From Virgibacillus sp. NKC19-16 (GTDB lineage: Bacteria; Bacillota; Bacilli; Bacillales; Amphibacillaceae): a stretch of DNA of 64,000 bases. Location: contig NZ_CP074373.1 of the NCBI RefSeq assembly GCF_021560035.1, positions 2,972,001-3,036,000 on the forward strand, in the 5' to 3' direction. This document shows positions 1-64,000 of the stretch, piece after piece. Numbering within the stretch: the stretch's first letter is position 1; every line of letters begins with the position of its first letter. Made by a program: the position numbers and the translations under genes. The notes under the pieces are model-generated. The model worked only from the letters and a program-made list of their open reading frames with translations, did not search any database and had not been told where the DNA came from.

Positions 1-80
1 TAGAAGACAGATTTCTTATCAAAAAGGAAATAATTTTTTTAAAGTGCGTCGTGCGATCATTTTATTATGAAAGTTATTTC

Positions 81-111
81 AAAAAGCCCTCTGCCAATCA
101 GACAGAGAGCT
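81..111 (-). terminator. Intrinsic terminator after xsc
   Basis: Read on the minus strand, two 11-nt arms (101-111 and 85-95) pair with a few G-T mismatches around a 5-nt loop, and the stem is followed by a run of T (complement of 81-85). It lies 10 nt past the xsc stop codon, so it most likely ends the taurine operon. Confidence 0.7.
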
Positions 112-121
112 CCCAATTACA

Positions 122-1897
122 CTATTTTCCCCACACACTATAATCTAGATGCTTATATTTATCCAATAAACGTGTAGGCATCTTCAAGGCATCTTTACGA
201 AATGGTGGTGCAAGCTGTGTACCATCAACATAAATATTTAATACAGCTGGTTTCCGCTTTTTCAATACCTCTTCTATCGCAGGAACTATATCTTCCGCTT
301 TATCAATGGTATATCCAAGCGCTCCCATTGATTTGGCCACTTCAGCAAATTCCGGTGCTTCAATATTAGAACCGACATAACGATCATCATAGTAATCGAC
401 CTGGTTTTTCTTTTCAGCTGCCCATGCTTTATTATTGAAGACACAGGCCACCACTGGAATGTTTTGTTCAACAGCTGTACTAACTTCATGCAGGCTCATG
501 CCCCAAGCACCATCACCGATGATTGCAAACACAGGGGCATCCGGTTCCGCAAGCTGTGCGCCAAGTGCTGCTGGATAGGCAAAACCAGTATTGCCAAATG
601 TCAGTGCTGCAATATGACGACGGGTTTGGTTGAATTTCAAATAAGCATTCGCTGTCGACGAAACGTTACCGATATCAGAGGAAACAATCGCGTTTTCCGG
701 CATCGCTTTTGTCATTTCCAATAAAGCACGGCGTGGATTGATTGGATTGCCACTTTCCATCGCCAAATCTACCAGCTCCTGCTCCCACTCTTCTTTGCGT
801 TTGCTTACAAGCTTCACTCGATCATTATCCTTTTCGGGGGAAGGTAGGGCCGCTTGCAACCCTTGATAAATTTCATCACTTGCCTCTTTTGCATCCCCAA
901 TAATACCAACCTCAACAGGATGAGTTCGACCTATTTGACGTGGATTAATATCAATTTGAATGATCTTTGCCTGTTTCGGGAAATAATCGATATCATAGCA
1001 TGGCAGTGTACCGAATTGTGACAGACGAGTACCAATTGCCAGCACCACATCTGCTTCTTGCAAGCTGTACATTGCTGCTTTGGATCCCATATAGCCGATC
1101 GGCCCCACCGCTAACGGATGGTCCGCTGGAAACGCATCATTATGCATATAGGCACAAGTTGCCGGTGCAGTTAAGTGCTCGGCTATTTTAACCACAGAAT
1201 CAACACCATCTGCATCAACAGAACCACGTCCGGAAATAATCGCCGGCTTTTTGGCATTCTTCAGCAGTTCAACTGCCCTTTCGATAGACTGCTTATCACC
1301 GCTTCCCCGTTTATCTGCCCGATATTGATTTGGCTGTAGAATATAGTCTTCCAATTCACCATAAAACAAGTCACGTGGAATATCGAATAATACTGGACCA
1401 CGCTCGGCATATGCAATCCGGAAAGCTGTCCGCAGGCAATCAGCCACACGATTTTTGTGTGTCACGCGGACCGTTTCTTTTGTAATTTTATCAAAAATAG
1501 ATACCTGATCCGCTTCTTGAAAACCGTCCAGTCCGATTGAATTCGTTCCGGCAGACGGTGAAATAACTACCATTGGACTATGTGCCTGATTTGCTGCTGC
1601 AACCGATGTAACCATGTTTGTGATCCCCGGGCCATTCTGACCAACAATGACGCCTGCTGTCCCAGAAACACGTTCGTAGGCATCTGCCATATGACCCGCA
1701 CTCTGCTCATGACGCACCGGAATAAAACGAATTCCTGCCGTTGGGAATAAATCCAGCATATCCATAAACGCTGATCCCACAATACCGTAAACTTCTTTCA
1801 CGTTTTCTGCCACAAGAGTTTCCACGATTGCTTCACTTGGTGTCATTTTCTGTTTTTGATTAACTGCCTGCTTCATTTCTTCCGTTTGTTTTACCAT
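122..1897 (-). CDS. xsc: Sulfoacetaldehyde acetyltransferase (Xsc)
   Basis: Thiamine-diphosphate enzyme that converts sulfoacetaldehyde plus phosphate to acetyl phosphate and sulfite, the C-S bond-breaking step of taurine and isethionate breakdown in the cytoplasm. The 591 residues match the usual Xsc length. Visible features are the N-terminal pyrimidine-binding domain with the catalytic Glu in [19 protein letters not shown], a central domain, and the C-terminal ThDP motif starting [11 protein letters not shown] and ending FNNKAW. An AGGAGG site lies 7 nt before the ATG. The gene is the last of a minus-strand run with a LysR gene and the taurine:pyruvate aminotransferase, which supports Xsc over the related acetolactate synthase. 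The phosphotransacetylase needed to use acetyl phosphate is not in the window; the cluster may continue beyond position 1. Confidence 0.93.
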
Positions 1898-1920
1898 AAT
1901 TAATTCCTCCTCTATAAAAA

Positions 1921-2865
1921 TTAATATTTATGATCATCACCGGCTAACGGTTGAACCATTAACGTTTCCCTTTCCTTCATAATACTACGTAATGTATCTA
2001 AAAAAAGATCCGTCGTTGACTTTAGTACATGATTTTTCCGGTATGCGATGTAGAAATCACGTTTCATTTTTAAATTTGTAATGGAATAAGCTTTTAACAG
2101 TCCCAACTTTTGTTCTTTTTTAATCGTATTTTTTGAAATAAAAGATACGCCCAGACCTGACTCAACAGCTGCTTTAATCGCTTCCGTACTTCCCAGTTCC
2201 ATCACAATCTGCAAATCATCCTCCGTTAGACCCGAATTCCTGAGATAATCGTTGACAACGGACCGTGTCCCTGAACCCTCCTCCCGAAAAATAAGCGGGG
2301 ACTCCTGAACTTGTTCCAGCGTAATATGCGAGTCATTATCTGAAAAGTAACCAGGAGCTGCAATTAAAACAAGTTCATCTTCCAGAAAAGGTTCTACGCA
2401 AATTTGAACATCCTGTATGGGTTTCTCAATTAACCCTACATCAATAACTTGAGCCTTTATGCTTTCTAAAATGGAATGGGAGTTTTCTATATTCACCTGT
2501 AGTTGAATTAAAGGATACGTTTCCTTAAATTGATTGAGAAACTGTGGCAAAATATATTCGCCAATCGTTAGACTGCATCCCATTCTTAAGTCACCATAAC
2601 TTTGACTTTCCATGTGTTTAATTTCTTTACGGGCAGCATCATTCATTTGTACAATTTCTCTGGCATACTTCAACAGTATTTTCGCTGACTGGGTCATTTC
2701 CACTTTTTTTGTTGTCCGTTCAAATAATTTTGTCTCTAATTCTTCTTCCAATGCTTTAATCTGTGATGTAATCGTTGGCTGTGTGACATATAACATTTTT
2801 GCAGCTTCTGAAAAATTACTTTTCTCAGCGACTGCGATAAAGGTATTTAAGCGCTCGTAATTCAC
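1921..2865 (-). CDS. LysR-family regulator, CysL/YeiE-like
   Basis: Transcription factor with an N-terminal winged helix-turn-helix ([20 protein letters not shown], then [18 protein letters not shown]) and a C-terminal periplasmic-binding-type sensor domain containing the [14 protein letters not shown] and [19 protein letters not shown] segments typical of the CysL (YwfK)/YeiE branch, whose members respond to sulfur compounds. I chose a GTG start (314 aa) because GGGAAGG lies about 8 nt upstream; an ATG 36 nt further up (2901) has no ribosome site and lies 4 nt after the tpa stop. Sitting between tpa and xsc, it probably senses sulfite or another pathway product and controls the operon. The effector is inferred, not shown. 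Confidence 0.8.
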
Positions 2866-2907
2866 GTGTCCAACCTTCCCATTCATTTTTTTGACAACCA
2901 TTAGTTT

Positions 2908-4263
2908 CTACATCGTGTGGATGACAGACTGAACTGTTGCAATGATAAAGTCAAGATCTTCTTCTGTACTAGTAAGCGGCGGGGCGATAATAAGGATGTT
3001 ATTTCCGTTCGGAACAGTATCCCCGTTTTTGCCAATAATCAGGCCGTTTTGTTTACATTTACCGACGATTTCTCCCATCTTATCGTCTGCTAAAGGTTCC
3101 TTCGTCTCCTTGTCCTCTACCATTTCTAATCCAAGCAAAAATCCTGCTTGCCTTACTTCCCCAACATTTTCATGACTTTTCAGATTACTTAATTCAAGCA
3201 GTTTTTCATCTCCCAGTGATTTCACCCGGTTCACAATGTTTTCTTTTTCGATAATCTCAATATTCTTCAATGCAACTGCACAAGCTGCAGGATGTCCGCC
3301 ATAGGTCGATACATGACGAAAATGATTGTCTTTTCCTTCTTTTTTAAACGCCTCATGGATTTCACCTTTTACTGCTGTTGCACCAAGCGGCAGATAGCCA
3401 CTTGTCAGTCCTTTCGCCATGGTTACAATATCTGGCTGGACCCCATCAGCATGGTTAAATCCAAACGTTTTCCCGGTACGTCCAAAGCCGGACACGACTT
3501 CATCCATAATGAGTAATACATGGTACTTCTTGCAAATATCTTGAACGCGCTGAATGTATTTCATGGATGGTATAATTACACCACCGCCGGAAATGAATGG
3601 CTCCATAATGAATGCTGCCACCGTCTCCTCGCCTTCCCACCGAATCATTTCCTCTAATTCATCAGCCGCTCGTAAATCTTTTTCCTCAGGCGTTCCTGAA
3701 AATAACGACCGGTAACTGTATGGTGGTGCAACATGCAGGAAACCCGGCGCAGATGGATCATATTTGACCCGGCGGCTGGCCTGTGCTGTCGCGCTCATTG
3801 CACCAAGTGTTGATCCATGGTATCCCCGATAGCGGGAAATGAATTTATATTTGCCGGGATTTCCTGTTTGCATGTGATATTGCCGGGCTATTTTAAATGC
3901 CGTTTCATTTGCCTCTGACCCACTATTGGAGAAAAATGTCTGATATTCTGCCCCGAGCAATATACTAATTTTGTTGGCTAATTGAATGGCCGGCTGATGA
4001 TTCATGGTTAATGGAAAATACGAAAGCTTTTTCATCTGTTCTGCAGCAGCATCAACGATTTCCTGCCTTCCATATCCGAGATTCAAGCACCATAGTCCGG
4101 ACACCCCGTCGAGATACTTATTCCCTTCTTCATCTGTAAACCACGAACCCTCTCCGGAAACGGCCACTGTTGCTTTTGCGTTTGGATTGTATTTATGCAT
4201 GGCGTTCCAAAGATGCGATTCATTTTCTGTTCCTGCCTTTTTCATCTCCACTTCTGGTTTCAT
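2908..4263 (-). CDS. tpa: Taurine:pyruvate aminotransferase
   Basis: Class III PLP-dependent aminotransferase that moves the amino group of taurine to pyruvate, giving sulfoacetaldehyde (the Xsc substrate) and L-alanine. The 451-residue protein has the class III signature LLIMDEVVSGFGRTGKTFGF, the PLP lysine in TMAKGLTSGYLPLGATA and the cofactor-phosphate region SNSGSEANETAFK. GGGGGAG lies 5 nt before the ATG. Class III enzymes are hard to tell apart by sequence; the assignment to taurine rests on overall resemblance to Tpa and on xsc two genes downstream. Alanine made here would normally be recycled by alanine dehydrogenase, whose gene directly upstream is broken. Confidence 0.87.
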   Translation of the reverse strand: MKPEVEMKKAGTENESHLWNAMHKYNPNAKATVAVSGEGSWFTDEEGNKYLDGVSGLWCLNLGYGRQEIVDAAAEQMKKLSYFPLTMNHQPAIQLANKISILLGAEYQTFFSNSGSEANETAFKIARQYHMQTGNPGKYKFISRYRGYHGSTLGAMSATAQASRRVKYDPSAPGFLHVAPPYSYRSLFSGTPEEKDLRAADELEEMIRWEGEETVAAFIMEPFISGGGVIIPSMKYIQRVQDICKKYHVLLIMDEVVSGFGRTGKTFGFNHADGVQPDIVTMAKGLTSGYLPLGATAVKGEIHEAFKKEGKDNHFRHVSTYGGHPAACAVALKNIEIIEKENIVNRVKSLGDEKLLELSNLKSHENVGEVRQAGFLLGLEMVEDKETKEPLADDKMGEIVGKCKQNGLIIGKNGDTVPNGNNILIIAPPLTSTEEDLDFIIATVQSVIHTM

Positions 4264-4425
4264 ATTTCTCCCCCATTTCTTTGGATTTTTTTCCGAATCA
4301 AGAAGAGACTGGTTTACTCATCAAAACATCCGTAATTGGCTTAGAATTCATGTTGTGTGTTTTGGCAACTGATTCATATGTCACAACCATGCAGCACGCC
4401 ATGCTTTACATAGGTTGAATCATCA

Positions 4426-4593
4426 TGAGCCAGCCCTCGCAGTCAGATATTCCTCCTAATGGAAACCGCTTCCATACACGGCTGAAAATTCAATTAATGC
4501 CTGGTTGCCCGCAGTTGTGAATGTAGTATCACCAGACGGAGTCAAAGCAACACGCTTTTCATTTTTCACTTCTCTTGGAACACCAACGATCAT
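4426..4593 (-). pseudogene. ald: Alanine dehydrogenase remnant (N-terminal stump)
   Basis: From an ATG at 4593, preceded by TTGGAGTGA at good spacing, the frame reads MIVGVPREVKNEKRVALTPS and ends GSGFH before a stop at 4456-4458. This is the start of alanine dehydrogenase (family pattern: VGxPxExKNxExRVALTPxG up to GSGF). After the stop the same frame continues EEYLTARAG, matching the next family segment (EEY..AGA), so the stop arose by mutation inside a longer gene. Nothing else of the roughly 370-residue enzyme remains before tpa starts 160 nt later. Alanine dehydrogenase would regenerate pyruvate for Tpa and release ammonium, so the position fits. A real decayed gene is the best reading. 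Confidence 0.75.
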
Positions 4594-4700
4594 AAAAATC
4601 ACTCCAATCTCCGCAAAATAAAGAAGAACTAGCACATGACTCATCAGGACGTCCGTACCACTTTAATTTGATTTAAGGTTATTATACGGTTTTGTTAAAT

Positions 4701-4741
4701 TTATTTCAATACTATTTAGTAAATTGAGTGATTTGAAATAA
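4701..4741. promoter_or_regulatory. Candidate operator upstream of ald'-tpa-lysR-xsc
   Basis: Two perfect 9-nt inverted arms, TTATTTCAA (4701-4709) and TTGAAATAA (4733-4741), lie in a very AT-rich stretch between the GntR gene and the tpa operon. The location suits regulator binding, most simply by the adjacent GntR, but AT-rich DNA gives such repeats by chance. Confidence 0.3.
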
Positions 4742-4836
4742 TAATAAATTTAATAATTATTTCTTATAAACCCCGGCATCGACTGGGCAACAGACCGAAA
4801 CGTAATGTATCAGATAAAAGTTGGAAAACGTATGAC

Positions 4837-5559
4837 TCAACCAAATTTGCGAGATAAATTTATTTGAAAATTATACATATCACTGCGGTAATACGCTTTT
4901 TCCAGTTCAATCATACTCCCTTCCTCGTCTTTAATAGTTCGTTCAGCAATAAGAACAGCCGACTGTGCTGGTATATCCAAAAGTAGGGCATCCTCATCTG
5001 ATATAATTCCACTACCAATCGTTTGATTCGCTTCAGCAAACAAAATACCGAGTTCTTTTTCTTCAATCTCATAAAGTGTGGCATCGTTTAAATCATATTG
5101 GGCAAGCGCCTCCCCAATAGCAACAGGGTAATAATGACATTCCAAGCCAATTGGTATATCATCCGCATACCGGACTCTTTTTATAAAATGAGCTTTTTTA
5201 AATCCGGTCTTTTTTTGAATAGAGGCAGATGGAGTCATTTTATAATGATGGATTAATTTCGCCCCTGGCTTCATGCCCATTTTCCTGATGGCCTCCGTGG
5301 TACTGGTAAGAGTCCCAAGCCATTGATGGATTGGTTTTAATGAAACAAAAGTTCCGCTACCGGGCCTTTTCTGCAAAATACCTTCCCGAACCAGAAGTTT
5401 AACAGCCTCACGAACTGTGCTTCGGCTGACGTCATATTCTTGCCTAAAATTGCGTTCACTCGGAATTTTTCCCTTAAGTTCCCCGTATGCTATTTGTCTT
5501 TCGATAATAATCTTTAATTGTACATGTAATGGGACAGAACTTTGATGGTTTAATTGCAT
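4837..5559 (-). CDS. GntR-family regulator with UTRA domain
   Basis: 240-residue HutC-type regulator. The N-terminal winged helix (about residues 8-75) contains GKIPSERNFRQEYDVSRST and the wing RPGSGTFVS; the rest is a UTRA ligand-binding fold ending in a typical YYRSDMYNFQINLSR segment. It is encoded in the same direction as, and between, the putative sulfite exporter and the taurine genes, so taurine or a sulfonate intermediate is a reasonable effector, though the sequence does not show it. A weak AAGGGA lies about 11 nt before the ATG. Confidence 0.8.
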   Translation of the reverse strand: MQLNHQSSVPLHVQLKIIIERQIAYGELKGKIPSERNFRQEYDVSRSTVREAVKLLVREGILQKRPGSGTFVSLKPIHQWLGTLTSTTEAIRKMGMKPGAKLIHHYKMTPSASIQKKTGFKKAHFIKRVRYADDIPIGLECHYYPVAIGEALAQYDLNDATLYEIEEKELGILFAEANQTIGSGIISDEDALLLDIPAQSAVLIAERTIKDEEGSMIELEKAYYRSDMYNFQINLSRKFG

Positions 5560-5667
5560 GTGTCAAATTCCCTTCTTAATTATTTAAGGTTAAGAATAGC
5601 AAATTTTTCAGAAAATGAGAAGGTAATTTTGTTGATTAACTAACCATCCGTCGTTCCTCCAATAAAA

Positions 5668-6846
5668 TTAAACGCTAACAAACCCACCAAACAAAGAAAT
5701 CAAAACAACACTCACAACCCCTACTGCCACCGCTGCAGTAAACCCTATATAAAATGGCCTAATTCCGATTCCTTTAAACATTTTAAAGTTAGTGGACAAG
5801 CCGACCCCTGCCATCGCCATTCCAAGGAGATATGTAGTCCCGAATGAACTGAGATTGGTATAAATACCTTCCCATGTATCTTGAGCGAAAAATCCAAAGG
5901 CATTTCCTGTATTTTCTGTCGTAGCATCACCAATCGTCCGTACAACGGAAAGAAGCAAAAAGCCAATAACAAACAAAGGGATAAAAGTATACCACTTCGG
6001 CAAAGCAGCCTCCCCTTTGCCATTCTCACCATCTTTCTTCCTTGTATGATTAAAAAATAAATACGATAAAAATGGAATAATAGCAATGATAAATAAATTC
6101 CTCGTTAATTTCGTAACAGTCGCTGTCTCGACAACTGCCTGTGTTTGGAAAAACTGGTCATACATTAATGCAGCTCCTGTCACCTGAGCTGTGTCATGGA
6201 TAGCTGTTCCTAAGAACAAACCCGCTTTAATCGGATCATCCACAAATAAAAAATTGGCCAAAAACGGATACAGCATCATTCCAGTTAAACCGAATATCGT
6301 AATGTTGGCAACGGCATAGGAAATTTCATCCTCTTTAGCTTTTATTACAGGAGATGTAGCCATAATCGCAGTCACACCACAAATTCCGGTTCCACTTGCG
6401 ATCAAAGTTCCAAGTCGCATGGATTGCTTCATTTTATTCGTCAAATATAGTGTTATAAACAAACCCACTGAAATACACGCCACAATTAGCGGTATCCCAA
6501 ACGCTCCAAGCTTCAATGCTTCCATCAAACTAAGCCTCAAACCCAGCAGAATAATCCCAGCACGCAATACGTATTTCATTGAAAAAGAAATTCCTTGGGC
6601 ATAAACATCTGACAGGCTGACCGTATTGCGAATAATAATCCCAATTATAATGGCAACAAAGATTCCAGAAACTGGCGTTTGACTTCCTTCAGATAATAAA
6701 CCCGCTTGGATCATTAAATACCCAATAAGTTCAGCACCATAAATCCCCAAAAACATGACAACCAAACACAGAAACAACCCAGGCAGTATTTTTATTAAGA
6801 AATGGGCTTCTTTTTGAAGTTCTTGCTTTACTATTGGTTTTTCCAA
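5668..6846 (-). CDS. YeiH/UPF0324-family membrane protein, putative sulfite or sulfate exporter
   Basis: 392-residue integral membrane protein of the family often annotated as putative sulfate exporter. About ten hydrophobic segments are visible, with family landmarks VLRAGIILLGLRLSLMEA, GTGICGVTAIMATSPVIKAK and AGLFLGTAIHDTAQVTGAAL. The start is TTG at 6846, with GGGGAG 8 nt upstream; no better start is in frame. Members often neighbour xsc and sulfonate genes, where Xsc releases sulfite that must be exported or oxidised. No sulfite dehydrogenase is in the window, which makes export the likely fate here. Transport function is inferred from family and context. Confidence 0.8.
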   Translation of the reverse strand: MEKPIVKQELQKEAHFLIKILPGLFLCLVVMFLGIYGAELIGYLMIQAGLLSEGSQTPVSGIFVAIIIGIIIRNTVSLSDVYAQGISFSMKYVLRAGIILLGLRLSLMEALKLGAFGIPLIVACISVGLFITLYLTNKMKQSMRLGTLIASGTGICGVTAIMATSPVIKAKEDEISYAVANITIFGLTGMMLYPFLANFLFVDDPIKAGLFLGTAIHDTAQVTGAALMYDQFFQTQAVVETATVTKLTRNLFIIAIIPFLSYLFFNHTRKKDGENGKGEAALPKWYTFIPLFVIGFLLLSVVRTIGDATTENTGNAFGFFAQDTWEGIYTNLSSFGTTYLLGMAMAGVGLSTNFKMFKGIGIRPFYIGFTAAVAVGVVSVVLISLFGGFVSV

Positions 6847-7420
6847 GTTATCAACTCCCCATGATAATCAACCTTTATATGAAACTTCTATTTTTAAGCA
6901 TAATAGATGTTAATAAAAAGGAGAAATAAGGAATTTTAATATTCTTTATAAGATTATTCTATAATCAAGGAAGGAAAATTTTAATGTTCTATAAGTCGCT
7001 ATGCCATAGTCTATCTAGGGTCCGATGAATCTAGATTCTCAGACAGGAGCCGAGTTAGTGGTTGCTGGAGGATATATAGCCCAATAAATTTTTTCTACTA
7101 AAATAATTAACAAGCAGATTACACACGTTGTAATTTAAATGAATAGCTAAATATAAATTAAGCATGAACTAGTTGCATTATCAACGGGGTTCCGCCTAGG
7201 TAGTTTTAATGAACTGGAGAATGGCAGTTGAAGTAAAGAATTAATTTCTAATAGAAGTACGACCCTTCACTCTCTTTTTAAACATACAGAAAATTTTACA
7301 AAATTATTACCATTATGTTACAGTGAGTCTAGTAGTTACATTAAATAGTAGATTTTAGTAATAGTAGAATCATCTTGTAACTGCTACTTTTTTAAATAAT
7401 ATTTAGGGGGGTGTAACAAA
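6847..7420. other. Intergenic region, no gene supported
   Basis: AT-rich spacer between the divergent yeiH-type gene and the sortase locus, presumably holding both promoters. Only very short frames are present (for example 7024-7086 on the plus strand). Near 7331-7392 the segment around TAGTTACA can pair with TGTAACTGCTACTTTTTT, resembling a leader hairpin ahead of the LPDTA-protein gene, but the stem is bulged. Confidence 0.4.
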
Positions 7421-7888
7421 ATGAAAGGAACACGTTTAACATTGGCAGTTTTGCTTTCAGTTCTTTTTATGTTCGGTACAGCTCAATCGGTCTTTGCTGC
7501 GGACAATTTGAACTGCGAGGATTTTGACTCACAAGCAGAAGCTCAGGAACACTTCGATGCAGATCCAAATGATCCAGATGGATTGGATAGAGATAACGAT
7601 GAAGAAGCATGTGAAACCTATGATTATGGAGATTCTACTTCTTCCAGCAATGATGCATCCGAAAATGATAACGAATCAGAAGAAGTATCCGAGGAAGCAT
7701 CGGATGAATCTACTTCCTCTGAAGAAGATACTACATCATCCGATGATGCTGCAACGACAGATGAATCAACATCATCTGATGAAGAAGGTGGCGAGCTACC
7801 AGACACTGCAACAGCGTTACCGCTTGGCATCCTAGGTGGTTTAGGAGCTATGGCACTTGGTGCACTTGGTTTGCGCAAGCGTCAGTAA
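7421..7888 (+). CDS. Excalibur-domain surface protein with LPDTA sortase motif
   Basis: 155-residue precursor. An N-terminal signal peptide (hydrophobic LAVLLSVLFMFGTA, cleavage expected after VFA near residue 26) is followed by an Excalibur-type calcium-binding motif (NCEDFDS to DGLDRDNDEEACE), a long low-complexity Ser/Glu/Asp stretch (about residues 65-120) and a C-terminal sorting signal: LPDTA, a hydrophobic span and LRKRQ. LPxTA is the recognition motif known for class D sortases, and such a sortase follows 58 nt downstream, so this is almost certainly its substrate. A strong GGGGGGTG site precedes the ATG. The acidic linker suits a halophilic cell surface. Confidence 0.85.
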   Translation: MKGTRLTLAVLLSVLFMFGTAQSVFAADNLNCEDFDSQAEAQEHFDADPNDPDGLDRDNDEEACETYDYGDSTSSSNDASENDNESEEVSEEASDESTSSEEDTTSSDDAATTDESTSSDEEGGELPDTATALPLGILGGLGAMALGALGLRKRQ

Positions 7889-7893
7889 AATTT

Positions 7894-7924
7894 AAGGCAG
7901 GCGATCCGATCGTCTGCCTTTCTC
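7894..7924 (+). terminator. Hairpin between sortase substrate and sortase
   Basis: Twelve-nt arms 7894-7905 and 7909-7920 pair with one G-T wobble and are followed by TTTCTCTC. It may partly stop transcription so that the substrate is made in excess over the enzyme. Confidence 0.6.
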
Positions 7925-7946
7925 TCATATAAGGGAGGAAAGTCCA

Positions 7947-8552
7947 ATGATCCGTAAATTATCGCTGCTCTTGTTTGTGATTGGTTTCATTGTTGTTGCT
8001 TACAGCGGTTGGAATTATTTTCAGGCAACACAATCCGTTCAGGAAATTCCGGAGAAGGCAGAAGCTGCAGCCGTTGATACAGCTGAAAAGCATATTCCCG
8101 AAAAAAGTGAAGTAACAGTCGATCCATCAACGCTCAATTTTGATATAGAAAAAGGCTCAGAGATAGCAAAACTAGATATTCCGGCTATGGATAAGCGTTT
8201 TACAACGTATTGGGGAGCGGATGAGCGTACCCTCGATCAAGGTGTTGGGATGTATGTGAGTGAATGGACAACCGTTCCAAATCGCGAAGGCGGGCACACA
8301 GTACTTTCCGGGCATCGCGACACTGTCTTTACCGGGCTAGATGAGCTAGGTCAAGGTGATACACTAGAAGTCCATTACGACGGGGAGACCTTTGAATATG
8401 AAATCAATAAGACATGGATTACCGATGCCGATGATCGGACGGTTATTGTCGAAAAAGAGGAGCCAACATTGACGCTGACAACATGTTATCCATTTGATTA
8501 TATCGGGTATGCACCCGATCGTTATATTGTGGAGGCTACATTGGTTGAATGA
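7947..8552 (+). CDS. Class D sortase
   Basis: 201-residue membrane-anchored transpeptidase with one N-terminal membrane segment (LSLLLFVIGFIVVAYSGW). The catalytic triad is visible: His in HTVLSGHRDTVF, Cys in LTLTTCYPFDYIGYAPDRY and Arg in the same segment. Class D sortases cleave LPxTA-type signals and attach proteins to the cell wall; the gene directly upstream ends in LPDTA. The AGGGAGGAAA site gives a confident ATG. No cell-division or spore gene adjoins, so the cellular role is open. Confidence 0.88.
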   Translation: MIRKLSLLLFVIGFIVVAYSGWNYFQATQSVQEIPEKAEAAAVDTAEKHIPEKSEVTVDPSTLNFDIEKGSEIAKLDIPAMDKRFTTYWGADERTLDQGVGMYVSEWTTVPNREGGHTVLSGHRDTVFTGLDELGQGDTLEVHYDGETFEYEINKTWITDADDRTVIVEKEEPTLTLTTCYPFDYIGYAPDRYIVEATLVE

Positions 8553-8614
8553 GTGGGCGGGAAATAAAACCGCCCTAACATCAGTTGTTCAAGAGGGAGG
8601 CATAATTCTATTCT

Positions 8615-9298
8615 ATGATACTATTAGTCTTAGGTTTTGTTGCATTCATGGCTTCTTTTGTTTATCTAACATACCACTTTATCAAAAAAGTTCAAAATAA
8701 AGAAAGAAAACTATCAAAGAAGTTGTTCTATCCCCTTTTAATAGGTGGATTCATTTTTATGCTTGTTGGCACTGAGATTTACGACGATTCCTCACTTGCA
8801 CAACTGGATGAAGAAATTCAAAAAAACGAGGAACTAACAAATGAAATAAGTGAACTAACAGACGAAAATGAATCTCTAAAGCTAGAGGTAGAAGAAATCC
8901 AATCAGATAAAGAACAAGTTGAAGATGAGCTGGAAAGTAGTCAAAATGAACTCAATGCATTAACGAGTGAGAGTGAAGAACATAATGAGGAAACACAAGA
9001 ATTAGAGGATGAAATAGATAGTTTAAGTAATGAAAAGGAAGATCTGACTACCACAGTAGAAGAGCTAGAAGAAGAAAACGCTTCTCTACAAACGGAAGTT
9101 GAAGATTTACAAATCACTGCAGGTTCTAATAATACTACACCTACAGATGATTCTACATCTAGTACAACAAATAACACTAGTACTTATTACGAAAATTGTA
9201 CGGCGGCTAGAGATGCTGGTGCAGCTCCTGTATATGAAGGAGATCCAGGCTATGGGACACACCTAGATAGAGATCGCGATGGAGTTGGCTGTGAATAA
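8615..9298 (+). CDS. Membrane-anchored coiled-coil protein with C-terminal Excalibur domain
   Basis: 227 residues. Two hydrophobic segments at the N-terminus (about 2-23 and 37-53) are followed by a long Glu/Asn/Leu-rich heptad coiled coil (about 65-170, blocks such as ELTNEISELTDENESLKLEV), a Thr/Ser linker, and an Excalibur domain starting YYENCTAARDAGAAPVY and ending HLDRDRDGVGCE. The Asp-rich DxDxDGxxC motif binds calcium in related proteins. It lies 63 nt after the sortase and shares the Excalibur domain with the sortase substrate, so the three form a surface module. It has no LPxTA motif. The ribosome site (GAGGGAGG) is rather far, about 14 nt, from the ATG. Confidence 0.75.
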   Translation: MILLVLGFVAFMASFVYLTYHFIKKVQNKERKLSKKLFYPLLIGGFIFMLVGTEIYDDSSLAQLDEEIQKNEELTNEISELTDENESLKLEVEEIQSDKEQVEDELESSQNELNALTSESEEHNEETQELEDEIDSLSNEKEDLTTTVEELEEENASLQTEVEDLQITAGSNNTTPTDDSTSSTTNNTSTYYENCTAARDAGAAPVYEGDPGYGTHLDRDRDGVGCE

Positions 9299-9696
9299 AT
9301 ATCCCAAAATAAATGAATTACTAAAAAATGATTGCCGGTTCACAATTGTTCCATACTTCCTAGATGGTATCATTCTTGGTATATACACCTGATCACCTAC
9401 TTATTGTCATTACTTTAATTTTATCCGATGGCATCTTTTTTTACTAAAATATAAAAGTAAAAATAAGCGTGGTACCTTCACCAATTCATGTGGGGCACCA
9501 CGCTTTCATTTACTGGGATTTTGTCCCAGCCTTTTTTAGTTAAAAGCTTACATTAATTAAACCAATCTACAAGTAGTGAATATTGTGCTTAATCAAACGT
9601 AGCATTATCTTTTCCAAACCTTTGTAGCCTGAGCCTATAAAACAGGATTATTCTCAAATTATAGTTGTCTCTCACAATTTGACCTCTATAGAAACT
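9299..9696. other. Intergenic region between convergent genes
   Basis: AT-rich spacer between the Excalibur protein and the CoA-transferase gene. Apart from the hairpin at 9466-9508 I see no gene or RNA in it. Confidence 0.5.
9466..9508. terminator. Hairpin/terminator between convergent genes
   Basis: AGCGTGGTACC (9466-9476) pairs with GGCACCACGCT (9494-9504), one wobble, and is followed by TTTCATTT. It is placed to serve the sortase-locus transcript. Confidence 0.65.
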
Positions 9697-10917
9697 CTAA
9701 ATAACCCCTCTCTCTTTTAACTCAGTATATTGATCATCACCTATATTCAATAAATCTTTATATATTTCCGTATTATGTTCACCTAATTCAGGGCCGGTCC
9801 ATTTAACTTCTCCAGGTGTTCCACTCATTTTAGGGACAACTCCCGGCATATATAATTCACCCATTTGTTTGTCCATTACCTTTAAAATCATATCCCTTGC
9901 ATGGTAGTGAACATCATTGGCAATGTCTTCAACACTATAGATACCTCCAGCAGGTACGCCGGCTTCATCCAATGTACTTACAATATCATTCATATCTTGC
10001 TTAATCGTCCAATTCGATATGATTTTGTCTATTTCTTCCTGGTTTTCCCCTCGTGCATTATGCGTGGCAAACCGTTCATCCTCTGCAAGTTCTTCCATGC
10101 CCATTACTTTGGTTAACCTTTTGAAAATATTATCTGAATTAGCCCCTATTACAATCCATTCTCCACCTTTTGTTGGGTAATTATTAGATGGCGCTACACT
10201 TGGCAAGAAGGTGCCGGTTCTTTCCCTGACAGCACCAACTTTCATGTATTCTGTTAAACTACTTTCCATGACGGCAAAAACAGATTCATATAAAGCGGCA
10301 TCTATAAATTGCCCCTCTTTGTCAGGACTCTTATCACGGTGATGCAATGCCATAAGCGCACCGATAACCCCAAACATCGCAGTAAGCGAATCACCAATAG
10401 CTACGCCAATTCGGGTAGGGGGTCTGTCGGGATAACCTGTTACATACCGTAGTCCACCTATTGATTCCCCAACACTTCCGAAACCGGCTTTATCTTTATA
10501 AGGGCCGGTTTGTCCAAAACCTGAGATACGCACCATTATTATGGAAGGATTTATTTCTTTTAAGTCATCGTAACCAATCCCCCATCTCTCCATCGTACCT
10601 GGACGGAAATTCTCCACGACAATATCTACTTCTTTTACCAGTTTTTTAACAATTTCTGTTCCTTCATCTTCTTTTAAATTCAATGTAATACACTTTTTAT
10701 TTCTAGCCTGAATTGGCCACCAAAGGGATTTTCCTTCGTATTTTGCCAACCCCCAATTTCTTAACGGGTCACCAGTGGTCGGAGATTCAATTTTAATCAC
10801 TTCTGCACCAAAATCCGCCATTAGCCTTGTGCAAAATGGTGCTGCAATAAATGAACCGAATTCTAATACTTTTATTCCTTTCAGTGGTTGATTTTCTCTT
10901 AAATCTTTTTCAGTCAT
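9697..10917 (-). CDS. CoA-transferase family III (CaiB/BaiF type)
   Basis: 406-residue class III CoA-transferase, which moves CoA from a donor such as succinyl-CoA to a carboxylic acid. Family segments are VLEFGSFIAAPFCTRLMADF near the N-terminus, VVENFRPGTMERWGIGYDDL, and the catalytic Asp in RIGVAIGDSLTAMFGVIGAL. AAAGGAG lies 7 nt before the ATG. It ends a minus-strand set with an HMG-CoA-lyase-like enzyme and an RraA-like gene, opposite LeuCD-like genes and a symporter. In C5-dicarboxylate pathways such a transferase makes citramalyl-CoA or itaconyl-CoA for a downstream lyase; that substrate is an inference here. Confidence 0.85.
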   Translation of the reverse strand: MTEKDLRENQPLKGIKVLEFGSFIAAPFCTRLMADFGAEVIKIESPTTGDPLRNWGLAKYEGKSLWWPIQARNKKCITLNLKEDEGTEIVKKLVKEVDIVVENFRPGTMERWGIGYDDLKEINPSIIMVRISGFGQTGPYKDKAGFGSVGESIGGLRYVTGYPDRPPTRIGVAIGDSLTAMFGVIGALMALHHRDKSPDKEGQFIDAALYESVFAVMESSLTEYMKVGAVRERTGTFLPSVAPSNNYPTKGGEWIVIGANSDNIFKRLTKVMGMEELAEDERFATHNARGENQEEIDKIISNWTIKQDMNDIVSTLDEAGVPAGGIYSVEDIANDVHYHARDMILKVMDKQMGELYMPGVVPKMSGTPGEVKWTGPELGEHNTEIYKDLLNIGDDQYTELKERGVI

Positions 10918-10938
10918 AGGAATGCTCCTTTCATATTG

Positions 10939-11844
10939 TTAGGATTCATGGGTATCAGTTGATAATCCAGCTTTCATAATTTGACCGGGCAACTTATAAC
11001 CCAGTAATTTTTCCAAATCTTTCGCGGTATTCATTAAATCACGTACATGAATGCCTGTAGGAACCCCCATTAACTCAAACATATGAACGATGTCTTCCAA
11101 ACAAACATTACCCGTTGCGCCTGGTGCAAACGGACATCCTCCGATTCCGCCAAGTGCAGCATCAAAATCTCTAATACCTGCTTCATATCCGGCGTATAAA
11201 TTAGCCAATCCCATGCCTCGTGTATTGTGTAAATGTAAACCAAAATGATCTTCCGGGAAAAGCTTATTAACCGTTTTCACAAAATGAGTGACTTGTAAAG
11301 GATTGGCCATCCCTGTGGTGTCTGCGAGGATAAAGCTGTCTACTCCTTCTTCTTTCAAACTTTTTATAACATCAACCACTTTTTCTACTTCATATAATCC
11401 TTCAAACGGGCAGCCGAATGTGGTACCCAAACCAACATTAACCTTCTTGCCATTGTCTATGGCAAGTTTATTAATTTCACCAATCGTCAGGATTGATTCT
11501 TCCACCGTTTTATTTACATTTTTTCTATTATGTGTTTCACTGACAGAAACGACAACATTGATTTCATCCACATTGGCATCTATAGCAAACTCGGCACCTT
11601 TTAAATTAGGTACTAAAGCAATTACGTCAATATTCTCACGCTGCAGCCCCTCGATTACCTGCCTTGCATCCTGTAATTGGGGTACTGCTTTTGGAGAAAC
11701 AAATGACGTCGCTTCAATTCTTTTTACACCAGCTTCTATGATAGCGTTCATAATCCCAACTTTATCTTGGGTTTCAATCCACTTCTTTTCCATTTGAAAG
11801 CCGTCTCTACCTGTAACGTCAGTAATATTTACTTTACTATTCAC
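10939..11844 (-). CDS. HMG-CoA-lyase-like enzyme (possibly citramalyl-CoA lyase)
   Basis: 301-residue DRE-TIM-barrel lyase that cleaves a 3-hydroxy-3-methyl acyl-CoA retro-Claisen style. Seen are the DVTGRDGFQ metal/substrate motif near the N-terminus, LHLHNTRGMGLANLYAG with metal-binding histidines, and the active-site loop GGIGGCPFAPGATGNVCLED with its Cys. The GTG start at 11844 has AGGGGG about 8 nt upstream. The family includes HMG-CoA lyase of leucine breakdown, but no other leucine-pathway gene (such as methylcrotonyl-CoA carboxylase) is near; together with the CoA-transferase and LeuCD-like subunits, cleavage of citramalyl-CoA or a homologue to acetyl-CoA plus an oxoacid is the better guess. 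Confidence 0.82.
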   Translation of the reverse strand: MNSKVNITDVTGRDGFQMEKKWIETQDKVGIMNAIIEAGVKRIEATSFVSPKAVPQLQDARQVIEGLQRENIDVIALVPNLKGAEFAIDANVDEINVVVSVSETHNRKNVNKTVEESILTIGEINKLAIDNGKKVNVGLGTTFGCPFEGLYEVEKVVDVIKSLKEEGVDSFILADTTGMANPLQVTHFVKTVNKLFPEDHFGLHLHNTRGMGLANLYAGYEAGIRDFDAALGGIGGCPFAPGATGNVCLEDIVHMFELMGVPTGIHVRDLMNTAKDLEKLLGYKLPGQIMKAGLSTDTHES

Positions 11845-11874
11845 AAAGTAATCCCCCTAGGTAAAATGTATTAT

Positions 11875-12506
11875 TCAATTCAATTCTTCCTTCGTCGAAA
11901 GAATAGAATTTATATATTCTTTAATTGATTCTTTACTACCAGTAAGAATTTCATCACGCTTTTTATCCTTGGCCACAAATTCTAATGACTTTGATAGTAT
12001 GCTTTGTTGATTATCTTGAGGAACAACAATCACCCCATCCGCATCACCTACAACAATATCCCCGGGTTGAATAACGATGCCTTCGATTGTAATAGGAACA
12101 TTCACCTCACCTTTGTTACCAATTTTTCCTGCAGCCGCTGTTGTGCCTTTGCCGTAAACGGGGATATTCCATGCTTTAACATCCTGGATATCACGGATTA
12201 CTCCATTTATAACGACAGCGCCTACTCCCATCTTCTTGAGTACCCCGAGTATAAAGTCTCCCATTACTGCTTTACTTCTATCTCCTTTTGCATCAATTAT
12301 TAAAATATCATCGCATTTATCAGCGTAGCAGCCTTGAATATTGAAGAAACATCCCCTGCTTCTATATTTACTGTGAATGCTTTTCCTGCAAATTTATACT
12401 TGTTATCCAATGGTTTGATATCTCCGTTAAGTAAACTGTCAGTGTTTAAAGCATCTGCAATGCACGTGGTAGGAATATTTTTAAATTCCTCTATAATTTC
12501 AGCCAT
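11875..12506 (-). pseudogene. RraA-like aldolase/decarboxylase, frameshifted
   Basis: Two frames together make a full RraA/HMG-aldolase-family protein (about 210 aa). The first runs from the ATG at 12506 (AAAGGGG upstream) through EFKNIPTTCIADALN to about EAGDVSSIFKAA. The frame then shifts near 12325-12335 to YADKCDDILIIDAKGDRSKA and the body with VINGVIRDIQDVKAWNIPVY and PGDIVVGDADGVIVVP. One missing base explains the break. The family contains 4-hydroxy-4-methyl-2-oxoglutarate aldolase and oxaloacetate decarboxylase, which release pyruvate, consistent with the neighbouring acyl-CoA lyase. The second part has no strong start of its own. It is either inactive or a sequencing error. Confidence 0.8.
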
Positions 12507-12530
12507 AAATAACCCCTTTACATCATTTGT

Positions 12531-12547
12531 AAACCCTTTCAAAAAAC
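12531..12547 (+). repeat. 17-nt direct repeat, copy 1
   Basis: AAACCCTTTCAAAAAAC occurs here and again, identical, at 12762-12778, one copy before each of the divergent transcription units flanking the FCD regulator. Each copy is followed by a purine-rich ribosome-site-like tract. Possibly a shared control element or a local duplication. Confidence 0.5.
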
Positions 12548-12623
12548 GTAAGAGGTAAAATAAGCTGTCACCATTCATTATTCAAGGTAAGTTTTGCTGA
12601 TAAATCCTTCTATACATTATAAA

Positions 12624-12640
12624 TTGTTAACAGTTTACAA
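12624..12640. promoter_or_regulatory. Candidate operator of the FCD-type GntR regulator
   Basis: TTGTTAAC-A-GTTTACAA is a near-perfect palindrome with one mismatched pair, midway between the divergent arms. Overlapping it, ACAACTTACAA (12637-12647) is repeated exactly at 12745-12755. The size and symmetry fit a GntR/FCD operator; the binding protein is inferred to be the product of the gene starting at 12799. Confidence 0.5.
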
Positions 12641-12761
12641 CTTACAAAAAGTCTAACAGTAATATTTCAAAAATGCAAGCACCTTAAAATATTTTGTTAA
12701 ATCTAAATAAATTTTTACTTTACGCTGTTGACAAAATACAGATAACAACTTACAATATTGA

Positions 12762-12778
12762 AAACCCTTTCAAAAAAC
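12762..12778 (+). repeat. 17-nt direct repeat, copy 2
   Basis: Second copy of the AAACCCTTTCAAAAAAC repeat (first at 12531-12547), just before the Shine-Dalgarno site of the FCD regulator gene. Confidence 0.5.
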
Positions 12779-12798
12779 ATGGAGGTGAGTCAATTACT

Positions 12799-13464
12799 AT
12801 GCTCGTAAAATCAGAACCTTTCCACATCCAAGCCTATAAACAAATTCAAAAAAATTTACTGGAGAATGTTTACTCACCTGGGGAGAACCTTACCGAAACG
12901 TCTTTAGCAACACAACTTGGCGTGAGCCGGGGACCTGTAAGAGAAGCAATAAGACTTTTGATCCACGAGGGACTTCTAGTTCAAAAAGGTGTACACATAT
13001 ACGTATATGATCCAACTTTTGAGGATGCAGAGGATGTTTATCTATGCCGTGAAAAAATGGAACCATTCGGAGCTGGTCTTGCTGCTTTAAATAGTACAGA
13101 CAGCGGCAAGAAAGAATTGGTTGAAATCCTTGATAATACAGAGTTGGCGCTTAAAAATGGAGCATCCAACAGCGAAATAGCCAAACTAAATTCAGCCTTT
13201 CATAAACACATTGTTTTAAGTTCAAATAACAAACAGCTCATTCAGATCATGCAATTAATTCTTGGTAAATCCAGTTACACACGCAATGTACTCTTAGGTG
13301 ATTACACACGAAAAGATGCTTTTACAAAAGAGCATGCAGATATTGTTGATGCAATAATAAAAGGTGATCAGGAACAAGCAGAAAAGACTATGAAACTGCA
13401 CATTGAGAGAGATTTTCTCAAATGGAAAGAAATTTTCACTGAAAGAAAGGCAAATAAAAATTAA
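12799..13464 (+). CDS. GntR-family regulator, FCD type
   Basis: 221-residue regulator. The N-terminal winged helix-turn-helix contains SLATQLGVSRGPVREAIRLL; the rest is an all-helical FCD domain with the usual acidic and histidine metal/ligand positions (FHKHIVLSSNNKQL, EHADIVDAIIKGD, MKLHIERD). I chose the ATG at 12799 because GGAGGTGA precedes it; an in-frame ATG 105 nt upstream lacks a ribosome site and runs through the operator region. Divergent from the RraA/lyase/CoA-transferase arm and first of the LeuCD/symporter arm, it likely controls both in response to the substrate or a product. Confidence 0.82.
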   Translation: MLVKSEPFHIQAYKQIQKNLLENVYSPGENLTETSLATQLGVSRGPVREAIRLLIHEGLLVQKGVHIYVYDPTFEDAEDVYLCREKMEPFGAGLAALNSTDSGKKELVEILDNTELALKNGASNSEIAKLNSAFHKHIVLSSNNKQLIQIMQLILGKSSYTRNVLLGDYTRKDAFTKEHADIVDAIIKGDQEQAEKTMKLHIERDFLKWKEIFTERKANKN

Positions 13465-13540
13465 TACTACAATAAACGCATGGTATGGGAATAAGAAACC
13501 TTCTATCAATATCACTATAATTTTCAAGGAGGAAAAATAA

Positions 13541-14961
13541 TTGGGTGGAAAAACTTTATTCGAAAAAGTCTGGGAAAGGCATATCATTGAGTCAAATTTA
13601 GAACAACCATTGCTTTTTATCGACTTGCATTTAATACATGATGTCACTTCTCCCCAGGCATTTTCTCGTTTAAGAGAACAAGGTAGAACAGTAAGACGAC
13701 CGGATTTAACCTTTGCGAGCGCTGACCACAATGTACCAACCAAGGATCGTGAAAATATTAGAGATCTCCTGGCAAAAAACAAGTGGAAGCATTAATCAAA
13801 AATTGTAATAAATTTGGGGTTACAGTCTATGATTTGGATCATCCTGATAACGGTATCGTTCATATCATAGGGCCTGAATTAGGATTAACAACTCCCGGTA
13901 AAACAATTGTTTGCGGGGATAGTCATACATCAACACATGGAGCTTTCGGAGCGTTGGCATTCGGTATTGGATCAAGTGAAATCACCCATGTACTTACAAC
14001 ACAGACACTTCCACAGAATAAACCAAAAACGATGAACATTAAAATTGAGGGCGAAAAACCTAACGAAATTACTGCTAAAGATATAATTTTGAAGGTCATC
14101 CATGAAATCGGCACAAAAGGTGGAGCCGGTTATATCGTAGAATTTACCGGTAGTACGGTAGAAGCCATGTCTATGGAAGAGAGAATGACCATCTGTAATA
14201 TGATTCTTGAAGCTGGAGCACGTTCGGGGATGATAGCTCCAGATCAGAAAACATTTGAATACTTAAAAGACCGAAAATTCGCACCTAAAGGAGGTACATG
14301 GGACCAAGCTTTAGAAGACTGGAAATCCTTATACACTGATGAAGATGCAGTCTATGATAAAGAGATTACGATTCATATAGAAAATTTGGAACCACAAGTT
14401 ACCTGGGGAACCAATCCCGGACAGGTTACATCAATTAGTGATACTGTTCCTGAACCATCCACTATTTCGGATTCAATTGCAAAAGCAACTGCCGAATCTG
14501 CGTTAGAATACATGAATTTGAAACCGCTAATAAAAATGAGTGATATAAATATTGACAAAGTGTTTATAGGGTCATGTACTAATGCCAGAATAGAAGATTT
14601 ACGCAGTGCTGCTAAAATCATAGAAGGGTATCATGTGGCTGACACTATTAACGCGCTGGTAGTCCCCGGCTCTTATCATGTCATGAGACGTGCCGAATCG
14701 GAAGGTATCGATAAAATATTTATAAATGCAGGTTTCCAGTGGAGAGAACCCGGATGCAGTATGTGTCCAGGAATGAATCCGGATATGGCAGAAGAAGGAG
14801 AAAGAGTCGCTTCTACTTCAAACAGGAATTTTGAAGGTCGCCAAGGTCAAGGGGCAATGACACATTTGGTCAGTCCTGCAATGGCAGCTGCGGCAGCAAT
14901 AAAAGGACATTTTACAGATATAAGAAATTGGGAATTTAAGAAAGCGGTGGAAAGCTTATGA
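13541..14961 (+). pseudogene. LeuC-like large subunit of an aconitase-family dehydratase, frameshifted
   Basis: Two overlapping frames give one LeuC-like protein of normal length (about 470 aa). The first begins at TTG 13541 (AAGGAGG upstream) with [15 protein letters not shown], runs through ASADHNVPT and hits a stop at 13793-13795. The second continues from 13780 as [20 protein letters not shown] through [20 protein letters not shown] to the stop at 14961. The three iron-sulfur cysteines are present ([23 protein letters not shown]). A single missing A in the run at 13774-13779 explains the break; the local AAAAAAC would also be a -1 slippery site. Family members include isopropylmalate isomerase, citraconate hydratase and dimethylmaleate hydratase; with no leuA or leuB nearby a catabolic hydratase is likelier. 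Stop overlaps the leuD-like start. Confidence 0.85.
13774..13780 (+). other. AAAAAAC heptamer at the leuC-like frame break
   Basis: In the upstream frame the site reads GC A AAA AAC, the X XXY YYZ form of a -1 frameshift heptamer; a -1 slip would continue exactly in the downstream LeuC frame (CAA GTG GAA). A plain one-base deletion or read error in the A-run explains it equally well. Confidence 0.4.
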
Positions 14962-15578
14962 AACCATTTATAACATACACTGGGTCTACTGTCCCGATAA
15001 ATCAAACGAATATCGATACGGATATCATTATACCCACTGAATTTCTGAAACGTCTTGAGCGAACAGGTTATGGAAATAATCTAATGCATTACTGGAGATT
15101 CAATCATGATGGAAGTTTAAATGAAGACTTCGTATTAAATCAAAAAGCGTATGAAAACGCAACAATCCTTTTAACAGGGGAGAATTTCGGTTGTGGATCA
15201 TCACGTGAAAATGCTGTATGGGCATTGTATGATTACGGATTTCGTGCGATTATCTCTCCATCATTTGCTGATATTTTTAAAAATAACAGCAGTAAAAATG
15301 GGTTATTATTAATCGAACTTGAAGAGAATGTAATAAAAAAATTGTTTTCCTTTGAAGAAAAAAATCCCGGATTCACTTTAAGCATAGACTTGGAAAATCA
15401 ACGAATAAAAAGTGACTTTCATGACCCCATTCATTTTGACATTGATCCGCATACACGAATGAAGTTTTTGAAAGGAATTGATGATATTGATCTGACGATG
15501 CGTGTTGAAAATGAAATATTGGCACATGAGAAACATAGACCAGTTTATATGAATCCGTACAGAGAAGGAGAAATATAA
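14958..15578 (+). CDS. LeuD-like small subunit of an aconitase-family dehydratase
   Basis: 206-residue swivelling-domain subunit that pairs with the LeuC-like subunit. Recognisable are [20 protein letters not shown] at the N-terminus and the substrate loop [20 protein letters not shown]. The ATG overlaps the leuC-like stop (ATGA), so the two are translationally coupled. Length and motifs fit isopropylmalate isomerase small subunit, but the cluster (CoA-transferase, acyl-CoA lyase, symporter, GntR) suggests hydration of a C5- or C6-branched unsaturated dicarboxylate such as citraconate instead of leucine synthesis. Confidence 0.85.
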
Positions 15579-15581
15579 TAT

Positions 15582-15839
15582 ATGAAATTTATTCGAGAAC
15601 CGATTAAATCAAAAAAACTATGGATAGTACTTGGAATATTATTTTTATTATCCTTCCCTTGGTATTTACCAGCCGGAAGCTATGAACCACTTATATATGG
15701 CATCCCTTACTGGGCCTGGATTGTTCTTATCGTATCCATTGCCATCTCGGCTACACTCACATTTGCCATTAAAAACTTATGGATAACGGACGAAGACGAT
15801 TCAGATGGAGAGGAGAATTCACCTTGGAACAAGAATTAG
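15582..15839 (+). CDS. Small two-helix membrane protein (DUF3311-like) paired with the symporter
   Basis: 85 residues with two hydrophobic segments (about 13-27 and 42-66) and an acidic tail (DEDDSDGEENSP). Small proteins of this form commonly sit directly before sodium:solute symporter genes and are thought to be accessory subunits. Its end overlaps the inferred symporter start by 16 nt, supporting coupled expression. The family name is from general resemblance only. Confidence 0.65.
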   Translation: MKFIREPIKSKKLWIVLGILFLLSFPWYLPAGSYEPLIYGIPYWAWIVLIVSIAISATLTFAIKNLWITDEDDSDGEENSPWNKN

Positions 15840-17317
15840 CGTTTGGCGGCTGGTCTGGTATACTGATTTTGGTGATTTACGGGCTTCTCATGCTGGGGAT
15901 CGGTTTTGCTACATATTTGAAAAACCGAAATATTAGAGATAGCAATGTAGAGTACTATCTTGGCGGTAAGGAATTGAGCGTGTTTGTACTTTTTTTCACT
16001 TTTTACGCCTCTCAATATAGTGGAAATACGATTGTCGGTTACGCTCCACAAGGATATCGTATTGGATTTGAATGGATTCAATCCATTACCTTTATGATTC
16101 TTGTCATTATGGTGTATTTAATATTTGCACCAAGGTTATATGCACTGAGTAAAAAGTTTAATTTTATTACCCCTGTAGATTGGCTGCAAAAGCGTTTTAA
16201 TTATACACCTATCGCAATATTAGGGGCATTTATTATGCTTTTTGCCTTAGGTAACTTTCTTCTTGAGCAACTGGTTGCAATAGGGCAAGGTGTCTCAGGG
16301 TTAACAGGAGGAACTGTGCCTTACCAGTTTGCCGTATTGTTCTTCGTGGTCATCATGCTTATATACAGCTGGCTGGGTGGCATGCGAGCGGTAGCATACA
16401 CAGATACCATGCAGGGAATCGCACTTCTTGTTGGTGTGTTTGTTCTTGTGATAGGATCCATCATCTACTTTGGAGGACTGCCTACCTCAGCAGATTATAT
16501 GGAAGCCTATTCGCCTGAGTTGCTGGGCGTGCCTGAGATGACAGGAATAAATGGTTGGCTTAGTATGCTGATACTCGCATCCATCGGAGCAGCAATATAT
16601 CCTCACTCCATACAACGGATTTTTGCTGCCAAGAGTGTAAATACCTTGAAAAAGTCATTCATCGGTATGGCCTGGATGCCATTTTTCACGACCGGCTTGG
16701 TTTTTCTAATAGGTATTATCGGTATCAATGCAGTGCCAGGACTGGGCACAATGGAATCGGAAAATTTAGTCGGTATCATGGCAAATATGCTTGCTTCACA
16801 GCATCTTATATTCTACTGGGCCATGATTATATTATTCGGCGGCATTGTAGCTGCTATCATTTCTACCGCTGACTCTATCGTTCTTTCCATGTCTTCTATT
16901 GTTTCAAGGGATATTTATGGAAGATTTATTAATAAAAAAGCTTCAGAAAAAAAGGAGATCAAGGTTGGAAAAGTAGTCGGCATCTTTTTCGTGGTTGTAT
17001 TGCTCATCCTTGCCTGGTATCCTCCTGCTACATTGTTTGATATATTTGTACTGAAACTGGAGATACTCATTCAACTGGCTCCGGCTATCATACTGGGACT
17101 GTACTGGAAGGGGTTGCATTCAAAACCTGTCTTTGCAGGAATGCTGATAGGTTCTGTCGTTGCATCATTTATGACATTCACCGGACTGACACCACTCGGT
17201 ATTTACAGCGGTGTCTGGGGGCTTTTGGTAAACCTCATCATTTGTGTGGGTGGCAGTCTTATTGTTAAAGCCTCACCTGAAGTGCAGCAGGAGACAAAGA
17301 AAGTGATTGGATTTTGA
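15824..17317 (+). CDS. Sodium:solute symporter (SSS family)
   Basis: 497-residue transporter with about 13 membrane segments. Family features include YYLGGKELSVFVLFFTFYAS near the N-terminus, the SWLGGMRAVAYTDTMQG motif, and GGIVAAIISTADSIVLSMSS with Ser/Thr residues near the sodium site. I chose TTG 15824 (preceded by GGAGAGGAG) because it yields a normal SSS N-terminus; an ATG 45 nt earlier adds an Arg-rich stretch read from inside the preceding gene. It is the last gene of the LeuCD-like arm and presumably imports the dicarboxylate degraded by the cluster. Confidence 0.83.
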   Translation: MEQELAFGGWSGILILVIYGLLMLGIGFATYLKNRNIRDSNVEYYLGGKELSVFVLFFTFYASQYSGNTIVGYAPQGYRIGFEWIQSITFMILVIMVYLIFAPRLYALSKKFNFITPVDWLQKRFNYTPIAILGAFIMLFALGNFLLEQLVAIGQGVSGLTGGTVPYQFAVLFFVVIMLIYSWLGGMRAVAYTDTMQGIALLVGVFVLVIGSIIYFGGLPTSADYMEAYSPELLGVPEMTGINGWLSMLILASIGAAIYPHSIQRIFAAKSVNTLKKSFIGMAWMPFFTTGLVFLIGIIGINAVPGLGTMESENLVGIMANMLASQHLIFYWAMIILFGGIVAAIISTADSIVLSMSSIVSRDIYGRFINKKASEKKEIKVGKVVGIFFVVVLLILAWYPPATLFDIFVLKLEILIQLAPAIILGLYWKGLHSKPVFAGMLIGSVVASFMTFTGLTPLGIYSGVWGLLVNLIICVGGSLIVKASPEVQQETKKVIGF

Positions 17318-17767
17318 GTTATATTTAATCGGTACGTCAATATTAAATCTTTCAATATGTTATTGGATTTTCGTAAACAAACGCACTGCCTAAAAACAAA
17401 GACGGTGTTTGTCAATATCGTTCGCATTTAATTACTTTAGTTTTAAATAGTAATCAATCCTCTAGCTCAGTAAAGCCTACCGCGCTACGCTTGCTGACCT
17501 GGTGATTTGAATCAAATGAAAAGACTACGTTTGATTCAAATTACCAGGGGTAAAAGGGGATGCTATAGTTGCCCCAAATTCTTTTGTCTTCTACTCCTCT
17601 TGTATTGGATTGAGTTTTGGCAGTTCTTCCCAAGAATATATTCTGTGTGTTTCTGTTCAATTGCGGTCCTTATACTTATTTATTTCTGCATAAAAATTTC
17701 TATTAACTCTATTTGTATGGACTACATAGGATAATGACTAATGCTATTAGAAAAGGAGTCCGTAAAT
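17318..17767. other. Intergenic region with a long inverted repeat
   Basis: Between the symporter and the dipeptidase. Its main feature is the inverted repeat at 17498-17548; no supported gene. A short frame over 17507-17734 encodes a hydrophobic peptide but starts inside the repeat and has no good ribosome site. Confidence 0.5.
17498..17548. repeat. 19-nt inverted repeat with 13-nt loop
   Basis: CCTGGTGATTTGAATCAAA (17498-17516) pairs with TTTGATTCAAATTACCAGG (17530-17548), 18 of 19 positions. No T-run follows on either strand, so it is not a classical terminator. It could be an operator, a structured leader of the dipeptidase mRNA or a mobile-element relic. Confidence 0.75.
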
Positions 17768-19318
17768 ATGAGTATCGCTTTTTATGTAGGCAAAAATTTA
17801 ACAAAGGATGGCTCAACACTACTCGGTGGATTTGGTCATGAACCATCCAGCCACTGGATAGATATTGTGCCAGCGCAGAATCATCCAGCGGGATCAAGAA
17901 TTCAAGTCGGGGTGACGGAGGCAGCAAATTTGCCTGGAGAACTGATCACCATTCCCCAGGATAGAAACACGTACAAATACATCAGTTCCACCTACTCAGA
18001 ATTTCTCGGTTTTCCTCCGCCGTTAACAAATGGTGGATTAAACGAACATGGAGTAGCTGGGCGTGATGTTTGGTCCGATTCGCGGCAGGAATTAATAGAT
18101 ATGACACCTGAACCACAAAGAGGACTGAATTATAGTGATCTCGCACGTATTGCAATGGAGCGCGCAACCACAGCTCGTGAAGCAGTGGAAATCACCGGCG
18201 GGCTAATCAATGCGTATGGATATGCAACATATGGAGGCAATTCCCATCTTTTTGCCGATGAGAATGAGGGGTGGGTGATGATTGAATTTGCTGGCGGCCA
18301 AGGGTTATGGGCAGCAGAACGCCTCGGCCCCAATGATGTGCGTGTCTCCTATCCAGGTTATATTCATGATTTTCCTGTTGATTTTAAAAACAATGATGAC
18401 TATATGGGATCAGATAACATTGTTGACTTCGCCAGGGAACAAGGATGGCGGAACCCTGAGCAGGATGACTCTGACTATTTAAACTTACAGGATGTGTATG
18501 GAGTGCCATTTCCAGGGATAGGTGTAGACAAGGAAGAGGATCACTTCACCGCAATGCGGATACCACCAGAACGCGAGGATGAACTTCTAACATTACTTCC
18601 GATGTCCCTTGAAGATATGCTTGCACTAGTAAGGGATCCACGCTGGTCCAATGACCAGGCAGGCTACGGTCAGGTTGCCCATATACGCCCTCATGTTCAT
18701 AAGGATTTGCAAACACTTTGGGTTGCCGTCACAGGAGCAGTCACTACACCATATGTTCCAATTCCAATTGTTACGAAACCTTCAGCAGTGCCGCCTGAAT
18801 TTGTGCAGCACCGGTATCTGACCAAATACTCCGATTCGGAACCATTAAGTCCGGATTATGCAATGCAAGAAGCCACGCGTTATGCAACTCGCGAATTTAA
18901 ACGACTGCTGTATTTTACAAGTGAACATCCTGAACTCTTCTTAAACCGTATCACTGGAAGCATGGAGAGCCTTGAAATGAAAATGCTCAACGAACGAAAA
19001 GAATTGGAAGAAAAGTATCTAACACTGCTTGAATCTGAGGGTGCTGATGCTGCGCAAAAGATGATCAGTAAAAACGTGGAAAAATGGTCATTCAAAAGTC
19101 TTCAATTAGGGCAGGAATTGACATATAAGGTGGAAAAGATAACCCGAAAGCGATTTGGCATTCGTATGCCAGAGGACACGGCAGATATTGGAGAAACCAC
19201 ACCACCTTGGAGTCAATCGATGGTTAAGAAGCCAGATGAGCCGTATGTTAATTGTTATGATCCTGAACTCGATATATATCCTCGTAAGTTTGGGATTTAC
19301 AGTAAGGATGAAGATTGA
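17768..19318 (+). CDS. C69-family dipeptidase (Ntn-hydrolase fold) with Ser at the nucleophile position
   Basis: 516-residue cytosolic protein of peptidase family C69. The start at 17768 has AAAGGAG 8 nt upstream; an ATG 27 nt earlier lacks one. The N-terminus MSIAFYVGKNLTKDGSTLLG matches the family start (C-x-x-x-x-VGKxAxxDGST), but where relatives have the catalytic Cys this protein has Ser2, which becomes N-terminal if Met is removed. Other family segments are NEHGVAGRDVW, SDLARIAMERATTAREAV and GNSHLFADENEGWVMIEFAG. The neighbouring transporter cluster ends 450 nt before and the glucarate operon converges on it, so it appears to stand alone. Whether it is a peptidase or another amidohydrolase cannot be told from sequence. 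Confidence 0.82.
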   Translation: MSIAFYVGKNLTKDGSTLLGGFGHEPSSHWIDIVPAQNHPAGSRIQVGVTEAANLPGELITIPQDRNTYKYISSTYSEFLGFPPPLTNGGLNEHGVAGRDVWSDSRQELIDMTPEPQRGLNYSDLARIAMERATTAREAVEITGGLINAYGYATYGGNSHLFADENEGWVMIEFAGGQGLWAAERLGPNDVRVSYPGYIHDFPVDFKNNDDYMGSDNIVDFAREQGWRNPEQDDSDYLNLQDVYGVPFPGIGVDKEEDHFTAMRIPPEREDELLTLLPMSLEDMLALVRDPRWSNDQAGYGQVAHIRPHVHKDLQTLWVAVTGAVTTPYVPIPIVTKPSAVPPEFVQHRYLTKYSDSEPLSPDYAMQEATRYATREFKRLLYFTSEHPELFLNRITGSMESLEMKMLNERKELEEKYLTLLESEGADAAQKMISKNVEKWSFKSLQLGQELTYKVEKITRKRFGIRMPEDTADIGETTPPWSQSMVKKPDEPYVNCYDPELDIYPRKFGIYSKDED

Positions 19319-19398
19319 GGTATTGGGTTATTCACCCTATAACTGTACCTGTTTGTCCGAAAACAATTAACCTCCTATCAGTGATATTAGAAAACTAA

Positions 19399-19422
19399 GG
19401 CTTTCCCCATATGGTGAAAGCC
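19399..19422 (+). terminator. Hairpin after the dipeptidase gene
   Basis: GGCTTTCCCC pairs with the segment ending GTGAAAGCC around a short loop, 80 nt past the stop codon. No good T-run; a weaker candidate than the hairpin at 19473-19507. Confidence 0.4.
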
Positions 19423-19472
19423 AAAGCTCGCACTTATGCAGTAGGAGAGTTTTATACTTTCCTATCTACTAA

Positions 19473-19507
19473 TTAAAGTTATCGTCATTTGACGACGATA
19501 ACTTTAA
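19473..19507. terminator. Bidirectional terminator between convergent dipeptidase and gudD
   Basis: TTAAAGTTATCGTC and GACGATAACTTTAA form a perfect 14-bp stem with a 7-nt loop. The AT-rich base gives T-rich ends on both strands, so it can serve both converging genes. Confidence 0.8.
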
Positions 19508-19513
19508 TACTTA

Positions 19514-20863
19514 TTACCTTACAAGACAAGGACGCTTATTATCAAACTCCCAATCCGGAATCAAATACTGCATCGCGACGGAGTCATCTCTTGCATCAAG
19601 TCCCATCTTTTTATATACATGATGAGCCGCTTCGATTTGTTCTATATCAATTTCAATACCTAGCCCAGGTTTTTCCGGTACTTTAATTTTCCCGTCAGCA
19701 ATTTGAAGTGGATCTTTTGTTAAAGACTGGCCTTCCTGCCAGATCCAATGGGTATCAATTGCAGTAATGTCTCCAGGAGCCGCTGCAGCTACATGTGTAA
19801 ACATCGCCAGCGAAATATCAAAATGATTATTGGAATGAGATCCCCAGGTGAGTCCCCAATCATTGCACATCTGCGCAACTCTTACTGATCCTGACATTGT
19901 CCAGAAATGCGGGTCGGCAAGCGGGATATCCACAGCCTGTAGTTGAATCGCATGACCCATTTGCCGCCAGTCTGTTGCAACCATATTTGTTGCAGTGGGC
20001 AGGCCGGTTGCTTTTCTGAATTCATTCAAAACTTCCCGAGCAGAAAATCCATCTTCCGCGCCGCATGGGTCCTCCGCATATGCTAATACATCATGCTGGT
20101 CTTTACAGAGTTTGATTGCTTCCTGCAATGACCAAGCACCATTTGGGTCTAAAGTAATTCGAGCATCCGGAAATCTTTCAGCTAGCGCAGTAACTGCTTC
20201 GATCTCCTCTTCTCCGCGCAAAACGCCCCCTTTAAGCTTAAAGTCACGAAAACCGTAACGTTCATAAGCAGCTTCGGCTAACCGGACGACTGCTTCTGGG
20301 CTTAATGCTTCTTCATGCCGCAGACGGGACCAGTCATCAATTGCATTTGGTTCACTTGAATACGGCAGATCTGTTTTGTTGCGGTCGCCAACATAAAACA
20401 AATAGCCCAGAGTGTCCACTTCTGATCGCTGCTGGCCATCTCCAAGCAGGGCCGCTACAGGCACATTCAAATATTTACCCAGCAGGTCCAATAACGCAGC
20501 TTCCAATGCGGTTACCGCGTGAATCGCAACCCTTAAGTCAAAGGTCTGCAGTCCCCGTCCGTGCGCATCCCTTTCTGCGAATGTTTCTCTTACCTTCTTC
20601 AAAATGTTTTTATAGTTGCCAATGGATTCACCCATCACCAGTGCTTTCGCATCCTCCAATGTTTTGCGGATTCTTTCTCCTCCTGGAACCTCACCCACAC
20701 CGACCTGACCACTATTATCTTTGAGAATAACGACATTTCTTGTGAAATACGGTCCATGGGCGCCGCTTAAATTAAGCAACATACTATCTTTTCCTGCAAC
20801 GGTATATACAGACAGATCAACCAATGTCGGTGTTTCATTCTTTATTTTTGTCTCTGATTGCAT
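19514..20863 (-). CDS. gudD: D-glucarate dehydratase
   Basis: 449-residue enolase-superfamily enzyme that dehydrates D-glucarate to 5-dehydro-4-deoxy-D-glucarate. Visible are the KxK base motif in [16 protein letters not shown], metal ligands in [12 protein letters not shown] and AYAEDPCG, and the second base His in [16 protein letters not shown]. Length and pattern fit GudD closely. It is the last gene of a minus-strand operon that also encodes a transporter, KdgD and ketoglutarate semialdehyde dehydrogenase, which together convert glucarate to 2-oxoglutarate. Confidence 0.92.
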
Positions 20864-20912
20864 AAATTACCTCTCCTATTCTTTCCTGATTAAGATCCCG
20901 AATCAAATTACA

Positions 20913-22412
20913 CTAATATACATCCGCTTTTTTCGCTTTGCGGCTATCCATAATGGCATAGATCACAGAGCCGAGAATCAATACCCATAGCACTATTGCA
21001 ATAGGTCCATTCGTGAAAAAGATGCTTAAATCTCCCCCACTGCCTTTTAAACTATCAATAAAATATTTTTCAGCCTCTGCCCCTAAGATGAAGCCGATCA
21101 AAAATGATGGAATTTGCACCCCAATTTTAGGAAAAATATAACCCAATAACCCAAATAATAATAATGTCCATACATCAAACATGACACCGTTATTAATAGC
21201 ATAGGAACCAACCACGCAAGCTACAACGATAATTGGGAAGATCACATATTTTGGGATAAAAACGATCTTCGCAAAATATTTGATGGAAAAAAACATCAGG
21301 ATGAACATCACGATATTTGCAATGATTAACGCGAATACGATTCCATTCCATAAATCAGGATTTGAGGTGATGAACAGTGGCCCGACTTGAATTCCCTGTA
21401 ATAAAAATGCACCGATCAGAATAGCCGTCGTACTATCCCCTGGAATTCCCAGGGAAAGAAGGGGTACTAAGGCACCGCCAATTAAACCATTGTTGGAGGC
21501 CTCACTGGCAATGACACCTTCTGGTTCACCTGTCCCCAATTTCTCCGGATTTTTTGAGAAGTTTTTGGTCTGTGAATAAGCTGTAATCGAAGCAGCACTA
21601 CCGCCTACGCCTGGGAGTACCCCTATAAAAGTACCGAGGAGAGAAGAACGAATAACATTGACCTTTTGATTTTTAAATATTTTAAAACTAAACTTATTGT
21701 TCTTATCTTTTCCCTTTTGAAGATCAATCCGCTGATGTGGAGCAGCTTTCATTCCTTCTTCAGCCTCCTGCAGCAATTGCCCAATAGCAAACAAACCAAT
21801 TAAAACAGGCAGCAGGGCAAAACCATAGACTAATTCATCTTCAAAGCCCGGCGGTACCAGACGCATTTGGTTATTATCCGTAAATGTACCAATCAAGCTG
21901 ATAAACATCCCTAAGAGACCGCTGAAAATCCCCCCAAGCAGGCTCCCTTTCGAAATGGATGCAATCACCGTTAAAGCAAAAACAATAATCAAAAACTTTT
22001 CCACTGCAGAGAAGTTAATGGCAACAGATGATAGCATCGGTGCAAAGAAATATAAAACGGTTAAACTGAAGAACCCCCCAATAATGGATGCTGTTATCCC
22101 TACTTTTAATGCCTTTTCTGCTTCCCCTTTTTGGGTCATCGGATATCCATCAAAGGTTGTACAAAGAGAGGAAGGCGTACCAGGGATATTTAGCAAAATT
22201 GCCGGTACTAACCCACCGCTGATCCCTCCAACGTACAAACCAATCAACAGACCAATAGAGTCAATCATATCCAAGGCATATGTAAGGGGCAAAAAAATAG
22301 CTATAGCCATCGTAGCAGTCATCCCAGGAATAGCACCCATAATAATGCCCATAAATACACCAAAAAAACATAATAGGACAGACATCGGAGTAAGTATTTC
22401 AAAGATAGGCAT
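20913..22412 (-). CDS. Tripartite tricarboxylate-type transporter, large membrane subunit (TctA)
   Basis: Roughly 500-residue TctA-family permease with about 12 membrane segments and the repeated family motifs GAIPGMTATMAIAIFLP and GVLPGVGGSAASITAY, plus LSLGIPGDSTTAILIGA. I chose the ATG at 22412, preceded by AAGGAGGGG; the frame is open further upstream but overlaps tctB. It works with TctB and the TctC binding protein in secondary uptake. In this operon glucarate is the likely substrate, inferred from neighbours. Confidence 0.88.
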   Translation of the reverse strand: MPIFEILTPMSVLLCFFGVFMGIIMGAIPGMTATMAIAIFLPLTYALDMIDSIGLLIGLYVGGISGGLVPAILLNIPGTPSSLCTTFDGYPMTQKGEAEKALKVGITASIIGGFFSLTVLYFFAPMLSSVAINFSAVEKFLIIVFALTVIASISKGSLLGGIFSGLLGMFISLIGTFTDNNQMRLVPPGFEDELVYGFALLPVLIGLFAIGQLLQEAEEGMKAAPHQRIDLQKGKDKNNKFSFKIFKNQKVNVIRSSLLGTFIGVLPGVGGSAASITAYSQTKNFSKNPEKLGTGEPEGVIASEASNNGLIGGALVPLLSLGIPGDSTTAILIGAFLLQGIQVGPLFITSNPDLWNGIVFALIIANIVMFILMFFSIKYFAKIVFIPKYVIFPIIVVACVVGSYAINNGVMFDVWTLLLFGLLGYIFPKIGVQIPSFLIGFILGAEAEKYFIDSLKGSGGDLSIFFTNGPIAIVLWVLILGSVIYAIMDSRKAKKADVY

Positions 22413-22425
22413 CGATTTCCCCTCC

Positions 22426-22827
22426 TTATGGTAAAGTGATATCAAACAACTGGCCGAACACATACCAAATAACTATGGTTGTTGCCAACGAATTTGTGAT
22501 AGAAACAGTAATAGATTTTTTCTTTATATTTCCGATATACAGAAGCGTTACTAAAACCATAAAAATAATACTGGCCGGAACAAAACCAATTATTTCAAGC
22601 GTTAATACATATACAATCAGTAAAATAATTGTTCCGTAAATCTTAACTTTATCGTAGTTCTCGGAAAAAAATTTAAATTGGAATCTTAATTTTTTTGCCT
22701 TCCATTTTTTTATCAGACTAGTTACTAAAAGAACAATACCTATCATTATAAGAATACTTGCAATAATTTTTGGAAAAATGAGATGATAGTTGCTATAAGA
22801 TAATTCAATTGTGAAGAAATCCGTCAT
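22426..22827 (-). CDS. Tripartite tricarboxylate-type transporter, small membrane subunit (TctB)
   Basis: 133 residues with four hydrophobic segments, the size and layout of TctB. GGTGAGG precedes the ATG. It lies between tctC and tctA, 14 nt before the chosen tctA start. Sequence conservation in this family is low, so the call leans on context. Confidence 0.82.
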   Translation of the reverse strand: MTDFFTIELSYSNYHLIFPKIIASILIMIGIVLLVTSLIKKWKAKKLRFQFKFFSENYDKVKIYGTIILLIVYVLTLEIIGFVPASIIFMVLVTLLYIGNIKKKSITVSITNSLATTIVIWYVFGQLFDITLP

Positions 22828-22891
22828 ATCCTCACCTTCCTTCCAAGAATATGGGGGGCTGCCTCGTTAGACACCCTCCCCTTTCACCACT

Positions 22892-23956
22892 CTACTGCGC
22901 TATTTCATCCAAGTTTGGCGCATTTTCGATAATATAGCGGAAATTTTCCCTCTTCTCTAATAAGTATTCTTCTGCTTCTGCTGCTGGCATGTGATTAACA
23001 ACATAGGTATTTGTTTTTAAGTCTTCTGCATAATCCGGATTTTCAGCGACCTCTGCAATGGCATTGTCCAGAGACGTTGCAAAATTCTGGTCGACATTTT
23101 CCGGCATCAGGAAGAAGAATTCCTTATTAAAGACAAACTCATTGCCGTTTACTGTAATTCCCTGCTCTGCAAATGTAGGTATGTCAAAACCTTCTACTCT
23201 TTCATCAGCTGTAATTCCCAGGAATTTCATCTTGATATTGTCCTCTACGCCATTCTGGGTGTATTCGTTATTTGCACCAATAGAACCATGGATAATGTCA
23301 GCATTCCCATCCCATAATGCCTGGTTTTTATCCTGCTGGGATCCTGTAACATATGCGCGGATACGGTCAGATACTTCCGTTCCATATTCTTCTTCCACCC
23401 ACAGGTAATACCCGTTAAACACAACTTCTGATACACCACCAGACTCAATAGCCACTGTAATCGTTTCATCCGGATTTTCTGCTAGCCATTCCGCGGATTC
23501 AGCCATGGTGTTATATGGGGCATCTCCTTTGGTTAAAAATGCATTACCTGGATTAGTTGCAACAACGGGGCCAATCGTCCAGTTTTCCAATGCATCTTCT
23601 TCACCAAACGTTCCGTATTCCACCCCCAGGTATGCCATATCATGGAAAAACATGATCGTGCTTCCATCGTCATCCGCTTTCCTCAATTCATCAAATGCCC
23701 GGAGTGCACCCACAGCATCCACTTTCATGTTGGTACCTAATGCCTCTTCTGTGTGTCTGCTAGTAGCGTCCGCAATCTGATATGTGTCACCGCCTGTTGA
23801 GGTAGAACCGATCAGCACCCTTATTCTGTTCAGATCAACACTGGCTTCTTCCTCTCCATCATTTGTATCACCTGATGCCTCTTCTGAATCGGACCCGCAA
23901 GCAGCTAGAATCCCAGCCATCAAGAATACTGCCAAAAACATCAATAATTTTTTCAT
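22892..23956 (-). CDS. TctC-type extracytoplasmic substrate-binding lipoprotein
   Basis: 354 residues starting with a lipoprotein signal peptide (MKKLLMFLAVFLMAGILAAC, lipobox LAAC at the Cys) and an acidic linker, then a Bug/TctC-type binding domain (IRVLIGSTSTGGDTYQIADA, GALRAFDELRKADDDGSTIM, GVSEVVFNGYYLW). It captures the solute outside the membrane for TctAB. Somewhat divergent from proteobacterial TctC, in line with a sugar-acid substrate. Confidence 0.84.
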   Translation of the reverse strand: MKKLLMFLAVFLMAGILAACGSDSEEASGDTNDGEEEASVDLNRIRVLIGSTSTGGDTYQIADATSRHTEEALGTNMKVDAVGALRAFDELRKADDDGSTIMFFHDMAYLGVEYGTFGEEDALENWTIGPVVATNPGNAFLTKGDAPYNTMAESAEWLAENPDETITVAIESGGVSEVVFNGYYLWVEEEYGTEVSDRIRAYVTGSQQDKNQALWDGNADIIHGSIGANNEYTQNGVEDNIKMKFLGITADERVEGFDIPTFAEQGITVNGNEFVFNKEFFFLMPENVDQNFATSLDNAIAEVAENPDYAEDLKTNTYVVNHMPAAEAEEYLLEKRENFRYIIENAPNLDEIAQ

Positions 23957-24087
23957 TTAAACACCTCTTCACTTTATTTAATTTAACTATCCCAATATTG
24001 GGAAATTTGATATGATAAACATCCAATTCCTTCATTTCAGAACCAAAATCGCAGTATAAAACGCTTTCAAATTCCTTTTTTGAATGT

Positions 24088-24117
24088 CCCCTTATACGTT
24101 AATTGGTATAAAGGGGG
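24088..24117 (-). terminator. Hairpin between the semialdehyde dehydrogenase gene and tctC
   Basis: CCCCTTATAC (24088-24097) pairs with GTATAAAGGGG (24106-24116) with one bulged base. In the minus direction it follows the dehydrogenase stop codon and is followed by GACATTCAAAAAA, not a T-run. It may be an internal attenuator or mRNA stabiliser of the glucarate operon. Confidence 0.45.
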
Positions 24118-24129
24118 ATGAATATCTGG

Positions 24130-25593
24130 TTACTTCACAAACACTGTCTTGATAGAGGTAAAAAATTCTTTAGCCGCTTCCCCTTGCTCTCGGGAATGGG
24201 AGCTAGATTGTTTCATGCCACCAAATGGTGCTTGCAGTTCCACCCCGGCACTTTCTGCATTGACACGTACAAGACCAGCATCCATATCATCAATGAAGGA
24301 AAGCATTTTTTGGATATTTGTCGTGAAAATTGATGCGCTTAATCCATACTCCACATCATTCGCAAGTTCAATTGCCTCTTCCATTTCATCCACTTTCATA
24401 AGTGCAAGGACCGGACCAAAGATTTCTTCCTGTGCAATCGTTGCATCAGAGGTTATACCATCAAATACAGTCGGTGCCACGAAATATCCTTTATCATATT
24501 CTTCACCTGAAAGTCTTTTCCCACCACAGAGGAGTTCTCCCTCTTCTTTTCCCTTTTCTATATAGGATAGCACTGTATTCAATTGGGATTCGCTTACGCT
24601 TGGCCCCATCCAGACACCATCCTGCAAGCCATCGCCAACACGGATCTCTTTTACTTTAGCTACAAGTTTTTCTTTGAACACTTCATACACGTCGCTTTGT
24701 ACAATCACACGGCTTGTCGCAGTACATTTTTGGCCTGTAGAACGAAGCCCGCCGCTGATTGTCGCTTCAACAGCAAGGTCAAGATCAGCATCTTCGGCTA
24801 CAATTACCGGGTTTTTTCCGCCCATTTCCAGCTGATATTTGGCGCCGCGGGCAAGAGCGATTTGGCCAATGTTTTTACCAACGGTGTTAGAGCCGGTAAA
24901 GGTGATTCCACTAACATCCGGGTGTTCTGCTAACCCCTGTCCGATGACAGAACCTGGACCAGTTATCATATTTGCAACGCCAGCCGGCAATCCAGCTTCT
25001 TGAAAGCATTCAAAAATCTTTGCACATGTTACAGCAGCTTCCGAAGCAGGCTTGAGCACTACCGTGTTTCCATAAATCAGGGCAGGTGCCATTTTCCACA
25101 TTGGAATAGCAACAGGAAAATTCCATGGAGTAATAACACCGACCACACCCAATGGGTCTCTTGTCGTAAACATTAAAGCATCATTATCAGAGGATGGGAT
25201 CACATCACCCACTTTTCTCATGCCCTCCCCTGCATAATAGCGGAGGATAGCTACACCGCGAGCTGTTTCCCCTTTCGCCTCTGGAAAGGTCTTCCCCATT
25301 TCCCTGGTCATGCATTGTGCAACTTCTTCTATACGGCTTTCAAGAACATCAGCTGCTTTATAAAGGTACTGGCCTCTTTCTGCGCCTGCTAAATCTCTCC
25401 ATTCCTTTTTTGCAGGTTTTGCAGCTGCTACTGCTTTATCCAAGTCTTCTCTTGAGGACTTTTGAACTTGTCCAACTACATCATCGGTATTAGCAGGGTT
25501 GATATTTGTCATTACTTCATTTGTATTCGAAGCAACCCACTCCCCGTTTATGTAGTTTAAAAATTTATTGCTTGTTTCTATCTGTACTGCCAT
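24130..25593 (-). CDS. 2,5-dioxovalerate (ketoglutarate semialdehyde) dehydrogenase
   Basis: 487-residue NAD(P)-dependent aldehyde dehydrogenase. Catalytic Glu is in [18 protein letters not shown], catalytic Cys in [14 protein letters not shown], and the cofactor loop is [14 protein letters not shown]. In the glucarate route it oxidises 2,5-dioxopentanoate, the KdgD product, to 2-oxoglutarate for the TCA cycle. Aldehyde dehydrogenases share these motifs; substrate is taken from position between kdgD and the transporter genes. GGAGGCGA precedes the ATG. Confidence 0.88.
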
Positions 25594-25643
25594 AATGAAA
25601 TCGCCTCCACTTTAAGATTAATTTTAAGTTATCAAGCATTTGT

Positions 25644-26570
25644 TTAGATCGTTACTTCTCTATTGGGCGGATGATTCTCCAATGCAACTTTCAAGATTTG
25701 TTTTAATTCTTCATAGTGTGCTTCCTCCACCGGCACAACTGGCGGGCGAACAGTATTGGCTACCGGTAGTCCGACAATTTCCATTCCTGCTTTAATCAGT
25801 GCAACCGCATACCCTTTTCTTTTTCTTCTAATTTGATTGATTGGCAGAATCACATCTTCATAGATTTCATGGACTGTCTGCTTATCATCATTTAAAAGGG
25901 CGTTATAGAATTTCCTTGAAATATGCGGGATATAGTTGGAAATAGCTGATGAATAACAGTTAAATCCAAGCGGCACATAGGCTGGCATTGTCACTTCCGC
26001 CATCGGCATACCATTCAGCCATCCCAGACGGTTGCCAATTTTCTGGGTGAGTTCGATATTTAACTCCATATTTCCCGTACCGTCTTTCACGCCGATAACC
26101 TGCGGGAATTCCGCCAATTTTTCTATGGTTTCCACACTCGAAATCGCATTAGATCTTTGGTATAAAATAGCGTTTAAATCTGTGCTTGTTACGATGGCTT
26201 TGTAATATTCATAAATTCCTTCCTGCTCCCCGTCAATTAAGTACGGAGGGAAAATCAAGTAGCCATCGACACCAAGTCTTTCTGAGACCTCTGCTTTTTC
26301 AATTGCCTCTGTTAAGTTCCCACCAACACCGGTGTAAAGCGGAACCCTTCCATCAACTGTGGATGCAACTAACTTAACCATAGACTCGTATTCTTTTCTG
26401 CTAAGATTGTGAAATTCCCCGGCACCGCAAGCGATAAAAATAGATTCGAGTCCCTCTTCAAGCAAAAACTCAATATTGGTTACCAGCGCCTCTTCATCAA
26501 TGTTACCGTTTTCATTTAAGGGAGTAACAGGGAAACCCGAAATCCCTGTAGGGGGTTGTCTGTTTGTCAT
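25644..26570 (-). CDS. kdgD: 5-dehydro-4-deoxyglucarate dehydratase
   Basis: 308-residue DapA-like TIM barrel. The Schiff-base Lys is in VIGVKDGTGNMELN and the Tyr in LNAILYQRSNA. It decarboxylates and dehydrates the GudD product to 2,5-dioxopentanoate. The N-terminal GISGFPVTPLNENGNIDEEA is typical of KdgD. Its ATG overlaps the stop of the upstream GntR gene (ATGA), so the pair is translationally coupled. Confidence 0.9.
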   Translation of the reverse strand: MTNRQPPTGISGFPVTPLNENGNIDEEALVTNIEFLLEEGLESIFIACGAGEFHNLSRKEYESMVKLVASTVDGRVPLYTGVGGNLTEAIEKAEVSERLGVDGYLIFPPYLIDGEQEGIYEYYKAIVTSTDLNAILYQRSNAISSVETIEKLAEFPQVIGVKDGTGNMELNIELTQKIGNRLGWLNGMPMAEVTMPAYVPLGFNCYSSAISNYIPHISRKFYNALLNDDKQTVHEIYEDVILPINQIRRKRKGYAVALIKAGMEIVGLPVANTVRPPVVPVEEAHYEELKQILKVALENHPPNREVTI

Positions 26571-27301
26571 TCCATCAAGTCCTTTCCATATTTTATTTCT
26601 TTCTGTCTCAGAGGACGGATCAATCTGTTTCTCGCATGATCCAGATGCCGATACATACTTGCATATGCTTCAATCGGATCCCTTTTCTTCAGCGCATGAT
26701 AAATATCTTTATGCTGCTGCACTGTTTTAGCCTTGTTCCGATCCTTCAAAGCAATATTTTCCATTGTCTTGTCATACATATTCAAAATGGCATCGATCAT
26801 CCCCTCAGTAACAGAATTGCTTGCACTAAATGCAATGATCCGATGGAACTCCCGGTCTACATGCAAATAATCTTCTTCTGTTTCTTCCATGAGTTCAATG
26901 TTCTCTTTTAACCTTTTCAATTCCAATTCAGAGATTTTCTCTGCAGCAAGCCCGACAAGTCCCAACTCCTCGGCAAGTCGTGTTTCCATAATCGTATCAA
27001 TATCGCCGACTGACAATGCCAACATAAGCCGATGCGGTTCACTGCCGACTTTTGTAGAAAAAAAGGTTCCTTCTCTCGTTTTTCGGTGAATAACCCCTAA
27101 TGTTTCCAACGAACTTAAAGCCTCTCTTAATATCGGCCTGCTCACATATAACATATCCATAAGTTCCATTTCCGACGGGAGTTTATCACCGGCTTTCAGC
27201 TGTCCACTCATCAGCAAATCAATGATTTGTTCGATCACCTGATTTGCCAGTGTTTTGCGTTTTACAGATTTCATTTTGATAGGCTCCATATTTCTGCTCA
27301 T
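26567..27301 (-). CDS. GntR-family regulator of the glucarate operon, FadR/FCD type
   Basis: About 244 residues from the ATG at 27301, which has AAGGAGGG upstream; an in-frame ATG at 27373 would put the operator inside the gene. The winged helix (DKLPSEMELMDMLYVSRPIL, then wing RKTREGTFFS) is followed by a helical FCD domain with metal-ligand histidines (DREFHRIIAFSASN, QQHKDIYHAL). It is the first gene of the operon, and two TTGTCNGACAA sites just upstream are its probable operators. The effector is probably glucarate or a pathway intermediate. Confidence 0.85.
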   Translation of the reverse strand: MSRNMEPIKMKSVKRKTLANQVIEQIIDLLMSGQLKAGDKLPSEMELMDMLYVSRPILREALSSLETLGVIHRKTREGTFFSTKVGSEPHRLMLALSVGDIDTIMETRLAEELGLVGLAAEKISELELKRLKENIELMEETEEDYLHVDREFHRIIAFSASNSVTEGMIDAILNMYDKTMENIALKDRNKAKTVQQHKDIYHALKKRDPIEAYASMYRHLDHARNRLIRPLRQKEIKYGKDLME

Positions 27302-27342
27302 ACGCGTCCGCCCTCCTTTCCGACCAATAATGAATAATTTGT

Positions 27343-27353
27343 TTGTCTGACAA
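27343..27353. promoter_or_regulatory. TTGTCNGACAA operator, site 1
   Basis: TTGTCTGACAA, a perfect 5+1+5 palindrome of the TNGTNNNACNA type bound by FadR-group GntR proteins. It lies about 40 nt upstream of the regulator ATG, with an identical half-site pair at 27410-27420. Confidence 0.75.
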
Positions 27354-27409
27354 TTTGAATTATAAGATAACATTGCATATAAGTCAATGCTTTTTGATAA
27401 ATTATTTTT

Positions 27410-27420
27410 TTGTCAGACAA
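27410..27420. promoter_or_regulatory. TTGTCNGACAA operator, site 2
   Basis: TTGTCAGACAA, the second copy of the palindrome, centred 67 bp from site 1. The pair brackets the likely promoter of the glucarate operon, an arrangement suited to repression by looping or promoter blocking. Confidence 0.75.
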
Positions 27421-27544
27421 ATAAATAAGCAGACAAAACCGTAGGAACGGTTCTGCTGGTTTCTAATATTTTTATCCATAGGCTTTTCTTCTCTTAATTG
27501 AATGATGGGCATGGTTCTTATTTAGTTTCCTATCGATCTATTAT

Positions 27545-28512
27545 TTATATAACATCGCCATTTATCAAACAACGAGGGGTTTCTCCGTTTAATCCTTCAA
27601 TTAGGTTCTCTGTTGCAAGATGTGCCATTTTATATCTCGTTTCACTGGTGGCAGAACCAATATGCGGGAGAGTAACGACATTCTTCATGAGAAGAAAGGG
27701 ATTATCCTCTTTTATGGGCTCATTGTGATAAACATCCAAACCTGCAGCCAATATATATTTTTGTTCTAATGCTTCAATTAAATCTTGTTCATTTACAAGT
27801 TCCCCCTTGATCCGTTTATAAAAATTGCCGAGCGCTTCATTCGTTGAAATTCCTTTTTCCCAAGCATATTCACTGTCTCCGGAATCAAAGGTGCCATCAG
27901 ACAAATAAAATCTGACTTTGCTAATAGATGATCAAGACTGGAATAGGTTGCTTTCAGATCTTTTTCAGCATTAGTGTTCCTAGAACGATTATGATATAAA
28001 ATGTCCATTTTAAAACCATGGTACGCCCTTTCAGCAATTGCCTTTCCTATCCTCCCCATACCGATGACTCCAAGTGTTTTATGATGGACATCGACACCAA
28101 ATAGCTCCTCTTTGATTTTCTCATTCCATTTGCCTGATTTTACATAGTGGTCAAGCTCTGGCATTCTTCTTGCTGTTGCTAGTAATAAACCAAATACTGT
28201 ATCGGCTGTAGTCTCTGTCAGAACATCTGGTGTATTGGTAGCCATGATTCCTCTTCTAGTTAATTCATCAACATCCAAGTTGTTATAACCAACAGAAACA
28301 TTGGAAACAATCTTTAATTCGGGAGCCTTTTCCAATAAATTAAAGTCAACTTTCAAACCCGAGCCGATAATCCCTTTTGCCTCACTCAAATCTTCCAGGA
28401 ATTCCTCTGTCATCCCTTCACTTACATCATGGACTTGAACCTCTGCGAAATCTTTTATCTTCTGCAATAAATCCTCCGATAATTTGTTGTAAACAATAAC
28501 TTTTGGTTTCAT
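27545..28512 (-). pseudogene. D-isomer-specific 2-hydroxyacid dehydrogenase, frameshifted
   Basis: Two frames together give a complete enzyme of about 322 aa (glyoxylate/hydroxypyruvate reductase group). The first, from the ATG at 28512 (AAAGAGG upstream), contains the NAD motif LGVIGMGRIGKAIAERAYH and SNVSVGYNNLDVDELTRRG, and ends SAIFINGSRGNL then stop. The second resumes at ELVNEQDLIEALEQKYILAA and carries the catalytic His in VVTLPHIGSATSETR. The break is in a run of five G (27803-27807), where six would restore GSRGELVNEQ. It starts about 1.2 kb upstream of the glucarate regulator in the same direction and may have handled a hydroxyacid such as glycerate; it could instead be a read error. 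Confidence 0.85.
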
Positions 28513-28910
28513 GATTTGGTAAACCTCTTTCCTATGGTAGATTTAGATATTTGTTATTATAAAGCATTTACAAAAAGTGATTGGCTGTATCGCTATCTGC
28601 TGCAAGAACATGGTCGACTTTCATTTCATATCAAATCTAACCGACTCCCTATTGATAGTTTGCTATATTATATTCTTTCGGAAGTTCAAGAACAAGTCTT
28701 TTAAATCTCGGTAGATCATTAATGGCATATTTAACCCCAACAAATTTTTCTAATAACGCCAATAAACATTATCAGTCAGATGATGGTATTTAAATTGCAT
28801 AATACGGTGAAGCAGCGTGATACTAAGGGTTTCATACTCAATCAACAACTAGGCATACACACAATTTCAATCCCCATCATATTCTATATAAAATGCCTGG
28901 AGGAGAGCTT
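28513..28910. other. Divergent intergenic region
   Basis: Spacer between the hydroxyacid dehydrogenase and the membrane-protein/amidohydrolase pair. A 56-60 codon frame at about 28516-28704 (plus) lacks a convincing ribosome site and resembles nothing I recognise; it may be a regulator remnant. Promoters for both directions should be here. Confidence 0.4.
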
Positions 28911-30008
28911 ATGGATAAAGAACAAAACACAGATTCACAGGTTCCACACAACCGCACAAAATGGAGCTTGTTTGAAGTCATTGGTGTCTTGATTGTTATT
29001 ATTTCACTCACCGTACTTTTTCTTGCCCCTGACTCTCTATCACAACTATTCGATACTATAATCAAAGAGGTAAAACCTGTAGTTGTAGACACCTTTTTAA
29101 CAAGTGAAGTTGGTATTGCTGTTATCGTAAGTGTAATCATTGGTCGGATTCTGGAGCGCTTTGGATTTACAGATGGCTTAATCCGACTCTTCGTACCTAT
29201 TATGCGTTGGTTTAAAATCAACCCATCTGTCATCATTCCTAGTGCATATAACATATTGGGGGATGTTAATGCTGCTGGAAAAATTGCAGGTCCCATCCTT
29301 GTAAAAGCAAAAGCAACAAAGGCGGAACAAAAGATAGCAGTGGCTACCATGATTCAATCCCCACAGTCTTTTGCCACATTTGTACTTGGTCTAATCGCCT
29401 TATCAATTTTTGGTATAAACGCATTTCCACTCATTCTTTTATCGATATTAGCACCATTAATTATCGTTCCCTTCATCTTATCTAAGACCATTTATCGTGA
29501 TACCAAAAAAGTGACCCTTGGTGAATTACCACGATTCACACCTAAAACAACATTTTTTAATACGATTTTTTCTTCTGCTAAAGAAGGAACGGGATTACTC
29601 CTGCTAATCATTATTCCAGCTGTAACAGTCGTATTTATTTTAATAGGAATATTAAAATTTGCTGGCATATGGGATCCCATTGAATCAAGTATGGCATCAA
29701 TGCTTACCCTACTCAGCATTGAACCCAATACCGGAATTGTTTCTTTTTTAGTTGCGCCTACCCTTGCTGTAGCTCAACTTGCTGATTTAGCCGTGACCGT
29801 TGATCCACGTTTAATTGTTGGATCTTTTGTACTGGCAAATTCAGGACTTCCTATATATGTTATCGTCGGTCAGGTCCCCGCTATCTGGGCTGAATCAACT
29901 GACTTACGTGAAAAAGAAGTCATTACCGCAGCTCTAATTGGTATGGTTATCCGAATTGCAACAGCATGCCTGCTTGCATATTTCTTAACTCCTTTTTTGG
30001 TGAGGTGA
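28911..30008 (+). CDS. Multi-pass membrane protein with nucleoside-recognition (Gate-like) domains
   Basis: 365 residues from the ATG at 28911, which has GGAGGAG upstream; an ATG 18 nt earlier does not. About nine hydrophobic segments are visible. Segments such as GRILERFGFTDGLIRLFVPI and PTLAVAQLADLAVTVDPRLI resemble the Gate/nucleoside-recognition domain seen in some transporters. The stop lies 5 nt before the amidohydrolase start, so the two form an operon. I infer import of the amidohydrolase substrate; its identity is unknown. Confidence 0.65.
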   Translation: MDKEQNTDSQVPHNRTKWSLFEVIGVLIVIISLTVLFLAPDSLSQLFDTIIKEVKPVVVDTFLTSEVGIAVIVSVIIGRILERFGFTDGLIRLFVPIMRWFKINPSVIIPSAYNILGDVNAAGKIAGPILVKAKATKAEQKIAVATMIQSPQSFATFVLGLIALSIFGINAFPLILLSILAPLIIVPFILSKTIYRDTKKVTLGELPRFTPKTTFFNTIFSSAKEGTGLLLLIIIPAVTVVFILIGILKFAGIWDPIESSMASMLTLLSIEPNTGIVSFLVAPTLAVAQLADLAVTVDPRLIVGSFVLANSGLPIYVIVGQVPAIWAESTDLREKEVITAALIGMVIRIATACLLAYFLTPFLVR

Positions 30009-30013
30009 TATAA

Positions 30014-31240
30014 ATGGGCAACAATTATATAATTCGCGCAGGAAAAATTGTAACTGTTAGTAGTTTAGGTACCATTTACGATGGAGCAATGATTGTTAAG
30101 GATGGAAAAATAGCTGAGGTAGGGAATTGGAATACATTACGAAAAAAGTTTCCATATCTAACTGTTACCGACTATTCCCATTATGTTATTACACCTTCTT
30201 TGGTAGACTGCCATACTCACCTGTTGGAATTTGCTCCATCATCCTTATACCCAACTGCACTGGCAACTCACCTACTGACAGGGAAGTCAATCTTACTACA
30301 TGCATTAAGATCGGGTATCACAGCACTTGGTGAACAGATATGCGGACACCCGAATAGTGACTTTTCTATTACTGATTATCGTCATGCTGTAAAAGATCTT
30401 CCGCTTGATATTTCATTTGCTACCACAAGTATATCGATCGGATTTAGTGAATTGGTACATTTTACAGCGGTAACGAAATCAAGAGAAGTTCGTCAAGCAG
30501 ACCTGTCTGACCCAAGACTAGTAAAAGAGATTGCCAGACAAAATGATTACCCAGGTGAAAACTTATTTATTAATGCGACACCAGCTAACTTTACAACTGA
30601 TGACGTCCCGCGTGCTGGGGAAATCATCTATACACTTGAGGAATTAGAAAGTATTGTAAAAATCTATCATCAATACGGGAAACAAATTGGCGTACATGTT
30701 GCCGGTGAGGAAGCGATTGAAATGACATTGGAGGCAGGAGTTGATGTTCTGCATCATGCACACGGAATCACGAATGAACAGATTAAAAAGGCAAACCTGA
30801 AAGGGACGAAGATAGTTGCAACACCGATGGGCGGGACCCATTTGGAGCCAAATTCTCCGGAAAACATATTGAAGTTGGTTGAAAATAAAATTGATGTCTC
30901 CATAGCAACCGATGCCTATTTACCACCGTATTCGAACACTGATTGGTTGTCGTTTAAAGGTCAATCCTTACAGGGGCCGGATGTATACATGGAAATCGCT
31001 CATCCTGGGATGAAGCTTTTACAAGAGAATGGGTTTGATGAAAACGAGATACTTGCTTTGCTGACCGCAAATCCTGCCTCTATTCTAAGAAAGGGAGATC
31101 AATTTGGTAAATTGCAACAAGGTATGGATGCAAATTTTGTAGTAACGTCTGGGATTCCGGGGTTGGAGATTACAGATGTGGAGAATCTTAAAGTAGTGTA
31201 TTTTCGGGGGGATAGGGTTGTTGATAGATTGAAGGGATAA
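30014..31240 (+). CDS. Amidohydrolase-family metal-dependent hydrolase
   Basis: 408 residues with the layout of imidazolonepropionase-like amidohydrolases: a small beta domain at the N-terminus, metal-binding HxH in SLVDCHTHLLEF, further metal histidines in KQIGVHVAGEE and VLHHAHGI, and the catalytic Asp in VSIATDAYLPPY. The C-terminal QGMDANFVVTSG strand closes the beta domain. GAGGTGA precedes the ATG and overlaps the upstream gene's end. The substrate, a cyclic amide or similar, is not readable from sequence; the partner membrane protein suggests an imported compound. Confidence 0.78.
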   Translation: MGNNYIIRAGKIVTVSSLGTIYDGAMIVKDGKIAEVGNWNTLRKKFPYLTVTDYSHYVITPSLVDCHTHLLEFAPSSLYPTALATHLLTGKSILLHALRSGITALGEQICGHPNSDFSITDYRHAVKDLPLDISFATTSISIGFSELVHFTAVTKSREVRQADLSDPRLVKEIARQNDYPGENLFINATPANFTTDDVPRAGEIIYTLEELESIVKIYHQYGKQIGVHVAGEEAIEMTLEAGVDVLHHAHGITNEQIKKANLKGTKIVATPMGGTHLEPNSPENILKLVENKIDVSIATDAYLPPYSNTDWLSFKGQSLQGPDVYMEIAHPGMKLLQENGFDENEILALLTANPASILRKGDQFGKLQQGMDANFVVTSGIPGLEITDVENLKVVYFRGDRVVDRLKG

Positions 31241-31252
31241 AAGTACGAAGAA

Positions 31253-31300
31253 CCCCTATCGTTCACAAAAGGAATCATTTTGAACGATAGGGGGACTTTC
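31253..31300 (+). terminator. Terminator after the amidohydrolase gene
   Basis: A perfect 13-bp stem (CCCCTATCGTTCA at 31253-31265 with TGAACGATAGGGG at 31281-31293) and 15-nt loop, 13 nt past the stop codon. It ends in GACTTTC, a short T-run. Confidence 0.75.
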
Positions 31301-31565
31301 ATGGCGGAGACTGACCCAATAGCGCATGTTTTCATGCCATAAATTGGTAATCCATACGTTTACCCTACACAAATAAAAATGATAAAATTACATGCATGAA
31401 GAAGCTTGGGTCGAGTAATTTATGGTTATACTGGAATTAAAAAATCATGGAAATAGGAGCAGATGAGTAATGGAAAAGAACAAATTAAAAGCGCAAATGA
31501 TCGAAACGGTGGAGAACCAAATTGAAATGAATGATCCTAAGTCTACAAAAGACACATTCAACAGG

Positions 31566-31700
31566 GTGAACTACCCACCACTTATTTGGCCTTACGCTCA
31601 ACTTGAAGTGGGGGCTTCTCGACTTATCGTTACTTTTACTAGCTAACGAAAACAGACCGAGCTAACCCTCTTGTTCCAAGAGTTTTTACTTTTTATGTCA
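31566..31700 (-). ncRNA. Putative omega (right-end) guide RNA of the TnpB element
   Basis: In related elements the RNA covers the 3' end of tnpB and the right-end hairpins, with the guide read from flanking DNA just beyond the element. Here the 3' region has strong hairpins (31574-31614) and the guide would start with CCTGTTGAATG (complement of 31565 downwards). Inferred by analogy; no direct signal beyond the folds. Confidence 0.35.
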
Positions 31701-32808
31701 AGGCTAATAAGCGCAATCCTTCGTTCTTAATATTGATGGCTGCATTAAGATCGCGGTCTCCCACATAACCACAACCGCATTGATAGATACGTTCAGACAA
31801 TGGCATTGGCTTTTCTGCACCACAGCAAGAGCATTTTTTGGTGGAGGGAAACCATTTATCGACTTTTTTGAGTTGCTTTCCCTGTTCTTTTAGTTTATAG
31901 CTCAAAAAAGCAGTGAACATACCCCAGCCATTATCATGTACACTTTTTCCAAAATGAAGCGATTTGGACATGCTTCTCATATCCAAATCTTCCATGATAA
32001 CCGCATCATAATTCGATGATAATGCCTTTGAGTGATGATGAAGAAAATTTTTACGCTGATTGGCCGTTTTCTCTTGGAGTTTGGCTACTTTCAAACGTTG
32101 CTTTTCATAGCGTGCTGAACCTTTCTTTCTATGGGATAAAATACGCTGTTCTTTTGCCAATTTGACCAATGACTGCCGATAGAATTTTGGGTAATTGGCT
32201 TTCTCACCCAGTTCGCTTTCGACATATAGACCATCCATGGCAAAATCTAAACCAACAACACGTTCTATTGTTTTGGGTTTTATTTCTTTTTCGTATTCTG
32301 TTAGGACTGACACATCGTACTTTCCTGTTTTTGTTTTGGTAATCGTGCAAGATTTTATTTTATGATCAGCAGGAATTTCTCGATGCTGCTTGATTTTCAC
32401 GAATTTCAGTTTGGGTAATTTGATGTAACCTTCTGCGATTTTAATGTTACCGTTCACAAAATTTGTTGTGTAGCTTTGTTTGTGTCTTTTGCTTTTGAAT
32501 TTGGGAAACTTGGCGTTGCCCTTGAAAAAGGCTTTATATGCCTTATCTAAATTCAACTGTGCATTTGCCAAAGCTAAAGCGTCTACATCATTCAACCATG
32601 TATATTCCTTTTTATATTTTGCAGGAGTTGGATTTTTGACTTGTTTTAGTAATTCCTTGTCGGCTTTGAGAGATTCATAATTGTCCTTTCGCTCAGCCAA
32701 CATTTTATTATAAACAAAACGCACGCAGCCGAATGTCTTCTGCATGAATAAAGCCTGTTCATCTGTTGGGTAGACTCGAAACTTGTATGCCTTATGTTGT
32801 TTAGCCAT
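31693..32808 (-). CDS. tnpB: TnpB RNA-guided nuclease
   Basis: 371-residue TnpB of normal length with no internal breaks. The RuvC-like residues are present: Asp in VVGLDFAMDGLYV, Glu in AVIMEDLDMRSMS and Asp in GDRDLNAAINI. The zinc-finger cysteines are in KKCSCCGAEKP and YQCGCGYVGDRD. The N-terminus AYKFRVYPTDEQ is typical. It appears intact and possibly active, and sits alone in its element. These proteins cut DNA carrying the element's target motif, directed by the right-end RNA, which favours element retention. Confidence 0.92.
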   Translation of the reverse strand: MAKQHKAYKFRVYPTDEQALFMQKTFGCVRFVYNKMLAERKDNYESLKADKELLKQVKNPTPAKYKKEYTWLNDVDALALANAQLNLDKAYKAFFKGNAKFPKFKSKRHKQSYTTNFVNGNIKIAEGYIKLPKLKFVKIKQHREIPADHKIKSCTITKTKTGKYDVSVLTEYEKEIKPKTIERVVGLDFAMDGLYVESELGEKANYPKFYRQSLVKLAKEQRILSHRKKGSARYEKQRLKVAKLQEKTANQRKNFLHHHSKALSSNYDAVIMEDLDMRSMSKSLHFGKSVHDNGWGMFTAFLSYKLKEQGKQLKKVDKWFPSTKKCSCCGAEKPMPLSERIYQCGCGYVGDRDLNAAINIKNEGLRLLALT

Positions 32809-33224
32809 GTCAAATCACTTCTTTCAAGATGGGAATGTATGTTTCATTATAACACCAAGAAACAGGTTTGGCTATCACCAACCGAAATTCATCTCCCCCT
32901 TACCGCTGGGCTTCTCCCTTCACGCGCTTGAAGAGGGAGACTTCTTTCGGAGTGCTGTTAAAGAAAGCAGGTTATGCAGAAACCACAGCCAAAGAAATGA
33001 TTGCGTCAGTATTGCTTGAAGAGATGGCTTACATTGCGAAAAATAAGGTTCCCTTTGATGAAAAAAGGTATGCGGAGAAGTTGAATGATTTGAATTAGTA
33101 AACAAAACAGCCTGAAGTATACAAGTTATTATCAGCTTGCGTGCAGTGATTATCTTTTCGGTATGGAGCCAGAAGAAACCATACCATTTCAGATGAATTT
33201 TAGGAAGCATAGGGACGGTTATTT

Positions 33225-33842
33225 TCACATGCTGAATATATATTCACATAACTCTGATTCTGTAAATTTCTGCCTAATCCCATCTTTCGTGTAAAAGTAT
33301 TGAACAACTTCTTCTTTCATTAGATTAAGCTCCATTAACCCCCGGGAGATCATGGATAAATAGGAAGACGGCGGGATCGTAAATGTTTGATTTTCCATTG
33401 CTTCTGCAGTAGTGAATGTAACCATCGGATAGCCAGCTTCTTGCCCTAAATATATTAATCTATTATACCAGCCTGCATTGATGTTTAGATGCCCTTCCCT
33501 GATAATCTGATTAATATCAATCGATAACTGTTGATTATTGTTCTCTTGTTCCACCACTTCTGAAAACTGCTCAGCCGTTATTAAATATTTTCGAGCAATG
33601 GTTCGTTTCTTGTTATTCTGTTGATGTCCGATAAAAGCGACACCGCCCTTTCCCCATTTGCTTTCTTCTTTGGCAAAATAAAGAGGATATGGAATTTCTG
33701 CTTTCCTGCTTGCTCTGGGAGGAGTTTTATCCCGACAGCCCCGTTCCTTTTTATCCGAACCTTCCGGCGTCAAACCGTAAATGTAGCACAAAAAACGATC
33801 TTCACAAATATTTGAACCATAACTTACATACCATACATCCAT
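33225..33842 (-). CDS. Gamma-glutamylcyclotransferase-like protein
   Basis: About 205 residues from the ATG at 33842 (AGGAGG about 12 nt upstream; the frame is open further up without a better site). The VWYVSYGSNICEDRFLCYI start has the YGSN substrate-binding motif of the gamma-glutamylcyclotransferase fold, and KWGKGGVAFIGH and YPLYFAK are recognisable in bacterial relatives. The biochemical role of this bacterial branch is not known to me. It stands alone near the TnpB element, in the opposite direction to the split gene. Confidence 0.65.
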   Translation of the reverse strand: MDVWYVSYGSNICEDRFLCYIYGLTPEGSDKKERGCRDKTPPRASRKAEIPYPLYFAKEESKWGKGGVAFIGHQQNNKKRTIARKYLITAEQFSEVVEQENNNQQLSIDINQIIREGHLNINAGWYNRLIYLGQEAGYPMVTFTTAEAMENQTFTIPPSSYLSMISRGLMELNLMKEEVVQYFYTKDGIRQKFTESELCEYIFSM

Positions 33843-33890
33843 GTTAACCTGAGCCCTCCTACCCTGAAGTAAGATTAAATTCTTAATCAT

Positions 33891-34362
33891 TATCGGGTTA
33901 TTTTATCACTCCCACCAAGTGAAATGAAACCAAGGCGTTCATACATTTTTATTTTGGAACGCAACAATTTTCTCTGATTCATCACTATCCAATATTGTTG
34001 ACATGAGGTACGCCTCATCATCTGATATCGCATCTGCGCTCAATAAAGCAACACCTTCAGGGTTAAAGCTGAACATGTTATAAAAATTATAAATAATTTC
34101 ACCAATATATGTAGATTTGTTAAAAACCCCTTTAACCATCCATAGGCTTGTTGTATATCTGAAAACCCTAGGGCGTTTCGCGCCTAAATACCCGCTTTTA
34201 TTTTTAGAAGCAGGTAATTTAGTACAATTATAAGAGCAGAAAAACCTCCTAAAAGTAATTTTTACTTCTAGTATATTTTTCAACAAATTAAGAAAAAATA
34301 AATTTCTAGCGGAAGGGATACAGGCTATCTGCTATTAATGAGATAGCCTAGCCCCTTTTAAG
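33891..34362. other. Intergenic region with one doubtful open frame
   Basis: A minus-strand frame at 33939-34286 (115 codons) has plausible protein-like text in its last 60 residues (FNPEGVALLSADAISDDEAY) but an unlikely N-terminus and no ribosome site, so it may be the tail of a decayed gene. A hairpin, AGGCTATCT (34322-34330) with AGATAGCCT (34341-34349), follows the SDR gene on the minus strand and may be its terminator. Confidence 0.4.
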
Positions 34363-35118
34363 CTATTGAATACTTGCACCGCCATCAATCGGAATAGTAT
34401 GTCCATGAATAAAATCAGCCTGATCGCTAGCCAGAAATACTACTAGTCGTGCAATCTCATATGGGGAAGCATATCTGCCAGCAGGTGAATTCATAATATA
34501 ATCATGCAGCGGCTTAATGGTCTCCTCTAAATTATCAGCTAATGAAGTTTTTGTTACTCCTGGTGCAATTGCTACAGCTCGAATGCCTTTTTGCCCATAA
34601 TCATATGCAATCTGCTTAGTCAAACCAGCAATGCCATGCTTCGATGCGACATATGCTGCTCCGGGTGGGCCAGCTATTATAGCAGAATCAGAAGCTGTAT
34701 TAATGATAACACCTTTACCTTTTTCCAGCATATGCGGGATTGCCTTTTTGGTCATCAGGAATGCACCTTTTAGATTTACATTCAGTACCTGATCCCACCC
34801 TTCTTCTGTCAATTCAGCTACAGGCGTTAATCCTTCACCGGTAACCCCGGCATTATTGCATAAAATATCAATCTTGCCATAACGCTCGATAATTTGCTGG
34901 TACACGTCGTCAATCTGTTCACTATTTGTAATATCCAATTCAAAGGAAATGGCTTCACCGCCATTTTCGGCGATCAACTTCCTGGTTTCCTCAATTCCTT
35001 CTTTATTTACATCAAGAATTGCGGTTGTTGCTCCCTCATTAGCGAGTTGTATACAGAACTCTCTTCCTAATCCTGAAGCACCGCCCGTAACTAAGGCTAT
35101 TCGGTCTTTTAATAGCAT
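34363..35118 (-). CDS. Short-chain dehydrogenase/reductase
   Basis: 251-residue classical SDR. The N-terminal LVTGGASGLGREF binds NAD(P), ILCNNAGVTG stabilises the sheet, Ser is in INTASDSAI, and the YxxxK pair is in YVASKHGIAGLTKQI. The C-terminus ends IDGGASIQ. AGGAGGAAA precedes the ATG. It is monocistronic as far as can be seen, so the substrate cannot be inferred. Confidence 0.85.
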   Translation of the reverse strand: MLLKDRIALVTGGASGLGREFCIQLANEGATTAILDVNKEGIEETRKLIAENGGEAISFELDITNSEQIDDVYQQIIERYGKIDILCNNAGVTGEGLTPVAELTEEGWDQVLNVNLKGAFLMTKKAIPHMLEKGKGVIINTASDSAIIAGPPGAAYVASKHGIAGLTKQIAYDYGQKGIRAVAIAPGVTKTSLADNLEETIKPLHDYIMNSPAGRYASPYEIARLVVFLASDQADFIHGHTIPIDGGASIQ

Positions 35119-35371
35119 TGTGTTTCCTCCTGATTTCTATATAGTCTCTCGGAGTTCGCCGAGTTAGATGAGAAAGGGGATTTCTTGACCTATCTATATT
35201 CTTTCTATCCAACATTATAGATATTTAATCATGCCGAATTGAAAGATTATATGTCGAAATACTTTTACTAAAAAGGTTCAAAAATTACATGACCCTTTCC
35301 CTCATAACCATGCATGATTCCCTATCTTTTAACAAGTAAATCATAAGTTTATTGTATCATGTTATAATCGA

Positions 35372-35778
35372 TTATAGCAGAATAAAACAAAAATTATATA
35401 GCTGACCGCACTTCCTGCCTCCCGCATCATACAGCGTAACTTCTGACTCAGCCACTTTCATCCCCGAATAGAAAAAAGCTCCATTCCGATAATAATTGCC
35501 ATCATCAATCTGCGTTTTCTGTTCCTGCATATAACCCACTGCATTTTCCTGCTGTTTATTCTGCTTACGCATCAGATCGATCCTGCAATTACGAATCGTA
35601 TATTTAAAGTATGCGCATTGGCCCTTTATCCAGCTGATATTTCTTATAGACATTCTGACTAACCCTCTGTGTATAACTCCTGATGCGGATCTCTAATGTT
35701 CAATTTGTAGATATGGTAGTGAAACCTTCTTTCATTCTGCATGAAAATTTCCTCGAATATTGCGTTGTCTTTTTCCAT
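35372..35778 (-). pseudogene. Decayed sigma-70-family factor gene
   Basis: Three frames carry consecutive parts of one protein. From the ATG at 35778 (GAGGGAG upstream): MEKDNAIFEEIFMQNERRFH and HIYKLNIRDPHQELYTEG, then stop. A second frame gives YKKYQLDKGPMR. A third gives AYFKYTIRNCRIDLMRK, then QEQKTQIDDGN. This order matches region 2 of small sigma-70 factors found in Bacillaceae (DPHQEFYQEG, KYQPDKGPM, YFNYTIRNRLIDLLRK). At least two frame breaks and loss of region 4 show a dead gene. Confidence 0.78.
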
Positions 35779-36923
35779 TTATAAAATCTCCCTCGTCTAA
35801 AAAGCAGCGTTTAATAGAATATCTCTTTTAATTACTATCGTATCGAAAGTTGATTTGGTGGCATGCAAAGTGAAATAAATTTCATGCTGCCTTCTGAGAG
35901 TTTATTAACATTAAAAATATGGTTATATATTAGAGCCAAATGTTTGTTTTTTCCTTAAATATTTGGAGAGATTGCCCCCTTTTTCTTATCTTTTTGCGAT
36001 TATAGGGGTAAGGAAGACTGTTTAAACACAATCGCATTATAGCTCAAGCATTGCAGGCAGGAAAGTCATCTCCTTTCCAATTGTCTATACGTAACCAATA
36101 CACTTGGCATTTACTGGCAAACCTTTTTACTATAACGCAAATAAGCTTAATTTGCCGATTATTTTCGCTAATTAAAGGTTTATTCTGTTGCAAAGCAAAC
36201 AATACTCGCTATTTATTCCATTATCTCTTCAAAACTGACCAGTTGTGCATTTGATATTTTGGTTGGCCTTTTCTATAATCTTTACATAGTTCTTCTTTTC
36301 ATAACTGAACTGTCGTCTCCTCTCCCCGTGCTACCGCATAAAAAGTATCAATTGCCATTTAGTAATCCCATTACTGCGTATCACAACTATTTTTATAGAA
36401 GGAGAGTTTTATAGATATAAACAATGCAGATTCAAAGAAAAAATGGATGAAGAAGTGATCAATCGCATCGGTATCATGGAAAGTCCATCTTATGATCATG
36501 GTCTGCTTTAAAATCTTCAAACTAAATTGGTGCTGCGACGGTCGGTATTAATTGTATTTTGGGGGCTGATATTGGGCGTTTATTAATCATATAAAACTAT
36601 AGGACTATAAAAATAGTGAAAGATAAATTAAAACCTATTGTTCGATTAGTTCCGGGATTTGCGTACTTCATTCAAAATTAGATTAAAAATGCTAATATTA
36701 GGCATTTCATAATCATTTTTGACAAACTATTATGGATAATATAAAGTGAAAAAGACACATAACCTAAATATTCTGACAGTATTATAAAAAAGATGCCTCA
36801 GTTATAAAAGGAACTTTAACCATTTGGCAAAAGCCACTGAACTATTAATTGCGAAAAAGTTAGAATCTTTGAAAGCTATTAGCCTAGTATTCGTATATCA
36901 ACAATTATTTTAGGGGGAACGAA
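35779..36923. other. 1.1-kb gene-poor region
   Basis: No intact gene supported. Around 36423-36510 (plus) a short frame reads FKEKMDEEVINRIGIMESPS and stops, and 36521-36592 reads IGAATVGINCILGADIGRLL in another frame; these may be remains of a small membrane-protein gene. A frame at 36051-36254 looks random. The area continues the erosion seen from 31 kb onward. Confidence 0.4.
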
Positions 36924-38327
36924 ATGAGTAGTTTATTAGATCTTGTTGTAGATCTGTCGGATTGGATCTGGGGTACACCGATGATTATTTTTTTATTGAT
37001 AAGCGGCATATTCTTGACCATTCGACTTGGTTTTTTCCAGTTTAGATACGCATATTATATTTTCACTCAAACAATTGGGCGCTTGTTTAAGAAGACAGAT
37101 AATAAAAGTAAAGGAACTATATCACCTTTCCAGGCACTTACAACAGCTTTAGCTTGCACCATCGGAGCTGGAAATATTGTCGGTGTACCTGTAGCTATCA
37201 TGTTTGGTGGCCCAGGCGCTATCTTTTGGATGTGGGTCATAAGTTTATTGGCTGGTGCAATTAAATTCTCTGAAGTCGTTTTAGCCGTACAGTACAGGGA
37301 AAAAAACGAAGCAGGAGAATTTGTTGGGGGACCAGTTTATTACATGACAAAGGGACTTAACATGAAGTGGCTTGGCATGTGGTTTGCTATTGCTCTCATG
37401 GTTGAAGTTGCTATCAGTATTATGGTGCAAGGTAATTCATTAGCGTCATCTATGCAAGAAACCTTTAATGTCAATCCAGTAGTCACAGGTATTATAGCAA
37501 TGGCACTTGTTGGTATTGTTATAATCGGGGGAATAAAGCGAATCGCAAACTTTACTGAAAAATTTGTTCCGTTCATGATCTTTTTATATTTAGGTGCGGC
37601 TTTTTTAATTGTTATTATGAATTTTAATATGATTGGAGAAGTTCTTGGACTGATCTTTGGTTATGCTTTTCAACCAATGGCCGCTGTAGGTGGATTTGGT
37701 GGGGCAGCTATTGCACAAGCAATTAGACATGGGTTTGCACGTGGCGTATACTCTAACGAAGCCGGGGTTGGAACCGCTCCAATAGCTCATGCGGCTGCAA
37801 CAACTGATCATCCAGTTAGACAAGGTATATGGGCAGTTACGGAAGTTGTTATCGATACGGTAGTTGTATGTAGTGCAACAGCATTTGTTATACTATCAAC
37901 CGGCGTATGGCAAAACAGTGGAGCTAGTAGTGATCCAGAAGCACTCACTACGGTAGCTTTTGCTTATGGTTTAGGTGATGCAGGTGGATACATCGTTACA
38001 ATAGCACTAGCCTTTTTTGTAATATCTACGGTTATCGTTCTATCTTACTATGGTGAAAAACAAGCAGAATTCCTGTTTGGTTTAAATGGTGCCAGGGTAG
38101 TTAAAGTGGTATATGTTTTAGCTGTTCTCGTTGGAGCTTTAGGCGGTGCGCAAACAGTATGGAGTTTGCTCGACATTAGTTTGGCGGCCATGGCCATTCC
38201 TAATATTATTGCTTTGTTATTACTAAGTAAAGAAGTTGTCAGATTGAAGAATGAATTCTTTACATCACCAGAATTTTATTTAAAAGATATTGGTAGAGCA
38301 ACAAATTCTGCTAAAAAAACGTCGTAA
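36924..38327 (+). CDS. Sodium:alanine symporter family (AGCS) amino-acid transporter
   Basis: 467-residue permease with about 11 membrane segments. The signature region FQALTTALACTIGAGNIVGV and GGPGAIFWMWVISLLAGAIK are diagnostic, as is RGVYSNEAGVGTAPIAHAA. It imports alanine, glycine or a related amino acid with sodium. GGGGGAA precedes the ATG. A fragment of an M20 peptidase gene follows at once, suggesting an earlier operon of peptide/amino-acid use. Confidence 0.9.
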   Translation: MSSLLDLVVDLSDWIWGTPMIIFLLISGIFLTIRLGFFQFRYAYYIFTQTIGRLFKKTDNKSKGTISPFQALTTALACTIGAGNIVGVPVAIMFGGPGAIFWMWVISLLAGAIKFSEVVLAVQYREKNEAGEFVGGPVYYMTKGLNMKWLGMWFAIALMVEVAISIMVQGNSLASSMQETFNVNPVVTGIIAMALVGIVIIGGIKRIANFTEKFVPFMIFLYLGAAFLIVIMNFNMIGEVLGLIFGYAFQPMAAVGGFGGAAIAQAIRHGFARGVYSNEAGVGTAPIAHAAATTDHPVRQGIWAVTEVVIDTVVVCSATAFVILSTGVWQNSGASSDPEALTTVAFAYGLGDAGGYIVTIALAFFVISTVIVLSYYGEKQAEFLFGLNGARVVKVVYVLAVLVGALGGAQTVWSLLDISLAAMAIPNIIALLLLSKEVVRLKNEFFTSPEFYLKDIGRATNSAKKTS

Positions 38328-38331
38328 AATA

Positions 38332-38472
38332 GAAATCAAATGGCCTTACGATCGCCATCCTATTATTGTTGGTAAATGGGCAACAGAATGGTCGAAAACT
38401 GGTGAAAGCTTAATTTTACAAGGACATATTGATGTAGTTAGTCCAGAGCCATTGCACTTTGTAGGATTATGA
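38332..38472 (+). pseudogene. M20-family metallopeptidase fragment
   Basis: Directly after the symporter, in another frame, the text YDRHPIIVGKWATEW continues SLILQGHIDVVSPEPLH and then stops. GHIDVV is the first zinc-site segment of M20 (ArgE/DapE-type) peptidases, where the family reads KSLILNGHIDVVP. Neither the start nor the remaining 300 or so residues exist, so this is a relic left by a deletion. Confidence 0.7.
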
Positions 38473-38478
38473 TCCATG

Positions 38479-38521
38479 GAGTTCGACGATTTTAGAAATT
38501 TGCCTATTAACTGTCGAACTC
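38479..38521. terminator. Inverted repeat between M20 fragment and permease gene
   Basis: GAGTTCGAC (38479-38487) and GTCGAACTC (38513-38521) pair perfectly with a 25-nt loop. No T-run; function unclear. Confidence 0.35.
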
Positions 38522-38554
38522 GGGCAAAAATCTTCCATATTCGAATAAGCTAAA

Positions 38555-38585
38555 CCCCATCTGATCCGTTTTCAGATGGGGCTTG
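38555..38585 (+). terminator. Terminator downstream of the AGCS gene
   Basis: CCCCATCTGA (38555-38564) and TCAGATGGGG (38572-38581) form a 10-bp stem with a 7-nt loop followed by CTTG; the complement strand has AAA-rich flanks, so it may also act for the converging permease gene. Confidence 0.65.
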
Positions 38586-38673
38586 TCGTTTGAATGACTT
38601 TTTAATAGATAATCAGCATCTACAGTTGGCCTCGTAGTAAACTGACTAATCGTATATAAGAGGGATCTACCCT

Positions 38674-39867
38674 TTACAAGAACTCAACAAGCACGCCTGC
38701 TAAGACAACCGAAACAATGGTTACGGTGACGAATCCACCGACTAACATTGGTGGCAACATATGGCTGGTCAGGACGTCCTTTTCTTCCTCATTATCAGAT
38801 AAAGAATTGATTACTTCATTGGTAATAATATAGTCAGCCGGGAATCCGTACAAGGCTGTTAACGATACGGCAAATGCCAGTTCCTTACTAACTTTTAATA
38901 TTTTTCCGATAATAAAGGAAAAAATATACATACCAGCTACACCAAGTACAATACTTCCGATGAGAATAAAAGTGATATCCATCATCATGCTTGGTGTTGC
39001 ATTTTTTAGTCCATCAAGAATATACAACATCAGCCCAAGCATAGCTAGACCGAAACCATTCGCCTTTTGTAATACTTGTTTTTCTAAAAAACCAACATTT
39101 GTTGCAACAACCCCAAATACCAAACAGAGTACAAGTGGACTGATGGACACAACAGGTTCCAAGAGCGTTGATACAAGGTAAGCTAAATAACTAACAACTG
39201 CCAACCGGAAGAATTTAAAGTAACTAGTATTATATTTTTTCGGTAAATTTTTAAAAAGCTTTAACTCTGTTTCTTCCGGATCTATTGTTTCTGTAGTTGC
39301 TGCCATTTCCTTCCTAGCTAAATTCCCCTTGCGATATAGCCCAAGAAGTCGCTTCCCTTCTTTCTTTAACATAAACGATGTTAACGGATAGCCTGCAAAA
39401 CCTTGCATTACGTATACAACAATAGCAAATACGGACAAGCTCACAAGCCCTGCATCCGCTGCACCTTCTGACATAATTAGTGCGGAGACCAACCCGCCAA
39501 CCAATGGCGGAATTGCTACAATGACCGTTTCAATTCCAAACAGTAGTGTTCCAATACTTAATAGAATTACAATAGCACCTAATATTCCAGAAAGTGCAAT
39601 AAGGACCGTTTTCCATTGCTGTTTCAATTCATCTAAAGACAGCAATGTTCCCATATTCGTTATTAATAAATACATCAACATTGTCGCTACAACGGGTGGT
39701 ATGCCTGCAATGGAAACGATCTCTGTGGGGAAGAAAGTCCAATAACCCAATAAAAATAGAATCGCCGCAATAAAAATGGATGGTACCCAAGCTTTCGTCC
39801 TAACAGCAATAAAATCTCCTACAAATAGAATAAAAACAATAATAACTAATGCTAGCATTTGTGACAT
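38674..39867 (-). CDS. Multi-pass membrane protein, putative transporter (GltS-like overall shape)
   Basis: About 397 residues from the ATG at 39867 (GGTGGGGG upstream; another ATG 15 nt earlier is less well placed). Ten to eleven hydrophobic segments are visible, with a central hydrophilic loop (KKEGKRLLGLYRKGNLARKE to ELKLFKNLPKKYN). Segments GGLVSALIMSEGAADAGLV and SLTALYGFPADYIITNEV recall carboxylate/amino-acid symporters such as GltS, but I cannot assign the family. It converges on the AGCS gene and the M20 relic, so a peptide or amino-acid role is possible. Confidence 0.6.
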   Translation of the reverse strand: MSQMLALVIIVFILFVGDFIAVRTKAWVPSIFIAAILFLLGYWTFFPTEIVSIAGIPPVVATMLMYLLITNMGTLLSLDELKQQWKTVLIALSGILGAIVILLSIGTLLFGIETVIVAIPPLVGGLVSALIMSEGAADAGLVSLSVFAIVVYVMQGFAGYPLTSFMLKKEGKRLLGLYRKGNLARKEMAATTETIDPEETELKLFKNLPKKYNTSYFKFFRLAVVSYLAYLVSTLLEPVVSISPLVLCLVFGVVATNVGFLEKQVLQKANGFGLAMLGLMLYILDGLKNATPSMMMDITFILIGSIVLGVAGMYIFSFIIGKILKVSKELAFAVSLTALYGFPADYIITNEVINSLSDNEEEKDVLTSHMLPPMLVGGFVTVTIVSVVLAGVLVEFL

Positions 39868-39998
39868 ATGATCCCCCACCATTTCTCTAAATTAATAGAA
39901 TCTATTATACCAACTACGCTTTTTAATTGAAAGAACATTTTCGTTATATTGAAATTAAATGTGACGTTATTTGTTGGGGTATTCTTTCAATTTGAAAA

Positions 39999-40032
39999 GA
40001 GAGGACGATCTACAAGATCGCCCTCTCCTCAT
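39999..40032 (-). terminator. Terminator of the betBA operon
   Basis: GAGAGGACGATC and GATCGCCCTCTC pair around TACAA with one mismatch; on the minus strand the stem is followed by TTTTC. It lies about 65 nt after the betA stop codon. Confidence 0.75.
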
Positions 40033-40092
40033 AGTGGGGCCTTACTCACACCATCCATTGCATATTCCCCTACTCTTCTCTGTGGTATGAAT

Positions 40093-41775
40093 TCAGGCAT
40101 GTACGGTTTCTTCCTTAGACTTGTCTTTTTCATGACGGTAAAAGTCCACTTTTTCAGGTGCAAGGGCTTCACGTCCAAGTATTAAATCGGCGGCTTTTTC
40201 CGCTAACATCAGCACCGGTGCGTGGATATTGCCGTTCGTAATGTACGGCATCGCAGACGCATCGACTACGCGTAGATTATCAACGCCATGAACCTTCATG
40301 GTGTCTGGATCAACAACGGACATGGGATCCGAATCTGGTCCCATTTTTGCTGTACAGCATGGATGAAGCGCTGTTTCCGCATCGCGTTTTACCCAATCCA
40401 GTATCTCTTCATCCGTTTCCACAGAAGGACCTGGGGAGATTTCTCCGGCGTTATAAGCCGACAGCGATGGTTTCGAAATGATCTCTCTTGTTCGACGTAC
40501 AGCCTCTACCCATTCCCGGCGGTCTTGCTCGGTTGATAGATAGTTAAATACCATGCTTGGATGTTCCGCTGGATTTTTAGAGCGTATTTTAAGCGAGCCG
40601 CGAGCGTCGGAATACATAGGACCTACATGCACTTGGAATCCGTGCGCTGTTTTAGCCCTTTTCCCATCATACCGTACGGCTAACGGCAGGAAGTGATACA
40701 TTATGTTCGGGTAATCCACATCATCATTCGACCGAATAAATCCGCCACCTTCAAAATGGCTGCTGGCAGCAGGGCCTTTCCGTCCAAGTATCCACTGTAA
40801 GCCAATCCAAGGCATTTTTAGCTTGTTTAAGCTAGGCTGCTCAGAAATAGGAAGTGGACAGGAATGTTGAATATAGGCCTCGAGATGGTCTTGCAAATTT
40901 TCTCCGACTCCCGGAAGATCCACTACAGGGTCGATTCCTACTGAACGGAGGTGTTCTGCGTCACCAATACCGGAAAGCTGAAGCAATTGCGGGGTATTAA
41001 TCGCCCCTCCTGCAAGAATGACTTCCCCTGCAGATACAACATGTTCTTTCTTATGCCGTCTGAAGGTGATACCAGTCGCCTTTTTGCCAGACATGTTTAC
41101 GCCGGTGACAAACGCCTGCGTCAGAACAGTCAGGTTTTCCCGTTTCATGGCCGGACGCAAATAGGCACGGGAAGCGGATACGCGCCTCCCATTATAGATA
41201 TGCCTGTCGAAAGGTCCGAACCCTTCTTGCTGATAACTGTTGACATCCGACGTTCTTGGATAGCCAGCTTGTTCCGCAGCTTCAAAAAAAGCACCGAATA
41301 ATGGATTCACAGCTGGTCCGCGGGTTAATGTAATCGGTCCGTCATGACCACGAAGATCATCATTTGGAGAGTCCACCGCATTTTCCAGGCGTTTGAAGTA
41401 CGGCAGACAATGCGCAAAGTCCCAATTTTCCATCCCTGGATCCGCCCCCCAACGTTCATAATCCATTGGGTTGCCACGTTGATAGATCATACCATTAATC
41501 GAGCTCGAACCGCCCAGCACCTTCCCTCTGGCGTGAGCGACACGGCGCCCATCCATATACGGTTCAGGGTCTGTTTTATAAATCCAGTCATACAAGGGGT
41601 TCCCTGATGGAAACATCAAGGCGGCTGGCATCTGGATAAACAGATCCCATGGATAATCACTTCGTCCGGCTTCTAAAACAAGAACACTTTTTGAACCATC
41701 CGCACTCAATCGGTTTCCCAGAATAGATCCCGCACTGCCACTTCCCACAATGATATAGTCGTAAGATTGATTCAT
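40093..41775 (-). CDS. betA: Choline dehydrogenase (GMC oxidoreductase)
   Basis: 560-residue FAD enzyme that oxidises choline to betaine aldehyde (and on to betaine). The dinucleotide-binding motif is [20 protein letters not shown] signature 1 is in [19 protein letters not shown]; catalytic His lies in [10 protein letters not shown] and a second polar residue in [27 protein letters not shown] precedes the ATG. The gene follows betB on the minus strand, opposite gbsR. Bacillus subtilis uses an unrelated alcohol dehydrogenase (GbsB) here; this organism has the BetA type. Confidence 0.92.
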
Positions 41776-41869
41776 TTTTATTTGCCTCCTTCAACATTAC
41801 TTATCAGCATTAAGTAAAAAACTGCTGAATAATCATCCGTTATTATTGGATGTACGTGCTATACCTTAT

Positions 41870-43342
41870 TTAGCCAAACCAATTCATTGGTTCCGGCTTG
41901 AGATTTTGATAAATATGTTTCGTTTCGGTGTATTCCTCCAAACCCGCTTTACCGAGTTCGCGGCCGATACCAGACTGTTTATAACCGCCCCACGGTGCCT
42001 GTGGGAAATAAAAATTCACCTCATTAATCCAAACCGTACCCATTCGCATTTTCCTCACGCAGCGTTCAGCTTTGGCAATGTCATTGGTGAAAACACCACC
42101 AGAGAGGCCGTAAATGGAGTCATTCGCCAGTTTTACCGCTTCATCTTCACTGGAAAACGTTTCGACGGTGATGACCGGGCCAAATCCTTCTGCTTGCACC
42201 ACATCCATATCGGTAGTGCAGTTGGTCAATACAGTCGGCAGATAGAAAAATCCGTCTTTCAATTCTGGATCATCAGGGCGCTCACCGCCTACAGCGACGG
42301 TTGCCCCTTCTTTTCGGCCTGTTTCCACGTAACGGGTCACTTTGTTTAAATGTTCCGCTGAGATTAAAGGTCCCATTTGGGTTGTTGCATCAAATCCGCT
42401 TCCAAGCTTAATCTTGCGGACGCGCTCCACCAGTTCTGTTACGAACGCATCATGAATGCTTTCTTCCACAATCAGCCGTGTACCTGCTGAACAGACTTGG
42501 CCAGCATGAAAGAAAACGGCATTCATTGCCTGATCGACAGCGGTCTCGAAATCGGCGTCCGTGAATACAATATTGGGATTTTTGCCACCGAGTTCGAGGG
42601 CGATGTTTTTCATATTAGAACTGGCAGCCTGCATAATACGTTTGCCTGTTTCAATACCGCCTGTAAACGAAATCAGATCAACATCCTGATTAGCAGAAAG
42701 TTCAGCACCTACCGTATTTCCCGGACCGAGCACTAAATTGACAACACCGCGGGGAACACCTGCCTCTTCCATTAATTCGAATACTTTAACCGTTGAAAGC
42801 GGCGTAATTTCACTCGGTTTCATGATGAGCGTATTCCCGGCAACAAGCGCTGGAGCTAATTTCCATGACGCCTGCAGGAGCGGATAGTTCCATGGTGTAA
42901 TTTGACCGCAGACACCAACAGGCTCACGAACAACCCTGCTTGTGGCATTGGCAATCGGCGGATCCAGCGTCTCACCACCATCTTTATCCGCTAATTCCGC
43001 GTAATAACGGAAAACAGCTGTAATATCATCCATATCGCCACGGCTTTCTTCCAGCGTTTTCCCCGTGTCAAGCGATTCGAGCTCCGCTAATTCCGCTTTG
43101 TCCCGCTGGATTAAATCAGCGATTGCATGAACGATTTTGCCCCGATCGGCTGCAGGTGTCAGCGGCCATGGTCCATGGTCAAATGCATGACGTGCTGCAT
43201 CTATAGCTTCTTGCATATCTTCTACCTGTCCTTCGGCTGCTTTGGCAATGACAGCTTGATTATAGGGATTGATGATGTCTCGGGTCTGTCCGCTCCGGGC
43301 CTCAACCCATTCTCCATTGATAAACATTTTACTTCTATGCAA
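41870..43342 (-). CDS. betB: Betaine aldehyde dehydrogenase
   Basis: 490-residue NAD-dependent aldehyde dehydrogenase giving glycine betaine, a compatible solute. Key parts are the cofactor loop SFTGGIETGKRI, Glu in ALELGGKNPNIVF, catalytic Cys in HAGQVCSAGTRLIVEES and the C-terminal APWGGYKQSGIGRELG typical of BADH. The start is TTG at 43342 with AAAGGAG about 9 nt upstream. First gene of the betBA unit, divergent from gbsR, with operator-like repeats in between. Confidence 0.92.
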   Translation of the reverse strand: MHRSKMFINGEWVEARSGQTRDIINPYNQAVIAKAAEGQVEDMQEAIDAARHAFDHGPWPLTPAADRGKIVHAIADLIQRDKAELAELESLDTGKTLEESRGDMDDITAVFRYYAELADKDGGETLDPPIANATSRVVREPVGVCGQITPWNYPLLQASWKLAPALVAGNTLIMKPSEITPLSTVKVFELMEEAGVPRGVVNLVLGPGNTVGAELSANQDVDLISFTGGIETGKRIMQAASSNMKNIALELGGKNPNIVFTDADFETAVDQAMNAVFFHAGQVCSAGTRLIVEESIHDAFVTELVERVRKIKLGSGFDATTQMGPLISAEHLNKVTRYVETGRKEGATVAVGGERPDDPELKDGFFYLPTVLTNCTTDMDVVQAEGFGPVITVETFSSEDEAVKLANDSIYGLSGGVFTNDIAKAERCVRKMRMGTVWINEVNFYFPQAPWGGYKQSGIGRELGKAGLEEYTETKHIYQNLKPEPMNWFG

Positions 43343-43370
43343 TGGTCATTTCTCCTTTATGTTTATTATG

Positions 43371-43382
43371 TTAAATACGTTT
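43371..43382. promoter_or_regulatory. Candidate GbsR box, left half
   Basis: TTAAATACGTTT here is the exact reverse complement of AAACGTATTTAA at 43488-43499. The pair brackets the divergent betB and gbsR promoters, a good position for control of both by GbsR. Confidence 0.5.
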
Positions 43383-43435
43383 TAAATAAACTTAACAAAA
43401 TTAATTTAGCATGCTTTTTAAAATTTGTAAACCCA

Positions 43436-43463
43436 TTGACATTATCGCCTTATACGTTATAGT
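43436..43463 (+). promoter_or_regulatory. SigA-type promoter of gbsR
   Basis: TTGACA (43436-43441), 16-bp spacer, TATAGT (43458-43463), about 80 nt before the gbsR ATG. The right half of the repeat (43488-43499) lies just downstream of the expected start point. Confidence 0.6.
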
Positions 43464-43487
43464 ACAACTATATATTAAGTTTATATG

Positions 43488-43499
43488 AAACGTATTTAA
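43488..43499. promoter_or_regulatory. Candidate GbsR box, right half
   Basis: AAACGTATTTAA, inverted partner of 43371-43382. Its position downstream of the gbsR promoter would allow autorepression. Confidence 0.5.
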
Positions 43500-43542
43500 T
43501 TTTTTAAAATAAAATAATTATTGAAGAAAGTAGGTTATCCAT

Positions 43543-44115
43543 ATGGAACACAATCCTGAATCGAATCAGGCGTCTGCCGCGGAAAAAATTAACCAGGCCG
43601 AAGACAAGATGATCAATACCATTGCCGAAACCATGGATCTTTATGGGGTGACACCCTCAGTCGGGCGTTTATATGCTACATTATATTTCCAGCATGAACC
43701 GATGACCCTGGATGGAATGAAAGATAAACTCGGGATGAGCAAACCAAGTATGAGTACCTCCGTACGGAAACTCCAAGACATCGACATTGTTCAGAAAGTA
43801 TGGCAAAAAGGCACAAGGAAGGATTTTTTTGTTGCCGAGAAGGATTATTTTCAATACTTTAAGAAATTTTTCTGCAAAAAATGGGAACGTGAAACCAACA
43901 TGTTTCTCGGCAGCATTGATTACGCACAAAAACAGTTGGCTGAAGTTTTGGACCAACCTGAGATTGAGGAGCATCTGCAACAAAAAGCACAATTAGATTA
44001 CGATCAATTGGAAGAAGCCAGAAAATATTATCATTGGCTGCAGCGACTAATCCGATCCATTGAGTCAAATGAAATCTATGACTACCTTCCCAAAGAAAAA
44101 CCAGAAGACATATAA
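43543..44115 (+). CDS. gbsR: GbsR-type choline-responsive repressor (MarR superfamily)
   Basis: 190-residue winged-helix protein. The helix-turn-helix (LDGMKDKLGMSKPSMSTSVRK) is followed by the wing with KGTRKDFFVAEKDYFQYFKK and a helical C-terminus, the GbsR layout. In B. subtilis GbsR represses betaine-synthesis and choline-uptake genes and is released by choline. Its divergent placement from betBA and the matching operator before the downstream binding-protein gene agree with that. The ribosome site is weak. Confidence 0.88.
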   Translation: MEHNPESNQASAAEKINQAEDKMINTIAETMDLYGVTPSVGRLYATLYFQHEPMTLDGMKDKLGMSKPSMSTSVRKLQDIDIVQKVWQKGTRKDFFVAEKDYFQYFKKFFCKKWERETNMFLGSIDYAQKQLAEVLDQPEIEEHLQQKAQLDYDQLEEARKYYHWLQRLIRSIESNEIYDYLPKEKPEDI

Positions 44116-44211
44116 AAGCTCCCTCATCCTAACTTTTTATCATGGTCAAGCCCCGGTACAAATCATGCTTGGATCGCATTTCTATCTGTCCATAAAATGA
44201 TTTCGAGGGGC

Positions 44212-44239
44212 TTGACATATAATTTGCTTTTGTTAGGAT
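44212..44239 (+). promoter_or_regulatory. Promoter of the betaine/choline-binding protein gene
   Basis: TTGACA (44212-44217), 16-bp spacer, TAGGAT (44234-44239). The large inverted repeat at 44245-44286 begins 5 nt after the -10 box, so a bound repressor would block initiation or early elongation. Confidence 0.6.
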
Positions 44240-44244
44240 ACAAC

Positions 44245-44286
44245 TATGTTAATTTTGTTAAATATATTCTAAACAAAGTTAACATA
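44245..44286. promoter_or_regulatory. Candidate GbsR operator before the binding-protein gene
   Basis: TATGTTAATTTTGTT (44245-44259) and AACAAAGTTAACATA (44272-44286) are inverted repeats matching at 14 of 15 positions with a 12-nt centre. The placement just downstream of the promoter fits road-block repression, as described for GbsR targets in B. subtilis. Confidence 0.65.
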
Positions 44287-44299
44287 GGAGGTGAGATTT

Positions 44300-44314
44300 A
44301 TGACGTACGGATGA
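44300..44314 (+). other. Four-codon mini-ORF with a strong ribosome site
   Basis: ATGACGTACGGATGA (MTYG) follows AGGAGGTGAG at good spacing, 78 nt before the binding-protein ATG. It may be a leader or the scar of a deleted opuBA-type gene, since a binding protein normally has an ATPase and permease with it. Confidence 0.4.
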
Positions 44315-44391
44315 CACAAACAGGGTTATCGGCAGCATGATGTTACCGCAGATGGATAATTCTATTACATTTAGAAGGGTGAATACATACG

Positions 44392-45294
44392 ATGAACTTT
44401 TATAAAAAAGGTACTTTTATTCTATTACTAAGTTTGATCATGTTACTGGCAGCATGCAGTAATTCTGGTGAATCAAGCGATGCTAACGCAGACGGAAATA
44501 ATGCAGATACGGACAATGACGATCCCATCACCATTGGACAGATTAATTGGCCGGAAAATATTGCAGTGACGAACATGTGGAAAGTTATCCTGGAAGATGA
44601 GGGTTATGATGTCGAATTAACCCTTGCTGATATGGGAGTGCAGATGGCTTCTATTGCTGATGGCAGCCTGGATGTTTCGCCAGAAGTTTGGTTACCCGTA
44701 CAAGACAAATCGTATTATGAAGAATATAAAGACCAAGCTAACTTTGCAGAGGAACCTTGGTACGATAACGGTGTTGTTGGATTAGCAGTTCCGGAGTATA
44801 TGGATGACATCAATAGCATTGAAGATTTGAATGAGAACAAAGATAAATTTAACGGCGAGATTATAGGGTTTGAACCCGGAGCAGGAACAATGGAAGTCAC
44901 ACATGATGTGATCGATGACTATGATCTTGATTTAGAACTAGTCGAGAGTAGTGAAGCAGCCATGATTCAATCCATCCGCCATGCAGTGGACAACGAAGAA
45001 CCAATTGTGGCCCCATTATGGCAACCGCACTTTATATTTGCCGAAGTCGATATGAAGTTTCTAGAAGATCCACAAAAAACATATGGAGAAACGGAAGAAA
45101 TATTTATGGCCACCCGTGAAGGATTTGAATCCGACTATGAAGATGTCTATAAATGGATGACCAACTGGGAATTAACGGATGAAGAACTAGGAGACTTAAT
45201 GGTTTACGTACAGGAAGACACAGAAAACCCCATTGAAGGTGCAAAAAAATGGGTGGAAGAGAATCAGGACGTCATTAACGAGTGGAAGGAATAA
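44392..45294 (+). CDS. Glycine betaine/choline ABC transporter substrate-binding lipoprotein
   Basis: 300 residues with a lipoprotein signal (FILLLSLIMLLAACS, lipobox LAAC) and an acidic linker, then an OpuAC-type domain. Aromatic residues likely to form the cation-binding cage are in QINWPENIAV, PEVWLPVQDKSYY and APLWQPHF. It binds quaternary ammonium solutes outside the membrane. No ATPase or permease gene adjoins, so it must work with a transporter encoded elsewhere or is a remnant of a full opu operon. The GbsR-like operator upstream points to choline uptake. AAGGGTG precedes the ATG. Confidence 0.86.
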   Translation: MNFYKKGTFILLLSLIMLLAACSNSGESSDANADGNNADTDNDDPITIGQINWPENIAVTNMWKVILEDEGYDVELTLADMGVQMASIADGSLDVSPEVWLPVQDKSYYEEYKDQANFAEEPWYDNGVVGLAVPEYMDDINSIEDLNENKDKFNGEIIGFEPGAGTMEVTHDVIDDYDLDLELVESSEAAMIQSIRHAVDNEEPIVAPLWQPHFIFAEVDMKFLEDPQKTYGETEEIFMATREGFESDYEDVYKWMTNWELTDEELGDLMVYVQEDTENPIEGAKKWVEENQDVINEWKE

Positions 45295-45415
45295 CGAGCA
45301 CCTGTCAGGAGACAGTGATCGTCTGCCCTTTCTCCTCTCTTTCATGATGAAGCAGACAGATAACCTTTTTTGGGAATCTGTTTGCTAAATAATTGCAGCA
45401 AAATGGGAAAAAATT

Positions 45416-45449
45416 AGCCCCTTCTATTCACGATAGAGGGGGCTTTTAT
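45416..45449. terminator. Terminator between convergent binding-protein and Mqo-family genes
   Basis: AGCCCCTTCTAT (45416-45427) and ATAGAGGGGGCT (45433-45444) pair with one G-T wobble and end in TTTTAT. It can serve the plus strand, and the AAA-rich start gives T residues on the minus strand too. Confidence 0.7.
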
Positions 45450-45546
45450 ATGAATACACGAGGCCGGGACAAAACACTTTTGATGAAAGGAAAACTCTAT
45501 CAGCGCTACTACTTCTAGCAAAGCATAGACGCCTTAATTTGATAAA

Positions 45547-47046
45547 TCAAGATTTAACATTGTTATCTTCCAGAGCAAGGTAATGTGAACTAGATTTCTG
45601 TACCTCTTCCAGTAGCTGGGTATTTTCTGCCAAGGACTCATCAAAAGAAGGTATCATTTCTTTTATTTTCGGCTTCCATGTTTCCATATATTCTGGGAAA
45701 TTCCCACGTAAGACGTCTAACATAATAGACACAGAAGTAGAAGCACCCGGCGATTCACCTAATAATGCCACGATAGAATTATCCCCAGATTGAATAATTT
45801 CAGTGCCAAATTGGATATATCCTCGGCCTGAATGATCCGTGTCTTTAATTATCTGGACACGCTTTCCAGCAACTACAAGATCCCAATCTTTGTCACTAGC
45901 TTCGGGGATAAATTCTCGTAACTCTTGCATCCGATCCTTTTTTTGCATTAGCATCTGTTGAATGGAATATTTGACCAAAGGGATATTCTTCATACCCGCA
46001 GCCATCATCGTTAACACGTTATTTGGATTAATGGAATTTAAAAAGTCTAAATTAGAACCATTCTTCAAAAACTTAGGTCCTATCGCAGCAAACGGTCCAA
46101 ATAATAGGCTGTCCTTACCCCCATGATATCGTCTATCAAGGTGTGGCACTGTCATCGGTGGCGTGCCAGGCGGCTCTTTTCCATACACTTTCGCTTCATG
46201 TTGTTTGACTACTTCTGGATTGCTACAAACCAAAAATGCACCACTGATTGGAAAGCCACCAATCTGTTTGCTTTCAGGAATCTTTGTTTTTTGTAATAGT
46301 GGAATTGCGTTTCCACCAGCTCCAATAAAGACAAAATCTGCTATATGAGATTCAAGCGTATTGTCTTTAAAATTACGAACGCTTACTTCCCATTTACCGT
46401 CATGTAGACGATGAAATTCAGTAACAGTTGAATTGTAATGGATTTCTATATTATCGCACTTTTCTAAATTATTCGCTAGTTTCCGAGTAAGCTCACCAAA
46501 ATTGACATCGGTTCCCGAATCCACTTTTGTTCCTGCAATAGGAGCTTCTGACGTGCGTCCCTCCGTCACTAAGGGAATCCACTTTTCTAATTCCCCGGGG
46601 GAATCCGAAAATTCCATTTCCTTAAACATTGGAAGATGGGATAAAGCTTCAAATCGCCTGCGTAAAAAATCGACGTTCTCTTCCCCCTGGACAAAACTTA
46701 TATGAGGTAATGGACGGATGAATTCTTGAGGGTTTTGAATTCCCTCACTCTTTACTAAATAAGACCAAAATTGCTTAGAAACTTCGAATTGCTCATTTAT
46801 CTCTACTGCTTTACTAGTATCAATCGAGCCGTCTTCTTTTTCAACTGTATAATTTAACTCACATAACGCTGCATGTCCAGTTCCAGCATTATTCCATTCA
46901 TTTGTGCTTTCCTTGCCTGCACCGTCCAGCTTTTCAAACAGTTTAATATTCCAATTTGGTTCTAATTTTTGTAAAAATGTTCCTAAGGTAGTACTCATAA
47001 TACCAGCACCTATGAGAATAACATCCTTTTTTTTCTTCTCATTCAT
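45547..47046 (-). CDS. Malate:quinone oxidoreductase family protein, possibly lactate:quinone oxidoreductase
   Basis: 499-residue membrane-associated FAD enzyme of the Mqo family. The N-terminus [20 protein letters not shown] binds FAD, followed by the family segment [34 protein letters not shown] is near the C-terminus. Mqo passes electrons from malate to quinone, but a paralogue in Staphylococcus aureus (Mqo2/Lqo) oxidises lactate. Here the next genes are a LutR-like regulator and a lactate permease, so lactate is a serious alternative substrate. AAGGAG precedes the ATG. Confidence 0.85.
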
Positions 47047-47143
47047 TGTCTTGCTCCTTTCTGTGTTTTCATCATCTCTTAACTATTTGGCCCCTTTGAA
47101 TGCCAACGTATTGCCCCGGTGTCATACTGTCCCATCCTCACTT

Positions 47144-47857
47144 CTATTGTTGTTCTAGATGTTTAAACAGTCGGCTCTCCACAACAGCCAGATGATCATA
47201 CATATACTTCTCCGCCTGGTCAGACTGGCCAGCCTTAATAGCTTCATAGATTAATTGATGTTCCGTAAAGAGTTTATCCGATCTTCCCTCGGAATACAGT
47301 AATAAACGACGTGTTTCCCGAATTGTCTCTGCCATGATTTCCGATACACTTCCCATCAGATAAATCAACATCTGATTATGGGTGGACTTGGCAATCGCCA
47401 GGTGGAAATCAAGATCAGCCTTTTCTGCTAATTCTTCATTTCCTTTCGTATCTTTCATCTCTATCAGCGACTTTTCAATCTCGAGCAAATCTTCCTCCTG
47501 GTGATTCCAAGCAGCAAGGCCAGCTGTTCCCACTTCAAGTATTTTACGAACCTGGTAAAGTTCCTTCACATCTTCCAGCTTCATTAGAAAGGCGGAGGTT
47601 ACCGGCAACGTGAATTTTGAGGGATCAAATTCTTTCACATATGTGCCCTCTCCCTGCCGCATTTCCACAAGTCCCATGGTCCGAAGTCCACTGAGCGCCT
47701 CCCTAATTGCCGAACGGCCGACATCGAAGTTCTTCGCCAGCTGTTCCACGGACTCCAGCTTGTCCCCTGGACCTAAGTTTCCGGCCTTAATCATATCAAT
47801 CAAAGAATCGGCAACTTCTTCATAAATTTTTTTCGTTCGGATATGTTTATAGTCCAT
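47144..47857 (-). CDS. GntR/FCD regulator, LutR (LldR)-like
   Basis: About 237 residues starting MDYKHIRTKKIYEEVADSLI, as in lactate-responsive LutR. The ATG at 47857 has GAGGAG upstream at normal spacing; starts further up (47887, 47866) are less well placed. The helix-turn-helix is SVEQLAKNFDVGRSAIREAL, the wing MRQGEGTYVKE, and the FCD domain carries metal ligands in DLDFHLAIAKSTHN and TEHQLIYEAI. It lies between the permease and the Mqo-family gene and probably binds the palindrome at 49595-49621. Confidence 0.83.
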   Translation of the reverse strand: MDYKHIRTKKIYEEVADSLIDMIKAGNLGPGDKLESVEQLAKNFDVGRSAIREALSGLRTMGLVEMRQGEGTYVKEFDPSKFTLPVTSAFLMKLEDVKELYQVRKILEVGTAGLAAWNHQEEDLLEIEKSLIEMKDTKGNEELAEKADLDFHLAIAKSTHNQMLIYLMGSVSEIMAETIRETRRLLLYSEGRSDKLFTEHQLIYEAIKAGQSDQAEKYMYDHLAVVESRLFKHLEQQ

Positions 47858-47941
47858 GCTTTTCATCTCCTCGTCATTAGAACCCATTTTACTGGAAATA
47901 GTAAGGGTTGAAAAGATGAACCACCAAGCATTAGCTTATTC

Positions 47942-49528
47942 TTAAAGAAGATTCATCAGAATGAAGCCGCCTATCCCGGCAAGTACTCCATAAAGCAAAG
48001 CAGGCCCGAGTGTTTTCCGGATCACATTTCCTTCTTCACCCTCAATCCCAACAACAGCACTTGCTGCCACGACGTTATGGATACAAATCATGTTTCCCGC
48101 TCCGGCTCCGACAAGCTGGGCAGCCAGTACGATGTTCACATTCATCCCCGTCGCCTCTGCAATATTATACTGTACCGGAGAGAAGGTAAGCGTGGAAACT
48201 GTGGCACTGCCGGTGATGAACGATCCCAATTCACCTAGAAACGGTGCAACGAAAATCCACATCGGACCAAACGCGCTTGCCATCCCTTGCGCAATATACT
48301 CCGGCATACTCATCAGGTCATTCATATTCAGCCCGGAATTACTGAACACATGTACCATGGCAAGTGTTACCGACAATGTGATACCAGTTATTTTTATGGT
48401 GGACAGGGATTGCTTCGCCGCATTTCCAAAGTTTGCAAAAGACTTACGCTGGATCAGTACAGCTAGTATGGCAGTAACCACAAGAATCGTCCCGGGCGAA
48501 TATAATAGCTCCCAGTCTGAAGTAATCCCTTCCACTCCCAGAATATCCGACCATGTTAAATCAATCGCCGTCTGCGTGAATTCCTGCAACCATGGTACAA
48601 TTCTTGTTAGAAGCAGCAAGGCCACAACGATCAGATACGGGGACCATGCGTTAAGCAAACTCATTTCCGATTTATCCTTATTCACCTCAAAGCCTTCCTG
48701 CATCGCATCCGTCCAAATCGCTTTTGGCATGAGCCATCCGTTCTTCGCCGTCCATGTCGCTACAGCCAGACCAGTAAGTGAACCAAGAATAGCTACGAAT
48801 TCCGGTCCGAACAGATACGCATAGAGTAAGGCGGAACCCGTGTAGGTGATCCCGATCAATAAGGTCCAGGGCAGCATAGCAAATGCATTTTTGATTCCAT
48901 TTCCCTTGCCAAAAAATAACGTCAGAACCAGCATCAGGATAAAGGGAATGAACGTCCCGCCAAACAAATCAATTAATGTTACGGTAACGCCGACTTCATG
49001 GAACAAAGCCGTATCCGCCCCCGGCAAGGTACTCAAACCTACCAGCACCGGCGTTCCTACCGCCCCAAAGGCAACGGCAGCACTGTCGGCAATCAACGCC
49101 GTAGCGACAGCAGCTAGTGGCTTGAAGCCAAGGGCCAGCATGAGTGGTGCCGTAACCATCGCTGGAGTTCCAAATCCTGCAGCCCCCTCGATCAATGAAC
49201 CGAACAAGAAGGCTACAATAATCACCTGTACCCTCATGTCCTGTGATATACTTTGAAATCCTTGATTAATACGATCCACTGCCCCTGTGTTTCTAAGTGT
49301 ATTCAATAACACCAGTGCCCCAAACAAGATTAATAGAATCGTTAACGTCTTATGTACGCCCTGAAATATCGAGGAGACCACTACTTGACCTTCCATCCCC
49401 CATACTGTAATCGCCAGTAAAATAACAACAATAGAACTTATGGACATCCCCTTAATCGCTGGCATCCGTAATAATACAAGTAAGATAAAGGGAACAATAA
49501 CAGCACTAAGTGCAACCAACATCAACAT
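47942..49528 (-). CDS. lutP: L-lactate permease
   Basis: 528-residue LctP/LutP-family transporter with about 13 membrane segments. Recognisable blocks are [40 protein letters not shown] and [17 protein letters not shown]. It imports lactate (or glycolate) with protons. AAAGGGG precedes the ATG. It is first in the minus-strand unit permease, LutR-like regulator, Mqo-family oxidoreductase, which makes a compact lactate uptake and oxidation set. Confidence 0.9.
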
Positions 49529-49594
49529 CGAATCGCCCCTTTTCGTCTTTTGCGATCATTTTCTCTCATCCCTTCAAACAATCCAACCACTTAG

Positions 49595-49621
49595 TAATAA
49601 GGTCATCAGATGACCTTATTA
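49595..49621. promoter_or_regulatory. 27-bp perfect palindrome, probable LutR-type operator
   Basis: Perfect symmetry about A49608, with half-site TAATAAGGTCATC and its complement. The core GGTCATCAGATGACC resembles operators of FadR-group GntR proteins. It lies 67-93 nt upstream of the lactate permease start and is the probable site of the LutR-like regulator. Confidence 0.75.
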
Positions 49622-49838
49622 CATATATTAACCGCTTCCATTTTCAATTGCAACCCCTTTCTTATAATTCTATTAAATAAATTAGGGATTAGAGTTCACA
49701 ACATCAATGTAAGCTAACCAATTTCCAATATCTTAGTCATTGAATTCATTTTAATCTTATATGGTTTAGGGACCAAAGACGATCAAAATGGTAGGTATGA
49801 AATGTGATAATCTATCTTTGAAGCAACTAGTTGTTAAT

Positions 49839-49870
49839 CCCCCGTGACAATCTGCCACGGGGGTGTTTTA
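49839..49870. terminator. Terminator of the M14 carboxypeptidase gene
   Basis: CCCCCGTG and CACGGGGG (49839-49846, 49856-49863) with a 9-nt loop, 23 nt beyond the M14 stop codon. The plus side ends in TGTTTTATT; on the minus side the stem is followed by ATTAACAAC. Confidence 0.7.
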
Positions 49871-49885
49871 TTAATTACTAAAATT

Positions 49886-52800
49886 TTATTGCCGTTGTTC
49901 AATCAGATAATTAGCACCAGCTTTTAGAGCATTGTAGGCCTTGTCTGAAATCAGATTTTCTTTTTTCTGATGGTTAAGTAATAGTTTAAAGCCCTCTAAG
50001 TGCTTAATAACTTTTTCGTATAATTCTTTTTCTTCGTATGTGTTCACGGCAACCAAATGGACACTTAAGGAACGAGCAGTCTGACCGTCTGCAAATTCCC
50101 CTGTTTCTTTATAGCTCTCAACAAGGTTCATCATATCTGCTACACTTTCAATCTCTTCCTCTGGGTCCTCCTCTGACTCCGAAGAAAAGATGCTATTTGC
50201 TAAGAAACGATAACTGTGTTCAGTATGGGCTCTAAAGGCAAGGTCATTGGCAAAAAGCGTAATGGTCGTGTCTTCAAGTTTTTGCGTAAAAGCAAGTGTT
50301 TGACCTTGCGCAGCCTCATGACCAGGCCACCAGCCGGCAACATAGAAATCATCACTATCATGGAAGGTTGCTAATACTTCTGCATCTTCAGGAACAGAAG
50401 TAATCCATGCCCCTGAGGTTGAGTAAAGAAGCTCATCCTCCTCATAACCGGAAGTCAGCAAGTGATCATTGACTTTTGCTTTAAACAGTCCTTCATGACC
50501 ATTTCTTGTGTTATCAAAGTTAAATCCTGGAAGCTCCCCGCTGTCCTCTACGGCACTAAGTGCGTTCACTCCAATACCGACAAATGACTTTCCGGACAGG
50601 CTATCTGGATCAAAGTTTTCTCCGTCACTTATAATGACGTCTGCATCAGCTTGCTCGACAAGTTCAAACCCAAGATCCCTTAAGGAAAACGCCAATTGAG
50701 ATGATCCGTCTACCGCAACTTTCGGCTGTTCCAATGTTTCTGTTTCCAAATGCTGTGTAGTACCTGCAGGTTTGGATTCAAAATAGTAGTTATCTTTATA
50801 TTGCTGCAGATCTTCTGTACTGACAATAAAATCTCCCTTATTTATGCCAGCTTTTGTTTCGATCGCTTTTTCTACTGCTATTCCATTTTGCAGAAGCTCA
50901 TTTACTAGTTTGATCGTGTCATTGTTGGAGTTTTTCAACACCTGTTTTGGCGAATTTCCAATCACTTCACCTGTAGGCATTGCCACACTTTCGATTTCAG
51001 CAGTATTTGCAAATACTCCTGGCTCACGAATTTCATGTATGTCAAATCCACGCAGTGCCGGGAAGTTTACGACCACCGGATCATACATGGAATTCCAGTC
51101 GGATACATTTTCGCCTTCATAAAGCATGGCATTTGCCAGCCCGCGTTTTGCCTGATTCATCGGTACGACAAATGTTCCTTCTGGATACATTGTCCCATTT
51201 ACATTCGTATTGCTTATTAATTCTTCAACCTTCACACCATTACGAAGCAGATAATCTACCATTTTGTATGCTTCAAGGTTATTTTTTTGATTCTTATCAT
51301 CTGTCGGAATCACATAGTAGTCCGGGAAGAAATTATCATAGTCTCCCCTTTGCCGCCCAATCGATTCACCTTCTGCATTCACAAAATACTCATCCACTGC
51401 CCGGTTATCTTCTCCATTCACACCTCGTTTAAAGGTTTCGAGCTGATCCTTATATAATTCATCCTTGTTTTCTGTTACGTAAAGGGTTGACCCCAAGCCT
51501 GCCCCAACCATTGCATCGTAACCATCCTGGCCTAAAGATGGAACTTCAACGGTGTGACCCAACGATCCATGCAGCATGGCAAACGTGGCCGTATAGGCTG
51601 GAGTCATATCGTCCCAGCCATCTTCCCAATCAAGTGCCGGAATAAAATAAGAATCAAAATCCGAGTTTCCAACACCAGATTGTCCCATGCTATGAGCCTG
51701 TTCAATCATATTGTCGTAAAGCAAATCATACTCATAGTTCGGATTATGCGGAGGTGTCGTTGGCTCTATCAAAAATCCGTCAACATAACCATGCATATCA
51801 ACAAACGATAGTGGTGTCCATTCTGCAATCGCCTGATTCACTTGCTGTGTTTCAACCTGTGTTTGATAATGGTTGTCACGATTTAAATCAAAACCATTTG
51901 CATTCGCTCTGGTATTTGCGACTCTACCATCAGGATTGCTGGTAAACATGTATAAGAAAATCACATCATCCAGAACCTCATCCATATCCAACGTTTCAGT
52001 TCTTTCTTCACCTTCTTTATCCACATTGAATGTTATCTCATCCTCAAGTGCAAACTTCTCTAATAATTCAACCTGAGCATCGACACCTTCCACTTCATCA
52101 GGATGAATATTGTTAAACCAAATCGGAACTTGATAATCACCGATTGTTTCATTTTCAATTTCCTCTATTAAACTCTTCGGATCTTCCAACGCTTGAGGCA
52201 GCGTTTCGTTTAAATACTGATCTACTGCATTCTCATCTTCCGCCATGATCACAAAATGAAGGTCACGTCCTTCTACTGTCTCACCCAGGCTTTGGTACTC
52301 AAGGTAACGATCATTCGCTGCATCTGCTTCTTCAAATACTTGATCAATTGCTGGCTTTATTTGATCATAAAATAAAAATTCGTCATATACATTAAGCTCG
52401 ACATCAGCCGCAGCCTTTTCCCCATTATCCGGGTTGACGACCGCTAATTCATAATCACCTATAAACTGTTGGTACTGCGTTCGAATGGTACGATTTGACA
52501 AATTTGTTCTATCATAGGGAAGACCAAACTCTATCGTAGCTTCTACCTCGGTGGTATCATTGACAAAGGCAGGCCCGTCTATGACGTTAATAAATTGCTC
52601 TCCATCGTAGTTGCTGCCACCGCTCCATTTCCTCCATTCAGAAAGACTTTTTCCGCCAAACTCAAATTCCAGCTCATCCAGGTCCACCTCTCCACCTAAA
52701 TCAGCCTGAACTTCCACTGTTCGTGTTTCAGTTAGGGAAAAAGTTGATCTACTTACTTCCAGTTCCGTTGCTTCATCAGCTTCTACTTCACTAGCTTCTA

Positions 52801-52891
52801 CTTTGTCATTTTCAATCACACTTAGTGAAGCAGGGAATACCAACGTTAGTACAAATAATATCATTAACCATACTCTAAATAGTTTTTTCAT
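49886..52891 (-). CDS. Large secreted M14-family zinc carboxypeptidase with C-terminal FIMAH domain
   Basis: 1001 residues. A signal peptide (VWLMILFVLTLVFPASLSV) is followed by a beta-rich region (about 35-170) and an M14 peptidase domain (about 185-520) with zinc ligands in WFNNIHPDEVEG (HxxE) and FVDMHGYVDG, and the catalytic Glu in HTVEVPSLGQDGYDAM. A long middle region (about 520-890) resembles a receiver or gatase-like fold, and the last 90 or so residues form a helical FIMAH domain (KVIKHLEGFKLLLNHQKK to GANYLIEQ). It is acidic throughout, as in halophiles. It probably removes C-terminal residues from peptides outside the cell. The same C-terminal domain occurs on the protein at 60952-64000. 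Confidence 0.85.
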   Translation of the reverse strand: MKKLFRVWLMILFVLTLVFPASLSVIENDKVEASEVEADEATELEVSRSTFSLTETRTVEVQADLGGEVDLDELEFEFGGKSLSEWRKWSGGSNYDGEQFINVIDGPAFVNDTTEVEATIEFGLPYDRTNLSNRTIRTQYQQFIGDYELAVVNPDNGEKAAADVELNVYDEFLFYDQIKPAIDQVFEEADAANDRYLEYQSLGETVEGRDLHFVIMAEDENAVDQYLNETLPQALEDPKSLIEEIENETIGDYQVPIWFNNIHPDEVEGVDAQVELLEKFALEDEITFNVDKEGEERTETLDMDEVLDDVIFLYMFTSNPDGRVANTRANANGFDLNRDNHYQTQVETQQVNQAIAEWTPLSFVDMHGYVDGFLIEPTTPPHNPNYEYDLLYDNMIEQAHSMGQSGVGNSDFDSYFIPALDWEDGWDDMTPAYTATFAMLHGSLGHTVEVPSLGQDGYDAMVGAGLGSTLYVTENKDELYKDQLETFKRGVNGEDNRAVDEYFVNAEGESIGRQRGDYDNFFPDYYVIPTDDKNQKNNLEAYKMVDYLLRNGVKVEELISNTNVNGTMYPEGTFVVPMNQAKRGLANAMLYEGENVSDWNSMYDPVVVNFPALRGFDIHEIREPGVFANTAEIESVAMPTGEVIGNSPKQVLKNSNNDTIKLVNELLQNGIAVEKAIETKAGINKGDFIVSTEDLQQYKDNYYFESKPAGTTQHLETETLEQPKVAVDGSSQLAFSLRDLGFELVEQADADVIISDGENFDPDSLSGKSFVGIGVNALSAVEDSGELPGFNFDNTRNGHEGLFKAKVNDHLLTSGYEEDELLYSTSGAWITSVPEDAEVLATFHDSDDFYVAGWWPGHEAAQGQTLAFTQKLEDTTITLFANDLAFRAHTEHSYRFLANSIFSSESEEDPEEEIESVADMMNLVESYKETGEFADGQTARSLSVHLVAVNTYEEKELYEKVIKHLEGFKLLLNHQKKENLISDKAYNALKAGANYLIEQRQ

Positions 52892-53000
52892 AGATTCATC
52901 CTACCTCCATGTATTTAGTTTGTTTTGCATATTCCTTTACTACCTATTTCACATTTGTAAGTTGAATTAAAAGAGTTCCTAACACAAGAAGTTGACATTT

Positions 53001-53051
53001 TTACAATCTTAACTTTGTTGCAATATATCTTGATAAGTTTATTATTTTCAC
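53001..53051 (-). CDS. Possible 16-residue leader or small peptide
   Basis: GTG-initiated frame MKIINLSRYIATKLRL, with an ideal AAAGGAGGTG Shine-Dalgarno sequence 8 nt upstream. It ends 110 nt before the M14 gene in the same direction. The ribosome site is the strongest argument; the function is unknown. Confidence 0.4.
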   Translation of the reverse strand: MKIINLSRYIATKLRL

Positions 53052-53070
53052 GATTTTAACACCTCCTTTT

Positions 53071-53119
53071 ATTAAGTAATTCTATATTTGTGATGAGCTA
53101 AATAAAATAGCTGCTAACA
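53071..53119 (+). repeat. 49-nt imperfect direct repeat, copy 1
   Basis: Matches 53348-53396 at 42 of 49 positions; the last 24 nt (53096-53119) are identical in both copies. The copies lie 277 bp apart. Confidence 0.8.
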
Positions 53120-53347
53120 TCCAAAGTTTGATATTTTACTAAATTTGTAAAAATTATTTTTCAGGCACTATATAATCTATCAAGCTATCTATAATTTTTA
53201 TGCTAATTACACATTTCTTGGTAGTTCTGGATTTATTAATTTAAAGTAATTACATATGACGAAAATTTTAGCAGTTAATGTAATATTATGCAAATTAATT
53301 TTGCGTCTTTTCTTTTATTTATCAATATTAAACTATCAACTTTCTTC

Positions 53348-53396
53348 ATTAGGTATTTTTGTATATATGATAAGCTAAATAAAATAGCTGCTAACA
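53348..53396 (+). repeat. 49-nt imperfect direct repeat, copy 2
   Basis: Second copy of the repeat at 53071-53119. On the minus strand it encodes part of the helix-like segment AAILFSLSY, whereas copy 1 breaks with a stop, suggesting a duplicated small gene with one decayed copy. Confidence 0.7.
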
Positions 53397-53588
53397 CAAT
53401 AAGTTTTAATAAAGTTACCTCATAAACCATTTTGAGCGGGTGATTCATAGGGCTAAAGAAAGAAGTAAATAATGAGTGTTGTGGACAGATTGAGTCAGCT
53501 GTACGGAGTTTTAAGCCACCGTTTGCGGAGAATGGAGCCAGTGAATGCGGAGAGAGAACCACTTGGTTTTTAAAAGGCGAAATAATAA

Positions 53589-53628
53589 CGAGCCATTGGA
53601 ATAGCGCATTCCAATGGCTCGCTTTTTT
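53589..53628 (+). terminator. Strong intrinsic terminator
   Basis: CGAGCCATTGGAAT (53589-53602) and ATTCCAATGGCTCG (53608-53621) form a perfect 14-bp stem with a 5-nt loop, followed by CTTTTTT on the plus strand. No intact plus-strand gene precedes it; the nearest frame is a 33-codon one ending at about 53571. On the minus strand it lies downstream of the SolA-like gene. Confidence 0.75.
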
Positions 53629-53801
53629 ATAATTTCAAGAACCCAACGGACGAGTTCATCAAAGTCTAAATCCTCTTTCTCGGTGTATATACATGGTGGT
53701 AATAGTTTATCTACTATCTCCATCATTACAACATTGTGCTGAAAATTGCGTACAGAAAATAGTTGAACGCTTCTTCTAAGAAGTAAAATCATTCTTTCAA
53801 A

Positions 53802-54938
53802 TTACTCCACTTCCCGCAATATCCTGCCTGGATCCAGATGACTGATATTACTTCCAGTTTTCCCATCAATCAATAATTCGGAAATAATTTTTCCTATTAC
53901 AGGTGAGAGCTTAAATCCATGCCCGGAGAAACCACTCCCTACAATTACATTTTTCCAGCCTGGCAATTCACCCAGTAATGCATGACCATCGGGAGTATAC
54001 GCATCCATATAAGCATTTGCCCTTACAGGATCAGGTAATAGAGCGGGCAACAAAGCATCCACGGATTCACTTATTCTTTCCAGCTCTTCCGGGTAAACAT
54101 CCCTATACAATTCTGCAGGGTCTTCTATAGCCAACGGATCCTTTGTATAAGAAGCCTTCACCATTGACCCATCCAGCGTAGGAGCTCCTGTAAGCCTAAA
54201 ATTTCCACGCATTCTGGCAAAGATAGGCAGCTTATCTACTCCTGTATTGGTAAGATCCTTTGGTGCAAACCAGGTTAATAACAACCTTCTTGGAATTAAT
54301 TGTTCTTTTAATTCCGGCATCAGCTTCGATGTCCATGCACCAGTAGAAATCAGCACTTTTCCGACTTTATAGTTTTTCCCATCGGCAGTAATACTCACCC
54401 CATCACTTTCAGGAGTAATACTCTCTACCTTCGTATACCTTTTAATTTCAGCACCTTGTTTCATTGCCAAAAGGGATGCGGATACTACCGCCAGCTCCGG
54501 ACGGATAAATCCCGCGTCTTTATCAAGGACTGCCAGATCGTCATCATACAATTTAAACTGTGGATATCGATTTCTGGCCTGATCTCCTTCCAGGATCTCG
54601 TGATCTAGGTCAAAGTCGGAAATACTTTTTAAAATTGTTTTTATTGCAGGAGATTCTGCTTCTCCGATCATTAGGCCGCCATTTAAAGTTAAGAGTGAAT
54701 TTCCGCTTTCTTTCTCCAATTGTCTCCATAATTCTTTTGCATCCTGGAGGAGAGGCACATACTCTGGACCTTCCATGTAAGCAGTTCGGAAAAGACGGGA
54801 TTCTCCCCCTGCTGCCGTACGATCATTACCGATCCCAAATTGTTCAAATCCTAACACTGACACGCCTTTTTTAGCAAGTTGCCATGCCGCCATGCTACCC
54901 ATGGTACCGACTCCAATGATTCCAACCTCCGCGTCCAT
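53802..54938 (-). CDS. SolA/monomeric sarcosine oxidase-like FAD oxidase
   Basis: 378-residue amine oxidase of the MSOX/MTOX family. FAD motif VGIIGVGTMGSMAAWQLAKK at the N-terminus, GGESRLFRTAYMEGPEY with flavin/substrate contacts, and the C-terminal GSGFSGHGFKLSPVIGKI typical of sarcosine oxidases. At the position of the Cys that holds FAD covalently in MSOX (family text CMYT) this protein has YMDAYT, so FAD is probably not attached there. It demethylates or oxidises an N-methyl or secondary amino acid. AGGGAGG precedes the ATG. It ends the cluster with a symporter and an Hcn-type dehydrogenase. Confidence 0.82.
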   Translation of the reverse strand: MDAEVGIIGVGTMGSMAAWQLAKKGVSVLGFEQFGIGNDRTAAGGESRLFRTAYMEGPEYVPLLQDAKELWRQLEKESGNSLLTLNGGLMIGEAESPAIKTILKSISDFDLDHEILEGDQARNRYPQFKLYDDDLAVLDKDAGFIRPELAVVSASLLAMKQGAEIKRYTKVESITPESDGVSITADGKNYKVGKVLISTGAWTSKLMPELKEQLIPRRLLLTWFAPKDLTNTGVDKLPIFARMRGNFRLTGAPTLDGSMVKASYTKDPLAIEDPAELYRDVYPEELERISESVDALLPALLPDPVRANAYMDAYTPDGHALLGELPGWKNVIVGSGFSGHGFKLSPVIGKIISELLIDGKTGSNISHLDPGRILREVE

Positions 54939-55063
54939 TTTGAATCCTCCCTAGTAAAGTTAAATTTCATTTTCAGAAATTACTTTTATTATGTGATACG
55001 GAACATATAAATTATTATAGATTATTCTTATAAAATTATATGTTCAGAAATTTGATCTTACAG

Positions 55064-56482
55064 TTACAGACCTGCAACCTTTTTTTCCATATTACTTTTA
55101 TTTTTAAATATGAAGCTGACTAGAATAAAACCGACCAAAGAAGCAACGACACCGTAAACAGCATATGGTATGGCTGTATCTATGATTTGAGCAACTGCTG
55201 CGCCAATCACCCCTAAAAAGATACCTCCCATTGCTCCTTTTTTTGAAAGGAAGTTCGTACGGCGAAGCGCAATACCCAAAAATATCGGCACAAGCAATCC
55301 TGCTGCAGAATAAGCGTAGGTTGCTTGCAACCATCCCAATGCCTGGGGATAATACAATGATAAAACAATTGCCAGAATAACGATTAAAACGGAAAGGCCT
55401 CTTGAAGCTTTAACAAGATCCCGATCCTTTACTTCCGGATTAATATACGATTTATAAATATCATTTGTAATATTTACTACTACAGATTGTACAGCACTAC
55501 TTACCGTAGACATGATAGTAGCAATAATAAATGCTGAGTAGATTGCCAGAAACCATGTTGGAATCTGAGTTAGAAACCAGCCTGCAGCAAGCTCAGAATT
55601 TTCAAGTCCCGCGTTTTGTGACAATATGGATATCCCCATGAAGGACGCCCATACGCCAGAGAATACCCCGGCAATTGCTGCAATGATGAACCCCTGTTTT
55701 GCAGTTTTTGCATCCTTTGCGGCATAAATTCGCTGGTAGGACATTTGATTGGTAAGCGCCCCCGGAAAAATGGCAAATATCCAAAGTACCACAGTTGTCG
55801 TACCTATAGCACCCATGCCTTCAGGAAAAGCTACGAAATTTTCAGGAACATTTGACACAATGTTCGACCAGCCACCTGCCATATTTAACATGTAAAATCC
55901 GCTTGCAACCGCAAGAATCAACATAAAACAGCCGAAAACAAAATCGGTCCATGCTACGGAAGATAACCCTCCTGGTAAAACAAACAATAAACTTATTGCA
56001 GCAAAAATAATAACAAGAAGGGTGAAAGAAAGACCGGTTATTTCTGTAAATAGATTTCCAAACGCCACCAACTGAGTACACAGCCACCCAAAAGGAACCA
56101 CGATAGCCAATACAGTAACGGCGCTCATCATTATTTTGTGTTCCCCATATAACTTCCTAAAAATATCAGGTAACGTGGAAAAATTTTGCTTCTTTAGCCA
56201 GCCGGCAAGCATTACGAGTAGAATAATACCAAAAGAGTAAAGCAGGTTATACGTAATGGCTGATAAACCTCCGTCATACCCTATACCGATGTGGGCAACA
56301 AGCACCCCTCCTCCCATACCGGTAGCAAATTGGCTCCCTGCAACAACATACATCGGCAGAGACCTGCCACCCACATTCCAGTTTTCAATGCCTTTCTGCC
56401 TTCTTCCAACAAAAAAAGAAATTGCTACTCCAATACCTAAAACACCGATTGAGCTTAACACTATCGCCATTGTGGGGTCCAT
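55064..56482 (-). CDS. Sodium:solute symporter (SSS family)
   Basis: 472-residue permease with about 13 membrane segments. Features are VGGRSLPMYVVAGSQFATGM near the N-terminus, VLPGGLSSVAWTDFVFG, and the sodium-site region ATIMSTVSSAVQSVVVN. AAGGAGG precedes the ATG. It sits between two amine-oxidising systems and very likely imports their substrate, a small zwitterionic amino acid or betaine-like compound. Confidence 0.85.
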   Translation of the reverse strand: MDPTMAIVLSSIGVLGIGVAISFFVGRRQKGIENWNVGGRSLPMYVVAGSQFATGMGGGVLVAHIGIGYDGGLSAITYNLLYSFGIILLVMLAGWLKKQNFSTLPDIFRKLYGEHKIMMSAVTVLAIVVPFGWLCTQLVAFGNLFTEITGLSFTLLVIIFAAISLLFVLPGGLSSVAWTDFVFGCFMLILAVASGFYMLNMAGGWSNIVSNVPENFVAFPEGMGAIGTTTVVLWIFAIFPGALTNQMSYQRIYAAKDAKTAKQGFIIAAIAGVFSGVWASFMGISILSQNAGLENSELAAGWFLTQIPTWFLAIYSAFIIATIMSTVSSAVQSVVVNITNDIYKSYINPEVKDRDLVKASRGLSVLIVILAIVLSLYYPQALGWLQATYAYSAAGLLVPIFLGIALRRTNFLSKKGAMGGIFLGVIGAAVAQIIDTAIPYAVYGVVASLVGFILVSFIFKNKSNMEKKVAGL

Positions 56483-56536
56483 TATTTTCCTCCTTCATTT
56501 TTTCTGATATTCTATTATTAAATAAATATGAGCCGT

Positions 56537-57625
56537 TTATCTACGCTGCACTTCTTCAAATCTTTCCAAACTGTAACGTGAAAGATCAATGGAAGTTTCC
56601 CCTTCTGTCAATAATTCCGTCATCAACGTTCCGACTAGCGGTGATAACGTAATACCACTATGCATTGCTGTTACATAGGCACCTTCCATCTTGGGGATTT
56701 CGCCAATAATTGGGAGTCCATCCTCAGGCATCACCCGAATACCTGAAAAACAACGGACAACATTTGCCTTGGAAAGCGCTGGAACAAAATCAATTGCCAT
56801 TCTCGCCGTTTGCTGAATCACATCCAAAGTGGATCTTCTGTCATAGCCCACCTCCTCTTTGGAATAGCCGATTAAGACTTCCCCATTATCTGCCTGGCGA
56901 ACTCCGCCAATGGTATATTGAAGAAACGGTTGGAGAGGTTCTGTTACGAGAATTTGTCCTCGAACCTGCCTAACCGGGATATCTACACCGAACATTTTTC
57001 CCAGTTCCTTTGACCATGCTCCTCCTGCGAGAACTACTTTTTTAGCTCGAAAGCTTCCTTTCGATGTTTTCAAGTGGAAAATATCACCATATTTTTCAAT
57101 ATCATTAACCTGATTGTAGAAAGAACACTGCACGCCATTTTTCCTAGCAGCTTTCACATACAATTCAACAAGTCTGAATGGATTTACATTCCCATCTATT
57201 TTGCTGAAAGTTGCTCCAGCTACATTCGGTGAGAGGTTTGGCTCTTTCTCCAGCACATCGTCCCGACTTAATACATCAATTTCAATCCCGACTTCCGCCT
57301 GTTGCTCGGCTAGTCTCAATGCAGATTCTCTTTCTGCTTCGTTGAAAAAAGGAGCGATCCCACCTGTTCTCTTATATTCCACATCCCCGATTTTCTTCTC
57401 AAGAAAGGGATATAGCTCTGCACTGTACATGCTCAATTCTCCATACCAGGAAGGAACCTTACTATGGACCCAAACCCAAGCCTGTGTGGAACCTGATGTT
57501 CCGGATAAAGGAAAGCCTTTATCTATAAGAAGAATTTCATGTTTTTTACTCTCTGAAAGATGGTAGGCAATACTGCTTCCAACTACTCCGCTACCAACTA
57601 CAATGACATCAAATACGTTATCCAT
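56537..57625 (-). CDS. DadA/HcnC-like FAD subunit of an amino-acid or opine dehydrogenase
   Basis: 362 residues from the ATG at 57625, which overlaps the upstream stop by 8 nt; the frame is open to 57640. VIVVGSGVVGSSIAYHLSES binds FAD; GTSGSTQAWVWVHSK and GIRVMPEDGLPIIGEIP are typical of the glycine oxidase/HcnC/OoxB group. It should carry the catalytic site of a heteromeric dehydrogenase together with the next three upstream genes. The substrate (D-amino acid, hydroxyproline, opine or imino acid) is not evident. Confidence 0.8.
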   Translation of the reverse strand: MDNVFDVIVVGSGVVGSSIAYHLSESKKHEILLIDKGFPLSGTSGSTQAWVWVHSKVPSWYGELSMYSAELYPFLEKKIGDVEYKRTGGIAPFFNEAERESALRLAEQQAEVGIEIDVLSRDDVLEKEPNLSPNVAGATFSKIDGNVNPFRLVELYVKAARKNGVQCSFYNQVNDIEKYGDIFHLKTSKGSFRAKKVVLAGGAWSKELGKMFGVDIPVRQVRGQILVTEPLQPFLQYTIGGVRQADNGEVLIGYSKEEVGYDRRSTLDVIQQTARMAIDFVPALSKANVVRCFSGIRVMPEDGLPIIGEIPKMEGAYVTAMHSGITLSPLVGTLMTELLTEGETSIDLSRYSLERFEEVQRR

Positions 57626-57947
57626 TATGTGAATCACCATCTTCTACTGACTCACCAAATACCGATGCGACACTGCCGCCTCCACTATCATCCGCAAGCG
57701 CATTCATTCTCGTCAGTTTTAAAGGCATTCGCATCCTAGATGGTCGTATTTTCTCCAAGGGCTTTTCAGTATACTTGGAGATAATTTCTCTCACAGGATG
57801 GAGGCATATTTTTGATTGGCAAGGTCCCATCCCGCATCTGGTGAGACGTTTGATATCGTCAAATGATTCCGCTCCGCTTTTAATAGCCGTCTCTATTTCA
57901 TCGATATTGATTTCTTCACAACGACAGACGATCGTCGATTTATCCAT
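57618..57947 (-). CDS. BFD-type [2Fe-2S] subunit
   Basis: About 109 residues from the ATG at 57947 (AAAGGAGG upstream). The cysteines STIVCRCEEI and RCGMGPCQSKIC form the BFD-like CxC...Cx4C cluster site. In HcnB and OoxA this domain is the C-terminal end of the NAD(P)/FAD subunit; here it is a separate gene overlapping that subunit gene by 8 nt. It relays electrons inside the complex. The last 35 residues are Gly/Ser/Asp-rich and not conserved-looking. Confidence 0.82.
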   Translation of the reverse strand: MDKSTIVCRCEEINIDEIETAIKSGAESFDDIKRLTRCGMGPCQSKICLHPVREIISKYTEKPLEKIRPSRMRMPLKLTRMNALADDSGGGSVASVFGESVEDGDSHNG

Positions 57948-59055
57948 TATGCAGCCCTCCTTTAACCATGCTGAAATCCTCAGGTAAACCCATTTCGACC
58001 TTTCCATAAAAACGTTCCATTAATTCGGACCGTGCCTGGAACGTCTTTTCATTTGCTTCCCTCTCCAGCTCAGAGAATTGTTTCCATAACTTTTTCTTCT
58101 GGACCTCAGCTTCCTTTTGTTCAATGAATCCGAGTTCTTCCAAAGCGCCAACTGCAGCAATTTCCCCAGTTAAAAGAATTGGTCCGATGGAAGTAATTCC
58201 TGCAGCATTTCCCGCAATATAACAGGAAGGGTTACTTGTTTGGAAATTTGCATTATATTCCGGCAACCACCCGCCAAGCTCTTTATGATAAACAAGATTA
58301 CAATTCAGAATTTCAAAAGGTTCAATGATTGGCGTGAATCCATTTGAAACACAAATGAGATCAGCATCAACTTCCTGTAACCAGTCCGGAGTCCTAATTA
58401 CAACCTGTTCCACTTCTCCCTTACCGGTTACTGATTCAATCAGGCTATTCAAATAAACAGGTACATCTTTCACATCCCTCCTCCGTTCACTATTTGAACT
58501 GAGGATATGCTCTTTTTCTTCCACAATAGCCTTTATTGTTACCCCACATGCTTGAAGCTGTCTTGTCACTTCGAGAGAAAAATCATCCGAGCCAATCATA
58601 ATTGCATGTTTACCAGGAAGTACTCTTTCTCTATTAATTAGTATTTGAGCCGCCCCTGCTGTCATCACCCCAGGCATTGTCCAGCCTGGAAATACTTTTG
58701 CTTCCTCTGCAGCTCCGGGAGCAATAATATTTTTGTGTGATTGGATTTCAAACGTCTTTTCTCCATCGGTGACACCAATATTCTCATTCAAGTAAGAGCC
58801 AATCATCGTATGTTTTTTCAGGACCTTTACCTTTGATGCTTCCAATTGTTTAATTAGATCATCACCTAAAGCAGTACCGCGATCTTTTTCAACGTTTCTC
58901 GGCAGTCGGGTAAAACGCTGTGACTGTTGCCTTAACTGACCACCCAATGAAAAAGACTCATCAACCAATATCACCCTGGCTCCTGCCTTGTCAGCAGTTA
59001 TTGCCGCATTCATCCCTGCAGGACCGGCGCCTACAATTAATAAATCAGTTTCCAT
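57940..59055 (-). CDS. HcnB/OoxA-like FAD/NAD-binding subunit
   Basis: 371 residues from the ATG at 59055, with AGGTG upstream and an 11-nt overlap with the preceding gene. The N-terminal DLLIVGAGPAGMNAAITADK and the central ALGDD and PGKHAIMIGSDDFSLEVTRQ segments bind nucleotides, as in class II pyridine-nucleotide-disulfide oxidoreductases without the redox disulfide. Relatives form heterotrimers or tetramers with a 2Fe-2S protein and a DadA-like subunit. All four pieces are here in consecutive, overlapping genes. Confidence 0.82.
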   Translation of the reverse strand: METDLLIVGAGPAGMNAAITADKAGARVILVDESFSLGGQLRQQSQRFTRLPRNVEKDRGTALGDDLIKQLEASKVKVLKKHTMIGSYLNENIGVTDGEKTFEIQSHKNIIAPGAAEEAKVFPGWTMPGVMTAGAAQILINRERVLPGKHAIMIGSDDFSLEVTRQLQACGVTIKAIVEEKEHILSSNSERRRDVKDVPVYLNSLIESVTGKGEVEQVVIRTPDWLQEVDADLICVSNGFTPIIEPFEILNCNLVYHKELGGWLPEYNANFQTSNPSCYIAGNAAGITSIGPILLTGEIAAVGALEELGFIEQKEAEVQKKKLWKQFSELEREANEKTFQARSELMERFYGKVEMGLPEDFSMVKGGLHNG

Positions 59056-59368
59056 TGCTTTCACCTCTCACATCCGGATCGCTATCATTGGAATACACTT
59101 CCATCCCTTCTTCTACCAGGGTATTGCAGCTAAGTACATGATCGAGCCCGTTTATCGTCATGAAGCAACTGGTACATCTCCCATTGGCACAATACAGTCC
59201 TCTTGCTTTAAACAATTTTCTGCTTACTCCCAGTTTGCGGATGCTGTTTGCCATCAGAGCAGCTGCGACAGTTTGCCCTTTTTTCGCTTTCAATTGTTGG
59301 CTATTAAAATAAAAAGTAACTTCTTTATTAAACTTTTTATCCAGTGCCGGATGTTCGCTTATTTGCAT
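59045..59368 (-). CDS. HcnA-like [2Fe-2S] ferredoxin-domain subunit
   Basis: 107 residues; cysteines in GLYCANGRCTSCFMTING and HVLSCN form a plant-type 2Fe-2S site as in HcnA and small subunits of opine/hydroxyproline dehydrogenases. TTAGGAGG precedes the ATG. First gene of the minus-strand operon, 32 nt after the 38-bp palindrome, so its promoter overlaps that element. Confidence 0.82.
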   Translation of the reverse strand: MQISEHPALDKKFNKEVTFYFNSQQLKAKKGQTVAAALMANSIRKLGVSRKLFKARGLYCANGRCTSCFMTINGLDHVLSCNTLVEEGMEVYSNDSDPDVRGESNGN

Positions 59369-59399
59369 ATGCAGCCTCCTAATGATGATTAATTTGGAC

Positions 59400-59437
59400 C
59401 GGAATATAATATTATAATGTTATAATATTATATTCCG
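59400..59437. promoter_or_regulatory. 38-bp perfect palindrome between the GntR gene and the oxidase operon
   Basis: Each half is CGGAATATAATATTATAA (59400-59417 and complement 59420-59437) around a 2-nt centre; all 18 pairs match. It lies 11 nt after the GntR stop and 32 nt before the first oxidase-subunit ATG. It could be the GntR operator, a terminator of the GntR gene, or both. Confidence 0.8.
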
Positions 59438-59447
59438 TTTAAAACCT

Positions 59448-60170
59448 TTAAAGGTTGAGTTCTAGAAAGTATTTTGCATTTTTAAATACAGTCATAAACT
59501 GTGAATATTCAATCACATGTTCTTCATTCACTGTTGTAAACCTGTCTAATACGAGCATCTGAGCTCCTATAGAGATATTTAAGAGAGAAGCTTCCTGCTG
59601 TCCAGCTGCTTTGGTTGAGATAAACACCTTGGCTTTATCTAACGGAAGAGCATATTTTTTTGAAAATATATTATAGAGCAGCTCATTTTCTATATCATCT
59701 TGTGTTAAGTCTGGTACCATATTTGCGGGTATGAACGAATTTTCAATAACAGAAGCTTTCCCATCTTCCAGTTTAATCCTGGAAATATGATATACCTTAT
59801 CACCCGCTCTCAGCTTTAAATTTTCCCTTACCTCATCATCTGGTTTTATTTTTCTAAAATTTATCGTTTTATGCGGATACTCTTTTTCGTCTCCAAATTT
59901 ATTATGTATGGATACAAGCCCGGATAAATCTGTTTTCTCCTGATAATTAACAAACGTGCCTTTTCCGCTTTTACGATATAAATGACCACTGTTAACCAAA
60001 TCAAGAACTGCTCGTTTTACGGTGATTTTACTTACTTTAAAAAGTTCTGACAGCTCTTTTTCAGTAGGAATTTTATATCCATGTTCCCACTCACCGGAAG
60101 CTATCTTCTGTTCAAGATATTCTTTCGCCTGTTTATATAACGGTACAGAGTCGTTTTTTTCCAATAACAT
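59448..60170 (-). CDS. GntR-family regulator with UTRA domain
   Basis: 240-residue HutC-type regulator, probable controller of the oxidase cluster it precedes in the same direction. The winged helix contains YKIPTEKELSELFKVSKITV and the wing RKSGKGTFVN; the UTRA domain has YHISRIKLEDGKASVIENSF and ends YSQFMTVFKNAKYFLEL. GTGAGG precedes the ATG. The 38-bp palindrome just downstream is its likely target. Confidence 0.83.
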   Translation of the reverse strand: MLLEKNDSVPLYKQAKEYLEQKIASGEWEHGYKIPTEKELSELFKVSKITVKRAVLDLVNSGHLYRKSGKGTFVNYQEKTDLSGLVSIHNKFGDEKEYPHKTINFRKIKPDDEVRENLKLRAGDKVYHISRIKLEDGKASVIENSFIPANMVPDLTQDDIENELLYNIFSKKYALPLDKAKVFISTKAAGQQEASLLNISIGAQMLVLDRFTTVNEEHVIEYSQFMTVFKNAKYFLELNL

Positions 60171-60951
60171 ATCTTAGACCTCACTTTGATGTCTATATTA
60201 TTAATTTTCTAAATGATAAGTAAATTAACATATATTATAGCTGTGAAATCATTAAGAGTCAATAAAATTTTAAATATTTACTGAAAACCATTTAAACATT
60301 TCATTGCTAAAACCTGCAGAAAACACCCAAAAATATTACTGCATATAAGAAAATTCCTGTGATTTATGAAGGTTAGTTGCTCTATTTACGAGATGAATTA
60401 AGAAAAGATTTAATAAGAACGGTGTACATGAATGCTATGTAACTAACTATTGAAAAAATCATTACTTAGCTGATCCAAATCGAAATCTTTATCAAATTAT
60501 TTGTTCTTTTGTCCAGGAATCAATAAAACAGTAAAAACTACTTGTGTGTTTAAACAATAAAAATCACAGTTTGTGTTAAATTTTCGAGTAGAGGAGAGGT
60601 GTGATGGAAGGCTTTGGAAGACGACTTATTTGTTCGCCCCTTTGGCTAATCCCCTCTAAAATAATTTGATAATGTTTAATGTTTTGTTTATCTCTCAATA
60701 TGATCACTCCAGATTTCCCCCTAATATTTCATTAGGGGAGTATTATCCATCAGAGTGGCTCACCTTTCGACAAAAAACTAAATATCTCATTTACCTATGA
60801 TATGGTTCTCCGTTATTATTTAAGAGAAAAAAACAGACAGGATAAATGTACCTGTCTGTTTTAGGTTATATTTTTGTTCATAAAGGAACACGATATATTC
60901 CCCTCCTGCGACAGATTTTTACCTGCCACAGAATGGTAAATACCTAACTTA
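60171..60951. other. 780-nt gene-poor region
   Basis: No intact gene. Around 60462-60535 (plus) the frame NHYLADPNRNLYQII to QESIKQ and stop reads like the tail of a small protein, perhaps a glyoxalase-type domain, with disrupted frames before it (from about 60420); weak evidence. The terminator at 60827-60862 belongs to the gene at 60952. Confidence 0.4.
60827..60862 (-). terminator. Terminator of the large chimeric secreted protein gene
   Basis: AAAACAGACAGG (60830-60841) and CCTGTCTGTTTT (60851-60862) form a perfect 12-bp stem with a 9-nt loop. On the minus strand it is followed by TTTCTC, giving a long T-run. Confidence 0.8.
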
Positions 60952-63900
60952 TTACTGCCATTTTGCTATTAAATATTCAGTTCCTGCTACTAATTCTTGA
61001 TAAGCCTGATCAGTTAGGGTTCCTTCTTGGTTTTGGTATTCTATCAAGTCAAGGAAGCCATTTAAGTGTTTAACCACTTTATCAGCTTGATCAGTTTCTT
61101 CATATTGACTTACAGATGTCAAATGCGTATTTAATAAACGAGCCACTTCGTCATTCGTAATGTCACCAGATTCTTTGTATTGGTTAACGATGTCATTTAA
61201 TGCATTCGCATCTTCATATTCTTGTCCTGAATCAGGTAGCTCCTTGACCCTCACGTCACGGTAGAAGACTGACTCCCCGTCCCCATGGTTCTGAAGTCCG
61301 ATGAAACCTTGGGTGAGATCGCGATCGGGTTCAGTGCTAGTGAAGTCGTTAACCAGCACGTCATTAAGGTAAACCTGGATGTTTTGCCCCTGCACTCGAA
61401 TCTCGTAGGAGTTCCAGGACCCGAGGGGTTCCAATGCTCGCTCCATAGCCTCCGCGTCAGCACCTTGGAAGGTGTAGATCGATCCGGTAGTACGGTCGGG
61501 AAGGTCGGATTCGTCTATCTGGATCTCATACCCCTGGTCCACTGCGACCCACGGATCATCACCTGGGTCTGGGAAACCGACGAACACGCCGCCGTTGTCG
61601 TCCTTGATGAGCTTCCAGTCGAGCTTGAGGCTGTAGTTATCCAGCTCGTGCCCTGAGTGCCACAGAAGCCCCATGCCGCCAGTGGTACGCAGGGTGCAGT
61701 CGGACTGGCGGCCGAACGACCCGTCCCCTGCCATCCTCCACTCCGACAGCGATTCAAGGGAGCCGTCAAACAGAGCGGTGTAGCCCTCTTCATATTCCTG
61801 GTGGTCACACGCGTCCGGCTTGTCGCCAACCTGCAGCGCGTCCAGGTTGATGTTCCCGTCGTCTTCCTCATCGTAACGCAGGGTGATCGTGTTCGTCCCT
61901 TCCTCCAGTTGCATTTCTCGCATCACGGTCGCCCAGGTCTGCCAGTCACCCGTCGACTCTAGGGCCCATGGCTCTAGCTCGGTACCGTTGACCAACACCG
62001 ACACCGTCTTGGTTCCATCGAAGGGGTCGGGGCCGTTCGCGTATCGCAGATGTACCGGGTGTGTCCCGGCCTGGTCCGCATGCACCTCGAACCTCACCGA
62101 GGCCCCTACCGACCCGAGGCTGTCCACGAAGCCCCAGCCCGAGTAACCGTTATGTTCCCAGTCGACGTTTGCGCTGCCGCGCAGTGTTGCTTCCTCAGCC
62201 TCGTAGAATCCTTGGTCGGCCAGAGACTCGTACCCCGGGATTGCATTAAGCGTGTACCAGGCTTCGGTGTTCCATAACTCCTGCCCCTCGGTGTCGGTGA
62301 AGGATCGTGGGCTGCGCAAATGTACCACGCGACCTTCCTCCAGACCGTCAACGGTCAGGGTGACCCGGGTGGCATCATCGGAAACCTCGGCGCCTGAGAC
62401 AAACAGGGTGCGTTCATCCACCTTCGGCCCCCCATACGTTGGACGTGGCACGTACTTCCAGTGGTCCATGACAAACGCCTCATTCGGGTCCTCGGTGATC
62501 TTATTGACTGTCTCTTCCGAGAGAGGCTTGGTGTAGGTGATCTCGAACCCGTCCTCTGTAGCCCGCATCTCAACCATGTCGAACACGTCCGTGCCGTTCG
62601 GGGTCAGCTTCTGCAGGCCGTACCGTAGCTTGCCTGGTTCCGACCAGTTGCCAGCCTCGCCGATCCCGCCAACGTATAGCGCCCCGTCTGGTCCCACTGT
62701 TGTATGGTTTACACCCGCCTCTAGTCCTGCTGAGTGCCGGAAAACTGCGCCCTGGAACTCTTCGTCCACTTCCTCAAGGAATCCGCGTTGCAGGCCGCCA
62801 TACGTCACATCTCCGAACACCAGCTGCCCAGCGTAGGGGCCCTCCTCCAGCAGCACTGGGGTTGAGGGGGAGTTGCCTATCTCGTTCTGCGGTATCCATA
62901 GGGCCGGGTCAGTGACCGGCTGGTCGTCAAATGGTCCCGCAGGGTTGGTGAAGTGGTTGAAGAACCGATCTTGCTTCACGTGCACCAGCTTCGAGGCAGG
63001 CAGCCAGTCACCTTGATTATCCATGGCGAACATTTCTCCGCCTGGTAACTGCGTTATCCCATTCGGCGTACGCAGACCGCCGGCCACATACGACACCTCA
63101 CCTGTGTTCCGGTCGACCTTGATCGTGGTTCCCCGGTTCTCCGCAGGCTGCGGGTCGGTGGTAGCGCCACCGTTGTTGATTGCTACCGACAGATTCACAT
63201 AAAAGTAGTCATCATTGTACTCCAACCCAAACGCGAACTCGTGGAAGTTCTCGCCGAACGGCCATGTGGCGACCTGCTCGTGAGTGTCGAAGAACCCGTC
63301 TTCGTCCGGGTCAGTGAGCTCAGTGAGCCCATCACGCTCCGAGACGAAGATCGAGTCGTCAATCACCGCGACACCCATTGGGTTGAATAGGTCTGTAGCC
63401 ACGCGGGTGACCGTGACATCATCGGGACCTGTCGCCTTGGTGGCCCCCTCCAGGACGAACACCTCGCCGTACTCGAAATCGTCCACCCAGCCACCTGGGC
63501 TAACTGAGCCAGACGTTACCACGACTAAATCCCCGTCATCCATCCAGTCCATTGCCGACACCGCCGGCTCAAACCCATCGGGCCGCAGGTCGGTGAGCGT
63601 GTACCCCGGATAAACCGAGTCTAGTCGCATCCCGTCACCAGCTTCGTCGTCTTGGTCCTCACAGTACTTCGTTCCCGGTGCGGTCACACGAACCACATCG
63701 GCCTCGGTACTCAGGACCTCGGTGGGGACAACGGTGAAGTTATCGGCACCCGGTGGGCGCCACTCGAGGAGCAGGATGTTGTCGTTGGTGTTGTCGAAGT
63801 ACTCGACCTTCAGGTCATGCACACCTTCCGTCAGATCAACTGTCTCCGTCATAGAGGTGGCTTCATGCAGGCCGTCGTGGTCGATCACCGTTGAACCGTC

Positions 63901-64000
63901 GATCACCAGGCGAGACCCGTCATCACTCGTGAGCCTAAACTCGTAGTTGCCGTCTTCTGGGACGGTCAGGTTGGCCAGGGCATGTGCGATGAACTGATCG
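60952..64000 (-). CDS. Large secreted multidomain protein (PA14, dehydrogenase-like propeller, CBM, DUF1080, FIMAH); 5' end outside the window
   Basis: At least 1015 residues; the frame is open through the window end, so it is partial. In order: a PA14-type domain (NLTVPEDGNYEFRLTSDDGS and GVHDLKVEYFDNTNDNILLL); a beta-propeller like glucose/sorbosone dehydrogenases of large secreted proteins (NPMGVAVIDDSIFVSERDGL, TPNGITQLPGGEMFAMDNQG, HTTVGPDGALYVGGIGEAGN); a CBM6/35-like domain (YEAEEATLRGSANVDWEHNG to NINLDALQVGDKPD); a DUF1080/3-keto-disaccharide hydrolase domain (YTALFDGSLESLSEWRMAGD to DNGGVFVGFP); and a C-terminal helical FIMAH domain. Everything upstream of about 61235 is near 60 percent GC, while the FIMAH part is AT-rich like the host. 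Carbohydrate binding or processing outside the cell is likely; no single reaction can be named. Confidence 0.82.
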   Translation of the reverse strand, partial: DQFIAHALANLTVPEDGNYEFRLTSDDGSRLVIDGSTVIDHDGLHEATSMTETVDLTEGVHDLKVEYFDNTNDNILLLEWRPPGADNFTVVPTEVLSTEADVVRVTAPGTKYCEDQDDEAGDGMRLDSVYPGYTLTDLRPDGFEPAVSAMDWMDDGDLVVVTSGSVSPGGWVDDFEYGEVFVLEGATKATGPDDVTVTRVATDLFNPMGVAVIDDSIFVSERDGLTELTDPDEDGFFDTHEQVATWPFGENFHEFAFGLEYNDDYFYVNLSVAINNGGATTDPQPAENRGTTIKVDRNTGEVSYVAGGLRTPNGITQLPGGEMFAMDNQGDWLPASKLVHVKQDRFFNHFTNPAGPFDDQPVTDPALWIPQNEIGNSPSTPVLLEEGPYAGQLVFGDVTYGGLQRGFLEEVDEEFQGAVFRHSAGLEAGVNHTTVGPDGALYVGGIGEAGNWSEPGKLRYGLQKLTPNGTDVFDMVEMRATEDGFEITYTKPLSEETVNKITEDPNEAFVMDHWKYVPRPTYGGPKVDERTLFVSGAEVSDDATRVTLTVDGLEEGRVVHLRSPRSFTDTEGQELWNTEAWYTLNAIPGYESLADQGFYEAEEATLRGSANVDWEHNGYSGWGFVDSLGSVGASVRFEVHADQAGTHPVHLRYANGPDPFDGTKTVSVLVNGTELEPWALESTGDWQTWATVMREMQLEEGTNTITLRYDEEDDGNINLDALQVGDKPDACDHQEYEEGYTALFDGSLESLSEWRMAGDGSFGRQSDCTLRTTGGMGLLWHSGHELDNYSLKLDWKLIKDDNGGVFVGFPDPGDDPWVAVDQGYEIQIDESDLPDRTTGSIYTFQGADAEAMERALEPLGSWNSYEIRVQGQNIQVYLNDVLVNDFTSTEPDRDLTQGFIGLQNHGDGESVFYRDVRVKELPDSGQEYEDANALNDIVNQYKESGDITNDEVARLLNTHLTSVSQYEETDQADKVVKHLNGFLDLIEYQNQEGTLTDQAYQELVAGTEYLIAKWQ
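61225..61245. other. Composition boundary inside the chimeric gene
   Basis: Within about 20 nt the coding sequence changes from AT-rich (FIMAH domain, lower coordinates) to strongly GC-rich (DUF1080 domain onward), with third codon positions shifting from A/T to G/C. The reading frame is unbroken across the join. Confidence 0.75.

What the first reader, a model, noticed from the sequence alone, without database searches (positions are those of the whole stretch)
31470..33098. TnpB-only element with exactly reconstructable empty site
Removing 31566-32957 restores a 78-codon gene, so the ends are known nearly to the base. This gives the likely TAM (TTTAA on the minus strand next to the left end) and the guide (starting CCTGTTGAATG). 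TnpB has all catalytic and zinc residues and may be active, although no tnpA is present.
Basis: partly seen in the sequence, partly recalled or inferred. Interest (0 to 1): 0.6.

Follow-up and report, generated by a model that had tools for sequence, protein, structure and literature searches.

The report
TnpB-only IS605-type insertion, TTTAA-targeted
A small, well-known kind of jumping gene that carries an RNA-guided DNA cutter (TnpB) has inserted into a small bacterial gene of unknown function; the uninterrupted gene in a sister species and dozens of relatives confirm its ends and target motif, so it is a clean but ordinary example.

Summary
Observation confirmed; interpretation largely right. 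Window 31566-32957 (1392 bp) is a tnpB-only IS200/IS605-type element inserted in a 78-codon gene. A same-genus genome carries that gene uninterrupted; the joined flanks align with no gap at the junction. TnpB is intact with RuvC and zinc residues conserved. TTTAA abuts the left end in 57 of 57 elements located at up to 4 mismatches (window plus 56 of 79 loci) and in six other own-genome copies. A looser search adds seven distant copies from one genome with TTTAT. The right end is a structured RNA ending TTCAC, so the guide starts CCTGTTGAATG. TAM plus guide start occurs once in the sister genome, at the empty site, and not in the host. No IS200/IS605 TnpA was found in the host. Relatives include tnpA+tnpB and, repeatedly, tnpB-only elements. 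By TAM and size the published ISAam1 TnpB is the closest match; identity to it was not computed. New member of a known kind.

The parts
31566..32957 (-). whole tnpB-only IS200/IS605-type element (1392 bp), no target duplication
   Evidence: empty site in G002 without a gap at the junction; ends match family left and right ends
31693..32808 (-). tnpB, 371 aa, intact RNA-guided endonuclease TnpB
   Evidence: Pfam HTH_OrfB_IS605, OrfB_IS605, Cas12f1-like_TNB; NF040570 321.5 bits, cut-off 100; phmmer matches to solved TnpB structures over residues 4-366; catalytic and zinc residues conserved
32867..32957 (-). left end (LE), about 91 bp, shared with IscB elements of the same genome
31566..31691 (-). 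right end (RE) and predicted scaffold of the omega/reRNA, non-coding, ends GTAGTTCAC
   Evidence: 49-sequence alignment; 11 of 30 predicted pairs with at least one sequence changed on both sides and still paired; window fold z -3.38
32958..32962 (-). TAM and insertion target TTTAA (minus strand)
   Evidence: 57 of 57 elements with an LE found at up to 4 mismatches; six other own-genome LE copies
31546..31565 (-). predicted guide, CCTGTTGAATGTGTCTTTTG (length of 20 assumed)
   Evidence: sequence directly 3' of TTCAC; TTTAA plus first 11 nt found once in G002 at the empty site, 0 in G000 and G001, exact matches only
31470..31565 (+). 5' part (32 codons) of the interrupted 78-codon gene
32958..33098 (+). 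3' part (46 codons and stop) of the interrupted gene
   Evidence: DUF1841 match only below cut-off, 18.6 against 24 bits

Best explanation
This is a non-autonomous, tnpB-only element of an IS200/IS605 group found mostly in Bacillales that inserts 3' of TTTAA. A TnpA Y1 transposase supplied in trans, by a tnpA+ relative no longer in the genome or never resident, inserted it as single-stranded DNA next to TTTAA without a target duplication (inferred from the ends, the empty site and the tnpA+ relatives). The transcript across the right end is processed to a reRNA whose scaffold is the RE hairpins and whose guide is the neighbouring host sequence (inferred). TnpB with this RNA would cut TTTAA + CCTGTTGAATG..., which is the empty allele, so that homologous repair copies the element back or into an incoming empty allele (inferred from ISDra2). 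Today the element probably cannot move by itself in this genome but could still home if TnpB is expressed.
For: Empty site. TTTAA in 57 of 57 left ends located at up to 4 mismatches. Conserved structured RE. Intact nuclease. Relatives with the same LE: tnpA full in 34, partial in 5, none in 18 (window included) of 57; 5 of 5 such ORFs tested are IS200/IS605 transposases above cut-off. Same-genus genome G001 has an intact TnpA between the same LE and a related tnpB. No IS200/IS605 TnpA match in G000. TAM+guide start found only at the G002 empty site among the three genomes of the genus held. For ISDra2 the TAM equals the TnpA target and homing is proposed (PMC8612924, passages); TnpB's guide RNA comes from the right end (PMC9956272, passages). 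In plasmid competition the advantage of an IS+ plasmid needed the TnpB RuvC site, and TnpA was not responsible (PMC11870625, preprint, passages).
Against: No expression or cleavage data. The window copy is alone in its genome at this identity (next TnpB 38%), so recent activity there is not shown. 23 of 79 named-genome loci had no left end at up to 4 mismatches; with 5 mismatches ten more match, of which one has TTTAA, seven (one genome) TTTAT and two, 1.75 kb away and probably chance, neither. The RE set was chosen by its terminal motif, so its end is partly conserved by construction, and no shuffle control was run on the RE covariation.
Confidence: 0.93

Rival explanations
1. Immobile relic: the element was inserted some time ago, TnpA is gone and TnpB is merely not yet decayed, with no current homing.
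For: No IS200/IS605 TnpA match in the genome; single copy at this identity.
Against: TnpB open over 371 aa with catalytic residues present; RE structure intact; the same-genus genome G002 lacks the insertion.
Confidence: 0.35
2. Exapted TnpB: the nuclease now serves the host (regulator or defence) rather than the element.
For: It sits in a genome without a detected cognate TnpA.
Against: RuvC residues present, unlike the nuclease-dead TnpB-derived regulators (recalled); both ends and the TAM intact; insertion absent in the sister genome.
Confidence: 0.03
3. The element lacks tnpA because tnpA was deleted from this very copy after insertion, rather than the element arriving as tnpB-only.
For: The 34 relatives with full tnpA have 524-625 bp between LE and tnpB against 149 here; partial tnpA remnants exist in 5 relatives.
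Against: No tnpA trace in the window copy by tblastn with two TnpA queries; 17 of 56 named-genome loci likewise have none, with 118-328 bp, and they are scattered on the TnpB tree.
Confidence: 0.25

Closest known systems
ISAam1 TnpB (IS200/IS605)
   Same: TAM TTTAA and compact TnpB (369 aa) according to PMC12433972 (passages); TTTAA and 371 aa here
   Different: Sequence identity to ISAam1 not computed because its sequence was not at hand; here the element has no tnpA; activity of this copy untested
ISDra2 (tnpA+tnpB IS200/IS605); solved TnpB chains 8bf8 and 8h1j (that these are ISDra2 is recalled)
   Same: TnpB matched over residues 4-366; TAM equals insertion target (PMC8612924); reRNA predicted from the right end
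   Different: TAM TTTAA instead of TTGAT; no tnpA. The top solved match is an AI-designed nuclease, 9yyg
IS1341-type tnpB-only elements (name recalled)
   Same: LE-tnpB-RE without tnpA
   Different: Here the relatives include tnpA+ forms with the same left end, so it looks like a tnpB-only derivative of an IS605-like group
IscB/HEARO (ISC) elements of the same genome (L017, L018, L019, L020, L021)
   Same: Same left end (65-79 identical positions over spans of 78-97 bp) and TTTAA
   Different: IscB runs opposite to the TnpB orientation relative to the left end; HEARO RNA in four of five; right end GTTGAC rather than GTTCAC in the two IscB copies looked at, L019 and L020, and in the gene-less L022

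Membership tests
IS200/IS605 superfamily (tnpB-carrying) | TnpB with RuvC triad and zinc finger | tested here: met
IS200/IS605 superfamily (tnpB-carrying) | insertion 3' of a short fixed motif, no target duplication | tested here: met
   empty site; TTTAA in 57 of 57 left ends located at up to 4 mismatches
IS200/IS605 superfamily (tnpB-carrying) | subterminal palindromic ends | tested here: inconclusive
   RE hairpins supported; the LE was not folded
IS200/IS605 superfamily (tnpB-carrying) | Y1 TnpA in the element (not required of every member) | tested here: not met
   no tnpA in the element, no IS200/IS605 TnpA match in the genome; elements with an isolated tnpB are listed in ISfinder (PMC8612924, passages), so it is filed as tnpB-only
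IS605-like group with TTTAA target | same LE and TTTAA as tnpA+tnpB members | tested here: met
IS605-like group with TTTAA target | TnpB cleavage at TTTAA targets | not testable with these tools
   needs a cleavage or depletion assay
ISAam1 | high sequence identity of TnpB and ends to ISAam1 | not tested
   the ISAam1 sequence was not at hand; only TAM and length compared
TnpB-derived nuclease-dead regulators (recalled) | lost RuvC catalytic residues | tested here: not met
   D188, E273, D353 present

The most novel reading that the evidence does not exclude
In this genome one transposon chassis (one left end, one target TTTAA) carries two unrelated RNA-guided nucleases in opposite orientations, TnpB in one copy and IscB in five, and no IS200/IS605 transposase was found. 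The nucleases may be all that keeps these stranded elements in place (homing-only maintenance), and the two nuclease types may compete for the same kind of target site.
Probability: 0.15. Interest if true: 0.5.

Novelty: new member of a known kind. Interest (0 to 1): 0.22.

Why it matters
It is a clean natural example: ends known to within a base, an empty allele in a sister species, a predicted guide and a TAM backed by dozens of insertions. It therefore makes a ready test case for whether tnpB-only elements without a resident TnpA persist by RNA-guided homing. The shared left end of TnpB and IscB elements in one genome is a compact setting to test trans-mobilisation by a single TnpA.

Tried and rejected
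TnpA supplied by the two Y1 proteins of the host: rejected as the cognate IS605 TnpA. They match the REP-associated transposase model just over its cut-off (81.2 and 83.3 bits, cut-off 80) and score 19.5 and 20.1 bits on the IS200/IS605 TnpA model (cut-off 55).

An Rfam family for the right end: the only match in window 31400-33100 was sR5 at 17.2 bits against a gathering score of 40 (E 0.41), inside tnpB on the other strand.

Clean empty sites for the own-genome IscB copy L021 and the gene-less L022 in G001/G002: for L021 both flanks matched but stopped 17-160 bp short of the element; for L022 one flank stops at the element's right end in G002 and the other did not match. Neither was used.

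Solo right end L016 as an independent insertion: it abuts another repeat, and the flanks in G001/G002 are not a clean empty site. Left as noticed only.

Exaptation of TnpB: disfavoured because the RuvC residues are present.

Literature: the Nature 2023 TnpB/IscB paper that I recall (G. stearothermophilus) is not held. The kinship of ISC and IS605 ends and their trans-mobilisation are recalled from Kapitonov et al. 2016; [quoted passage not shown] I make no claim that anything is absent from print.

Full report
What is there. On the minus strand, window 31566-32957 holds, in order, a left end (LE, 32957 down to about 32867), tnpB (32808-31693, 371 aa) and a non-coding right end (RE, 31691-31566) that ends GTAGTTCAC. 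The flanks join to a 78-codon gene. In the same-genus genome G002 the gene is uninterrupted (L137:1623-1859), and the joined window flanks align to it at 326/359 with no gap at the junction. In the search of 61 genomes 29 had some match; G002 is the only one listed that matches both flanks, and G037 matches 46 bp of the gene's 3' part. That search scored only five first-look candidates per genome (e.g. 5 of 40 in G001), so it does not show that other genomes lack the gene. The gene product has no family above cut-off; DUF1841 is at 18.6 bits against a cut-off of 24.

Borders. Only one base is ambiguous (G31565/G32957). Right ends were sought in the window and 79 named-genome loci with the motif GTAGTTCAC/GTATGTCAC at up to one mismatch: 72 of 80 were found, 68 of them distinct. 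I aligned 49 (window plus 48) and left out 19 from more distant relatives. All 48 end TTCAC, which is partly by construction; the next base, which is not, varies (T20, A17, G8, C3). The base after TTTAA is C in 56 of 57 left ends. Together these favour 31566-32957 and a guide beginning CCTGTTGAATG.

TAM. A scan of public bacterial and archaeal genomes with the TnpB found 122 relatives; the best 80 were kept, as 79 loci of 50-77% identity, mostly Bacillales. A left-end core (CTCCGAAAGAAGTCTCCC, at most 4 mismatches, within 1 kb of tnpB) was found in 56 of 79; 23 had none. In all 57 (with the window) TTTAA lies in the 12 nt before the core, with 5 nt between in 51, 6 in 5 and 4 in 1; in these loci TTTAA occurs in 0.87% of 8-nt stretches. 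Several loci share a genome (four with an LE from Heyndrickxia coagulans, six from Fervidibacillus halotolerans), but their flanks differ by eye. Against this: a looser search (up to 5 mismatches, 1.8 kb) adds ten loci, of which L112 has TTTAA, seven from one Erysipelotrichaceae genome have TTTAT, and L115 and L124 have neither (matches 1.75 kb away, probably chance). So TTTAA is the motif of the closer group, and distant kin differ. Six other left-end copies in the host genome (L017-L022) lie next to TTTAA; L020 lacks three bases at the junction. ISAam1 TnpB has a TTTAA TAM and 369 aa (PMC12433972, passages).

Nuclease and RNA. TnpB matches HTH_OrfB_IS605, OrfB_IS605 and Cas12f1-like_TNB, NF040570 at 321.5 bits (cut-off 100), and NF038281 at 371.3 bits, below that exception model's cut-off of 425. 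By phmmer its best solved match is an AI-designed nuclease (9yyg), then TnpB chains 8h1j and 8bf8 over residues 4-366. In a 10-sequence alignment D188, E273, D353, C326, C329 and C344 are invariant and C346 nearly so; that these are the triad and zinc ligands is partly recalled. The 126-nt right end folds better than all 200 shuffles (z -3.38). Across 49 sequences the consensus has three hairpin regions, and 11 of 30 pairs have at least one sequence with both sides changed and the pair kept; I ran no shuffle control on that covariation. The stretch lies wholly outside tnpB, so coding constraint does not explain it. No Rfam family reached its gathering score.

Transposase. Of the 57 elements, 34 have a full tnpA between LE and tnpB, 5 a partial one, and 18 (the window and 17 others) none by tblastn with two TnpA queries. 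Five of five tnpA ORFs tested are IS200/IS605 transposases at 134-146 bits, cut-off 55. On a quick TnpB tree of 55 rows (two rows under 250 aa, L121 and L122, dropped) the no-tnpA label needs 11 changes, at least 4 by starred branches; it is still more clustered than chance (shuffled mean 15.3, 5 of 500 as low). So tnpB-only forms arise repeatedly. The window copy falls in a set of 20 rows (14 full, 3 partial, 3 none; SH-aLRT 95). The host genome has no match to the IS200/IS605 TnpA model; its two Y1_Tnp hits are REP-associated transposases, just over that model's cut-off. G001 has an intact TnpA between the same LE and a related tnpB. G002 has three open TnpAs, none within 8 kb of the LE matches listed for it.

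The left end (spans of 78-97 bp, 65-79 identical positions) is shared by five IscB elements of the same genome. In these, IscB runs opposite to the TnpB orientation; L017 and L021 are open over 424 aa, while L018, L019 and L020 are disrupted. HEARO RNA was found in four (L018-L021); in L017 the stretch held begins just upstream of IscB, so HEARO could not be judged. L022 is a 226-bp copy with both ends and no gene. Kinship of ISC and IS605 ends is known (recalled: Kapitonov et al. 2016), so this is a neat local instance rather than a discovery.

Mechanism. Shown: borders, target motif, intact nuclease frame, structured right end, tnpA+ relatives, no detected resident TnpA, and the predicted target (TTTAA+11 nt, exact) only at the G002 empty site among the three genomes of the genus held. 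Inferred: mobilisation in trans, RNA processing, cleavage of the empty allele and homing. The models are ISDra2, where TAM equals the TnpA target and homing is proposed (PMC8612924, passages), guide RNA from the right end (PMC9956272, passages), and a plasmid assay in which the IS advantage needed TnpB's RuvC site and TnpA was not responsible (PMC11870625, preprint, passages).

Verdict. Interest 0.22.

Noticed in passing
L016:1728-1809 (G000:C1:1525227-1525308): 82-bp solo copy of the window element's right end (95% identical) directly after TTTTTAA and next to a different MITE-like repeat whose pieces have more than 50 matches in G002.
   Followed up: partly
L017, L018, L019, L020, L021: Five IscB elements (two with open 424-aa IscB; HEARO RNA in four) with the same left end and TTTAA as the TnpB element.
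   Followed up: partly
L022:1574-1799: 226-bp MITE-like copy with this left end and an IscB-type right end, no gene.
   Followed up: partly
L125, L127, L129, L130, L132, L133, L134: Distant TnpB copies (about 50-52% identical, one Erysipelotrichaceae genome) whose left ends lie next to TTTAT instead of TTTAA, a natural pair of TAM variants.
   Followed up: no
G000:C1:1408864-1410001: Another TnpB-like gene split over three matches (29-47% identical by piece) in two open stretches, probably decayed.
   Followed up: no
G001:C1:3615087-3615431, 1400243-1400587, 3739876-3740096: Decayed tnpA fragments beside the same left end in a sister genome.
   Followed up: no
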